From Amphiura filiformis (taxonomy: Eukaryota > Echinodermata > Ophiuroidea > Amphilepidida > Amphiuridae), in the NCBI RefSeq assembly GCF_039555335.1, contig NC_092628.1, positions 34,804,965 to 34,868,964 on the forward strand: DNA of 64,000 nt, written 5' to 3'. Under the pieces are notes generated by a model, which worked only from the letters and a program-made list of their open reading frames with translations, did no database searches and was not told where the DNA came from. The translations under genes were made by a program, and so were the position numbers. Positions 1 to 64,000 of the stretch are shown here, piece after piece. The first letter of the stretch is position 1. Each line of letters begins with the position of its first letter.

Positions 1-1387
1 ACTGATAGGATTATCCACAATGGCTTAGGCAGTCAGCCATGTAGGGAGTGTTTTACACACCCAAATTTGTAAATACACACCCTGCGGCCCCGGCCCACAT
101 GGGTCATGGCCTATACTTTGTAGTTTGTACACAATTTCACAAATCTTAAATTTACACACCCAAACCTTCAAATCCTGCCTAAGAGTTAAGACCCTGATTA
201 CCCCCTAAATCAGATCCAGATAAACTGAAATTTTTGAAATGTTTTTTCCATGGATAATTTATTGAATTATTTCCATATAAGAACGGATGCTAAAAATAAA
301 AATAACCAAGTTAAAATCATGGCTCATTTAACCGTCTATGCTTGGTTAATTGTGTATATTTCATGATGAGCTGAGTCCGAGACGCTACATGTACATAAGA
401 AATTAGTTTTTACACGTGTACTTTTATGAATGAAACTTGAAAGTAAATAGTACTATCATCAAGTATCTAAAACACCGACATGCTACACTGTTACTGTTTA
501 TGTTTACTACTACATGTACCATGCCACTGTAGTGTACTACATCAGTACATGTATAGACTATAGTATGTCTGCTGTGCCTGTGTGACGCGCGTATGCATAT
601 TATTGTAAACAATAAATGGTTCAAACCTAGCCCTACCTTCTTGATAAAACGAAACCAGATAGCCCTTTTATACTCAGTTTCGTTGATTAAAAAAAGCATG
701 ACTATAATTCTCATAATATCAGATTAATTAATTAAACCGTATTATGACTGACTAGCAAGTAGCATGCTAGGCAGTCGAACGATAGCTGATTAACCAATGA
801 AATGTGTTATAGGAGGACACGCCACTGACACACACACACACATAACATTCCACTTGATTAGCCCAGACGAAAACATCACAGACAAACCTCCAAAAATCCT
901 ACAAATTTAGGCTTTATCGACAATTAATCATGTTAGTCAGCATTGCAGAAAGATACTTTGTGTTCCTACCTTCACTTAAACGCCAATTATCGGACATATA
1001 ACGGTGAAATCATGCAGTACTTAGCTAATATTTTCTTCGTCTGGTGTTTGTTGACAACTTCCCACGACAAGCCACGAGGTTTGTGTATATGATTCCTTGT
1101 GTACGGCAAGGCACGTCATGAATAATGAATGAGAATTGGCGAGCCCCCAACAGCCTCCTATAGCTGTATAGCTACGAAGTTTCTTCTGCACGCGCGATAT
1201 ATACAGTGAATAATCCGTGATATAGAACGGAGAATTTAGATTGATGTTGTTTTTATAATTGGATCGGGAAAGGAATCACGAGATGCCTGAATCACTTGTA
1301 AAACAATCCCTTTAAAAGGTGATGGTCCACCATGAAAGACACTTCATAAGTTTCAATAGGGCCTATATCATTATTCCAACTTACTAA
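1..1387. other. Gene-free AT-rich DNA with short CA repeat
   Basis: No open frame in this stretch looks like a protein: the longest has no recognisable domain and a composition like random AT-rich sequence. A short CA microsatellite lies near 828-843. I see no splice-site pairs or RNA gene here. Confidence 0.5.
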
Positions 1388-1912
1388 CAGGCGCGTAGCA
1401 AGCGGGGGGACAGGGTGGACGAAGTCCATGGGCCCCGAGGGTTCAGGGGCCCCGGCACAAAAGCAAACATTAAATAAGGGCTGATAATGGAGTTATACTA
1501 TTGGGCCAGATGGGCCCGGGTCCTGGGCAATTTTGGGCCCCCAAAATTGCCCTATAGGCCTATGCATCTTTCTTTTAACCCCAATAACAGCATGTTTTTT
1601 GGTCAAAATAGGGCAAAATTGTAAATTTTCCGCGCTTCGCGCGCATTAAAATACCAAAATTTATGTTGATCTGGGGCCAAGTAGTCTGAAATTGAATTGA
1701 ACAAAATAGGTTAGTCCCCCTTTAGTTAAACCAAAACTTGGCCACTGACTTGAGTACACATGCCTTCCTCGGCACGTGACGCGTGACGGTTCGGGACCTC
1801 CAAATTTTGGCCTGGCCCAGGGCCCATAAGGTAGGCTAAATCCCGCCCTGCTGTTAAAAGGGCCCGTACTGTTCCTTGTCCATGGGCCCCTGATGTTCTT
1901 GCTACGCCACTG
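1388..1912. mobile_element. hAT-type MITE with 8-bp target duplication
   Basis: The ends are imperfect inverted repeats: CAGGCGCGTAGCAAG at the left, and the reverse complement of the right end reads CAGTGGCGTAGCAAG (13 of 15 match). The 8 bases CTTACTAA flank it on both sides (1380-1387 and 1913-1920). An 8-bp duplication with CAG...CTG ends is the signature of the hAT superfamily. The interior is GC-rich (runs of GGGCCC) and encodes no transposase, so it is non-autonomous. Its middle shares the gggcccaggg / ccaaaattttg wording with the element at 7258-7616. Confidence 0.8.
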
Positions 1913-2075
1913 CTTACTAAGTATCCAAAAGTCAAATTCACCTCTTCTAGTTTCATGCCATTGCCACGTATCTTATTTTTAGGAATTTTTGATAAAGAAC
2001 AGGCCGTGACCAGGATTTATTTGGGGAGGGGCTGATTAAAAAAAATGGATATTTTTTAATTTTGACCTTTTTGGA

Positions 2076-2771
2076 CTACACTCATAGAAATGACTTGTTC
2101 GCCTTGTTGGCGCAATTCAAAAGGAGTAAGTTTGGACAACTCAAAAATAGTGTAAAAGTTGCCAAAACAAAATTCATTTCTTCTTTCTTTTATCCGAACT
2201 TAAAAATGCTGAAAAAGCTCAAAAGTTCCGTCAACTAATCAACTTTGTTGGCATTACTTAAAAAGTTGATGTAAGTCGTTGCGTCAACTTTTAAGTAATG
2301 CCAACTTCTGAATTCACTCAGGAACTTAGAAAAATAAACAAGGTTCAAAGAACCAATTAGTTGAGTTATTGTAACTCAACATGTAAGTTGACCGGTAACT
2401 CGTTCATATTATTATTAAGTTAGGCCTACTGGTAGGCCTATATTGTTTTGAGTTATTCAAATTTAGTACTTTGTTACTTAATTCACGTAATTGGATCATT
2501 TTCTGCACAATTAGCAGTATTCAAATATTTATTTTTTTAATCAGTGCAAAATTTTGTATACTATAGCACACCTCTAGAAAATTATGCTAACCTAGTTTTA
2601 TTTTTTGAGTTGTAACAACTCAACAAAGTAAGTGCAAATGAGTGCGACCAACATAATGATATCGAGTCAGCATTACTCAAAATTGTACGCGTTGGCATTA
2701 CTCGGAAAGTTGACGCAACAACTTACATCAACTTACTGAGTAATGCCAACGAACAATTTCTATGAGTGTAG
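2076..2771. mobile_element. Non-autonomous inverted-repeat element (about 0.7 kb)
   Basis: The left end CTACACTCATAGAAAT is the exact reverse complement of the right end, and TTGTTCG/CGAACAA extends the match inward with a small gap. The trinucleotide GGA lies immediately outside both ends (2073-2075 and 2772-2774), a possible 3-bp target duplication. Further inverted repeats lie inside (for example 2248-2305 and 2690-2750, both built from GTTGGCATTACT and AAGTTGA blocks), so a single strand could fold extensively. No coding capacity. Superfamily not assigned. Confidence 0.65.
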
Positions 2772-5425
2772 GGAGAGGGTGGGGGATTTTGGAACTACTT
2801 GATATCAGCACATGAGACTGATAAACGATATCAGTAGTAGGCCTAGCTGCGCGATAGACTACCTGATATCAGCAATAAATAAGACTTGATAATCTACCTG
2901 ATTTCAGCAGCAGATAAGATTGTAATTGATAGCCTACCTGATACCAGTAACAGATAGACTACGGTATTGATAAACTACCTGATATCAGCACTGAGCGATA
3001 AACTACCCGATATCAGCAGTAGATGAGCGATAAACCGTTACCTGATATCAGCAGTAGAGATGAGCGATAAACTACTTAAAAAATCAGCAGTAGATGAGCG
3101 ATAAACTACTTAATATCAGCAGTAGACGAGCGATAAACTACCCGATATCAGCAGTAGATGAGCCGATAAACTGAGCAGCAGATGAGTGATAAACCGTCAC
3201 CTGATATCATGAGTGATAAACTACCTGATATCAGCAGAAGATGGGCGATAAACTACCCGATATCAGCAGTAGATGAGATATTGTTAAACTACCCGATATC
3301 ACCAGTAGATGGGCGAAAAACTACTTGATATCAGCAGTATATGAGATATTGATAAACTATCTGATACCAGTAGTTGATGAACAATAAACTACTTGATATC
3401 TGATATCAGCAGTAGATGAGTGATAAACTACCAAATATCACCAGAAGATGAGCGATAAACTGCTGATTTCAGCAGTAGATGAGATATTGATAAAGTAGGC
3501 CTACCTGATATAAGCAGATTAGTAAAAACCGGATATCAGCAGATGAGACTGATAAACGATATCACCAATATGTAGGCCTAGATGAGCGATAAACTGCCTG
3601 ATATCAGCAGAAGATAGGGGATTAACTACCAGATATCAGCAGAAGATGGGTGATGATAAACTACCCGATATCAGCAGTAAATGAGATATTGATAAACTAC
3701 CCGATATCAGCGGTTGATGAGCGATAAACTACCTGATATCAGCAGTATGTTAGATATTGATCAACTACCCGCAGTGGATGAGCAATAAACTACCTGATAG
3801 CAGCAGTAGATGGGCGATAAACTACTCGATATCAGCAGTAGATAAGATATTGATACGCTACCTGATATCAGCAGTTGATTAATATAAACCTGATATCAGC
3901 AGATGAGACTGACAAACGATATGACCAGTAGATGATCGATTAACTACCTGATATCAGCAGAAGATTGGCGATAAACTACCCGATATCAGCAGATGAGATA
4001 TTGATAAACTACCTGATATCAGGAGATGAAACTGATAAATGATATCAGCAGTAGATGCGCGATAAACTACCTGATATCAGCAGTAGATGAGACTATTGAT
4101 ATAAATCTACCTGATTTCAGCAGTTGATGAGATTATAATTGTTAAACTACCAGATATCAGCAACAGATGAGACTATTGATAAACTACCTGATATCAGCAG
4201 TTGACGAGCAATAAATTACCCGATATCAGCAATAGATGAGAGATAAACTACCTGATATCAGCAGTAGATAAGCGATAAACTACCTGATATCAGCAGTAGA
4301 TGAGCGATAAACTACCTGATATCAACAGTAGATGAGATAATGATAAATTACCTGATATCAGCAGTTGATGAGCAATAAATTACCCGATATCAGCAATAGA
4401 TGAGAGATAAACTACCTGATATCAGCAGTAGATCAGCGATAAACTACCTGATATCAACAGTAGATGAGATAATGATAAACTACCTGATATCAGCAGTTGA
4501 TGAGCAATAAATTACCCGATATCAGCAATAGATGAGAGATAAACTACCTGATATCAGCAGTAGATCAGCGATAAACTACCTGATATCAACAGTAGATGAG
4601 ATAATGATAAATTACCTGATATCAGCAGTTGATAAGCAATAAAGTACCTTATATCAGGAGTTGATAAGCAATAAACTGCCTGATATCAGCAGTAGATTAG
4701 TGATAAACTACCTGATACCTGCAGTAGAAGCTAGTAGATGAGCTATAAACTACCTGATATCAGCAGGAGATGAGACTATTGATAAACTACCTGATATCAG
4801 CAGTAGATGAGACTATTGATAAGCTACCTGATATCAGCAGGAGATGAGACTATTGATAAATTACCTGATATCAGCAGTAGATGAGACTATTGATAAACTA
4901 CCTGATATCAACAGTAGATGAGACTATTGATAAAGAGGGCGCACCACCAAATCACTCCACGAATTTTACACGAATTATGTAACAGTGAAATTCGGTTAAA
5001 ATAGTCCACCGCTTATTTGAGCTTGTTGCGGCTTTATTTTCTAAACGTATATGGTCGAATCCAACGAAAAGTGTACACGGCATGTTCAGGGCCTTAACTT
5101 AAAAGTATTAATCAATTGGCATTCGTTTTTGTATTGTGTTTATTCGCCTTGATCATACGCTTCGCGCCATATATAATAAGACCCCTTTCTGTGAAAAACT
5201 TAGACACAGAGACCCCAAAACATGCTATTTTTACCCATTTTTAAAAAATATTTCTTAAAGTATTTTTAAAAACATCTAAATCAGTTATGAAAAGAAGTCA
5301 TTGGATTGAATCTAAATTGATTTCCTGAAAGGTGTGTATTCAAAGATTGCCTGTTCAATTTATTTTTCACTTATTTGTACATAATTATGAATTTTTGTGA
5401 TAATTTTTGAGTGGTATTTTTTACA

Positions 5426-7105
5426 TTACCTACGAATACAATTTTTCATAGCACTAGATATATCTTTAAAAATGAAAATCACTAATAAATGCGCAATTGA
5501 TACAAGCTTTGATATGTCCAATACTGAAATGCATTGCATTCGGACATCTTTATTATTGTGTTTAGCTGCCAGAAATTCTAAATGGCACAAAGGTAGGTTT
5601 GGTAAAAAATATGCATTACCTCCGAATACATGTTAAAAGCTGTGTCATTTCCACAAACTGAGAGAATAGTAAACAATAGTTAAGCAATAGGTGCAGGGTA
5701 ATACACTCTTTATTTCTACCAAGTTTCAATAGCCTGCGTTTAAATATTTCTGAGATGTCAACAATAAAAGCAAGTATTCGTCGGTAAATTTCGGTAACCG
5801 AATGTTACTTACGAATACAATTTGACATCATGACAGTATGATTGTGAAACACCGCCATTCATGCCAATGCCCATATTGGTACATCAAATCATATGTCAAT
5901 GAATGTTGCGAATTCACATAGGCCTACATGCCCACCATGCAAAACTGAATACGGCTTAATTGTTGAAAAATATGTACTGAAATAGACGACGGTCTGCTCA
6001 TTTGAAAGAAAAATCTGATTCGAAGAAGATTAGAAGGGGATAAATACTTGGATTTGCCAGCTGTCATCTGTGTTTCATTTTAAACGTTTACCGACCTTCT
6101 GGTTTCTGAGTAATTTGTGTCCAAATTGGTTTATCCGAAGGTAACTTTTGACGTTTTCGCTAAATTTACATACGAATACCGTGGACAAAAACGAATTTTC
6201 TCATTGTCTCATGATCTAGACAACACAGTGGTGGGCCCTAGTATAGAGCTAATTATAGTTGCCCTCAAACGAAAGGCCACAAGACGTAACTGACTCCAAG
6301 ATGGACTTCACAAGTCTGCAATGTGCAATTAAGCAAATTAAAGTCACTTTAGTGCCTTTGTTTCTTACTTCAATCCTCTTTCAACCACTGTGAACCGACA
6401 TTAAATATACATGATAGGGTCTCAAGTATCAATAAACGCACATAAAGAAAATAATACATTCAAAGTGCTTTATAAAATGAAGATTTGATTGCGATATCCA
6501 CCAAAAGTCTAATTCTTACCTACAAATACTGAAATGTTACTTACGAATACAGCATAGGTAATACATGACATGTGTAATGAAGTGTCCTTACCAATGGAAA
6601 TTAATTGTCAACAACTTTAAGCGGTACCCCCGGACAATATTATTACCCATATACGGATACATTCAACAATTATTATTTATTATGTAAATTTGCTGTTTAA
6701 CTACTTGTATATCAAAATGAAGTGTTCAAAATCTTGCTAAAAGCATCAAAAAAATTGTGATCTAAGGAAAAAGTATTTCATTTGGACGTACCATCTGAAA
6801 GAGATCTAAAAACTACCATTTTATTATCATAATAGCAAAATTTGAACCTCTAAACTCAATATAGAAATTGTTAAATCGCTCGTGTTACCTACGAATACCC
6901 GGGTAAACTTCATTTTCAAAAATAAACTAGCATAAATTGACTAAGATCATATTGATCGCGTTATAAAAATAAAAACAAATATTTTCTGGTTGAGCTAGCA
7001 TTTTCCTGACACCCCGTGGTCTACATTACACGAAAAAAGTGTTAATGGGAATATTCCATTTAGTATTGCGATAGTGAAAGCATCCTAGTGGTATTCGTAG
7101 GTAAC
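5426..7105. repeat. Nine scattered GTTACCTACGAATAC-like motifs
   Basis: Direct copies or one/two-base variants lie at 5426-5439, 5616-5629, 5805-5818, 6165-6179, 6515-6529, 6536-6550 and 6884-6898. Inverted copies lie at 5774-5787 and 7091-7105. The shared core is TACxTACGAATAC. Spacing is irregular (about 20 to 350 bp), so this is not a tandem repeat. Repeated short motifs inside a transposon often mark binding sites for a transposase or host protein; here that role is inferred only. Confidence 0.7.
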
Positions 7106-7257
7106 ATTGGGTTTTGATGTCACATTTACTATCATACGTCCTGGATTTATTTTTCAAGATTAGTATGTAGTAGGCCCTATGGGCAAAAGGAAAAAATTGT
7201 GGAGACATTTTTATTTTGGACTTTTATTTTTGGCCCGTGGACACTTTTGGTTGGATT

Positions 7258-7616
7258 CAGGGCCGGATTTACCATAGGGCCAGATGGGCCCGGGCCCAGG
7301 GCCCCCAAATTTTGGGGGCCCTCAAAATTGCCCTGTGCAGTGTGCATTTTCCATTTTAGCCCCAAAACACCATGTTTTGGGCCATAATAGGTTAAATAAT
7401 TGCAAAATTGGCACAGGCCTGTTATATAGCAAAATTCAGCTTCATTTTGAGCTTAAATATTCTAAAATTCAAATTTTTTCGCGCGCTTCGCGCGCATCGA
7501 TCAAAGTACAATTTAAAAACCTGGCCCCTAGAGTGCATATGCCTTCCTCACGGTGCGTTGGGGGTCTCCAAATTTTGGCCTGGCCCAGGGCCCCCAAAAA
7601 GGTAAATCCGGCCCTG
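7258..7616. mobile_element. hAT-type MITE nested in the right terminal repeat of 5052-7630
   Basis: The ends are perfect inverted repeats CAGGGCCGGATTTACC / GGTAAATCCGGCCCTG, flanked by the 8-bp duplication GTTGGATT (7250-7257 and 7617-7624). Removing the element and one duplicate restores the right terminal repeat of the host element to match its left one, which independently confirms the borders. The interior is GC-rich and non-coding and resembles the element at 1388-1912. Confidence 0.85.
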
Positions 7617-8976
7617 GTTGGATTCAACCATTAAGTCAAATGTTACCAGTTTTCAGCTCATTTGCTTCCGACAAGTGTATACATGAAGAAATCTGAGAAA
7701 AAGTCCCAATTTTTTTATTTCAGAGTTGAAGTTCTGGCGCGAATTTGATCAACGTCCGGTTTCCAAAATTGAGTGATTTTTTTTGGGTTAAATTTGCACA
7801 ATTTTTCTTTGCGGCAAAATAACAAAAAAAGTCGGTGGTTAGCAATATATTGTGTTAAAAGAATAATATTCTACACATGATCAGCTTTAATTTGATAACA
7901 AGCTTCATTGCTGAAATGCAAGTGCCAAAACGAAATCCAAATATAGGCCTTTTACCGTGTATTTCAATGGGCGCGTTAAGTTAATGGTGGTGAGCTCCCT
8001 AAACTACCTGATATCAGCAGTAGATGAGACTATTGATAAACTACCTGATATCAGCAGCAGATGAGACTATAAGTGTTAAACTACCAGATATCAACAAAGA
8101 TGAGACTATTGATAAACCACCTGATATCAGCAGTAGATGAGATAATGATAAACTACCTGATATCAGCAGTTAATAAGCAATAAAGTATCTGATATCAGCA
8201 GTTGATAAGCAATAAACTACCTGATATCAGCAGTAGATGAGTGATAAACTACCTGATATCAGCAGTAGATGAGCTATAAATTACCTGATATCAGCAGTAG
8301 ATGAGACTATTGATAAACTACCTGATATCAGCAGTAGATGACACTATTGATAAATTACCTGATATCAGCAGTAGATGAGCGATAAGCTACCTGATATCAG
8401 TAGTTGATGAGTGATAAACTACCCGATAACAGCATTAGATTAGTGATAAACTACCTGATATCAGCAGTTGATTAATAAAAACCTGGTATCAACAGATGAG
8501 AATGATAAACGATATCAGCAATAGATGAGCGATAAACTACCCGATATTAACAGTAGATGGGCGATTAACTATCCGATATCAGCAGTAGATGAGCGATAAA
8601 CTACCTGATATTAACAGTAGATGGGCGATAAACTACCCGATATCAGCAGTAGATGAGTGATAAACTACCTGATATTAACAGTAGATGGGCGATAAACTAC
8701 CCGATATCAGCAGTAGATGAGTGATAAACTACCCGATATCAGCAGAAGATGAGACTATTGATAATCTACCTAATTTCAGCAGGAGATGAGACTATAATTG
8801 ATAAACTACCTGATATTAGCAAAGATGAGACTATTGATAAACTACCTGATATCAGCCGCAGATAAGACTATTGATAAACTACCTGATATCATCAACAGAT
8901 GAGACTATTGATAAACTACCTGATATCAGCAGTAGATGAGACTATTGATAAACTACCTGATATCAGCAGCAGATAA

Positions 8977-9818
8977 GGCCAAAAAAAAAATTGTTGTGTT
9001 GCCCTCCCAAGCCTAAAATCTGGTAGTACACCCGGCCGGATTTTTTTTTTTTTTTTTTTAGCAACTGAACCATTTGATACCTACTATTTCACAGTAACAT
9101 GAGTGAAGAGAGGCATATGCTTAATATTGGCTGTATTTTCTACCCAATGTTGAATATTTTATTGAAGTAAATATTAATATTAAGGCCCTTCACAATTAAT
9201 TCTTAGTTTACTATTTAAAGATTTTAAAATAGGCATGAGGTAACTTAATTATTAGTTATTTATTACTTATTATTTTCTTCATTTTGAAACAAGTGGTCAC
9301 AGCCCAATATCAACATGAACATCCTGCATGGTACATTTTGGCACTGCAGATCATATTGCAATTATGGTTGATTTTATACATTGATAATTAATAATATGTG
9401 TTATTTGTTTGTTCAGGATTCATGATTTAAGTAAGAAAGTAGCAAATTAATGTAACAAAAATGTCATTTAACAGAGAAAATGACAGAGAGAAAAATCAAA
9501 TAATTAAATATTTTGCAATTTTCAATTTTTGATGCGGGTGGGAAATAGGAAACTCAAAATCAATTGTGAAGGGCCTAAACATCCATGTTGTTGGGATTCA
9601 ATGAGTCAGTCCTACTATCCAATTAAAGTGCTGGCTTGGGGCACAATCTTTTTAGTGAACGTTATGGATCTGGGAATAGGCTTGGGGGTACATGTATGAT
9701 ATAAAAAATCATTTGTTAAAAAAATTATAAAAAAAAAAAAAAAAAAAAAACCCGGGCCCAGATTTTCGCGATTTTGACCCGGCCGCGGAGGGCAACACAA
9801 CATTTTTTTTTTTTGGCC
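8977..9818. mobile_element. TAA-target MITE (PIF/Harbinger-like)
   Basis: The ends are GGCC followed by a run of A and then TTGTGTTGCCCTCC; the mirror image (GGAGGGCAACACAA, run of T, GGCC) closes the element. The duplication TAA flanks both sides (8974-8976 and 9819-9821). An empty paralogous site survives in the same satellite near 24284-24305 (cagcagataagactctaac), so the borders are secure. A 3-bp TWA duplication with GG-starting ends fits PIF/Harbinger. The AT-rich interior has no convincing coding sequence; frames beside the A/T runs are composition artefacts. Confidence 0.8.
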
Positions 9819-11098
9819 TAAGACTCGAACTGATAAACTACCTGATATCATCAACATATAAAGACTATTGATAAACTACCTAATATCAGCAGTAGATAAG
9901 ACTCTAACTGATAAACTACCTGATATCATCAACAGATGAGGCTATTGATAAACTACCTGATATCAGCAGCAGATAAGACTTTAACTGATAAACTATCTGA
10001 TATCATCAACAGATGAGACTATTGATAAACTACCTGATATCAGCAGTAGATGAGCGATAAACTAACCGATATCAGCAATAGATGAGCGAAAAACTACCTG
10101 ATATCAGCAGTAGCTAAGATATTGATAAACTACCTGATATCAGCAGTTGATGCGCAATAATCTACCTGATATCAGCAGTGGATGAGTGATAAACTACCCG
10201 ATATCAGCAATAGATGAGCGAAAACTACCTGATATCAGCAGTAGGTGAGATATTGATAAACTACCTGATATCAGCAGTAGATGAGCAGTAATTTAACTGA
10301 TATCAGCAGTGGATGAGTGATAAACTACCCGATATCAGCAGTAGATGAGCGATAAACTACCAGATATCAGCAGTAGATGAGTGAAAAACTACCTGATTTC
10401 AGCAGTAGATGAGATATTGATAAACTACCTGATATCAGCAGTTGATAAACAATAAAGTACCTTATATCAGCAGTTGATAAGCAATAAACTGCCTGATATC
10501 AGCAGTAGATGAGTGATATAAACTACCTGATATCAGCAAACGTGACAAACGATATGGGTGATAAACTACCTAATATCAGCAAACGTGACAAACGATATCA
10601 CCAGTAGATTAGTGATTAACTAGCTGATATCAGCAGAAGATGGGTGATAAACTACCCAATATCAACAGATGAGATATTGATAAACTACCTGATATCAGCA
10701 TTTGATTAATATAAACCTGATATCAGCACATGAGACTGACAGACGATATGACAGTTAGATGAGTGAAACTACCTGATATCAGCAGATGGACGATAAACTA
10801 CCCAATATCAGCAGATGAGATATTGATAAACTACCTGATATCAGCAGTTGATTAATATAAACCTGATATCAGCAGATGAGACTGACAAACGATATCACCA
10901 GTAGATAAGTGATTAACTACCTGATATCAGCAGAAGATGGGCGATAAACTACCTGATATCAGCAGATGAGATATTGATAAACTACCTGATATCAGCAGTT
11001 GATTAATATAAACCTGATATCAGCACATGAGACTGACAAACGATATCACCAGTAGATGAGTGATTAACTACCTGATATCAGCAGAAGGTGGGCGATAA

Positions 11099-12326
11099 CC
11101 CAGCAAACACAAAAACGTTTTTAAAACGTTTTAAATAAGTTATATTTTGGGTTTTGGTTTAGGTAAAAACGTTTTAATAACATTAAAATGTCGGGTTATG
11201 TAAAGGTCATAAAATCATTTTAAACGTTTTGTATGAAAACACACTACAACAATATTTTTAAAATGTTTTCGAAATGTCATTGTAAACTATTTTTGCAAAC
11301 ATTTTGGCCAAATATTTTGTCAACACTTAAATTACATTATGTTAAAATATTTGCACCCAGCAAACACAGAAATGTTCTTAAAATGTTTTTTACAAAACGT
11401 TTTAAGGGATCTGAAATGAGCGTTTTGACAGTATTATTTTGTGGGACATGAGAGTTCATTTTTTGAAATTTACGATTTAATACAAATTTTATGACAAATT
11501 ATTAAAATTTGATATTTTTCACATTTTTGATATATAACAGTCCTCGAAGTAAATTTTATAAATCTAAAGTGTATGTAGCTGGGAGGAAAAGCCGACGATC
11601 AATTGAAAATGTTGACCTTTCATATTGAAGATATGGATTTTTTCCCAAAACGACCTCATTTTTTTTTTTTGGAAAAAAAAATCCATATCTTCAATACGAA
11701 AGGTCAAAATTTTCAATTGATCGTCGGCTTTTTATCCCACCTACATACACTTTAAGTATAAATCATCAGATTTATAAAGTTTACTTCGAGTACTGTTAAA
11801 TATCAAAAATATCAATTTTTAATCATTTACCATAAAATGTGTATTACATCGCGAATGTCAAAAAATCAAAATTATTTGATATCAGAACGACATTCTTCGT
11901 ATTCGGAATGCAATTCGATATGTCTGATGTGCTCTAATGTCCCACAATAAATACTGTCCAAACGTTCATACCCCTTCCCTTAATAACATTTAAATGTCGG
12001 GTTATATAAAGGTCGTGAAAACATTAAAAAAATATTTTTTCAACCCCAAAATAACATTCTGTTTAGAATAATTTGTACCAAGTTTTCAAAAATGTTTTTG
12101 GAATGTTATTAAAACGTTTATATACCATTTATATAACCCGGCATTTAAATGTTTTCTGTAAAACATTTGTGTTAGCTGTGCAGTAAATTACCAACAAATG
12201 TTATAATGTTATGAAAACGTTTTATACCATTAATGTACCCTTTATATAACCCGACATTTAAACGTTTTCTGACAACCTTTTATAACTTTTTGCGAATGAT
12301 GTCAAAAACGTTTTGTGTTTGCTGGG
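11099..12326. mobile_element. CCCAGCAAACAC inverted-repeat element
   Basis: It begins CCCAGCAAACACAAAAACG and ends with the inverted equivalent CGTTTTGTGTTTGCTGGG. It splits a satellite unit (gggcgataa | element | aaactaccc). The empty form is present at about 10935-10985, implying a duplication of about 2 bp (AA). The interior repeats AACGTTTT and AATGTCGGGTTATATAAAGG motifs in both orientations. A second copy of the terminal sequence occurs internally at about 11356. No coding capacity. Another element is nested at 11406-11979. Confidence 0.75.
11406..11979. mobile_element. Nested foldback element at a TTAA target
   Basis: TTAA occurs immediately on both sides (11402-11405 and 11980-11983). 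The uninterrupted sequence cgttttaataacatt is present at about 11168 in the same host element, so this is a genuine insertion. The ends are inverted (TTTTGACAGTATTATTTTGTGGGACAT-type sequence on the left, its complement on the right, imperfect). The centre is a long hairpin: 11575-11660 pairs with about 11672-11760 around a T-rich loop. TTAA targeting suggests a piggyBac-type mobiliser, but the ends (GGG...CCC) are not the usual ones, so the family is uncertain. Confidence 0.65.
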
Positions 12327-13209
12327 AAACTACCCGATATCAGCAGATGAGATATTGACAAACAACCCGATATCAGCAGTTGATTAATATAAACCTGATA
12401 TCAGCACATAAGATTGACAAACAATATCACCAGTAGATGAGTGAAACTACCTGATATCAGCAGATGGGCAATAAACTACCCAATGTCCGCAGATGAGATA
12501 TTGATAAACTACCTGATATCAGCAGTTGATTAATATAAACCTGATATCAGCAGATGAGACTGACAAACGATATCACCAGTAGATGAGCAATTAACTACCT
12601 GATATCAGCAGAAGATTGGCGATAAACTAGCCGATATCAGCAGATGAGATATTGATAAACTACCTGATATCAGGAGATGAAACTGATAAATGATATCAGC
12701 AGTAGATGCGCGATAAACTACCTGATATCAGCAGTAATGAGACTATTGATATAAATCTACCTGATTTCAGCAGTTGATGAGATTATAATTGTTAAACTAC
12801 CAGATATCAGCAACAGATGAGACTATTGATAAACTACCTGATATCAGCAGTTGACGAGCAATAAATTACCCGATATCAGCAATAGATGAGAGATAAACTA
12901 CCTGATATCAGCAGTAGCGCAGCGATAAACTACCTGATATCAGCAGTAGATGAGCGATAAACTACCTGATATCAGGAGTTGATAAGCAATAAACTGCCTG
13001 ATATTAGCAGTAGATGAGTGATAAACTACCTGATATCAGTAGGAGATGAGACTATTGATAAACTGCCTGATATCAGCAGCAGATGAGACTATTGATAAAC
13101 TACCTGATATCAGCAGTAGATGAGACTATTGATAAACTACCTGATATCAGCAGTAGATGAGACTATTGATAAACTACCTGATATCAACAGTAGATGAGAC
13201 TATTGATAA

Positions 13210-13683
13210 AGAGGGTGCACCACCAAATCACTCCACGATTTATGTAACAGTGAAATTCGGTTAAAATAGCCCACTACTTATTTGAGCTTGTTGCGGCTAT
13301 ATTTTCTAAACGTATAGTCAAATTTTACCAGTTTTCAGCTCATTTGCTTCCGACAAGTGTATACATGAAGAAATCTGAGAAAAGTCCCAATTTTTTATTT
13401 CAGAGTTGAAGTTCTGGCGCGAATTTGATCAACGTCCGGTTTCCAAAATTGAGTGATTTTTTAGGGTTAAATTTGCACAATTTTTCTTTGCGGCAAAATA
13501 ACAAAAAAAGTCGGTGGTTAGCAATATATTCTGTTAAAAGAATAATATTCTACACATGATCAGCTTTAATTTGATACCAAGCTTTATTGTTGAAATGCAT
13601 TTTTTGAAGTGCCAAAACGAAATCCAAATATTGGCCTTTTACCGTGTATTTCAATGGGCGCGTTTAATGGTGGTGCGCTCCCT
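13210..13683. mobile_element. Satellite-borne MITE, copy B (474 bp)
   Basis: The same element as copy A but uninterrupted: 16-bp terminal inverted repeats with the core GCACCACCA / TGGTGGTGC, inserted between gataa and aaactacc of a satellite unit. The left flank carries the diagnostic atcaacagtagatgag variant also seen beside copies A, C and D, so all four descend from one insertion. The short open frame inside is not protein-like. Confidence 0.85.
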
Positions 13684-16600
13684 AAACTACCTGATATCAG
13701 CAGTAGATGAGACTATTGATAAACCACCTGATATCAGCAGCAGATGAGACTATAAGTGTTAAACTACCAGGTATCAGCAAAGATGAGACTATTGATAAAC
13801 TACCTGATATCAGCAGTAGATTAGATAATGATAAACTACCTGATATCAGCAGTTGATAAGCAATAAAGTATCTGATATCAGCAGTTGATAAGCAATAAAC
13901 TACCTGATATCAGCAGTAGATGAGTGATAAACTACCTGATATCAGCAGTAGATGAGCTATAAATTGCCTGATATCAGCAGTAGATGAGACTATTGATAAA
14001 CTACCTGATATCAGCAGTAGATGACACTATTGATAAATTACCTGATATCAGCAGTAGATGAGCGATAAACTACCTGATATCAGTAGTTGATGAGTGATAA
14101 TCTACCCGATAACAGCAATAGATGAGCGATAAACTACCTGATATTAACAGTAGATGGGCGATAAGCTACCCGATATCAGCAGTAGATGAGCGATAAACTA
14201 CCTGATATCAGCAGTTGATTAATAAAAACATGGTATCCGCAGAAGACGGATAAACGATATCAGCAGTAGATGCGAGATAAATTACCTGATATCAGCAATA
14301 AATGAGACTATTGATAATCTATCTGATTTCAGTAGCAGATAAGACTATAATTGATAAACTAGCTGATATCAGCAAAGATGAGTTGATAAACTGCCTGATA
14401 TCAGCAGCAGATAAGACTATAACTGATAAATTACCTGATATCATCAACAGATGAGACTGTTGATAACCTACCTAATATCAGCAGTAGATGAGATTATTGA
14501 TAAACTAGCTGATATCAGCAGTAGATGAGCGATAAACTACATGATATCAGTAGTTGATGAGTGATTAACTAGCAGTAGATGAGATGTTGATAAACTACCT
14601 GATATCAGCAGTTGATTAATAAAAACTGGTATCAACAGAAGAGAATGATAAACGATATCAGCAGTAGATGAGCGATAAACTACCTGATATTAACAGTAGT
14701 TGGGCTATTAACTATCCGATATCAGCAATAGATGAGCGAGAAACTACCTGATATCAGCAGATGAGATATTGATAAACCAGCCAATATCAGCAGTAGATGA
14801 GATATTGATAAACTACCTGATATCACCAGTTGATTAATAAAACCTGGTATCCGCAGATGAGACTGATAAACGATATCAGCAGCAGATGCGAGATAAATTA
14901 CCTGATATCAGCAGAGCAGTAAATGAGACTATTGACAAACTCCCCGATATCAGCAGTATATGAGCGGTAAACTACCTGATATCAGCAGTATATGAGCGAA
15001 ACACTACCTGATATCAGCAGTAGATGAGATATGGATAAACAACCTGATATCAGCAATTGATGACCAATAAACTACCTGATATCTGATATTTGCAGTAGAT
15101 TAATGATAAACTACCCGATATCAGCAGTAGATGAACGATAAACTACTGATTTCAGCAGTATTATGAGATATTGATAAACTACCTAATATCCACAGTTGAT
15201 GAGCAATAAACTACCTGATATCAGCAGTAGATGAGTGATAAACTACTTTATATCAGCAGAAGATGGGCGATAAACTACCCAATATCAGCAGTAGATAAGA
15301 TATTGATAAACTACCTGATATCAGCAGTTGATTAACAATTTAACTACCTGATATCTGATATCAGCAGTAGATTAATGATAAACTACCCGATATCAGCAGT
15401 AGATGAACGATAAACTACTGATTTCAGCAGTATATGAGATATTGATAAACTACCTGATAACCGCAGTTGATGAGCAATACACTACCTGATATCAGCAGTA
15501 GATGAGTGATAAACTACCCGACATCAGCAGTAGATGAGATATTGATAAAGTACCCGACATCAGCAGTAGATGAGCGATAAACCCGACATCAGCAGTAGAT
15601 GAGCGATAAACTACTTTATATCAGCAGAAGATGGGCGATAAACTACCCAATATCAGCAGTAAATAAGATATTGATAAACTACCTGATATCAGCAGTTGAT
15701 TAATATAAACCTGATATCAGCAGATGAGACTGACAAACGATATCAGCAGTAGATGAGCGATAAACCAACTGATATCAGCAGAAGATTGGCGATAAACTAC
15801 CCGATATCAGCAGATGAGATATTGATAAACTACCTGATATCAGGGGATGGAACTGATAAATGATATCAGCAGTAGATGCGCAATAAGCTACCTGATATCA
15901 GCAGTAGATGAGACTATTTATATAAATCTACCTGCTTTCAGCAACAGGTGAGATTATAATTGTTAAACTACCAGATATCAGCAACAGATAAGACTATTGA
16001 TAAACTACCTGATATCAGCAGTTGATGAGTAATAAATTACCTGGTATCAACAGTAGATGAGTGATTAACTACCCGATATTAGCAATAGATGAGCGAAAAC
16101 TACCTGATATCAGCAGTCGATGAGCGATAAACTACCTGATATCAGCAGTAGATGAGATAATGATAAACTACCTGATATCAGCAGTTGATAAGCAATAAAG
16201 TATCTGATATCAGCAGTTGATAAGCAATAAAGTGCCTGATATCAGCAGTAGATGAGTGATAAACTACCTGATATCAGCAGCAGATGAGCTATAAACTACC
16301 TGATATCAGCAGTAGATGAGAATATTGATAAACTACCTGATATCAGCAGTAGATGAGACTATTGATAAACTACCTGATATCAGCAGTAGATGAGACTATT
16401 GATAAACTACCTGATATCAGCAGTAGATGAGACTATTGATATAAATCTACCTGATTTCAGCAGTTGATGAGATTATAATTGTTAAACTACCAGATATTAG
16501 CAACAGATGAGACTATTGATAAACTACCTGATATCAGCAGTTGACGAGCAATAAGTTACCCGATATCAGCAATAGATGAGAGATAAACTACCTGATATCA

Positions 16601-16896
16601 GCAGTAGCGCAGCGATAAACTACCTGATATCAGCAGTAGATGAGCGATAAACTACCTGATATTAGGAGTTGATAAGCAATAAACTGCCTGATATTAGCAG
16701 TAGATGAGTGATAAACTACCTGATATCAGGAGATGAGACTATTGATAAACTACCTGATATCAGCAGTAGATGAGACTATTGATAAACTACCTGATATCAG
16801 CAGTAGATGAGACTATTGATAAACTACCTGATATCAGCAGTAGATGAGACTATTGATAAACTACCTGATCTCAACAGTAGATGAGACTATTGATAA

Positions 16897-17370
16897 AGAG
16901 GGCGCACCACCAAATCACTCCACGATTTATGTAACAGTGAAATTTGGTTAAAATAGTCCACTACTTATTTGAGCTTGTTGCGGCTATATTTTCTAAACGT
17001 ATAGTCAAATTTTACCAGTTTTCAGCTCATTTGCTTCCGACAAGTGTATACATGAAGAAATCTGAGAAAAAGTCCCAATTTTTTATTTCAGAGTTGAAGT
17101 TCTGGCGCGAATTTGATCAACGTCCGGTTTCCAAAATTGAGTGATTTTTTAGGGTTAAATTTGCACAATTTTTCTTTGCGGCAAAATAACAAAAAAAGTC
17201 GGTGGTTAGCAGTATATTCTGTTAAAAGAATAATATTCTACACATGATCAGCTTTAATTTGATACCAAGCTTTATTGTTGAAATGCATTTTTCAAGTGCC
17301 AAAACGAAATCCAAATATTGGCCTTTTACCGTGTATTTCAATGGGCGCGTTTAATGGTGGTGCGCTCCCT
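16897..17370. mobile_element. Satellite-borne MITE, copy C (474 bp)
   Basis: Nearly identical to copy B and embedded at the same position of the next higher-order unit. The left flank has the gatctcaacag variant shared with copy D only, making C and D the closest pair. Confidence 0.85.
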
Positions 17371-20300
17371 AAACTACCTGATATCAGCAGTAGATGAGAC
17401 TATTGATAAACCACCTGATATCAGCAGCAGATGAGACTATAAGTGTTAAACTACCAGGTATCAGCAAAAATGAGACTATTGATAAACTACCTGATATCAG
17501 CAGTAGATTAGATAATGATAAACTACCTGATATCAGCAGTTGATAAGCAATAAAGTATCTGATATCAGCAGTTGATAAGCAATAAACTACCTGATATCAG
17601 CAGTAGATGAGTGATAAACTACCTGATATCAGCAGTAGATGAGCTATAAATTGCCTGATATCAGCAGTAGATGAGACTATTGATAAACTACCTGATATCA
17701 GCAGTAGATGACACTATTGATAAATTACCTGATATCAGCAGTAGATGAGCGATAAACTACCTGATATCAGTAGTTGATGAGTGATAATCTACCCGATAAT
17801 AGCAATAGATGAGCGATAAACTACCTGATATTAACAGTAGATGGGCGATAAGCTACCCGATATCAGCAGTAGATGAGCGATAAACTACCTGATATCAGCA
17901 GTTGATTAATAAAACATGGTATCCGCAGAAGACGGATAAACGATATCAGCAGTAGATGCGAGATAAATTACCTGATATCAGCAGTAAATGAGACTATTGA
18001 TAATCTATCTGATTTCAGTAGCAGATAAGACTATAATTGATAAACTAGCTGATATCAGCAAAGATGAGTTGATAAACTGCCTGATATCAGCAGCAGATAA
18101 GACTATAACTGATAAATTACCTGATATCATCAACAGATGAGACTGTTGATAACCTACCTAATATCAGCAGTAGATGAGATTATTGATAAACTAGCTGATA
18201 TCAGCAGTAGATGAGCGATAAACTACATGATATCAGTAGTTGATGAGTGATTAACTAGCAGTAGATGAGATGTTGATAAACTACCTGATATCAGCAGTTG
18301 ATTAATAAAAACCTGGTATCAACAGAAGAGAATGATAAACGATATCAGCAGTAGATGAGCGATAAACTACCTGATATTAACAGTAGTTGGGCTATTAACT
18401 ATCCGATATCAGCAATAGATGAGCGAGAAACTACCTGATATCAGCAGATGAGATATTGATAAACTAGCCAATATCAGCAGTAGATGAGATATTGATAAAC
18501 TACCTGATATCACCAGTTGATTAATAAAAACCTGGTATCCGCAGATGAGACTGATAAACGATATCAGCAGCAGATGCGAGATAAATTACCTGATATCAGC
18601 AGAGCAGTAAATGAGACTATTGACAAACTCCCCGATATCAGCAGTATATGAGCGGTAAACTACCTGATATCAGCAGTATATGAGCGAAACACTACCTGAT
18701 ATCAGCAGTAGATGAGATATGGATAAACAACCTGATATCAGCAATTGATGACCAATAAACTACCTGATATCTGATATTTGCAGTAGATTAATGATAAACT
18801 ACCCGATATCAGCAGTAGATGAACGATAAACTACTGATTTCAGCAGTATTATGAGATATTGATAAACTACCTAATATCCACAGTTGATGAGCAATAAACT
18901 ACCTGATATCAGCAGTAGATGAGTGATAAACTACTTTATATCAGCAGAAGATGGGCGATAAACTACCCAATATCAGCAGTAGATAAGATATTGATAAACT
19001 ACCTGATATCAGCAGTTGATTAACAATTTAACTACCTGATATCTGATATCAGCAGTAGATTAATGATAAACTACCCGATATCAGCAGTAGATGAACGATA
19101 AACTACTGATTTCAGCAGTATATGAGATATTGATAAACTACCTGATAACCGCAGTTGATGAGCAATACACTACCTGATATCAGCAGTAGATGAGTGATAA
19201 ACTACCCGACATCAGCAGTAGATGAGATATTGATAAAGTACCCGACATCAGCAGTAGATGAGCGATAAACCCGACATCAGCAGTAGATGAGCGATAAACT
19301 ACTTTATATCAGCAGAAGATGGGCGATAAACTACCCAATATCAGCAGTAAATAAGATATTGATAAACTACCTGATATCAGCAGTTGATTAATATAAACCT
19401 GATATCAGCAGATGAGACTGACAAACGATATCAGCAGTAGATGAGCGATAAACTAACTGATATCAGCAGAAGATTGGCGATAAACTACCCGATATCAGCA
19501 GATGAGATATTGATAAACTACCTGATATCAGGGGATGGAACTGATAAATGATATCAGCAGTAGATGCGCAATAAGCTACCTGATATCAGCAGTAGATGAG
19601 ACTATTTATATAAATCTACCTGCTTTCAGCAACAGGTGAGATTATAATTGTTAAACTACCAGATATCAGCAACAGATAAGACTATTGATAAACTACCTGA
19701 TATCAGCAGTTGATGAGTAATAAATTACCTGGTATCAACAGTAGATGAGTGATTAACTACCCGATATTAGCAATAGATGAGCGAAAACTACCTGATATCA
19801 GCAGTCGATGAGCGATAAACTACCTGATATCAGCAGTAGATGAGATAATGATAAACTACCTGATATCAGCAGTTGATAAGCAATAAAGTATCTGATATCA
19901 GCAGTTGATAAGCAATAAAGTGCCTGATATCAGCAGTAGATGAGTGATAAACTACCTGATATCAGCAGCAGATGAGCTATAAACTACCTGATATCAGCAG
20001 TAGATGAGAATATTGATAAACTACCTGATATCAGCAGTAGATGAGACTATTGATAAACTACCTGATATCAGCAGTAGATGAGACTATTGATAAACTACCT
20101 GATATCAGCAGTAGATGAGACTATTGATATAAATCTACCTGATTTCAGCAGTTGATGAGATTATAATTGTTAAACTACCAGATATTAGCAACAGATGAGA
20201 CTATTGATAAACTACCTGATATCAGCAGTTGACGAGCAATAAGTTACCCGATATCAGCAATAGATGAGAGATAAACTACCTGATATCAGCAGTAGCGCAG

Positions 20301-20584
20301 CGATAAACTACCTGATATCAGCAGTAGATGAGCGATAAACTACCTGATATTAGGAGTTGATAAGCAATAAACTGCCTGATATTAGCAGTAGATGAGTGAT
20401 AAACTACCTGATATCAGGAGATGAGACTATTGATAAACTACCTGATATCAGCAGTAGATGAGACTATTGATAAACTACCTGATATCAGCAGTAGATGAGA
20501 CTATTGATAAACTACCTGATATCAGCAGTAGATGAGACTATTGATAAACTACCTGATCTCAACAGTAGATGAGACTATTGATAA

Positions 20585-21058
20585 AGAGGGCGCACCACCA
20601 AATCACTCCACGATTTATGTAACAGTGAAATTTGGTTAAAATAGTCCACTACTTATTTGAGCTTGTTGCGGCTATATTTTCTAAACGTATAGTCAAATTT
20701 TACCAGTTTTCAGCTCATTTGCTTCCGACAAGTGTATACATGAAGAAATCTGAGAAAAAGTCCCAATTTTTTATTTTAGAGTTGAAGTTCTGGCGCGAAT
20801 TTGATCAACGTCCGGTTTCCAAAATTGAGTGATTTTTTTAGGGTTAAATTTGCACAATTTTTCTTTGCGGCAAAATAACAAAAAAGTCGGTGGTTAGCAA
20901 TATATTCTGTTAAAAGAATAATATTCTACACATGATCAGCTTTAATTTGATACCAAGCTTTATTGTTGAAATGCATTTTTCAAGTGCCAAAACGAAATCC
21001 AAATATTGGCCTTTTACCGTGTATTTCAATGGGCGCGTTTAATGGTGGTGCGCTCCCT
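20585..21058. mobile_element. Satellite-borne MITE, copy D (474 bp)
   Basis: The same element and flanks as copy C, 3,688 bp further on, differing by a handful of substitutions and A/T-run length changes. It is the last full copy in the array. Confidence 0.85.
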
Positions 21059-24000
21059 AAACTACCTGATATCAGCAGTAGATGAGACTATTGATAAACC
21101 ACCTGATATCAGCAGCAGATGAGACTATAAGTGTTAAACTACCAGGTATCAGCAAAGATGAGACTATTGATAAACTACCTGATATCAGCAGTAGATTAGA
21201 TAATGATAAACTACCTGATATCAGCAGTTGATAAGCAATAAAGTATCTGATATCAGCAGTTGATAAGCAATAAACTACCTGATATCAGCAGTAGATGAGT
21301 GATAAACTACCTGATATCAGCAGTAGATGAGCTATAAATTGCCTGATATCAGCAGTAGATGAGACTATTGATAAACTACCTGATATCAGCAGTAGATGAC
21401 ACTATTGATAAATTACCTGATATCAGCAGTAGATGAGTGATAAACTACCTGATATCAGTAGTTGATGAGTGATAATCTACCCGATAATAGCAATAGATGA
21501 GCGATAAACTACCTGATATTAACAGTAGATGGGCGATAAGCTACCCGATATCAGCAGTAGATGAGCGATAAACTACCTGATATCAGCAGTTGATTAATAA
21601 AAACATGGTATCCGCAGAAGACGGATAAACGATATCAGCAGTAGATGCGAGATAAATTACCTGATATCAGCAGTAAATGAGACTATTGATAATCTATCTG
21701 ATTTCAGTAGCAGATAAGACTATAATTGATAAACTAGCTGATATCAGCAAAGATGAGTTGATAAACTGCCTGATATCAGCAGCAGATAAGACTATAACTG
21801 ATAAATTACCTGATATCATCAACAGATGAGACTGTTGATAACCTACCTAATATCAGCAGTAGATGAGATTATTGATAAACTAGCTGATATCAGCAGTAGA
21901 TGAGCGATAAACTACATGATATCAGTAGTTGATGAGTGATTAACTAGCAGTAGATGAGATGTTGATAAACTACCTGATATCAGCAGTTGATTAATAAAAA
22001 CCTGGTATCAACAGAAGAGAATGATAAACGATATCAGCAGTAGATGAGCGATAAACTACCTGATATTAACAGTAGTTGGGCTATTAACTATCCGATATCA
22101 GCAATAGATGAGCGAGAAACTACCTGATATCAGCAGATGAGATATTGATAAACTAGCCAATATCAGCAGTAGATGAGATATTGATAAACTACCTGATATC
22201 ACCAGTTGATTAATAAAAACCTGGTATCCGCAGATGAGACTGATAAACGATATCAGCAGCAGATGCGAGATAAATTACCTGATATCAGCAGAGCAGTAAA
22301 TGAGACTATTGACAAACTCCCCGATATCAGCAGTATATGAGCGGTAAACTACCTGATATCAGCAGTATATGAGCGAAACACTACCTGATATCAGCAGTAG
22401 ATGAGATATGGATAAACAATCTGATATCAGCAATTGATGACCAATAAACTACCTGATATCTGATATTTGCAGTAGATTAATGATAAACTACCCGATATCA
22501 GCAGTAGATGAACGATAAACTACTGATTTCAGCAGTATTATGAGATATTGATAAACTACCTGATATCCGCAGTTGATGAGCAATAAACTACCTGATATCA
22601 GCAGTAGATGAGTGATAAACTACTTTATATCAGCAGAAGATGGGCGATAAACTACCCAATATCAGCAGTAGATAAGATATTGATAAACTACCTGATATCA
22701 GCAGTTGATTAACAATTACCTGATATCTGATATCAGCAGTAGATTAATGATAAACTACCCGATATCAGCAGTAGATGAACGATAAACTACTGATTTCAGC
22801 AGTATATGAGATATTGATAAACTACCTGATAACCGCAGTTGATGAGCAATACACTACCTGATATCAGCAGTAGATGAGTGATAAACTACCCGACATCAGC
22901 AGTAGATGAGATATTGATAAAGTACCCGACATCAGCAGTAGATGAGCGATAAACCCGACATCAGCAGTAGATGAGCGATAAACTACTTTATATCAGCAGA
23001 AGATGGGCGATAAACTACCCAATATCAGCAGTAAATAAGATATTGATAAACTACCTGATATCAGCAGTTGATTAATATAAACCTGATATCAGCAGATGAG
23101 ACTGACAAACGATATCAGCAGTAGATGAGCGATAAACTAACTGATATCAGCAGAAGATTGGCGATAAACTACCCGATATCAGCAGATGAGATATTGATAA
23201 ACTACCTGATATCAGGGGATGAAACTGATAAATGATATCAGCAGTAAATGCGCAATAAGCTACCTGATATCAGCAGTAGATGAGACTATTGATATAAATC
23301 TACCTGATTTCAGCAACAGGTGAGATTATAATTGTTAAACTACCAGATATCAGCAATAGATAAGACTATTGATAAACTACCTGATATCAGCAGTAGATGA
23401 GCTATAAACTACCTGATATCAGCAGTAGATGAGACTATTGATAAACTACCTGATATCAGCAGTAGATGAGACTATTGATAAACTACCTGATATCAGCAGT
23501 AGATGAGACTATTGATAAACTGCCTGATATCAGCAGTAGATGAGACTATTGATAAACTACCTGATATCAGCAGTAGATGAGACTATTGATAAACTACCTG
23601 ATATCAACAGTAGATGAGACTATTGATAAACTACCTGATATCAGCAGTAGATGAGACTATTGATAAACTACCTGATATCAGCAGTAGATGAGACTATTGA
23701 TAAATTACCTGATATCAGCAGTAGATGAGCGATAAGCTACCTGATATCAGTAGTTGATGAGTGATAAACTACCTGATAACGGCAATAGATTAGTGATAAA
23801 CTACCTGATCAGCAGTAGATGAGATATTGATAAGCGCCCTGATATCAGCAGTTGATTAATAAAAACCTGGTATCAACAGATGAGAATGATAAACGATATC
23901 AGCAATAGATGAGCGATAAACTACCTGATATTAACAGTAGATGGGCGATAAACTACCCGATATCAGCAGTAGATGAGCGATAAACTACCTGATATTAACA

Positions 24001-26988
24001 GTAGATGGGCGATAAACTATCCGATATCAGCAGTAGATGAGCGATAAACTGTCTGATATCAGCAGATGATCAGACTATTGATAATCTACCTGATTTCAGC
24101 AGGAGATGAGACTATTATTGATAAACTACCTGATATTAGCAAAGATGAGACTATTGATAAACTATTTGATATCAGCAGCAGATAAGATTATTGATAAACT
24201 ACCTGATATCATCAACAGATGAGACTATTGATAAACTACCTGATATCAGCAGTAGATGAGACTATTGATAAACTACCTGATATCAGCAGCAGATAAGACT
24301 CTAACTGATAAACTACCTGATATCATCAACAGATATGAGACTATTGATAAACTGATATCAGCAGTAGATGAGCGATAAACTAACCGATATCAGCAATAGA
24401 TGAGCGAAAACCTACCTGATATCAGCAGTAGCTGAGATATTGATAAACTACCTGACATCAGCAGTTGAGCAGTAATCTACCTGATATCAGCAGTGGATGA
24501 GTGATAAACTACCCGATATCAGCAGTCGATGAGCGATAAATTACCAGATATCAGCAGTAGATGAATGAAAAACTACCTGATTTCAGCAGTAGATGAGATA
24601 TTGATAAACTACCTGATATCAGCAGTTGATAAACAATAAAGTACCTTATATCAGCAGTTGATAAGCAATAAACTGCCTGATATCAGCAGTAGATGAGTGA
24701 TATACCTGATATCAGCAAACGTGACAAACGATATCACCAGTAGATGAGTGATTAACTAGCTGATATCAGCAGAAGATGGGTGATAAACTACCCAATATCA
24801 GCAGATGAGATATTGATAAAGTACCTGATATCAGGGGATGGAACTGATAAATGATATCAGCAGTAGATGCGCAATAAGCTACCTGATATCAGCAGTAGAT
24901 GAGTGCTATAAACTACCTGATATCAGCAAACGTGACAAACGATATCACCAGTAGATGAGTGATCAACTAGCTGATATCAGCAGAAGATGGGTGATAAACT
25001 ACCCGATATCAGCAGATGAGATATTGATAAACTACTTGATATCAGCAGTTGATTAATATAAACCTGATATCAGCACATGAGACTGACAAACGATATCACC
25101 AGTAGATGAGTGAAACTACCCGATATCAGCAGATGGGCGATAAACTACCCGATATCAGCAGATGAGATATTGATAAACTACCTGATATCAGGAGATGAAG
25201 CTGATAAATGATATCAGCAGTAGATGCGCAATAAGCTACCTGATATCAGTAGACGAGACTATCGATATAAATCTACGTGATTACAGCAGTTGATGAGATA
25301 ATAATAACTACCTGATATCAGCTGTAGATGAGCAAAAACTACCTGATATCAGCAGTAGCCGAGATATTGATAAACTACCTGATATCAGCAGTTGATGAGC
25401 AGTAATCTACGTGATATCAGCAGTGGATGAGTGATAAACTACCCAATATCAGTATTGGATGAGCGATAAACTACCCGATATCAGCAGTAGATGAGCGATA
25501 AACTACCAGATATCAGCAGTAGATGAGTGAAAAACTACCTGATTTCAGCAGTAGATGAGATATTGATAAACTACCTGATATCAGCAGTTGATAAACAATA
25601 AAGTACCTTATATCAGCAGTTGATAAGCAATAAACTGCCTGATATCAGCAGTAGATGAGTGATATACCTGATATCAGCAAACGTGACAAACGATATGGGT
25701 GATAAACTACCTAATATCAGCAGATGAGATATTGATAAACTACCTGATATCAGCAGTTGATTAATATAAACCTGATATCAGCACATGAGACTGACAAACA
25801 ATATCACCAGTAGATGAGTGAAACTACCTGATATCAGCAGATGGGCAATAAACTACCCAATGTCAGCAGATGAGATATTGATTAACTACCCGATATCAGC
25901 AGTTGATTAATATAAACCTGATATCAGCAGATGAGACTGACAAACGATGACCAGTAGATGAGCAATTAACTACCTGATATCAGCAGATTGCCGATAAACT
26001 ACCCGATATTAGCAGATGAGATATTGATAAACTACCTGATATCAGGAGATGAAACTGATAAATGATATCAGCAGTAGATGCGCAATAAGCTACCTGATAT
26101 CAGTAGACGAGACTATTGATATAAATCTATGTGATTACAGCAGTTGATGAGATAATAATAACTACCTGATATCAGCAGTATATGAGCGATAAACTAACCG
26201 ATATCAGCAATAGATGAGCGAAAAACTACCTGATATCAGCAGTAGCTAAAATATTGATAAACTACCTGATATCAGCAGTTGATGCGCAATAATCTACCTG
26301 ATATCAGCAGTGGATGAGCAAAAACTATCTGATATCAGCAGTAGATGAGCAAAAACTACCTGATATCAGCAGTAGCCGAGATATTGATAAACTACCTGAT
26401 ATCAGCAGTTGATGAGCAGTAATCTACGTGATATCAGCAGTGGATGAGTGATAAACTACCCAATATCAGTATTGGATGAGCGATAAACTACCAGATATCA
26501 GCAGTAGATGAGTGAAAACCTACCTGATTTCAGCAGTAGATGAGATATTGATGAACTACCTGATATCAGCATTTGATAAACAAAGTACCTTATATCAGCA
26601 GTTGATAAGCAATAAACTGCCTGATATCAGCAGTAGATGAGTGATATAAACTACCTGATATCAGCAAACGTGACAAACGATATCACCAGTAGATGAGTGA
26701 TCAACTAGCTGATATCAGCAGAAGATGGGTGATAAACTACCCAATATCAGCAGATGAGATATAGATAAACTACCTGATATCAGCATTTGATTAATATAAA
26801 CCTGATATCAGCACATGAGACTGACAAACAATATCACCAGTAGATGAGTGAAACTACCTGATATCAGCAGATGGGCGATAAACTACCCAATATCAGCAGA
26901 TGAGATATTGATAAACTACCCGATATCAGCAGTTAATATAAACCTGATATCAGCACATGAGACTGACAAACGATATCACCAGTAGATA

Positions 26989-27121
26989 AAATCTCACGCA
27001 TCATCAAAATAATTTGTTGCTCCTACCCCCCACACTTTTCCGATTCTCGAATGCCGTAAGTCGACAAATCCCGGTACGGCTCTGTCCCACGCCAAGCAAT
27101 TCCAAAAAGTTGACAGCCCTG
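26989..27121. other. Unidentified 0.13-kb insertion in satellite
   Basis: Non-satellite sequence of about 130 bp interrupts the array between agtagat and cccgatatc. It is GC-richer than its surroundings, with a C-rich patch (ctaccccccacac). I see no inverted ends, target duplication or RNA gene fold in it. It could be the remnant of a transposon or filler DNA from a repair event. Confidence 0.4.
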
Positions 27122-27339
27122 CCCGATATCAGCAGTTGATTAATATAAACCTGATATCAGCAGATGAGACTGACAAACGATATGACCAGTAGATGAGCAA
27201 TTAACTACCTAATATCAGCAGATTGGCGATAAACTACCCGATATTAGCAGATGAGATATTGATAAACTACCTGATATCAGGAGATGAAACTGATAAATGA
27301 TATCAGCAGTAGATGCGTAATAAGCTACCTGATATCAGT

Positions 27340-28179
27340 TAGACCCTCCCTCGGGTCCGTGGAGAACGACTGGTAATGTAGATTACATAGCATTAAAAAT
27401 CAACCCAATACACGGACCCTCCCAGTCTGTAGGCAATTTGACTTCCAGCTCCCACAAACTGCTGGAAGTTCACTTTTACGGATTTGGAGTCACGCAATCT
27501 TTCTATATACCACGTCCATGTTTTCACTACATTAACGCGTTTGTGTAAGCGACTAAACAACGATATTGTATCCGACCAATCAACGCAGCTTGGCAGCGGG
27601 ATATTTGAAAAGGCTTCCTAGCTAAATAATGTGCAAACATTTGCAAACCGCACGCGATAATGTACATAATATGGACAATAGGTAAAGTCCGAGTCGAGTG
27701 GTTGCCTTTTATTATTGCGCGTACCATGGGTCTATCAGACGCGTGCCACTTGAGCTCAATACCTCTCAGTTGTTGACAAGTGTCCCATCCGATCTTGCAT
27801 CACATCCCGCGGCATGTGCTACCATTTTGAATTGAAACTGGGGCGGGGCTTTCGTAATTGACATCGTAATCACCGTGCTTCGTTGAACGAATATTTGGAA
27901 GTGAGATCTCTAACAGATTGGACCAGTCTCGAATCAGCGCTCAATGGACTTTCGCGTTCACTTATAATACGAGTATATTTCTATATTGCTGCATGGTTGA
28001 CTGTGGTGGGTGTAATTAGTGGCGTCGATTTGTGGATGAAGAGGAATGGTTTTTTTTCTTTTATAAAACTAGGGGGGGGGAGGTTACAGGACTTTGGCAT
28101 TTTTTTCATAGGGCATTACGTAATTATTTATTGTTACATTATCCAGAGATGGAACCGAACCGAGACTGGGGCCAGTCTA
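27340..28179. mobile_element. 840-bp insertion with 9-bp target duplication
   Basis: The sequence starts TAGAC and ends GTCTA and is flanked by GATATCAGT on both sides (27331-27339 and 28180-28188). Empty versions of the site are present near 25244 and 26097 in the same array (gatatcagtagacgagact), so a 9-bp duplication is well supported. The terminal inverted repeat is very short (about 5 bp). Composition differs sharply from the satellite. A frame of about 100 codons in the right half (27883-28203) runs on into satellite and has no recognisable domain. A 9-bp duplication is typical of Mutator-like elements, but the family is not established. Confidence 0.7.
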
Positions 28180-28580
28180 GATATCAGTAGACGAGACTAT
28201 TGATATAAATCTACATGATTGCAGCAGTTGATGAGATTATAATTGTTAAACTACCTGATATCAGCATTGGATGAGCGATAAACTACCCAATATCAGCATT
28301 AGATGAGAAAATGATCAACTACCAGATATCAGCAGTTGATAAAGCAATAAACTACTTGATATCAGCAGCTGATAAGCAAGTGATAATATACCCGATATCA
28401 GCAGTAGATGAGCAATAAACTACCTGATATCAGCAATAGCTGGGCAATAAACTACATGTACCTGCATATCAGCAATGGATGCGACTATTTTCCAACTGAT
28501 AGCAGTTGAGTAATAAAATCCCGACATCAGCAGATGGGACTAATAAACGATATCAGCAGTAGATGAGCAATAAACTACTT

Positions 28581-28924
28581 GCTTTGATACAAAATTGGAT
28601 CGATTGAGCCCATGTTTATTGGTTGAGCTATGGGTTAAAATATTAGACAAGACATATTGGAGTCCCAATATTTTAAACTCATAGGGAGACCATTAAACAT
28701 TGGGCGTAAAGCATCCAATTTTATTATTGTGTTGGATCCAATATTTTCACACACTTGGATTCATCAAAACATGATTTTAATTGGCTATTAGCAACTGCAT
28801 AATTTTTTACTTGGCTCACAAAATAGCCATAGAGTCCGTATTAATGGTAACACACTAGTGACTTTTGATTCAACTAATCAACTATCAATCATTTTGACCA
28901 AATATCAAAGAGGAAGCCCAGCCA
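28581..28924. other. Intergenic DNA at the satellite edge
   Basis: The satellite stops abruptly at about 28,580. Beyond it is AT-rich sequence with short inverted words (for example acaaaattggat and atccaatttt). No gene, tRNA or splice-site pair is visible. Confidence 0.4.
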
Positions 28925-29100
28925 GAGCAGTTCTTCTTGGGTGAACCAAACCTGCCGTCATCAAATTAATCAGCAACAAGGTTATCTCTGAAATTTGACA
29001 GGTGCTAATTGATGTTTTAATGTTATTGCATTAATTAGCACCTGTCAAATTCAGAGATAACCTTGTCAGGCAGGTTTGGTTTACCCCAGAAGAACTGCTC
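28925..29100. repeat. Long imperfect hairpin (foldback element)
   Basis: The two halves are inverted copies: GAGCAGTTCTTCT at the left pairs with AGAAGAACTGCTC at the right, then GTGAACCAAACCTGCC with GGCAGGTTTGGTTTACC, and TTATCTCTGAA...TGACAGGTGCTAATT with its complement. The loop is about 15-20 nt near 29010-29030. A mini foldback transposon is the likeliest origin. A transcript would form a stem of roughly 75 bp. Confidence 0.75.
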
Positions 29101-31559
29101 AGGTGGTTTTTTTTTTATTTTTAAAGAGGGTGGCATTTTCAAACTGTACTTTAATACACCCTGTATGATCACTGGAACACAAGGTGAAAGTTTTGAAGCC
29201 TAGCGGTACACAAGTACTCAACAGAAAACAGAAAAGAAGTGTTTTTCTTTATTTATTATATTTATCAAATCTTTGGTCGATTTATGAAAACAACACATTA
29301 ACATTAAACAAAGACAAAACATGAATGCAAGGAACTTCAACTTGCATTTAATACAGTATCAAATCTGACATTACTAGCACCTTTGTTTCATCATAATATC
29401 AATGACCCCTGAGCCACCTCCCAAATAGGGCAATTTTAATTTTAATCTTTACCAGATTGAAATGGCACAATCTGAAAAAGAGTGAAGGATCAAAATTCAC
29501 TATTGATCGACTCAAATTGAAGCAAATTCATCACCCTCAAGAGTGATTTTCATATCTGTGGATCCATCCCTGTAAGCACTCCATGATGTCCACAAGAGTG
29601 AATATTCATTCGTGCACACTAGTCATTAACCCTAACACCCATAAATGCCACAAAATACCATGATGATAACCATCGCGCATGCATGAATACCACGATGCGA
29701 TGATGCAATCACCCTGTGCTATATGCTCAGGGAATCGCTGGTCGGGCCAGAGTGATCATGTGCTTGGCACCCGAGGGGTCCAAGGTTCAAATCCGGGGGG
29801 TACTAAGTGACTTCTTTGTTAATCTTCTCTCCTTTTTCATTTCTTTTTTAACTGCCGATAGCAAAAAGCAGTGTTCAGTGTTAACAATGTGTTCACAGAA
29901 AAGCAAATTGTATTCTAATGATCAATCCAAAGAGTGACAATGCATAGATTTTAACTCTTTAGAATGCAATTTGCTCTAAAAGAATGAAAAAGGACTGAAA
30001 TTCACACTCCAATGACATCAGGAATGCATTTCACTCTTGTGAACCCACCCCTACAGATTTATGAATCCAATGAACTAAACTAGTTTCATTTCTCCCTCCC
30101 TGCCAGAAACGTAATCCTGAAATGTTGAAATTTAGCGATGTATACATTCTTTAGACTAATGTTCTTGTACAAACGTAATTCAGTATTTTGATCCCCCCCC
30201 ACACGAAACTTTACTTGTAGGATGTCATTAAACTTTTGGTTTGTTTCCTAATCCCTTATACATAATAAATGCTATTCAACTATTAACCTGTCCAATATCA
30301 TGACAGAATCTTCTTATGGCATATTTTAAATTAAAGAGTTTCATTCTCAGTAGAATTAATACTGTAAAATATTATTGCATTTTAGTGTTGGCAGAAAACG
30401 TTTTACTAACTCATCCATAAACCAGCAGCAAAGAACCTTCCCTAAATGAATCATTATATCCACCACATAATGGTAATGAATCACACACAACACCACAGGT
30501 CTGTCTGGATCTGGGTGACATGACATCATGTCCTATGGTCCATTCAGTGAAAGGGACTGGTAAAAGTGGTTCTGTGGAGCAAATTGGTTTTATACATTTC
30601 TGTGGATCAAAGTGGTTGAATACACATTTTGTGTTTATTGATTTACACAGTTGGAGAGAAAAAGAATGTTTTTTGTCAAACTTATAATAAAATACATGAT
30701 TTTGGTTTAAATTTCTAAAGAACTTAAAAGGGCATTTCGTGATCCACAGCCTCATCCCCCAACTTTTCTAAAAAAAAGTTGAGATATTTATATCACTGGG
30801 AACCTCTGGCTACATAATGTTTATTTACAAAATATTTCTTGCAGATTAATTCGTTTAGCAAAGATATCGTGACATTTGAATTTCGTTCTGGTATACCAGA
30901 ACAAAATTACAACACATTGTCTATGGAGCAGTGTAATACACACAATCATGCATAAATCGCAAATGCAAAATCGGAATCAACTGAAATTTTGGGAATAAGC
31001 TTTTTTCGTGGATATATACTGAAAAATGTCATAAAAAGAGGATGCTAGGATCACAAAATACTCCTTTAAGTTTTTAGCATATGAATACTTTTAAACTTTT
31101 GTATGACTTGTACGAATTGGCTAAATGGAAATTATCATAAAAATATTTTTTTGCATCAACAATTTTTGTGGCATCCATTTCTAATAATGTAAAACCTTGA
31201 AAAGATGTTCCTAGAAAAATAATTTAATATTAAAATACAAAAAAAAACATTCTGAAGCCATACATATACAAAGGAACACAACTACTTTTTGAAGATCATA
31301 TTGCTTAATAGGCCTACATTAGGTATGTCAGTGCCTAGTTAGAAATCCTTCAGAAAAGCACACTCAATAATTTTAAAATAGCCAAGTGTAGACTGATTTT
31401 GGATTGTTTACTGTGAGAGGAATGTACTATGCTGAATGAAGACACCATGATGGGAAAATTAATATACTTACAATGTAGTTATCTGGGTTAATAAGATAAA
31501 CAAATTTGAATCTTTCCCCAGAGTAGACCAGTACTTAAACGTTGAAAAAAAACCCAGTG
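29101..31559. other. Intergenic DNA downstream of the zinc-finger gene
   Basis: AT-rich sequence with no convincing coding region. It contains a tRNA-like block at about 29740-29806. On the minus strand there are possible polyadenylation words near 29250 (tttattta on the plus strand), but nothing ties them to a transcript. Confidence 0.4.
29740..29806 (+). repeat. tRNA-like SINE head or tRNA fossil
   Basis: A recognisable B-box GGTTCAAATCC is preceded by an A-box-like GGCCAGAGTGATCATG at about the right distance, followed by GGGG. The T-stem pairs over only two or three bases and no 7-bp acceptor stem closes, so it is not a working tRNA gene. A tRNA-derived SINE is the best reading. Confidence 0.45.
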
Positions 31560-31672
31560 CATCCGGCCGGATTGGAACCGGCGACCAACGTAATACTAGC
31601 ACGATGCTCTAACCAACTGAGCTAAAGAGGCACGTTGGAGAAGAGCGAAAGATATAAATCTATAGGTATTAG
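31560..31672 (-). repeat. tRNA-Ile-like SINE, minus strand
   Basis: Read on the minus strand it begins GCCTCTTTAGCTCAGTTGG (A-box region) and continues to the B-box GGTTCCAATCC. The D-arm matches tRNA-Ile well, but the anticodon stem is disrupted and the acceptor ends do not pair, so it is a SINE head, not a tRNA. The body (ttggagaagagc...) continues toward the zinc-finger fragment and is shared in inverted orientation with 32031-32160. Confidence 0.65.
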
Positions 31673-31675
31673 GTT

Positions 31676-32022
31676 TGAATTGGAATGAAATGCCCTGGTG
31701 CACAGTTTGCAATGAAACATTTTGTCACCAGGTTTTCTTTGCTCTTTTAGGTGAACCTCGTCAGATGTCTTCACAACTTGACTCTCCTTGTTGCGGCCAG
31801 ATGTTGGTGGAGTTTTATGCTTAAGTGTTAAATGTTTATTCAGGCTTGAATTGGAGAGAAATGCTCTGGTGCACAGTTTGCAATGGAACATATTTTCACT
31901 TGGCGATTCTTGCTCATTTGGCTTTTCCTTAGCAGACCTGACGACTTGACTTTCCTTGCTACCTGATGCTGAGGAAGACTTTGAAGAGTGCATTCTCATC
32001 CTGTGTTGAGTCAAGGAATGCG
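31676..32022 (-). pseudogene. Duplicated fragment of the C2H2 zinc-finger gene
   Basis: Minus-strand DNA almost identical to 37382-37720 in the zinc-finger exon at 35827-37965. It encodes the region around finger 2 through finger 4 of that exon: the tail of an HLTQHRMRMH finger, the ENMFHCKLCTRAF finger and part of the next. Only a few substitutions separate the two copies (for example the linker has GRNKESQ here and GRKKESQ in the gene), so the copy is recent. It has no start of its own and ends at SINE sequence on both sides. Although the frame is open, it is truncated at both ends and is best treated as a pseudogene. Confidence 0.85.
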
Positions 32023-32030
32023 ACAAACAT

Positions 32031-32160
32031 CATTCGAACCTAATACCCAATAGATTTAAATCTTCTGCTCTTCTCCAACGTGCCTCTTTAGCTCCATTGG
32101 TAAAAGCGTCATTCTAGCATTACAAAGGTCGCCTGCTCGAATCGGACCAGATGCACTGGT
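32031..32160 (+). repeat. tRNA-like SINE, plus strand, mirror of 31560-31672
   Basis: GCCTCTTTAGCTCCATTGGT followed by a degraded B-box (CTGCTCGAATCGG) makes a second tRNA-derived head. The adjoining sequence ttaaatcttctgctcttctccaacgtg is the inverted form of that beside the SINE at 31560-31672. The two therefore face away from each other around the zinc-finger gene fragment. Confidence 0.6.
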
Positions 32161-32516
32161 TTGATGCAATGCAGCAAGACCTGATTCAAGTTAGTACTGT
32201 TAATGATTATAATAACAAACATTTTGTCTATATGTGACACAATCTGGTCCAAGAAGCCAAAGGCAACATATTTGAAATTGAGATTAAGGGACAAAATATG
32301 GAGTAAAACACAATAAAATACATAAAATAGACATCACAAAACTTCAGAACCAAGTATGCTAGACCTTTGGTTGTTAGACCTGGTCTAAGTGAAATTTAGT
32401 CCCAGGAGAAAGGACATTTTCCTTTACATTTGCCTAACCGTAACCGCCTAAGGGCTTTTTGGCGACGGGAAGGGAAAGGAAGGAAGGAATAAAGAGAGAA
32501 AACAAAGAAGAAGTTG

Positions 32517-32590
32517 TTTGCTCCGGTGGGATTCGAACCGAGACCCTCGCATGCCAGGCACTGGGTCGGCGACACTTTGCCACGGGTCTT
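32517..32590 (-). repeat. tRNA-like sequence
   Basis: On the minus strand a B-box GGTTCGAATCCC follows a loop region containing GGCATGCGAGGG. The arms pair poorly and the acceptor stem does not close, so I read it as a tRNA-derived SINE or fossil, not a functional gene. Confidence 0.45.
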
Positions 32591-33002
32591 AGGCTTCGCT
32601 GGCCAGCGAAACCGTGCCTATATATCACTTAGGACGATTGCGTCATCACACCACGTGGGATGCACGCACAAACAGCGCATATATCAAGTAGTATTTTGTA
32701 ATATACAGTCATGTTAGGGTTAAGTTAATTTGTATTATTTTTAAATATTGCATTTTAAACCAGACGACGGTGGACTACATTATTCACTGTGGCAACAGCC
32801 AATATCGTAAACAAAACAGACAATATGACGGCAACACTGCCTGGACATTGGACGCCCGTGCCGAAAGTTGTGTTTTTAGCTCTATTGGCCCGTTACAGAA
32901 AAAAAAATGCACAAAATATATTTCTCAGTGAATGTATAAATTTTCACATAAAAATAAATATTTTGGGATTCAAAATGAATGTGAAAAAAAAAAAAAATTA
33001 TA

Positions 33003-33085
33003 GCCGGGAGTGAGCGGGACTCGATCTCGAGACCCTATGCACCGCAGGCGACAACGTTTACCATTACACCACGCTAACCGTGATA
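33003..33085 (-). repeat. tRNA-like SINE head
   Basis: Minus strand: TTAGCGTGGTGTAATGGTAAACG resembles a tRNA D-arm with A-box, and GAGATCGAGTCCCGC resembles a T-arm with B-box. The stem pairing is incomplete. It lies next to a poly-A run (32982-32997), as expected of retroposed sequence. Confidence 0.5.
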
Positions 33086-33507
33086 CACACTGGGGGAAAT
33101 TTTTAGGTATATATCATAAACATACCGTGCGTTATTCATACAAAACATTCAAAAACAGTATTTACAATGAGGTTCACTGGTGAACCTCAACGGATTTAGA
33201 CTGATAAAATAGTGCTTAATAACATACGTACAGTTTTGGAATAATTTGAGACATTTTTGTGTTTACGTGTAAAACCAATGACGACGTCAAAATTCAGCCA
33301 ATCTTGGCCGGCCCCCCCTGTTTTAAACTTTAGAATTTGCTAGCTACTCTAGCAAGGAAATAATAGTACAGGACCATTCCTGATGGAACTAAATTCCACT
33401 TAGACCAGGTCTAACTTTAGACCCGGCCTAACTCTTTTGTGCATACAGACCTTGGTGTTTTCAGTATTACTGAAACACCAAAGGTCTAGCATACTTGGTT
33501 CTGAAGT

Positions 33508-35244
33508 TCTGTGTAAGTTATATGATAACTTTGTATAAGGTAAGAATTATTGTAACTCAATTTTCAAAAATGCCTCCTTTGGCCTCCATGGAGCAGATCA
33601 TATCACCTATACACAAGGAAATATCCAAGGCTGAACCTCAACTTCCCTGTTAACTTCTTTGGACATTACCTACATGGGCCAGCAATAATATTACCAGTCA
33701 ATCATATTAGTCTCAACTAAGACCTTAGTCTCAACATATTATACAATACATTCATAAGATAACAAATCATTCAACTTCAGTTGGAATCAAGACAAGCAGA
33801 CTAGTGTTGCTCCACTGAGAAACCAGTGCATGCCCGTTACCTAGATTTATCTAAACACATCAAAATAAATAAGTCCCCCTCTGAAAATTTCGTCATAACA
33901 TTGTCAAGTAAAACTTTGTACCAAAACCTACTTAGAAATAATTATATGATTGTTTACTAAGTGTTGTGTGAAAACAAAAGATGTCCATGACTTTATGAAA
34001 AGTCACAAAATAGGCCTATGCTTGTTAACTGCAAGGTGTATATATATTGGGACAAGGAATGGAACTGGCCATCTTACAACTCACTGTGCTGAGCTCTGCA
34101 CCAAGGGGATTTGCATGGCAGAATGATCAAGAATCAATACACATTACAGTAAATATTCACTTGGTGAGGATTTTAAAGGCACTCAACCACATGGGTTTTC
34201 CCATTAGTAACTAACAAGCCATATGAGTCAACGTTTGTGACAAGTATTAGGCCTTCTTTGTGACTTTTGAAAAGGGCAGTTTTTGCTTTCAATTTAGGCT
34301 CATTCAGCCCTGAAGTCATGGAAATCTCTCATTTTCACACAACACTTAGTAAACAGTCATATAAAGATTTATTGGTACAAAACGAAACCTTACAATGTTA
34401 TGATGAAATGTTGAGAGGGGGACTTATTTCTTGTGCTGTGTTTACAATGTACACACCAATTCACAATGCCTATTTAGTGTTAAAATCTTATTCATAGTGC
34501 TCATATGCAATCCAACCAAACCAGCCATTCATCTCTATACAGACATGGACAGTGCTCAACGTCTTTTGGTTTTCCATGCAGCATTGTAAATAAATAAGCC
34601 AAATTGGCATTAAAACTCCCAATGCATTGTGGGGCAGTTTTGGTAAACATTGAACATTTTTTGTACACATACATAATATTGTTTAAAATATTTTACTAGA
34701 ATTTAACAAAAAAATCAAATTAATTATTTAAAATATTTTAATGATAACATTATTACAATATTAAATGAATAATAATTAAAGCAATTTTCCCAATGTGTTC
34801 AACATGTCCCAAAAACTGCCAAAACCTCACAATGCTTCAGGAATGCCGGTGTCGCTTATTCAACTATCAAAATATATCTAGAAAACATGAAGTTCAATTT
34901 TGATTGGTTTTTCTCAGAAAAGCCTTTACATGTCTATACTGCAAGAGCACTAATACTGAATGGAGACCTCAATCTTGGATTTCAGGTCCATATTGGACAT
35001 CTTTTCAATCATGTCAATATTGAACCCTTTTATGAATAGGGTCCACAACACACAATTTGCCTTTCTCTGCATAATAAGATTTGGTCCGTGCAATCAACCA
35101 ATTTCATGCCAAATTTCAGCAAAATATAAAGGGTTTAATTTTCTACTTGCTTTCTGCCAAATTTGCTCACAAAAATGATCAACAACCTTGCACAAGCACT
35201 GTTTTTCAAACCTGCTCTATTGTCAAAATTAGGCTTATCCTTAG
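33508..35244. other. Gene-free intergenic DNA
   Basis: AT-rich with short shadow open frames only. No domain, RNA gene or repeat of note seen. Part of it could be 3' untranslated sequence of the minus-strand zinc-finger gene, but I found no clear polyadenylation signal close to its stop codon. Confidence 0.4.
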
Positions 35245-35346
35245 TGTAAGAGAGCATGGAATACTAATAGGATTAGAGTTAGGGTTAGGATTTAGGGTTA
35301 AGGTAGGATTAGGATTAGAGTTGGGATTTGTTTGGTATTCTCTTAC
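35245..35346. repeat. Telomere-like TTAGGG-variant tract in a hairpin
   Basis: 35271-35325 consists of degenerate TTAGGG-type hexamers (GTTAGGG, GATTAGG, TTTAGGG variants). It is bracketed by inverted words GTAAGAGA...GAATACTAA on the left and TTGGTATTCTCTTAC on the right. An interstitial telomere-like repeat or a simple repeat inside a foldback element would both fit. Confidence 0.6.
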
Positions 35347-35826
35347 ATGAAGGTTACACCCAAAATTAGCCATTTTCTGTGTAATTTCACACAAAATTGA
35401 CAAGTGTCCTGCTCAACTTTCCTGCGTAATTACCTATTTTCTGCGCAAATCCCAGTGAAATTGGCTACTTTGCCCCACACTATTTGCCTTTTGCCCCTGC
35501 AAATCGTTGGGTCCTGTTCATGAATTAAATAAAATGCTAACTTTTTCATCAACAAATATGATTTAATCAGATTCAATCAGGTCTTTGGCGGCAATTGTGA
35601 AATTTCGATATAGGCAAAAATAAGGAGCAAAACCCCCAACCACTCTATGATTTGCAAAACAATTGATCTTGGGAAGTACAGAAAGATTTCAGCAATAGCA
35701 GCCAGAGTTTATGATAATGAGAATAACTAAATTTACAAAATTGCCTCTGTGGCCTTTGAATCTGATTATGTCATAATATCTTTACATAGAAACATATCTA
35801 CATATTGGAACTTTCTTTGAACCCAA

Positions 35827-37965
35827 CTAACTGTGATGCTTCTGAAAATGATGAGCTAAACTATTACGGAGTGAGAATGTTCTTTCACACACATGACATG
35901 CATATAATGCCTGACTGGGTGTAATCTGTTCCTTCACTTGACCACCTGAAGAAGTGGACGGATTGGACTTTGCTTTGTCCATTGAGTGAGTACTCGATTT
36001 GTGACCCTCTATATGTCCGACTTCTGATACCGATGAAGTCTTAATGTGTAGCTTCTTTGGTTTGGACACCTTTAAATTGATTGGAGAATGCCGATTTCCA
36101 GATACGATCTTCATATTTTGGCTACTAAGCTGATGCTGACTTGATGTTGGCTTCAGCTGGTCTTCTTCTGAATCATGGTCTTTTCTTTTCTGAGCATCTG
36201 GGGTCTTTTCACTAGGTTTTTGGAGGCCTTTGTTTGTCATTTTCTGCTTCATTGATCTGGAATTCCCTGAATGAATCCTGACTTGGTGTTCCTTGAGATG
36301 AGATGCTTTATAGTATCTCTTGTCACACATATCACAGGCATGGTTCTTCTCCCTCACTGGGGTTTCAGGTTTGGGTGTTCCAATCTCGCCTGATTGACTT
36401 TCCTTCCCTTCATGTACTTTTGAATAGTGTTCTTCCAAACGCTCTTCAGTTTTAAAGCGCATATTGCATTCCTCGCATGAAAACAACCTTTCCTGCTGTT
36501 CCCGTCTCTCAATCGGTTCTGACTTTTGTTCTTTTGGTGCGTGTTGTCGTTTCATATGTCTGTCCAGATTTCCTTTTAGGGTAAAGTTATAACCACAAAT
36601 CTTACAAGGAAATGTCTGCTTTTTATCTGGCACAGAGTGACTCGTTTTCTCACTGCTTCCACCATCTTTACTGGCCGGTGGGACATTATGTATAGCAGCA
36701 TAATGATCTTTCAGATGAATTTCTGAATAATAGCTCCTGCCACATATATTACATGAGAACAAAGTATACTCAGATTCAGTGCTGCTTTGTTCCGTCTCGG
36801 GTTTCACTTCTTTTCTCTTTCTGTGTGTTCTTTCGATATGGATTTTCAAGAGTGATTTTTTGTAAAATCTCTTGTCACATTTTCCACAAGCAAAGCGCTC
36901 CTTGTTTACATTTGTTTCACCTGGTGTCTTAGTGGTGAGCGAGGATTCTGTTTTGGGTGGGCTCATTTGCTCTCCTTTTGCTGGACTTGACTTCATTGTC
37001 TTTAAGTGTATCCTTTCGAAATGCTCTCTCAAGTGAGAGTATGTGTAATATCGCTTGTCACATTCACTACATGCATGACTTTTCTCTCTCGCAACTTTTA
37101 CTTCACCGGTGATATTTGACTTAGTTTCAACAGGCAGCTTCCTAGATTTTGACTTCAATCCAACATGCAAACTCTTAGTTTTATGCTTAAGGGTTAAATG
37201 TTTATTGAGGCTTGAACTGGAATGAAATGCTCTGGTGCACAGTTTGCAATGATACATTTTGTCACCAGGTGTTCCTTGCTCTTTTAGGTGAACCTCGTCA
37301 GATGTCTTCACAACTTGACTCTCATTGTTGCGGCCGGAGGTTGGTGGAGTTTCATGCTTAAGTGTATGTTTATAGAGACCTGAATTGGAATGAAATGCCC
37401 TGGTGCACAGTTTGCAATGATACATTTTGTCACCAGGTCTTCTTTGCTCTTTTAGGTGAACCTCGTCAGATGTCTTCACAACTTGACTCTCCTTCTTGCG
37501 GCCAGATGTTGGTGGAGTTTTATGCTTAAGTGTTAAATGTTTATTCAGGCTTGAATTGGAGAGAAATGCTCTGGTGCACAGTTTGCAATGGAACATATTT
37601 TCACTTGGCGATTCTTGCTCATTTGGCTTTTCCTTAGCAGACCTGACGACTTGACTTTCCTTGCTACCTGATGCTGAGGAAGACTTTGAAGAGTGCATTC
37701 TCATCCTGTGTTGAGTTAAGTGTGATCTGTCATGGTAACTTTTAGGACAATCATCACATGAGTATGGCTTCTCTCCTGGATGTGTTCGTTCATGACGTTT
37801 AAGATCCTGTAGTGTGACAAATTGGAAACTACAATACCTGCACTCATGTAGACTGCCAACTCTAGGTGATGCAGCGGACATTTCTCTAGGTGATGAGGCT
37901 GGTGGGGACATGTCACTGGATGATCGCGACACTGTACGTGAACGACGCTCATCGCTCATCTTCAT
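35827..37965 (-). CDS. C2H2 zinc-finger protein, 3'-most coding exon (12 fingers)
   Basis: An open frame of 712 codons ending in TGA. It encodes 12 C2H2 fingers spaced along the whole length, the first at about residue 42 (CRYC...HERTH) with a classical HPGEKPY linker to the second. Fingers 3-5 are near-identical HCKLCTRAF modules joined by repeated ESQVVKTSDEVHLKEQ linkers, which shows recent internal duplication. Finger 11 (CDMCDKRYYK...) and its flanks are nearly the same as a finger in the neighbouring frame at 37962-43663. The N-terminal 40 residues are Ser/Arg-rich. The likely role is nuclear nucleic-acid binding. The ATG at 37965 overlaps the stop of the upstream frame by 4 nt (ATGA). 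It could be the start of a separate protein, or the exon may be spliced in frame from the upstream one, for example donor at about 38035 and acceptor at about 37932, phases compatible (weak sites). Its frame is closed by a stop 22 codons upstream of the ATG. Confidence 0.85.
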   Translation of the reverse strand: MKMSDERRSRTVSRSSSDMSPPASSPREMSAASPRVGSLHECRYCSFQFVTLQDLKRHERTHPGEKPYSCDDCPKSYHDRSHLTQHRMRMHSSKSSSASGSKESQVVRSAKEKPNEQESPSENMFHCKLCTRAFLSNSSLNKHLTLKHKTPPTSGRKKESQVVKTSDEVHLKEQRRPGDKMYHCKLCTRAFHSNSGLYKHTLKHETPPTSGRNNESQVVKTSDEVHLKEQGTPGDKMYHCKLCTRAFHSSSSLNKHLTLKHKTKSLHVGLKSKSRKLPVETKSNITGEVKVAREKSHACSECDKRYYTYSHLREHFERIHLKTMKSSPAKGEQMSPPKTESSLTTKTPGETNVNKERFACGKCDKRFYKKSLLKIHIERTHRKRKEVKPETEQSSTESEYTLFSCNICGRSYYSEIHLKDHYAAIHNVPPASKDGGSSEKTSHSVPDKKQTFPCKICGYNFTLKGNLDRHMKRQHAPKEQKSEPIERREQQERLFSCEECNMRFKTEERLEEHYSKVHEGKESQSGEIGTPKPETPVREKNHACDMCDKRYYKASHLKEHQVRIHSGNSRSMKQKMTNKGLQKPSEKTPDAQKRKDHDSEEDQLKPTSSQHQLSSQNMKIVSGNRHSPINLKVSKPKKLHIKTSSVSEVGHIEGHKSSTHSMDKAKSNPSTSSGGQVKEQITPSQALYACHVCERTFSLRNSLAHHFQKHHS

Positions 37966-40900
37966 CTTCTTTCGGGTGGTGTGACAGGTGTCTCTGATGA
38001 AGATGATGCTGCTTTGTTCCTGGGGATTTGATCACCTTTTCGTAGATGTATCAATTCATGCCTTCTCACATATTTCTTTTGCGCAAATGCTTTGCTGCAG
38101 AACTTACACCTGAATATTTCCTGCTGTCCCATAGTGACTGTGGCACCAGGATGTGCCTTGTCCATGTGGTTTGTAAGATTTATGAATGATGAATACCGTG
38201 ATGTGCAATAGTCACATCCATATGCTTTTGAGGGACCATCTCCACCATGGGCCTTTTTCACATGATCCCATAACTCATTTTTAGTAGCAAATCTTTCATC
38301 ACATTCTTGGCATTTACGAGGTCTATCCTTGGCATGTATAGTTTCAATATGTCTTTTCAAGCTGTTAGAATGCACAGCTTTATTACAGTAATTACATGTC
38401 ACGCTCTTGGATCCACTAGGGGACTTCTCTGGTGAAGATGTACTGCTACTACTAGACACTTTCTCTTTTTTGACAGAAGGTACTTTGAGGATTTTTCCAG
38501 GTTTCACTTGCACAGATGATGTTGATGCTTTCTGCGTCTGCTTGAATCCAAATCCAGTACTTCGCTTATGAAAACTAAACGGCTTTGCTTTGCTCCTAGC
38601 ATGTGATTTCATGTGGGAGACCAAGCCTGCTTTTGTTTGTAATTCAATCCCACAGAGCTGACACTTGAATTCACCTGCACCATCTTGAGTACTTGAATGC
38701 AAGCTTCTTAGATGCAACTTCAGGTGTTTCTTCAACACATGATGTAACTGGAACTCCTTTCCACAATACTGGCACTTTCTGGAGTGTTCCTTTGAATGGG
38801 ATCTCACATGCTTCTTCAGGTCCTCAGGCGAAGGAAAACTCTTTTTGCAAACGTTGCATGAATATGGATTCACGATAGCATCAACCTCTTGCTCTTTGTT
38901 AACCTCTTGCTCTTTGGTAACCTCTTCCTCGGACTCTGATGACACATCTTCATTTTGTTGAGGATATGATGAAGTTGCCTTTGTTGACGACTGCAATGTC
39001 TGAGGAAGTGATTCTAACCTCACAACAGGCTGCATGGTTGTTTTCTTTGAATGGGGGAGTGGTGAACTGCTTGTTTGTTCAGTGGTTGCTTTTGAATGTT
39101 TACTGTTTATGTGGCTAGCTAGACCTTTACGAGCTATAAACTTAAGCCCACAGAATTGGCAAGGATATCCATTTACCTTATGTGAGGCTTCGTGTTTCAC
39201 AAGTTGATCCTTGTCACGGAAAAGTGCTTGACAGCTGCTACACTGAAATAACATGGGTTGAAAGTGCTCCTTTTCATGGGCCTGTAATGTTGCACTTGTT
39301 GGAAATGTTAGATCACAGTGAGGGCACATGTAAGACTCACGCCCTGACTGCGTTTGAATATGGTCAATCAGCGCCGACTTGAGCGTAAACATCTCATGAC
39401 AAAATAGGCAACCAAAGCTGCTAAGTGGTGCATCTGATGGTGCGGTGTGCGTCTTTTCATGTTTCTGAAGCTCAACCTCATTTGGAAACATCTTGAGGCA
39501 AAATTTACACTTGATTGATGCTTGCTGCTCTACATGAGTTTGCTGATGGTTAAGAAGAAGTGCTTGACTGGAGAAACCTTGATTACACTGATGGCACTTG
39601 AAAGCAGTACTCAACTCCTCTGCAAACTTTTCTTTTGGACCAGGCTTAATATGCTTCTTCTTGTGACCTTCTTCATGACGTTTCAGCTCATATGGATACC
39701 AGTATGCAACATCACAAGAACTGCATGTGTGAGGGCCTTTAGCTTGGTGAATTTTAATTTCATGATTCATGAGAGTTTTCCTAAAGGGAAACGATTTCGG
39801 GCAAAATCTGCATTTGTACAGCGTATCTGTTTCTTGTTTGACAACTGCTTCTTTGGATGGCTCGTCATCACTCTCTACTTCTGGTGCGTCAAAATTAACA
39901 TCATCAGCAGCATCGTCAACATCTGAGGACTCCTGATCAGCCACCATCTGTAATCGAGCCCTTTTAGCTGCATTTCGTTCTCCAACATATGGGGATGCAA
40001 CAGAAGTCATTTTCTGCTTCATTGATCTGGAATTCCCAGAGTGAACCCTGTCTTGGTGTTCCTTGAGATGAGATATTTTATAGTATCTCTTGTCACACAT
40101 ATCACAGGCATGGTTCTTCTCCCTCACTGGGGTTTCAGGGTTGGGTGTTCCAATCTCGTTGGCAGACCCAACTTTGTTTTCCACATCAGCACACTTCTCT
40201 TGATGTTTAATGAGACCTGATCGTTGATAGAAACCTTTCCCACAAGAGCCACAATTGTGAGGATATGGATTTATTGCTGGCGAAGAGGCACTACGTTTCT
40301 CATGCCTACTTTGATCTTTTGGTTTATTAGCATGATCCTGTTCTTTGTGATACTTCAAATGAGCATCCATTGCAAATTGCTTCCCACATTGCAAACACCT
40401 GTAAGGCTTACTACCTTTGTGGCTCCTCTCGTGCTGAACGAGGTTTGAGCGTCTCGAGAATAACCTGTAGCAGAACTGACAACGGAACGGTTCATTTTGA
40501 GCATGTTGATATTCGTGGAAAGACCAGTCATCTATTAGCATGAAACCAATTCCACAATAACTGCACTTGTATGGTTCATTTTCAGTCTTGTCACCTCCAT
40601 CATGACCACTTTGTTCCTTGTTATCATCTACCAAATTCAGTTCTAGGTCTTGTTCATCAGTTGGTTCTGCGTACAATGGCCTGCTTCTTGTTCTCTTTGG
40701 ATACCGATTGTCATCTTCATGTACATCCTCATCATCATCACTACTGATATACCTCTTCCTCTTCACAGATCTTCTTCTTGGATACCGATTTCTTCCAACA
40801 TCCTCCTCCTCTTCCTCCTCAGGGGAATCAGAATCCGCCTGTCCACCAAAATCACTGAAGTTATCATTGTCATCATCATCATCATCTGATACAGTCAAGT

Positions 40901-43663
40901 CATGACTGATTCTAGTGTCATCTTTCTTGTTCTTTCCTTTCATGTTTGATTTACCGTCATCAACAGACCTTACAGTATAATGTATACTCTTTAAATGTGC
41001 AAGTAGCATCTCATTGTCATCAAATACTTTCCCACAGAATGTACATGTAAATTGTGTCCTATGCACTTCTTCGTGCTGTGCTAAATGAGTGTTATTTGTA
41101 CACACATAGCCACAAAAACTGCATTTGTGATCAACATTTGTAGGGCTTGTCTGTGTTTCAGGAATTGAAGTTGCCTGTGCTGTGATCGCTGAACTTTGTC
41201 CAGATGTGCCTGCTTGAGGTATGGAGTGTTGTCGCAAGTCCCCTCGGCTATGGTTTCGCTTGTGCACTATCAGATCCCAGCTTTGATGAAAGACTGCATC
41301 ACAAACGTGACACACAAACTTGCTTTCACTAGAGTGTATTTTCTTATGCTCAGCCATCTTATTGGCATTAGGGAATTCTTCAAAGCACACTTGACACACA
41401 AATGTTTGGTCCTTTTCCACATGAACCTTGGACCCTGGCGCTATCACCTTATGGCCTGGATGGCGTGACCTGTTGTGCCTCAACAGCAGTAGGTACTTCT
41501 CAAAGCTTTTGGGACACAGCTCACATTTGTACTTCTTTTCAGTATGGGTTTTCTTGTGCACTGTCAAGCATACAGGACGATTGAATGTTCGATCACATTG
41601 ATCACACTTGTAGCTGTTCTGTTCAACATCACCTGCTTCATCATCTGATAATTTCTCCAACTCATGAACTCTGACATGCTGTATAAGACTCACTTTCCTC
41701 CTGAAAGAACGTCCACATGTTTTACACTTAAAATCACTGACTTTCTCATCCTCCTCATCTGTGTCACCATCCAATTCATCTTTCTTCTCACTTTTAATCT
41801 TCTGTTGGATGCTCTTCCTTCTTTCAGTTTGGCTGCCATCACTGCTGCTGTCCTCGTCACCAGACTCCCCTTCCCATGAACAACCTGATGAAGCTCCAGA
41901 GTCATCAGAAGATACAGGTTCCTTCTTCAACCTCACCTTCTGTATTTTATCAGAAGGGTTTGAAGGGCTTGTCGTATTTTCAACTCCACCACTTTGCTCT
42001 TGATGCTTTCCTTCAGATGGTTGTGAATCTTTTTGTCCTTCCGATTGAGCCACAGATGCCCTGTCCTCAGTATCCTTCTTTTCAACATCTTTTGGACCTG
42101 TTCCCACATCTGGTTGTCGTTTGATGACATCACCTTGTGCCTTGTGTTTCTTTTCATGTTTCATCAATATCTGATATACCAAGAATGTCTTTTGGCAATA
42201 CTGGCAGGTGAAATTCTTATGCACTCTCCGAATGTGCTCCTCGCGAAGCCTCCACAAAGTAAATGTTTGGCTGCAGTCAGAACATTGGTAAGGTGCTCCA
42301 CTTTGCTCTTTTACATTGTTTGGTGATTGACTAGATTTGGTGGTTTTACTGGCACTTGGTTGTGGTTGACTAGATTGGGTGGTTTTACTGATATTCGGTT
42401 GTGGTTGACTAGATTGGGTGGTTTTACTGGCATCTTTTTGTGATTGGGTGGTTTGTGCTTGATGAGATTGGGTGGTCTTACTGGCACCTGTTTGTGGTTG
42501 ACTAGATTTGGTGATTTTACTGGCACCCATTTGAGGCTGACTAGATTGGATGGTTTTATTGACATCCTTTTGTGCTTGGCTAGATTTGATGATTTTACTG
42601 GCACCTGTTTGTGCTCGACTAGATTGGGTAGTTGTTCTGGTATCATTTTGTCCTACTTCACTTGATTTCACTACCACATTCCCATGCCTTTCCTTTTTCA
42701 GATGAGCCACAAGACTTTTTTTCCAGGCATATTTCCTTCCACACGTGTCACAAGCAAACTGTGGTTCTTTTGGTTCACTACCTGCACATACAGTTATATC
42801 ACCTTCAAGTTCTTTGTTCTCTTCATCTCCATCAATTGTATCAGCTTGTTCTTTACCTTCACTAGACGACATCTTCACTGTTTGCATCAAGAAATCTCCA
42901 ATTGCATTTCCCTTCATAGTAACTTTCAACCTCTTTCGCCAGAATAATTTGTATTGCATTTTATGATTTCTCATGTGGGATCGCACACGCATCGCCTCAC
43001 GACAGAACCTCCTGTTACAGTAAATGCATCGATGACCTTTGTTAGTTGACGGCTGATGTGATGAACCAGAAGCTGTTAAACTTTCTCTTAATACCCCATG
43101 GGAAGAAACAGTATGGTTAACAAGCCCCATGTAGGTTACCCAGGATTCTCCACAAGCATTGCAGGCATATGGCAGATGAGCTTTCTTATGCTTCTTGCAC
43201 ACACTGTGATTGGCAAACCTGTTGTTGCAATGTTCACATTTGTATGGTCTGTAGGTGGTGTGCAATTTCAGGTGTGAATTCAGCTTGGCTTTGGAAAGAA
43301 ACAACCTGTTACACTCTTTGCATTTGCAGATCTTCCGTGATCGCCTGGATTTATCTTCACTTGCACTTTCATCTTGGCTAGCACTTGTGTCCTGCATTGC
43401 TTTTAGTGCTGAGTGTGCATTGGCTTTACCTGTCAAATTTGCATTTTGTCTTTCTATTATTTTATGTGCATTTTGCCTTTCATTGCATACATTATGCATA
43501 GCTGTATCCGGATTTGCTTTGCCTGTTAAATCTGCATTTTGTCTTTCTTTACTTGGCATTTGTTGAGTATTTTGGTTTTCTTTAGTTCTGATTTGCTCAG
43601 GCTTGTCCTCCTGGTTGGCAATCACATTCTTGTTGGGATCATAAGCGCTACCTTTTCCTGTAG
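37962..43663 (-). CDS. Giant C2H2 zinc-finger exon (about 34 fingers)
   Basis: An open frame of about 1,900 codons carrying about 34 C2H2-like fingers (one C2HC, one incomplete). Other segments are a Ser/Gln/Thr-rich tandem repeat at about residues 328-440, an acidic then basic stretch at about 910-980 (EEEEEE followed by RYPRRRSVKRKRY, a likely nuclear signal), and a Ser-rich segment before fingers 31-34. Many fingers lack TGEKP linkers, so they are not one continuous DNA-reading array; RNA or protein binding is possible. The first in-frame start-like codon is GTG at 43625, not ATG. The frame is open upstream to a stop at about 43681 and includes a good acceptor (ttaccattgcag) at 43664, so this is most likely an internal exon beginning about 43663 or 43657. 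The C-terminus after the last finger (Ser-rich, ending PPERR) looks like a natural end, so the stop at 37962 may be real. Confidence 0.85.
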
Positions 43664-45761
43664 CTGCAATGGTAATAGGTCAGACAAATGCTCTGTTAAA
43701 TCTGCATTTTGTCTTTCTTTAGTTTTGACTGGAGAATTTTGGCTTTCATTAGTTTTTATTTGTTTAGATCTTTCTTTCTGGTTAACAATCACATTCTTGT
43801 TGGGGTCATAAACATTACTTTCTCCTGCTGTTGAAACGGTTACAGACAAACCCTCAGAGTGAGGATCATCCGAAATTGCAGAAATGTTGTTGCTGCCGAG
43901 TATTCGCTTCAAGATGCCACTTCTTGAAAACAATTCATTTGTCGCTGCTGGTGAGGACGTTGCAATTGATGCAGCTGATTTGGTAGATGAGAGTGCTTTC
44001 TTGCTCACTGATGACTTCTTGGAAGCTTGCAGATGAACTTTATTATGGGAGCTAAGAGCTTGCCTTGTTTTAAACATTTTGCTGCAAGTGGGACACTTAA
44101 TGGTGGGTGGAGATATAGCCTTTGCAGATTTGTTGTGGTAGGCTTGTCCTGATACCTTTGACCTTGATAGGTTTGACCTCCCAGTTTTGGATTGCCTGTG
44201 TGATTCCATGTGGCCTTTCAAACTTAAAATATTGCGAAACTCTTTGCCACATTTTAGACAAATATGACAAGGTTTTGCCGCTGCAAGTACTTTATTTACA
44301 ACCACAGGTTCTTCCTCTCCTGTCAAGTTTGGATTATGGATCTTCTGATGAATGTTGAGATTATTCTTATCTTTGAACGTCTCTGTGCAGTATGAGCAAG
44401 CAAAGGACCCTACTGTTTCATCTTCAGTTGATGAAGATTCCTGTGGAGTTCTATGCAGCATCTGCATATGTTTATCAAGTTCTGCATTATCCAAAAAGCA
44501 AGCACTACATTCCTTACATATGCATGGCTTCACATCTGGATGTTGTTGACGCATGTGAGTTTTGAGATCCTCTGCACTAGCAAACCTGGAGTTGCAATGA
44601 TTGCAAGGATGAGGTGTCTCTAGATCATGGAGATGTTGGTGAGTGGCTAAGAGTTCAGCACGTGCAAACTGTGCACCACATACCTTGCACTTGAGCGAAT
44701 AGAGAGCGGATCTGGTGTGGACCAATTCATGTTTTGCAAGTTGTGTTTTTGTCTCAAATTCTTCTCTGCAGGTCTTGCAGCGTGGTCTTATGTTGTTCCT
44801 CTCCTGTTGCCTTTTAGACGCTTCTAAATACTTACAAACACCACAGAACAATCCCTCCTTTAGTGCTATCATACCTTTTGCAGTCTCAATAGGGCTTGCA
44901 CACCTACCACATTTCACTATCATAGGAATGTTTTGAAACTTGCCATGGTTTTGCCCTGAAGCTGATGCAGCTGAGGTACTCGGTGAACTCTTTTGATAAT
45001 TCTGCCATGAAGTCCACATAGACCTTGAATTGTTGCAAGATTGTGTCACCAAGTCAAATTTTGTGTGAAGATCTTTGTACATCTTGGTTTCTAAATGTCT
45101 TAGTACCCCAGAGGTCTTTATGTCAACATCGCAAATCTTGCAATGAGCAATCCCATTTCCTTTCGCTATAAATGGTTGCAATGTTTTTTTCGATAATGTT
45201 TTTTTCGATACAGAGGATCTATATGGTCTACCCTTTGGATAAGACTGCCACAAAGTCCACGCAGAGCTTGAATCCTTGCTAGATTGTGCCATCTTCTCAA
45301 ACAGTTGTCGAAGATATATGTGCCTCACGCCTTTTACATGTTTTGATACCCTAGTCGTCCACTTCAGATCAACATCACAAATCTTGCAATGGCCAAAGGA
45401 TTGCCCACTTCCTTTCAAGTGTTCATTCTCATGAACGATTAAAAGATCAGCACTGGTGAAAGATTTGGGGCAAAACTTACATACAAGATTAAGTTTACAC
45501 TTTCCAGTCTTTTTTCTTTGCCTGTGAGATCCTGGCGTGTACAGCAACAAAAATGGACGTCTACCAATCTGTGGTCTGTTCTTGCTCTCGGTATCGTCAT
45601 CATCATTATCCTTCACATACCAGTAAGGGCAATACTTCTGTCGATGCATCCAAAGGTGGTTGCGAAAATATCGCACATCCCCACAGAAATGTTTGCGGCA
45701 ATAGCGACACTTTTGGATTGGTTTGCGGTTTAGTCGGCAAACAGGCTTTGTTGGATAACTT
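43622..45761 (-). CDS. C2H2 zinc-finger exon following the A20 exon (about 11 fingers)
   Basis: An open frame of 716 codons. It starts without ATG; the DNA reads ttttgtcttgcag followed by AAGTTATCC, a strong 3' splice site, so the exon begins at 45761 in phase 2. The preceding exon (ending 48249) also breaks in phase 2, and the join makes an Arg codon. Content: a CRYC...H finger, then two tandem copies of an unusual module (HCKICDVD finger followed by a W-x2-WQ-x-Y motif), a Cys4-like cluster (CGRC...CGVC), then seven classical fingers and a Lys/Ser-rich tail. The last 60 residues are duplicated just beyond in the next frame (shared YDPNKNVI and KERQNADLT). The stop TGA at 43622 overlaps the next frame by 4 nt. 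A donor at 43818 (AAA|GTAATG, phase 1) and acceptor at 43664 or 43658 would join the two frames through an intron of 155 or 161 nt; otherwise a 5-nt difference between the duplicated ends has shifted the frame. Confidence 0.85.
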
Positions 45762-46376
45762 CTGCAAGACAAAAATGTTTGTTGGATGAGGTTAATACAA
45801 AATAATGCTGCAATTTAAAGTGATGTTGTTTTAATATACTATTGGATTATTGTGAAATAAATTATATCAACTATATTTTTACAAAAAACCTGAAGCTACA
45901 TGTAGTATCACACCGTATATTGTTATCAACATCATTTATATAGCATGTTATGGAAAGCGATGAATGTTTATTTTTCATGTAGGCATTAGCTTATATTACA
46001 ACTTCTATGAGACCACTAGCGATTGTCGAGACATGATGTATACCTCATGGAAGTGAGTGACAATGAGGGAGCAATGAAATGAGACAATCAGGGCATAATC
46101 ATGGAATATTTGAAAATACATTTTAAAGATTTTGTACATGTTGGACTTTGATGCAAAGTGTGTGAATGCGTATATATACGCTGTTTGTGTGTTAAAAACC
46201 CTGTACACACGGACAGACAGAAAAGTGATTACTAAATCCCATTCTGTACATAGTTCAGACGATACAAAAAGGGTCTTGGGGCGAAAATACCCAAGGCATT
46301 TGAGATGGAAAAAAGAACATCAAGAAAATGTGGTGTCTTTGGGGAAAATGGGTCACTGGGGGCCAACAAGAACTAG

Positions 46377-47131
46377 AATTTCGCGGTTCTCGACGCAAAG
46401 CGTCAGCCGCAATGCCTCCACCTTGACGCCCATCATTTTAACCGGTGCAATTTCACTTGACCCCAAAATGACCTTCACATTATTTGCCTCACTAAGGTGG
46501 CCGTTCCCACCAAATTTCATAAACCTGCAGAAATCTATGGCGATTTGACCCAAGATGACCCCCGAAATTACCTTGATATTTTTGCCTTGTTTCAGTGGTC
46601 GTCCCCACAAAATTTCATGAACCTGCAACAATAATATGGCGATTTGACCTCGGATGACCCCAAAATAACCTTGACATTTTTTTCTTCCTACAGTAGTCGA
46701 TCCCATCAAATTTCATGAACCTGCAACAATATATTTGCAATTTGACCCCGGATGACCCCAAATGACCTCACAATGACCTTCCGATTACGCAAATTTTGCG
46801 CTGAAAAGTAAATCAGGTCAAGAACCTCTGGCTGTGCTACTCTCTGCCAAGTTTCATCACTGTAACTTGTACAGATATCCAGATAATCTGTGCACAAGGT
46901 TATTTTGCTTGATATGCATAAATTATGCAAATTAGGTACTTAATTACCATATTTTGCGCCGAAAACCTGCTAAAATTTGGAGACCACCAATTGCCATCCC
47001 TCCACCAAATTGCATCACTATACGCCTTACCAGTTACGAGAAATTGCACTCGCAAGCTAGGATGGACGGACAGATGGACACCCAGACGGACGGATAGACA
47101 ACCAGGAAACATAATACCTCCGGTGGTGGCA
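46377..47131. repeat. Dispersed repeat with about 100-bp internal periodicity
   Basis: About 100-bp sub-repeats share GATTTGACC..GGATGACCCC, TTCATGAACCTGCAACAAT and GTGGTCGTCCC words. The left margin has gaatttcgcggttctcgac. The right margin ends in a GGACGGACAGATGGAC-type tail. A second copy of the family occupies 61295-61810 and 62406-62540. It is probably an old non-autonomous retroelement or satellite-derived unit; minus-strand frames through it merely mirror the repeat. Confidence 0.7.
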
Positions 47132-47416
47132 TAAAAATATGGGGTCTTTGAGAGGCAACAGGATAAAACAGGATCTTTAGGGCTGCGCATAATGTACAAT
47201 CTTAGTATTGAGGGGCCCCTAAATGAAATACATAAACCCTTTATAATAATGAATATTTTTGAATGACTGTTTAGAATGTGAAAATGATTTCCAGAACCAA
47301 GTCGTCTTGTAATTTCTGTTGGGCTCATATAATTTCTGTTGGGCTTGTATATTTCTGCCGGGCTTGTAAATTTTTTACAGTTACACGCCTGACTGGCTAG
47401 TGCCACAAAATGTTAA

Positions 47417-48232
47417 GGTCCCCTTACTATAAATGAAGGCCTTCAATTAGCTGTTTGAAAGCCTTCACTGAACAGGTAATTTAGCCTTCAAATAGTAGGT
47501 GTTATTTAGCATGTACTAAGCCTTCAAAATGATGAATTATGTAAATTAGGCACAGCTAGTGACAGCCTTCACTAGCTGTTCAATAATAGCCTTCACTAGC
47601 TGTTCAATAATAGCCTTCACTAGCTGTTCGATGATTATAGCCTCCACTTGGCATGTACTAAGCCTGCAAAATGACGAATTATGTAAATAAGGTACAGCTA
47701 GTACAAGCCTTCACTAGCTGTTACATAACAGCTAGTGATATTTAAGCTTGACTATACTTACATTATCCATGATGCGGCATATATTATTGCACACAAAGAT
47801 AACTACATGCATTACATATGATATTGTCCACATAACATGCATCCCAAATGTAAAAAGTGAAAAACAAGGCCTATAAATAAAGCTGGAAACATCCAAAGGA
47901 TTAAGATTCCATCTGCATTCATCCACACCAGTTCAAAATGGTAGTTAAAATATATTCCCATCATGCACCTATTTGACCCTTGGGTCAACCACTGAGGAAG
48001 TGAAGGTTAGTGAAGGCTATAACTGGCTAACAGCTATAAGCCAAGTTCAAAAATCGAACAGCTATAGCTAAACTAGCTGTTCAATAATGTGAAGGCTAAA
48101 TTATAGCCGTTCAAAAATGTGAAGGCTAAATTATAGCTGTTCCAAGCATGTAGCAGCTAAGCTACCGGCTGTTCAAACTGCTGAGAAACAGCCTAGTGAA
48201 GGCTTAATTAGCTGTTCACTTTGGTAAGGGTC
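47417..48232. mobile_element. Inverted-repeat element next to a splice donor
   Basis: The left end is GGTCCCCTTACTATAAATGA and the complement of the right end is GGACCCTTACCAAAGTGAA; both are followed by (C)AATTAGCTGTT / CAGCTAATTAAGCC. The interior is made of many AGCCTTCACTAGCTGTTCA copies in both orientations, three in a row at about 47565-47640. No coding capacity. It ends only about 15 bp from the exon-intron boundary at 48248. Confidence 0.65.
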
Positions 48233-48248
48233 CAGTCCTGCTACTCAC

Positions 48249-50815
48249 CTTTTTTGAATTGCTGCTGCTGGCTTCTGAACTCCACCCGTTGCACACTGAC
48301 TTGTGGGCGCACTTCCACTGATGGACCTGGAGATTGTTTGCTGTTTGGATCTAGTCACATCAGTCTGTCTAACTCCTAATGACTGGTCATGGAAATGCTG
48401 TAATAGAGCTGAAAATGGGGTATTGCTTTTCTTAACCGTTGGTGCATTGGATTTAGGTGCTGTTGCTGAATGTGCCGTCATGATTTCTAGAAGTCGTGTT
48501 GGTTGAGGTGGTTTTGGAATGGCAGTTACGGGTCTTTGTAGAGGTGGTATACTTTTACTAAGAACTGCCTGATAGTTGCTCTGCTGCTGCATTGATGAAA
48601 CAGGAGATGAAGATCGTGATGGTGGCTTATCCCCAACTATTCGTTTCCTCCAATCTGCCCATAAAGGGCTGCTACTACTTGCTGTGCTTGTGGTATTGCT
48701 TGTGGAAGTTAGAATACTAACACAGGAAACAACTTGTATGCTTGATCCAGACTTCGGCATCAATGTTCTATTAGCCATGACAGTTTTGGCGTTGTCTATG
48801 CCAGCTATTGAGGTGCTACTACCTGTTGTGCCTGTGGTATTGCTTGTGGAAGTTGGACTACTTTGAGTTCCGGAAACAACTTGTATGCTTGATCCAGACT
48901 TCGGCATCGATGTTCTATTAGCCATGACAGTTTTGGTGTTGTCTATGCCAGCTATTGAGGTGCTACTACCTGTTGTGCCTGTGGTATTGCTTGTGCAAGT
49001 TGGACTACTTTGAGTTCCGGAAACAACTTGCATGCTTGATCCAGGCTTTGGCATTGATGTTCTATAGGCCATGACAGTTTTATTATTGGCTATGGCAGCT
49101 ACTGCAGAGGCTACAGTCATCTGTGTGCTACTACTACCTGTTGTGCTTGTGGTATTGCTTGTGGAAGTTAGAATACTTTGGGTCCTAGAAACAACCTGTA
49201 TACTTGATCCAGACTTCGGCATTGATGTTCTGTAGGCCATGACGGTTTTATTATTGGTTATGCCAGTTATTGAGGATGCTACAGTCACCTTTGGTGATGA
49301 CACTGGATGGGTTTCAAGACGAACATGTGATCCCTGTGATGCTTGCGATGTTACCTGAACAGGTGATTTGGACAAGATGATTGGGCATGATTTGGATGTA
49401 GAAGACGGAGCAGGTTGTCCGGTGGTCTGGACTTGGTAGAAGACTGGTTGATTGCTTGTTTTTGTGGTGGTGGGTTTGGTGTTCTGAGCACTTGTTTGAA
49501 GTTGGTAAATCATTGGCTGTAGAGTTGACTGTTGGATCACAGTATTTGGTTGTAGATTTGTTGGAGTCATCCCCTTAGGAATGGTTTGATTTTGGATAAT
49601 GTAGTACTTTTTTGTTTGGGTTCTTGGGGGTGATACCATTCTTACATTAGGCAGCTGTTGGGTGGTAACGGTTGATGACCGTGGGGAGGACTTTGTTGCA
49701 AGTTGAGATACCCCACTCAAAGCATGTTGAAGTGTTTGCACTGCTTTCACTGCTTCCATGGCTGAATTCAGAGAAGCAGCAGAAGGCATCCTGACTGGAC
49801 TAACATTTCCCTGTGAAGAAGTTGGCAGTGACAGTGCGAATCTAGGCTGTGATGACATGGACGGATACCTTACAGCTTGGATATTGGACGGATATCGCAC
49901 AGCTTGCAAATTGGATGGATACCGTACAGCCGAGATATTGGATTGAACCTGTGGGGATATTGGTAGTAACTGTACACGATCCTGTGGTCTTATAGATGGC
50001 AAATTTACCCCTTGCAGTGACAACTTATTTACTGGCTTTGGTTTTGGTTCCAACACTTCTGGAGGAATTACTTCATCCATATCTTCGATGGTTATCAATT
50101 CTGGTTCTGGCCTTTTGACATCCAACACTTCCAACTCTGGAGAAGGACTTCGTTCTCTTATTCGTGCTCCTAGTCTTAGGGAAGATTGGGGAGCTACAGC
50201 TGGTGATTTTGTTTGCATGTTTCTTCCAATGTTACTAGAGTCTTGGGAGACATCATCGGTGCATTCATCTCCACCATCTACATCCCAAAAGGTAAGTGGT
50301 TTTTCATCAACGCCACTCAAACTCAGCATATTCTCAATAGATGATGGTAAAATCTGACACTCATTTTTACCCTTTGGCTGTGACTGCTTGTGAGTAGTCG
50401 GTGTTATTGGACCTTTGGTGGTACCAGAAGAACCCCTTCGCATAGTATTTACCACCACTTTATCAATCACATTTCCTAAGTGAATTGATGTTGTACTGTT
50501 GCCTTTTCCTTTACCAAGTTCTGATGGTTTTCTTCGAGCAGTTTGACTTGCATCAACACAGGCATCTTTTGGTTTGGCATTCTGGCCATCATTTGCTGTG
50601 GTATTGAGGACATCTGATCCAGATGGAGATGGTTTGGGCAATGGTGTCATGGCAGATAGGTTTGGTTCGGTGGGTTCATCACCACTATCGGATGATGAAG
50701 GTAGACATTTATCTGCCCAACACTTGGGGCAATAGCCTTGCAGGGTTGGCCTGGCCATGAAACCACAGCCATTCTTGCAGAGTAGATCTTGGAATTGTTT
50801 GATGCTCAAATTCAT
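48249..50815 (-). CDS. First coding exon: A20 zinc finger plus Ser/Thr-rich repeats
   Basis: The ATG at 50815 has A at -3 and is the first ATG after a clear acceptor (tgtttccacag, exon from 50829). Residues 13-32 form an A20-type zinc finger: C13-x3-C17-x11-C29-x2-C32 with GF after the second Cys and GYCPKCW at the end, closest in style to the A20 finger of Rabex-5, which binds ubiquitin. The remaining about 820 residues contain no C2H2 finger. They are rich in Ser, Thr, Pro and Gln, with an acidic patch (EPELITIEDMDEVIP), three AVRYPS repeats near residue 310, and four tandem copies of a 47-55-residue unit (NNKTVMAYRTSMPKSGSS core) at about 508-714. The exon ends at the donor GTGAGT; the TGA just inside the intron is not the real stop. 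It continues in phase into the exon at 45761. Ubiquitin binding and a nuclear scaffold role are inferences. Confidence 0.85.
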
Positions 50816-51413
50816 TGTGGATGTATACTCTGTGGAAACAAATAAAATACAAAATATTAATGCTATGAATTTAATATATTATCATATCAATTGCTTCCAC
50901 TGGGTTTATGATATTAGATAGAGATATTGGGCATGTCTCATTAAGTGCCGACTATAAAAACAGCATTGACCTCAAAATGATCAACCTTATCAAAATTTAC
51001 CATAAAATCTGCAGTGTCTGCACAGTATAAAATCTGATGTGCAAGCATAAAATTACAATGTACATCATATGGCAATGCAGTTTGGAACCCCAGAAGCTGA
51101 AGTTAAAATAAAAGATATGCCAGGGAGCTTACAGTAATGAGAAGTGAAACCTACCTTGAAATCTGCAAATTAAGTTGATTTTGGGTGATGATAGTACTAT
51201 CAGTATCACCAATTTCACTTAAATTGACAATTGATCAAATCCTGGATCAATATATCAGGGCCATCTCCCAATATTTGCCAGCCACAATGTACACATGTAG
51301 GCTGTTGATTGGTGGTTAGGCAATTACTATACATTAGACCTGTACGTACATGTAGCAATTACTCCAAAGATACTTGAAAAAACAAGAACATTGTTTTCAT
51401 CAAGCATACATAC

Positions 51414-51478
51414 CTTGATAAGATGAAATGGTAGTTCTAGTTTGCAAACCACAAGCAGCCTACATCTTGTTCTTGGAC
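51414..51478 (-). other. Probable 5' noncoding exon (65 nt)
   Basis: On the minus strand, an acceptor (tactgattacag at 51480-51479) and a donor (ATCAAG|GTATGT, GT at 51413-51412) bracket 65 nt. It lies 585 nt upstream of the A20 exon acceptor. Its only ATG is followed directly by TAG. The transcription start would lie further upstream; no TATA or initiator could be chosen from sequence alone. Confidence 0.5.
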
Positions 51479-51664
51479 CTGTAATCAGTATAAAGAAGTA
51501 AAATGAAAATTTTAATCATTCATGTAGTTTACTGTCAAGTTGTACATATATATATTGTACAGTTGCATCCCCTGCCTAGTGCCTAATTAAAGGAAGTTTT
51601 AATGAGCTTGAGCCCTGAATTCAATATGTGACTTGGATAATTTACCATACACAGTATTTTGATT

Positions 51665-52475
51665 ATCTTTAGTCCAAGGTTCGAGCTACTGCGGAATATG
51701 TTGTCCACTGCAGTCTGTAGGGTACTAGCAGAATCAGCCAGCAAGACAATAACCTCGGACTAAAGATTAACATTGGTAAAACCGAAGTACAAGTAATCAG
51801 CAGCCAAAAGGTCAACCTTAACATCAACATCAATGGCAATCTACTTAAGCAAGTGGATGAGTTTGTGTACCTGGGAGGCACCATATCTCAAAAGGGACAA
51901 GCAGAGAAGACATCAAGCACAGAATAGGAAAGCATTAGGAGCGGTCCAAAGACTTCACAGTATATGGAATGCCAAGGACATTCAACGGGCCACCAAGATC
52001 GAGCTATACAGGGTCCTAGTACTTTCCATCCCAATGTATGGAGCTGAGACCTGGACCATTAAGAAAGAAGACAAAAATCGCCTCCTAGTCTTTGAAATGA
52101 TGTGCTTGAGGAAGATTATGGGCGTATCACATCTGGACAAAATACGTAATACCATAATACGGGACACACTTGGGCTGAAGCACACCGTCACCGATAAAAT
52201 CACACAAAAAAGGATCCGATTCTTTGGCCACGAACAGCGAATGGGCAATGACAGATACCCCAAAATTTTGCTAGAGGGCAATGTACATGGAAAAAGACCA
52301 TGTGGAAGACCTCCCAAAAGATGGATGGACACTATTAAATCTGACTGCCTAGCTCGAAACATCACCTCCGTAGCAGCAGCAGGAAGGCTGGCCAAAGACC
52401 GAGTGACATGGCTTGGAATCACCATGGATCAGATGGCAAGGCAGTGTGCATCAGCATCCGTGCCGACGCCTTAGG
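51665..52475 (+). mobile_element. LINE fragment: C-terminal part of reverse transcriptase ORF
   Basis: The encoded sequence includes GLKINIGKTEVQ and VDEFVYLGGTIS (end of the reverse transcriptase core) in one frame. After a small frame break near 51,905 it continues with the typical LINE tail: YGAETWT, LRKIMGVSH, RIRFFGHEQRM, CGRPPKRWMD. The catalytic palm is missing, so it is dead. It ends near the TAG after VPTP. A truncated CR1/RTE-like non-LTR element is likely; the clade is uncertain. Confidence 0.85.
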
Positions 52476-53085
52476 TCAAGTATTTTGATATTCTACTTCA
52501 TACCTGTGGTCCATATATTTAGTTGGAAATCATCTCTTTTCCTAAATATGAACCAAATATTGACAAAAAAATATGAACCAAATGTTTACATACATACATA
52601 AATTATCTTGTATCTTGTACATACTATAGAATAATTCTCTTGCTTCCCCTGGGGCTTCCCCCGTCTACAGTGAGATGTGTGATGTGGTATACTAATTACT
52701 ATATCAATAGGAGCCACTTTTGGGCAGGTTATCAATTTTGAGTGTTAAATATAGAGATATTTTGCTCCACAACGCCATTTCCCCCAATGAAATCGGACAT
52801 TCCAAAGCAAAGATATTGAGTTTGTAAGTTATGGTATTATAAAATTGGAAATTGAGATACCGGCCTTTATTGACAATGTTGAGAGTAGGAATGACCTTGA
52901 AAAATGTCTGAAAATACAAGATGCCAGTTATATCAGACAATATTTCAAAGTCCAGTAGGAGAGAAACCCTGCAATCCATGAGGGAATGAGAGAAAACCTG
53001 ATATCTCGTGGTGGACACTGAAGTCAAGATCCCTTGAGCTGAGGACATCTTCTGCTATGCCATAGAAAAGCTGGTACATGTGACG
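52476..53085. other. Gene-free DNA between LINE fragments
   Basis: AT-rich sequence with no domain or RNA gene seen. It may include the 3' untranslated tail of the LINE on the left. Confidence 0.4.
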
Positions 53086-53089
53086 AAGC

Positions 53090-54160
53090 GTGCAGATGTT
53101 CGCTGAACCTGTTCAACTTTGCAGATGGGTATGGGGAGGGAGCAAGAAGTTTAAGAGTACTCGACGACTGGTCTTACAAAGGTTGTGTATGAGCTTCCTT
53201 GATCTTGCGGCTACAGTGACTGTGGTTGCGGTTCAGAAAGGTCCGGGTGGAATTAGCCTTCCTGGTAATGGCATCAACATGAGCATTAAAGCCAGGTTGT
53301 GAGTCCAGGTGCACTCCCAAGGTATTTAGCTGAGTTCACATTCTCCCGGTTGTTGTCAAAGGCCTTCTCATAGTCCAATAAGATGACGTTGATTTGTGAT
53401 TTGGAATCTAATCCCTTGGCAAGATCTTGTAGGGCGACAATCGGCTGCGTATTGTAGGACCGGCACCTCCTAAATCCATGCTGGGCATCTGAAAGTGTCT
53501 TATGCTCAGAAAGGTGATGGATCACAGCACAATGGATGATATGCTCACAGAGTTTGCACAGAATGGCTGTCAAGGAGATGGGTGGTAGTTGGCAGCTTCT
53601 GATCTTGAAGATTGGTACTATGCATGCCTTCTTCCATTGTGATGGAACTCTACCCTGATTGATTGAGGCTTGGAAGAGTAGGGTTACTACTGGTGCAAGT
53701 TCTTCTGATGTTTCTTTGTAGAGCTTAGCCGGAATATCATCTGGTCCTGATGCAGTAAGTGCCTACAGATTTTTGAGCAGTTTGATGACTCCATTTTGGT
53801 CAACAGTGATGTTTCTCATGGGAGGATCCTGTCTGGGTCCCAAGTCTGGAAGTGCTGATGAGCAACAGAGAAACTGATGGGAACTGCCTGTTCAGAATGT
53901 TGGCTTTCACCTTTGGGTTAGCATGAAGATTGACACCATCCTTCAGAGGGGCTACTCCCATCTGGTCGACTCTCTTCGACTTCACTAAGGTGCCAAGTTT
54001 CCTGTTGTTACTGTCAGTTTTGCTGCATTCGATATCACATACTGGTTGTATGCCATTCGACAGGACTTTAATATTGGAGACTCTTTCTTAAAATGTCTGC
54101 AGTGCTTCCAGTCCTTGGTTCTGTCAGTCCTCCAAGCTTCCTTGAAGGCTCGAGCTTTCT
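53090..54160 (-). mobile_element. LINE reverse transcriptase fragment with internal deletion
   Basis: Minus-strand translation gives successive reverse transcriptase landmarks in broken frames: ASGPDDIPAKL, VPSQWKKACIVPIFK, the SLTAILCKLCEHII and QHGFRRCRS region, and ILLDYEKAFD (motif A). Directly after motif A the sequence jumps to SAKYLG, which normally lies beyond the palm, so the catalytic FxDD region has been deleted. Fossil element, Jockey/CR1-like. Confidence 0.75.
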
Positions 54161-54350
54161 GCCTGGTTGCACATTTGTGACAAGATCAAGGGAAATGAGT
54201 CGGATGTCAATAATATTGATTTTGAGGTATTGGAAAAGAAAGTGTTAAAATTCTTTTGTTTTATATTGTTTTCAGCGATTGATAAATTGATGTAATGCAA
54301 ACAAAAGTCGATCAACATGGGATTTTCAGTTTCAGAAAGCTGAAGTGGAG

Positions 54351-56700
54351 TAAATTGCAGTATAATTCTTTGCCCACTTGAGTCTTTGGCAAATATTGTC
54401 AAAAGTCAGTTCTCTTCCACAGCAGTATCTTCCTCCTGATGGGCTTTCGCCATTCATGTCTGTGGTCACTGAGAACGGGGAGGCTGCAGCTACGGTTGAT
54501 CAAGGAGGGTCTGTTAGTAATGAAAATGTCAAGGATGTTATCTCCTCTTGTAGGGAAGTTAATCACCTGTAGCATCAAGCACCTGTAGGAAAGACTGGTT
54601 GATGGAGATCTTATATTGGTGCGAGGTAATACTACTGTTTTCCCAGTTAGCATTACCAGCTATCCAGATAGCAGCCCCAGGATTGCTTGCACACAGATGG
54701 GTGATGGGTCGATTCAGCTCGTCCATGGCCACAAGCAGCGGAACCAGTTACTCTACTCATTGCCCACAAAATTAAAAAGCGGGGTAGAGTGAGTGGGAAA
54801 AGGATGCCCCAGGGTGTCTCATGAGGTCAAAGCCAAGGACGGGAGCATCGTCTGCCCAAACATATGTGCACGGCTAGCATTGGGGCTTCCAACCAATGGT
54901 ACAGGGGACCAGCCGATGGCCGAACAAGGAGGTTGCCCGGTTCAAGTAGATCCAAACAAAGTGCTCGAACATGGTGTTTAACCCGACCGGCCACTGAAGT
55001 GGTCGGGTAGCCCCACAGGAGCCTAAAGCTCACTGCTGCCTCTACAGAACAACCAGAACAGGGTCAGAGCTGACAGCGTGAGAACCGACTGCTCCAAAGG
55101 ACACCCAGATCACCTGGAGCGAAAGGAGGGTTTGCTCCACCGCGTCGCTCAAACCAACCACAAAATGATCAGGGAGTGTCAATGAGAGTATGAGGCCACA
55201 CTGATACCAGAGCCAGTAAAACAATGGGTCATTAGCCCTAGGGAACCAAAGAGACCATCTTTCTAGCCCCCTGTAATATTATTTATAAATTTGGTTTTGT
55301 TTGGAGGAAGAGAGCTGCACGCCGTGCACGGAGGAGTAGAATTGAGGCAGTTGGGAGAACGGTTTTGAAGAAGATGACACATGAAATAAAATGCTGAATG
55401 TTTATAATTGTCGTCATCTGAGTTTTCTGTACTTTTAGTATTATTGCGAGTAAAGACTATCAACTTGTTACAAGATGGGCTAGTGCGGGGAGAGAAAGAA
55501 GGCTGTTACAACACAGACAAAACAAAAATGGAGCCGACTAATATCTCTACCATCTCTCATCCAATTAAGAGAGGCACAGGCCGACGACAACTAACCTCAC
55601 AGGTCGCTCAACCATCCCGATGGGACAGCAGCACGGCCACAGGTGCTCGTAACCGGGCCCACTCTGATGGTTAAGAGCCATCATCAGGGAACATACAGAA
55701 TGGAGGGCCCCAAGCAAGCCATCACTATGGAACTAAATAAATGCCACTACCGCATGAAGCAGCTGAGAAGCAACAAAAAATGAAGCTTACTCCTCATAAG
55801 GCAAAGGACAGTGCTGAAAAAGGAAGTGCAAAACGGACCGCATCAGTAATGATCATGAGCATCCAGAAAAAAGGACCATAACAAGGAAGGGATGATCCCC
55901 AACAATCGCCAGTGAACCAGGCCGAGCTTTCCGCCTGGTTGCACATTTAAGTGGCAGAATCAAACCAGGATTGGCTGTATCTCGTTGAGCTGAATTTACT
56001 GAGTACATGATCTTCAATGACCTGATCCAATTCATGCTGCACAGACTCAGCTAGCTCTTCAACAGGTGTGGAGTACTAGTGGAGTACTTAAATTGCAGTA
56101 TAATTCTCTGCCCACTTGAGTCTTTGGCAAATATTGTCAAAAGTCAGTTCTCTTCCATAACAGTATCTTCCTCCTGATGGGCTTTCGCCAGGACAGGCTG
56201 ACGACAACTATCCTCACAGGTCGCTCAACCATCCCAATGGGACAGCAGCACGGCCACAGGTGCGCAAGCCATCCAGCTGCTCGTAACCCGGGCCCTCCAC
56301 GCTCATTCTTCGCCAAAAAATCTGGGCGGAGGAACAGCATCGCCCCCGTGCTCGCTCGAAAACATGGAGGCTGACTTTGAGACTGCGTGCAACTCCAAGC
56401 ACCGCTGTCCCTAAGCCAACGGCAAGAGGAAAGCTGTCTTGAGAGTGACGTATTTAAGGGTCGCCTTTGACAAGGGCTCAAAAAGGTACTCCAAGACAGT
56501 ATTAAGGCCCCAAGCAAGGGTGAAAATAAGAAATGATGAACCAGGGGCTACTTTTTACACAAAATGGCCCCTGGTTCACTTCATTTAATGTGAAACCAGG
56601 GGCCACTTCTAATCAACAAGGGGCCAATATTTGTTCTGAATAAGTTCATTTTGTGTGTAGTGACCAGGGGCCATTTCAGGGTTTCTGGGGGCTAAACGGT
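54351..56700. repeat. Mosaic of duplicated repeat fragments
   Basis: The segment 54351-54452 (gcagtataattctttgccca ... gggctttcgcca) recurs at about 56090-56190. A block at about 55578-55660 (gacgacaacta...ctcacaggtcgctcaaccatcc) recurs at about 56200-56300. At 56525-56700 there are three GAACCAGGGGCC/GGCCCCTGG words in both orientations. No intact gene is visible. The arrangement suggests one repeat was opened by insertion of another that carried related DNA. Confidence 0.6.
54403..54790 (-). mobile_element. LINE endonuclease fragment
   Basis: Minus strand: QVINFPTRGDNILDIFITN followed by RPSLI and PVLSDHR are characteristic of the C-terminal part of the APE-type endonuclease of Jockey/CR1-like LINEs. 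It belongs to the same broken element as 53090-54160 and is separated from it by about 240 bp of other sequence. Its distal end is lost in a mosaic region. Confidence 0.65.
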
Positions 56701-59700
56701 TCACGTCTCCCACTTAATTTCACCCTTGGTCCCAAGGCGGGACAACCTTCCTCTTCGGACGCTCGTTGTACATTCGTCATTGATGGTCGACCCGTCCTCG
56801 AACCTCGATGTATGGAGAGGAGAGTCACTGTGGCCTGCTGAAGTCCCGCTTGGAATTTTTCGGTCAGAAACTCCACCACTTGAGGTACAGAGGCTCTAGT
56901 GGGAGACACTTCTCTCATCGCACCACACATAGTATGGAGCCAAACGCGGGCTATACATCCCGAGGGTAGACTTGAGGGTAGGTTGACCCCTGGCGATGTA
57001 ATGAGTGAAGCAGTTTTGATGAAAAACCTTCCTCCGCTGCTCCTTGCCTGATAAATGCCATTCAGCTACCTGCAGGTGCTCTAGTGGCAGACCGGGTACC
57101 CCATAGATCTGGTATCTCGGGAGCGCTCGTGGCATTGCCGCAAGCAGATCCACCATTGGCCTGAACCACAGATGTTTCAGGCAAAAGGGAGCGATCAGAA
57201 TGACGTTGCAGTCATCCTGCACAATCTTGGCTACCACTCTCGCGGACAGTGAGATCGGAGGGAACGCATATGCTTTCATCCCTCCCCAGTCTATTGCTAG
57301 AGCGTCCACAGCGTACGCCTGAGGATCCTTGGTCCTCGAGCAGTACACCGGCAGTTGATGATTGCGATGAGATACGAACAAATCTGTCGAGGGTTGGTAC
57401 ATCACCTCGAAGATTGTCTGGACGACCTGCGGAGCAAAGGACCATTTTGTTGGGCCCGACACCTTACCCCGGGACAGATACTCCGCGAGGATGTCGGTGA
57501 CTCCCTCAATGTGGATCGCTTTCCTCTCAACGTAATCCGCCTGGGCTTGCACCACCCTATCAGGCGCAGTGCGTGCAGGCACAACCGTGGTGACCTAGTG
57601 CCCACTTGTCTGTTGAGGTAGGCTACCATGGTTGTGTGGTCTGTTTGGACAACAATATGTGATCCCACTATCTGCCCATAACTCGAGGAGATTGATGTAG
57701 GACTGCATCTCCACGGCCGACTCAGTCCCAGTGGATGTGGCCCCCAGCCCAGCTTTGACGCATCGGTTGTCACTACTATGTGACTCACCGGGGGTGCAGG
57801 AAACCCGTCACCCCAGGTCAAATAGGGCCGATTCCACCACCAGAGCTCCTCTCGCACAATCTCTTGACACCGGAACTGCAAGGGATATTGGGTGACGACT
57901 GGGCCTGTAAAAGGCTAGAAGGTGAAGTTGGATAGGCCTCGTGAAAAGGCAGTACAGTACAAGGTCTACTATACTGGCCATAAGACCTAACACCTTCAAC
58001 CATGCCACGGCTGGTGCAGCTTCCGACTTTGAGTTGAGCACACCGCGCCATGTTCATCACCCTCTCGGGTGAGGGCATTGCCATCCCCTCCGCAAGGTTT
58101 ATGGATACCCCTAGAAATAGTGGTGTCTGTGTCTAGACCATATGGGACTTATTGAGATTGATCAAGAACCCTAGGTCCCACACCGTACAGACAACAAACT
58201 CCATGAGACGAGGTCGTCTCCTGCTGGGTAATTCCGTATATATGAGCCTATCATCCAGGTAGCAACATATGTTGACCCCCCTGCTCTTAAGGTATGCTGC
58301 CACTGCCCTGACCAAGAGTATAAACACTCTGGGGCAGTGGACAAGCCGAAAGGGAGACACCGAAACTTGGAAGTCTGCCCATGCACCTTGAAGCATAGGT
58401 ACCTGTAATGGTGAGTATCGATTGGCACGTATGCAGATAGGCGTCCGCAAGATCTAGTGAATGCTGCCCACATCCCCTTGATGGGACAGGACAGCACTGA
58501 GACGAGAGTCTCCATCCTGAACCTCTTTGGCCTGATGAATTTGTTCAACGGCTTGAGGTTCAGGATGGGTCTCCAGTCGCCGCAATTCTTCGGAGCCAGA
58601 AAGAATGTGCTCCAAAAGCCCCCTTGGAAATAAGGGGGGAACTGGGACTATCGTCTGCTTCGTGAGAGGCTGCGTGATCTCTGACTGCTGTGCCCGACAC
58701 TTGGGACTGTCTGACAGCACTACTGTGGACCTCTGATAGCAGGTGAGCGTAGGGGGACTGGTGAACTCCAGTCTGTAACCCCTGGTCACTACCGACATCA
58801 CCCAGGAGCCCAGAGAGATGGCTTCCCATCTCTGGGTGTAATGCAATAAGCAGCCAACTACTGGTGGAATCCATTGTGGAAGATCCAGTGCCCGCCGGCA
58901 TGTACACTTTGCCGCCGTGCCCTCAGGAGTGGTCCAACTTGGGCTTCTTAGAAGGCTTGTCTAATGCTCCCTTGCGCCTCCCAGATTTCTTGGGTGCAGC
59001 AGAGGCGGCTAAGGGCTCGGGTGTTGACGGTGCTCATTCTACTGAAGCCGGAGCAGACAAAGATCCACCCTTGCTAGAGGACTTCTTAGTCTTCTTGTGC
59101 TTGTGTTTCTTCGCCTTGGCAGCCTTACCCTTGGTAAGGGCTGCCTCTGACTTCTTCAGAGTCGTCTTGTTGGCGGCCTTCTTGGACTTGTTCATCAACC
59201 ATGGCACAGAAGGCTTTGCCAAAGAAGAACCCCTGCCCCTCCATATCAAACTTCTTCATAGCCTCCCAAACTCGGGGCCATAAAGAGACTGAAGGGAGAG
59301 CCAGGCGTTCTCCCGGTGGCGAGTGGACATACGATGGGATAGATAGACCCATCATCACATGTTTGTTGTAGTAAGCTGTAAGGACCACCAACAGATTAAC
59401 TTCAAGGAACAACTCAGATGTAGCAATGCACTAGCATCGCGAATCGATGAGCTTGAGCTCCTCCTCGCGGGGAGCTCGCTCTAGCCACCGTGACTCCAGC
59501 GAGTCTGGCCGCCTTACGAAACCTGTACCTGAGGCCCGCCGGGAAGGCGAGCGCAGGCAACCCCTGCGAGAATGTAGCAGTTGTGAATCCTACGGAGAAG
59601 ATGCCCTGGTCCTCAATGGACTCCTCGTGAGTGTAAGGCATGCCCAGACCCTGGGCCACATGGCTCAACACCTCAGAGGTATCCGGAGGAAGACCAGTAA

Positions 59701-60720
59701 CAGTACTTTCTCCTCGCAGGGGAAAAAATATCTGTAACGTCGTCATCAGTCACTGCTGACTGGGACTCGCCACTGGACACATCTTCAAACTCCTTTCCCT
59801 CGCCCTCCGACTCCGTATCACTCTCTGATGATGACGGATTCAGAAGACGGGCATCTGGTGGCTGAGCAGGAGACTGTCACCGGCAAAGGCGCATGAGTAG
59901 CCAACTGTCTGTCAGCAGAAGAGGGAGTACTCCAGCCAGACCTTGCTGTACTTGCCACAGTACTGCTAGGCTGCACGCAGTTCCCAGTGAAGGGATCTAG
60001 TCGTGCATCAAGGTACCCCGCGGTACCAGCGGCTCCCTGCCATGTACCACAGGCGTCGGCCATGCGTAGGTGTCCCATCTCATATCAATCTGCAATCGCC
60101 GATTAATGGGTACCATACATGTACACTGTACTTGAGAATAATGGGACACTTGGTCGATCGGGTTCATCAATTGACCAGCCATGCTCGGCTGACTCCCTGA
60201 GATCAAGAGAGGTCGGTGACCAGGCACGCCAGTCACACGAGATCCGCTAGTCTCGAGAGTAATACCCTGACTCGCTGTCAATGCGGGAGCCATACCCGAG
60301 CCACTGACTGCATATCTAGGTGCATGCACAGTGGATACCACTGAAGTTAGGCCAAAGACCACCTCAGTAGTTACCAGAGTGTACATGGAACGAAATTCCA
60401 AGCGGGGTCGAGTCCCTCAAACCCAAGTAAGCGGCAGAAGCCCCCGCCAAATGGCTCCCTGTGCTTGTTCCAAAGCAGTGCGGTTTCGTTCTAGAGCTCT
60501 GTCCCGGCTACTATCGAGGAGCTACCCCCGGACTGATCCCATGGTGAGCTGCTATCACGGGAGGGACTGCTGCTATCCCGGGAGGGACTGCTGCTCTAAC
60601 CCCCCGAGAAGTCACTATCCTGTCCCGGTATAGGACTGCCTGCAACTGCACTAGGGCCCAGGGTTTCACTCTAGAATTCCGTGAGGGAATCTCGTATGAA
60701 TACCCAAGTTGGTCTTCCAC
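56690..60720 (-). mobile_element. Degenerate DIRS-like tyrosine-recombinase retrotransposon
   Basis: In minus-strand order: a Lys-rich gag-like region (about 59,030-59,250, within a longer Pro/Ser-rich stretch up to 60.7 kb); reverse transcriptase with FRCLPFGLSTAP and the YLDD catalytic box (about 58,170-58,450); RNase H beginning VVTTDASKLGWG (about 57,750) and continuing through a YLSRG / YCSRTKDP / DALAIDWGG region (about 57,200-57,500); and the start of a tyrosine-recombinase N-terminal domain (VPQVVEFLTEKFQAGLQ, about 56,800). Frames change several times, and the recombinase stops near 56,690 before its catalytic core, so the copy is dead. This domain order is typical of DIRS1-like elements. 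Confidence 0.8.
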
Positions 60721-61294
60721 TGGCTACAGTCGCCTATGGTGGACCCATGCACGCTACCACTCAACCCACGCCCTTGCGGGTATGGGAAGCCGGTAGTGTG
60801 CTGCATGCCATGGCTCAACCCGAGTGAGCTCAAGGTGCCCATAACATGCTGCCTGTTGTCAGCTACTGCCTCGGGTTGCCCTATGGCCTCGCTACTGATA
60901 GGCTGATGCCCTCCTGCTACCAGCCCTTGCGGGCTCTCGCTGGAATATACCGCCCCACACCACCTGCTGCCGACTCCAGCAAGTTAATGCCAGTGCCAGA
61001 AGTCCCCGAAGGAACAGCCAACACTCTTTACGGTTGTCAATGCTGTCTCACCTCTTCTTGCGATGACGTAGGCCAAGGGTTTCTCTGGCCACCAAGTCGT
61101 CAAAGTGGGCCTCGGAGAGCCAAATACAGTAGGAAGCACATCTATTGTGGCGAGAACAAGAACGATGCTGGTAGCAGAGAGGGTGGGGGTCTCACTCTGG
61201 GACCAAAGTCGGGCAAGAGGTGCAGGGCTTAAACATGACTGAAACTGAAAGCCACAACGATAGGCATATACCATCAAAAAAAAACATAGCAATA
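60721..61294. other. Unassigned DNA beside the DIRS-like element
   Basis: Moderately GC-rich sequence with short open frames only. It may be the 5' untranslated end of the DIRS-like element, but no terminal repeat was recognised. Confidence 0.35.
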
Positions 61295-61810
61295 AAGTAG
61301 AATTTCGCAGTTCTCGACCTGCGCGGTTCTCCACCTTGATGCCCATCATTTTAACTAGTGCAATTTCACTTGGCCCCAATTGACCTTCACATTACTTCCC
61401 TCACTAAGGTGGTCGTCCCCACAAAATTTAATGAACCTGCGACAATCTATATGCAATTTGACCCTGGATGACCCTGAATGACCCCAAAATGACCTTGACA
61501 TTTTTGATCTTGCAAGGGTGGTTGTTCCAACTTCCCACCATCTTTCATGAACCTGCAACAATCTATGGCGATTTGACCTCGGATGACCTTGTATGACCCC
61601 AAAATGACCTTGGCATTTTTGTCTTCCTACAATGGTCGTTCCCACCAAATTTCATGAACCTGCAACAATATATCATATATGGCAATTTGACCACGGATGA
61701 CCCCAAATGACCTTGATTACGCAAATTGTGCGCTGAAAATCAAATCAGGTCACTGTGCTACTCTCCACCAAGTTTCATCAAGTGCTGTAACTCGTACAGA
61801 TCTCCAGATA
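61295..61810. repeat. Dispersed repeat, second copy of the 46377-47131 family
   Basis: Shares gaatttcgc.gttctcgac, gcccatcattttaact, GGATGACC and TTCATGAACCTGCAACAAT words with 46377-47131 in the same order. It is interrupted by the element at 61811-62405 and continues at 62406-62540 with the same gcaggttattttgcttgatatg sequence. Confidence 0.75.
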
Positions 61811-62405
61811 CAGGCCTTGTCTTTTGAAAATTGCTGGCGAGTGACAAATCACTCCTCAAAACTTGTCAAGGTGAGCTGTAGGCAAGTGATTTTAATCACT
61901 TGTATTAGTATTTGGTACATCATGTTACAGGATAATGCTGAACATCAAGCGCACCGACCATGTTAGTAATGAAAGGGTCTATGCCATCACCAACACTGTG
62001 CCTCTTATCAACTCTGTCAGATCACGACAACTACGATTCCTGGGACATATCCTGAGGATGCAGGAAGATGAACCATGCAGAAGATATGCTCTCTACACCC
62101 CATTACATGGTAAAAGAAGACCTGGAAGGCAAAGAACATCCTACTTGTCTTATGTGCAAAAACTGTTGGGGATTTCGACAATTTTCTACTGCCAGATGCC
62201 ATTGCCACTTTGGCTTCAGATCGTAGTACATGGAGAAACTTTGTAGTCGCCTGCTTCGCAGCCGAATGAAATGAAATGAAATGAAAAATGAAATTAGTAT
62301 TACACCAAATATAGGCAAGTTATAAAAAGCTCTCCTCGGCTTCATTTAAGGCGAGTCGAGTGATGGCGAGTGATCGCACTCACTCGCCTCAAAAGACAAG
62401 GCCTG
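61811..62405. mobile_element. hAT-like inverted-repeat element enclosing a LINE tail
   Basis: Perfect 17-bp inverted ends CAGGCCTTGTCTTTTGA / TCAAAAGACAAGGCCTG. The flanks (tccagata and cagatgta) are similar over 8 bp but not identical, compatible with an aged hAT-type duplication. The related repeat at 46870-46895 shows the uninterrupted target. Inside lie a LINE 3' fragment (61925-62250) and a pentanucleotide tail. Confidence 0.75.
61925..62250 (+). mobile_element. LINE 3' fragment
   Basis: The encoded sequence RVYAITNTVPL, VRSRQLRFLGHILRM, RRYALYTPLHG and RRPGRQRTSYL is the conserved C-terminal tail of a LINE polyprotein. Only about 100 codons remain. It is followed by a GAAAT-type pentanucleotide run (62263-62294), a typical LINE 3' terminus. 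Confidence 0.8.
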
Positions 62406-62654
62406 CAGATGTAATCTGTGCAGGTTATTTTGCTTGATATGTGCAAAAATTATGCAAATTAGGTACTTAATTACCATATTTTGCGATGGAAAATCTGGAG
62501 ACCGCCAATTGCCACCCCTCCACCAAATTGCATCATAGGAGGATGGTTCAGTGGGCTGGGAATGCCTTTTCTTGCCCACTCTCTTCAATGACTTTCTGGA
62601 AGGGACTACTAGTATGTTAGATTCCTTGGATGACAATGCGGCAGCATCAGTATT
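62406..62654. repeat. Remainder of the dispersed repeat, then unassigned DNA
   Basis: Up to about 62,540 this continues the 46377-47131 family (gcaaattaggtacttaattaccatattttgcg and caccaaattgcatca are shared). Beyond that no family is recognised. Confidence 0.55.
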
Positions 62655-62885
62655 CGCATCAGTATCTCGCTGCCTTCGGCGGCGGTAAATTTGCGGTAAA
62701 ATTTGTTTGCCTATAAGACTATTTTTTTTCTAGTATGTAGTCAATTACCTCCAACTCTGCCTTCGGCGGAGACTAAATATTTTCTGGCTCGTTGGATGTT
62801 TTTTTGCCTAGACTCTCCGCCTTTGGCAGAGACTATTTTTTCAAGTAGTAGTATCTATAGCCGCCTTCGGCGGAGACTAATTAAT
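62655..62885. repeat. Scattered GC-rich palindromic words
   Basis: CTGCCTTCGGCGG-type words, mostly followed by AGACTA, recur near 62,670, 62,757, 62,816 and 62,860 in otherwise AT-rich DNA. Each can fold into a small stem with a TTCG-like loop. No coding role seen. Confidence 0.55.
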
Positions 62886-63540
62886 TTTATCCCTTAAAAA
62901 ATTTCAATATTTTAAATGGAGGATTTTTCTGGCTCAGAAAAATTCCAATATTTTGATATGTTTAGCATCAAAAGAAAGGACGACGACACCTTGAACAAAG
63001 ATGTTCTCTTCTTTCAATGCATGTATACAATACATTCAAGTTATAAATTTTATGTACCGATACTGTACATGTGGTTATTGTTCACTTACCCACATAAATA
63101 GCAGGCCCTCAAATGTCTAAATCTCTGTGTCTATCACTTTCAAACTATGGTCTTCAGTATAGCAACAATGGTGTGCCTGTTTAAAAACAATATAATAATT
63201 GAATCACTTGTTACATGTATTGTAGTTGTGAGGAGGAGCAATAATTTGGGATTCTGTTTTATCCCCTGGCCTAGGGGGTATTGGTGGCACCATGGAGGGA
63301 TGGGAGGGTACAAGGGTGGTATTTTCTCCCAAAATTTGTTTCTTGCCCTTCCCCACCGCCCCAGGAAAAAAATCACAGAAAAAACAGTATTAACCCCAGA
63401 CAGATACAAGGAAACACACTGAAGGCAAAATCTTGGGACCACTTATTGACCATCAGGATAGACAATAATTTTATTTCATTCTTCAAATAAAGATTCCAGC
63501 CATTAAGCATAAAAAGCACAGGGTTTGCGCACAACCCAGA
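62886..63540. other. Gene-free DNA
   Basis: AT-rich sequence without a recognisable coding region, RNA gene or splice-site pair. Confidence 0.4.
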
Positions 63541-63544
63541 AAAA

Positions 63545-63850
63545 AACGGACAAAAAGGGGAGATTCAAAAGTAAGAGCGAAAAGGCTCAACCCAATTTCT
63601 ATTCTACAGCGACCACCCAACTGAGGAATGTGAATCCCAATCTGAAAAACATACAAAAAAGGGGAGATTGAAAAGTAAGAGCGAAAAGGCTCGACCCAAT
63701 TTCTATTCTTCAGCGACCACCCGACTGAGGAACGTGAATCCCAATCATTTCAAAAAGGAGGATTCCAGAGCGCAAGTGAGAATACTGAACCCAATTTAAA
63801 TTCTACAGCGTGCAGCCGACTGTAAAACGCGGAATCCAGAGTGAAAATGA
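63545..63850 (+). repeat. Tandem repeat, about 105 bp, nearly three copies
   Basis: Two near-identical copies begin with aaaaaggggagatt at about 63554 and 63657 and share agtaagagcgaaaaggctc and cagcgaccaccc. A third, diverged copy follows from about 63753 (acccaatttaaattctacagcg). Non-coding. Confidence 0.75.
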
Positions 63851-64000
63851 TATTCACTACAACCCAAAAAACGGAATCTTTATAATGGCTGGAAACTTTC
63901 ACTATCAAATTTTTCATTCTATGATTTAGTGCATACAATCAGTTGCTTCAAGGGCTACGGCCTGGGATGAGTCCTTGAGGTGATGGACTTGGAAGTTACA

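What the first reader, a model, noticed from the sequence alone, without database searches (positions are those of the whole stretch)
35827..50829. Very large protein combining an A20 ubiquitin-type finger with about 57 C2H2 fingers
The first coding exon opens with a textbook A20 finger (C-x3-C-x11-C-x2-C). It continues, through phase-matched splice sites, into exons made almost entirely of C2H2 fingers. A20 fingers normally sit in trafficking or ubiquitin-editing proteins (Rabex-5, A20, ZFAND family); I know of no standard family that joins one to dozens of C2H2 fingers. If confirmed, the protein could couple ubiquitin recognition to chromatin or RNA binding. This is the best candidate here for an undescribed system.
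Basis: partly seen in the sequence, partly recalled or inferred. Interest (0 to 1): 0.78.

Follow-up and report, generated by a model that had tools for sequence, protein, structure and literature searches.

The report
Brittle-star ubiquitin-finger C2H2 giant protein
A brittle-star gene joins a finger of the kind that can grip ubiquitin to a protein carrying many C2H2 zinc fingers, a combination that my few literature searches did not turn up, although the reported 57 fingers depend on two unresolved breaks in the reading frame.

Summary
The A20 finger is real (25.1 bits, Pfam cut-off 21.6; closest solved relative Rabex-5). The splice from the A20 exon into the first C2H2 exon is strong and phase-matched. 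Exon 1 joined to the next open frame equals, residue for residue, an annotated 1568-residue protein of the brittle star Amphiura filiformis, with both A20 and C2H2 above Pfam cut-offs (10 fingers). Three relatives of unnamed origin share exon 1; one is a single predicted protein with an A20 end and two C2H2-type fingers.

The rest is unsettled. Another 45 fingers (33 + 12) lie behind two frame breaks. No splice pair at either break beats control breaks, and the annotated protein stops at the first. The published assembly is Nanopore-based (QV 31.6), so about seven base errors of all kinds are expected there. I favour one giant terminal exon with two small length discontinuities over extra introns.

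Also found: the window and all three relatives carry an aligned SUMO-interacting-motif-like block, [LV]ITI[ED]D. My best reading is a nuclear ubiquitin/SUMO reader or ligase on a scattered C2H2 scaffold. A caution: Rabex-5's ubiquitin-contacting Tyr26 is Met here. Function is inferred, not shown.

The parts
51414..51478 (-). candidate 5' untranslated exon
   Evidence: acceptor at the 99.6th and donor (AAGGTATGT) at the 99.9th percentile of window sites; no transcript seen
48249..50829 (-). exon 1: start codon at 50815, A20 finger, long region without further Pfam match, conserved SIM-like block
   Evidence: acceptor at the 99.8th percentile; donor AAG|GTGAGT, top percentile; encodes residues 1-855 and part of 856 of P0019
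50717..50785 (-). A20-type zinc finger (residues 11-33)
   Evidence: PF01754 25.1 bits, cut-off 21.6; Rabex-5 2c7m E 4.1e-8; coordinates
50072..50098 (-). SIM-like block LITIEDMDE (residues 240-248)
   Evidence: pattern present and aligned in 4 of 4 exon-1 sequences; seen in 0.05-0.45% of shuffles of each; alignment; coordinates
43622..45761 (-). exon 2, open frame 2: 10 C2H2 fingers; annotated protein ends at its stop
   Evidence: acceptor TTTTTGTCTTGCAG before 45761, 92.9th percentile; exon 1 + this frame == P0019, 1568 aa
37962..43679 (-). open frame 3, 1905 codons, 33 C2H2 fingers; frame -1 relative to frame 2
   Evidence: finger repeat shared with frame 4
35827..38031 (-). open frame 4, 734 codons, 12 C2H2 fingers, stop at 35827; frame -1 relative to frame 3
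43622..43679 (-). first frame break: overlap of frames 2 and 3, inside a tandem repeat
   Evidence: translations; no splice pair above controls; no slippery heptamer
37962..38031 (-). second frame break: overlap of frames 3 and 4
   Evidence: no slippery heptamer

Best explanation
A real brittle-star (Amphiura filiformis) gene encodes an N-terminal A20 finger, a long stretch with a SUMO-interacting-motif-like block, and then scattered C2H2 fingers. SHOWN: the A20 match, a strong phase-matched first splice, identity with an annotated 1568-residue A20 + C2H2 protein, and relatives sharing exon 1. INFERRED (about 0.7): everything from 45761 to 35827 is one terminal exon, so the full product has about 55 fingers. 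The two frame breaks are assembly or allelic length discontinuities, and the annotated protein is a truncated model. INFERRED (about 0.4): it works as a nuclear scaffold whose C2H2 fingers, single or in twos and threes, hold DNA, RNA or protein, while the N-terminus reads ubiquitin (A20) and SUMO (SIM) on neighbours, or acts as a ligase there, as the A20 domain of Rabex-5 and the SIMs of ZNF451 do.
For: Pfam zf-A20 above its cut-off in the exon and in the whole annotated protein, which also has zf-C2H2 at 67.7 bits. Best solved relative is Rabex-5, E 4.1e-8, with all four cysteines and the QG-[FY]-C-x-KCW core kept. P0019 equals my join exactly. P0001 and P0003 start inside the A20 finger and keep LQGYC[SP]KCW; P0001 and P0002 end in the same residues, KR, as the window's exon. 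P0003 is one predicted protein of 850 residues with both the A20 end and two C2H2-type fingers. The first splice beats all 60 controls. The SIM-like block is in 4 of 4 sequences; each shows the pattern in 0.05-0.45% of 2000 shuffles. Frames 3 and 4 share a 51-codon finger repeat with 3 synonymous differences in 28.7 sites and 5 non-synonymous in 124.3. Published assembly: Nanopore R9.4.1, QV 31.6, hence about 6.9 expected errors of all kinds in 9.9 kb. At the first break, homology to the neighbouring repeat copy runs in frame 2 before it and in frame 3 after it. Literature passages: the Rabex-5 A20 finger binds the ubiquitin Asp58 patch (PMC5135002, PMC1832185) and has E3 activity that F25A/Y26A removes in Drosophila (PMC11515992). 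ZNF451 combines SIMs, 12 C2H2 fingers and a UIM (PMC8998487).
Against: The annotated protein stops at the first frame break, after 10 fingers, and the Pfam list stored with it in the search database names only C2H2 families, not A20. No transcript was available. P0003 has no zf-A20 match at E <= 1, P0001 only 13.5 bits and P0002 none; the first two begin inside the finger and P0002 after it; P0003's fingers are below Pfam cut-off (18.7 against 25); its DNA was not seen. The Rabex-5 Tyr26 position is Met in the window and in P0001 and P0003, if their first residue is a true ATG and not a recoded GTG/TTG start. Y26A alone slightly reduced binding; Y26A/A58D abolished it (PMC5780041). Rabex-5's second ubiquitin-binding helix gave no Pfam match and was not sought otherwise. 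The SIM pattern was written after I had seen the block, and the four sequences are related, so the shuffle figures are not independent tests. No TGEKP linker occurs, and only 17 of 54 linkers are 8 residues or shorter, so a classic long DNA-reading array is unlikely. The QV counts all errors; how many are insertions or deletions is not known. The search for long relatives found only the species' own protein (1 hit among 39 candidates). The species of P0001-P0003 is unknown. Nuclear location was not tested.
Confidence: 0.6

Rival explanations
1. One reading: two short introns bridge frames 2/3 and 3/4, giving about 4058 residues in four exons.
For: Frame-compatible GT-AG pairs exist; one such model is open throughout and gives 55-56 fingers. 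At the second break the best pair scores 6.9, above the control median of 3.9.
Against: Hundreds of frame-compatible pairs exist by chance (366 and 572). The best scores, 2.3 and 6.9, fall within the 60 controls, 1.8-8.8. At the first break the candidate introns (43851-43664; 43818-43658 the best) would remove coding-like sequence that is a repeat copy of the exon after it.
Confidence: 0.15
2. The annotated 1568-residue protein with 10 fingers is the true product; frames 3 and 4 belong to separate genes or a decaying tail.
For: P0019 ends exactly at the frame-2 stop.
Against: Frame 3 is open for 1905 codons with 33 fingers and frame 4 for 734 codons with 12. They overlap directly, leaving no room for ordinary gene ends. 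The two repeat pairs compared (51 codons between frames 3 and 4; 27 codons of repeats 1 and 3 within frame 4) show lower non-synonymous than synonymous change, pN/pS 0.38 and 0.19, on small counts. I could not search for frames 3 and 4 as annotated proteins (quota used).
Confidence: 0.2
3. The A20 finger is only a structural remnant taken from a Rabex-5-like gene and no longer binds ubiquitin.
For: Tyr26 position is Met and the Gly-Asn after it is Ala-Arg; no VPS9 domain follows.
Against: All four cysteines and the KCW core are kept, and the two exon-1 relatives that cover it (P0001 36%, P0003 30% identical to the query over the aligned parts) keep LQGYC[SP]KCW.
Confidence: 0.35

Closest known systems
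Rabex-5 / RABGEF1
   Same: Closest A20 finger among solved structures (E 4.1e-8); the A20 finger lies near the N-terminus.
   Different: Rabex-5 has a second ubiquitin-binding helix and a VPS9 exchange domain (recalled; MIU also); neither gave a Pfam match here. Tyr26 is Met. C2H2 fingers follow instead.
ZFAND family (A20 + AN1)
   Same: A20 finger at the N-terminus; ZFAND5 is the next solved relative (E 0.0023).
   Different: No AN1 finger above cut-off (14.8 against 27.9 bits); the ZFAND5 chain is 213 residues.
ZNF451
   Same: SIM(s) at the N-terminus, many C2H2 fingers and a ubiquitin-binding element in one protein (PMC8998487 passages).
   Different: ZNF451 uses tandem SIMs and a C-terminal ubiquitin-interacting motif; here there is one SIM-like block (P0003 has a second) and an N-terminal A20 finger. 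The ZNF451 Pfam domain scores 18.9 against a cut-off of 30.
ZNF462
   Same: Several weak Pfam matches; scattered C2H2 fingers (the latter recalled for ZNF462).
   Different: All matches are below cut-off (14.1-15.5 against 27); no A20 finger is known to me there (recalled).

Membership tests
zf-A20 domain (PF01754) | profile match above the gathering score with four cysteines | tested here: met
   25.1 bits in exon 1 and 23.2 in P0019, cut-off 21.6; C-x3-C-x11-C-x2-C
C2H2 zinc-finger proteins (PF00096) | multiple C2H2 matches above cut-off | tested here: met
   74.5, 233.1 and 115.3 bits in the three open frames; 67.7 in P0019
Rabex-5 / RABGEF1 | VPS9 exchange domain | tested here: not met
   no VPS9 match at E <= 0.1 in any of the four open frames
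Rabex-5 / RABGEF1 | aromatic residue at position 26 of the A20 finger, needed with others for ubiquitin binding and E3 activity | tested here: not met
   Met at the aligned position; position 25 is Phe, as in Drosophila Rabex-5
ZFAND (A20/AN1) | AN1 finger | tested here: not met
   14.8 bits against cut-off 27.9
TNFAIP3/A20 and OTUD7 | OTU protease domain | tested here: not met
   no OTU match at E <= 0.1 in any of the four open frames
ZNF451 | N-terminal SIM | tested here: inconclusive
   SIM-like pattern in 4 of 4 sequences; SUMO binding not measured
ZNF451 | Zf-C2H2_ZNF451_C domain | tested here: not met
   18.9 bits against cut-off 30
Ubiquitin receptor or ligase | measured ubiquitin binding or ligase activity | not testable with these tools
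   needs binding and ligase assays

The most novel reading that the evidence does not exclude
An undescribed echinoderm family of giant nuclear proteins in which an A20 finger (ubiquitin) and a SIM (SUMO) sit together at the head of about 55 scattered C2H2 fingers, making a mixed SUMO-ubiquitin reader or ligase anchored on chromatin or RNA.
Probability: 0.3. Interest if true: 0.7.

Novelty: new variant of a known kind. Interest (0 to 1): 0.5.

Why it matters
A20 fingers are known to me from trafficking and ubiquitin-editing proteins; joining one to C2H2 fingers would move this ubiquitin contact onto a nucleic-acid-binding scaffold. If the SIM-like block works, the protein would read two modifiers at once, as ZNF451 may and some repair proteins do by other parts (recalled). 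The prediction is directly testable with a 40-residue finger and a short peptide. It would also show a public gene model in a long-read genome cut to about two fifths of its real length (1568 of about 4058 residues) by frame breaks.

Tried and rejected
Exon 2 as a protein query returned 14 hits; the three that I aligned (P0016, P0007, P0004) matched only at generic C2H2 repeats. The other 11 were not aligned. I drew no relatives from this search. Viral-contig scan with P0019: five stretches matched a pattern, none encodes a relative. AlphaFold2 on residues 1-60 without an alignment: mean pLDDT 66.9, pTM 0.37, too weak to use, so no fold search was run. AN1, ZNF462 and ZNF451 profile matches are below cut-off and were rejected. 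Programmed -1 frameshifting was considered because both steps are -1; no X-XXY-YYZ heptamer stands in the upstream frame of either overlap (0 of 2). Splice scores use textbook base frequencies that I recalled, not an echinoderm-trained model. Rows dropped: P0018 is my own read-through query, not a relative.

Papers: passages only were seen of PMC5135002, PMC1832185, PMC11310086, PMC5415576, PMC1414109, PMC11515992, PMC5780041 and PMC8998487. The other papers were seen as search listings only. I used all 10 paper searches and all 3 protein searches.

Full report
WHAT IS THERE. On the minus strand a start codon at 50815 opens an exon that runs to 48249. Residues 11-33 match Pfam zf-A20 at 25.1 bits (cut-off 21.6) and nothing else in the exon matches at E <= 0.1. 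Among solved structures the best match is the A20 finger of Rabex-5 (2c7m, E 4.1e-8); ZFAND5 follows at E 0.0023. The exon's acceptor (first base 50829) and a candidate 5' untranslated exon (51478-51414) have splice sites above the 99th percentile of the window.

THE FIRST SPLICE. The donor is AAG|GTGAGT and the acceptor TTTTTGTCTTGCAG|A, phase 2 to phase 2. The summed score, 11.0, exceeds the best frame-compatible pair at each of 60 control breaks placed inside open frame 3 (1.8-8.8). Joining exon 1 to the following open frame gives a protein identical to P0019, an annotated, uncharacterized protein of the brittle star Amphiura filiformis, 1568 residues. The Pfam list stored with P0019 names three C2H2 families and not A20; my own scan of P0019 gives zf-A20 at 23.2 bits (cut-off 21.6) and zf-C2H2 at 67.7 bits. 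The window is therefore from that species or one with the identical sequence. Amphiura is an ophiuroid echinoderm. What evidence the annotators had for the splice is not shown in the record that I saw.

RELATIVES. A protein search with exon 1 gave 3 hits among 7991 candidates, the ones sharing most words. P0001 and P0002 are 77% identical to each other and 36% and 35% identical to the query over 57% and 42% of it. P0003 is more distant (30% over 11% of the query; 33% to P0001 over 252 columns). P0001 and P0003 begin inside the A20 finger, probably because a gene finder took an internal start; P0002 begins after it. Where covered (2 of 3), LQGYC[SP]KCW is kept. Cut in this way they do not pass the A20 cut-off: P0001 13.5 bits, P0003 and P0002 none at E <= 1. 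P0003 carries two C2H2-type fingers at residues 400 and 426 of the same predicted protein. Their profile scores are below Pfam's cut-off (18.7 against 25), so they are fingers by pattern, and I did not see P0003's DNA. A further search for longer relatives (1540-4900 residues by the tool's length rule) with residues 1-104 gave 1 hit among 39 candidates, P0019 itself. I therefore cannot say how widely the family is spread.

THE REST OF THE FINGERS. Three open frames hold 10, 33 and 12 fingers. Frames 2/3 and 3/4 overlap by 58 and 70 bases, and each step is a -1 change. Such pairs exist in hundreds (366 and 572), and the best (2.3 and 6.9) lie within the range of the control breaks (median 3.9, maximum 8.8). 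They are not evidence for introns, though the second does not exclude one. At the first break the sequence is a tandem repeat: homology to the neighbouring copy runs in frame 2 up to the break and in frame 3 after it. This fits a small length discontinuity inside one exon. The published A. filiformis genome was assembled from Nanopore R9.4.1 reads, with QV 31.6 reported for the polished flye assembly (PMC11310086 passages), which predicts about 6.9 errors of all kinds over 45761-35827. I infer, but cannot show, that the window is from that assembly; the 102.7-Mb contig length fits its chromosome-size scaffolds. The animal's heterozygosity is 3.22% in the same paper, so an allelic change is also possible.

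HOW IT MAY WORK. Only 17 of 54 linkers between fingers are 8 residues or shorter, none is TGEKP, and clusters hold one to three fingers. This is a scattered arrangement, more like ZNF451 or ZNF462 (recalled) than like long KRAB-type arrays (recalled). The linker and finger numbers come from one spliced model; the short-intron choice affects only residues near the breaks. Exon 1 also holds a block, K[KR]PEPE[LV]ITI[ED]D, aligned in 4 of 4 sequences (the window reads KRPEPE), that fits the SIM form given in PMC8998487: two large aliphatics, any residue, another aliphatic, here followed by acidic residues. Each sequence, shuffled 2000 times, shows the pattern in 0.05-0.45% of shuffles; the pattern was chosen after seeing the block, and the sequences are related. 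P0003 has a second such site at residue 97. Rabex-5's A20 finger binds the polar Asp58 face of ubiquitin (PMC5135002, PMC1832185) and is called an E3 domain, inactivated by F25A/Y26A in Drosophila (PMC11515992). Here the two aligned residues are Phe and Met. In mouse RABGEF1, Y26A alone slightly reduced binding while Y26A/A58D lost it (PMC5780041). Ubiquitin binding is thus plausible but not assured.

KNOWN OR NEW. Four literature searches for A20 with C2H2 listed 0, 13, 2 and 4 papers, some of them in more than one list. Passages of two only list the two domain types separately; the other listings were not opened for this question. I found no description within this open-licence library. The domains are known; the combination and its pairing with a SIM-like block look new to me. 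I file it as a new variant of a known kind.

Noticed in passing
window 53286-53762 (-) and 51797-52474 (+): Remnants of a retroelement upstream of the gene: a weak reverse-transcriptase match (RVT_1 19.5 bits, cut-off 29.6) and an open frame resembling the tail of non-LTR reverse transcriptases (recalled; no Pfam match at E <= 0.01).
   Followed up: partly
window 48670-49287 (-): Exon 1 contains tandem repeats of 147- and 168-base units, multiples of three, encoding SGSSIQVVSGTQSSPT-type repeats; P0001 and P0002 show gaps there.
   Followed up: partly
window 37177-37604 (-): A 168-base tandem repeat in open frame 4 (2.5 copies) repeats a C2H2 finger with its linker, a recent growth of the finger array.
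   Followed up: partly
window 46461-48142: The first intron holds 24-base (47564-47629), 30-base (48074-48142) and 98-base (46461-46759) repeats.
   Followed up: no
window 44834-44911 (-): Open frame 2 has a CxxC-x18-CxxC element (CGRC...CGVC, residues 1140-1165 of P0019), a possible four-cysteine zinc site that is not a C2H2 finger.
   Followed up: no
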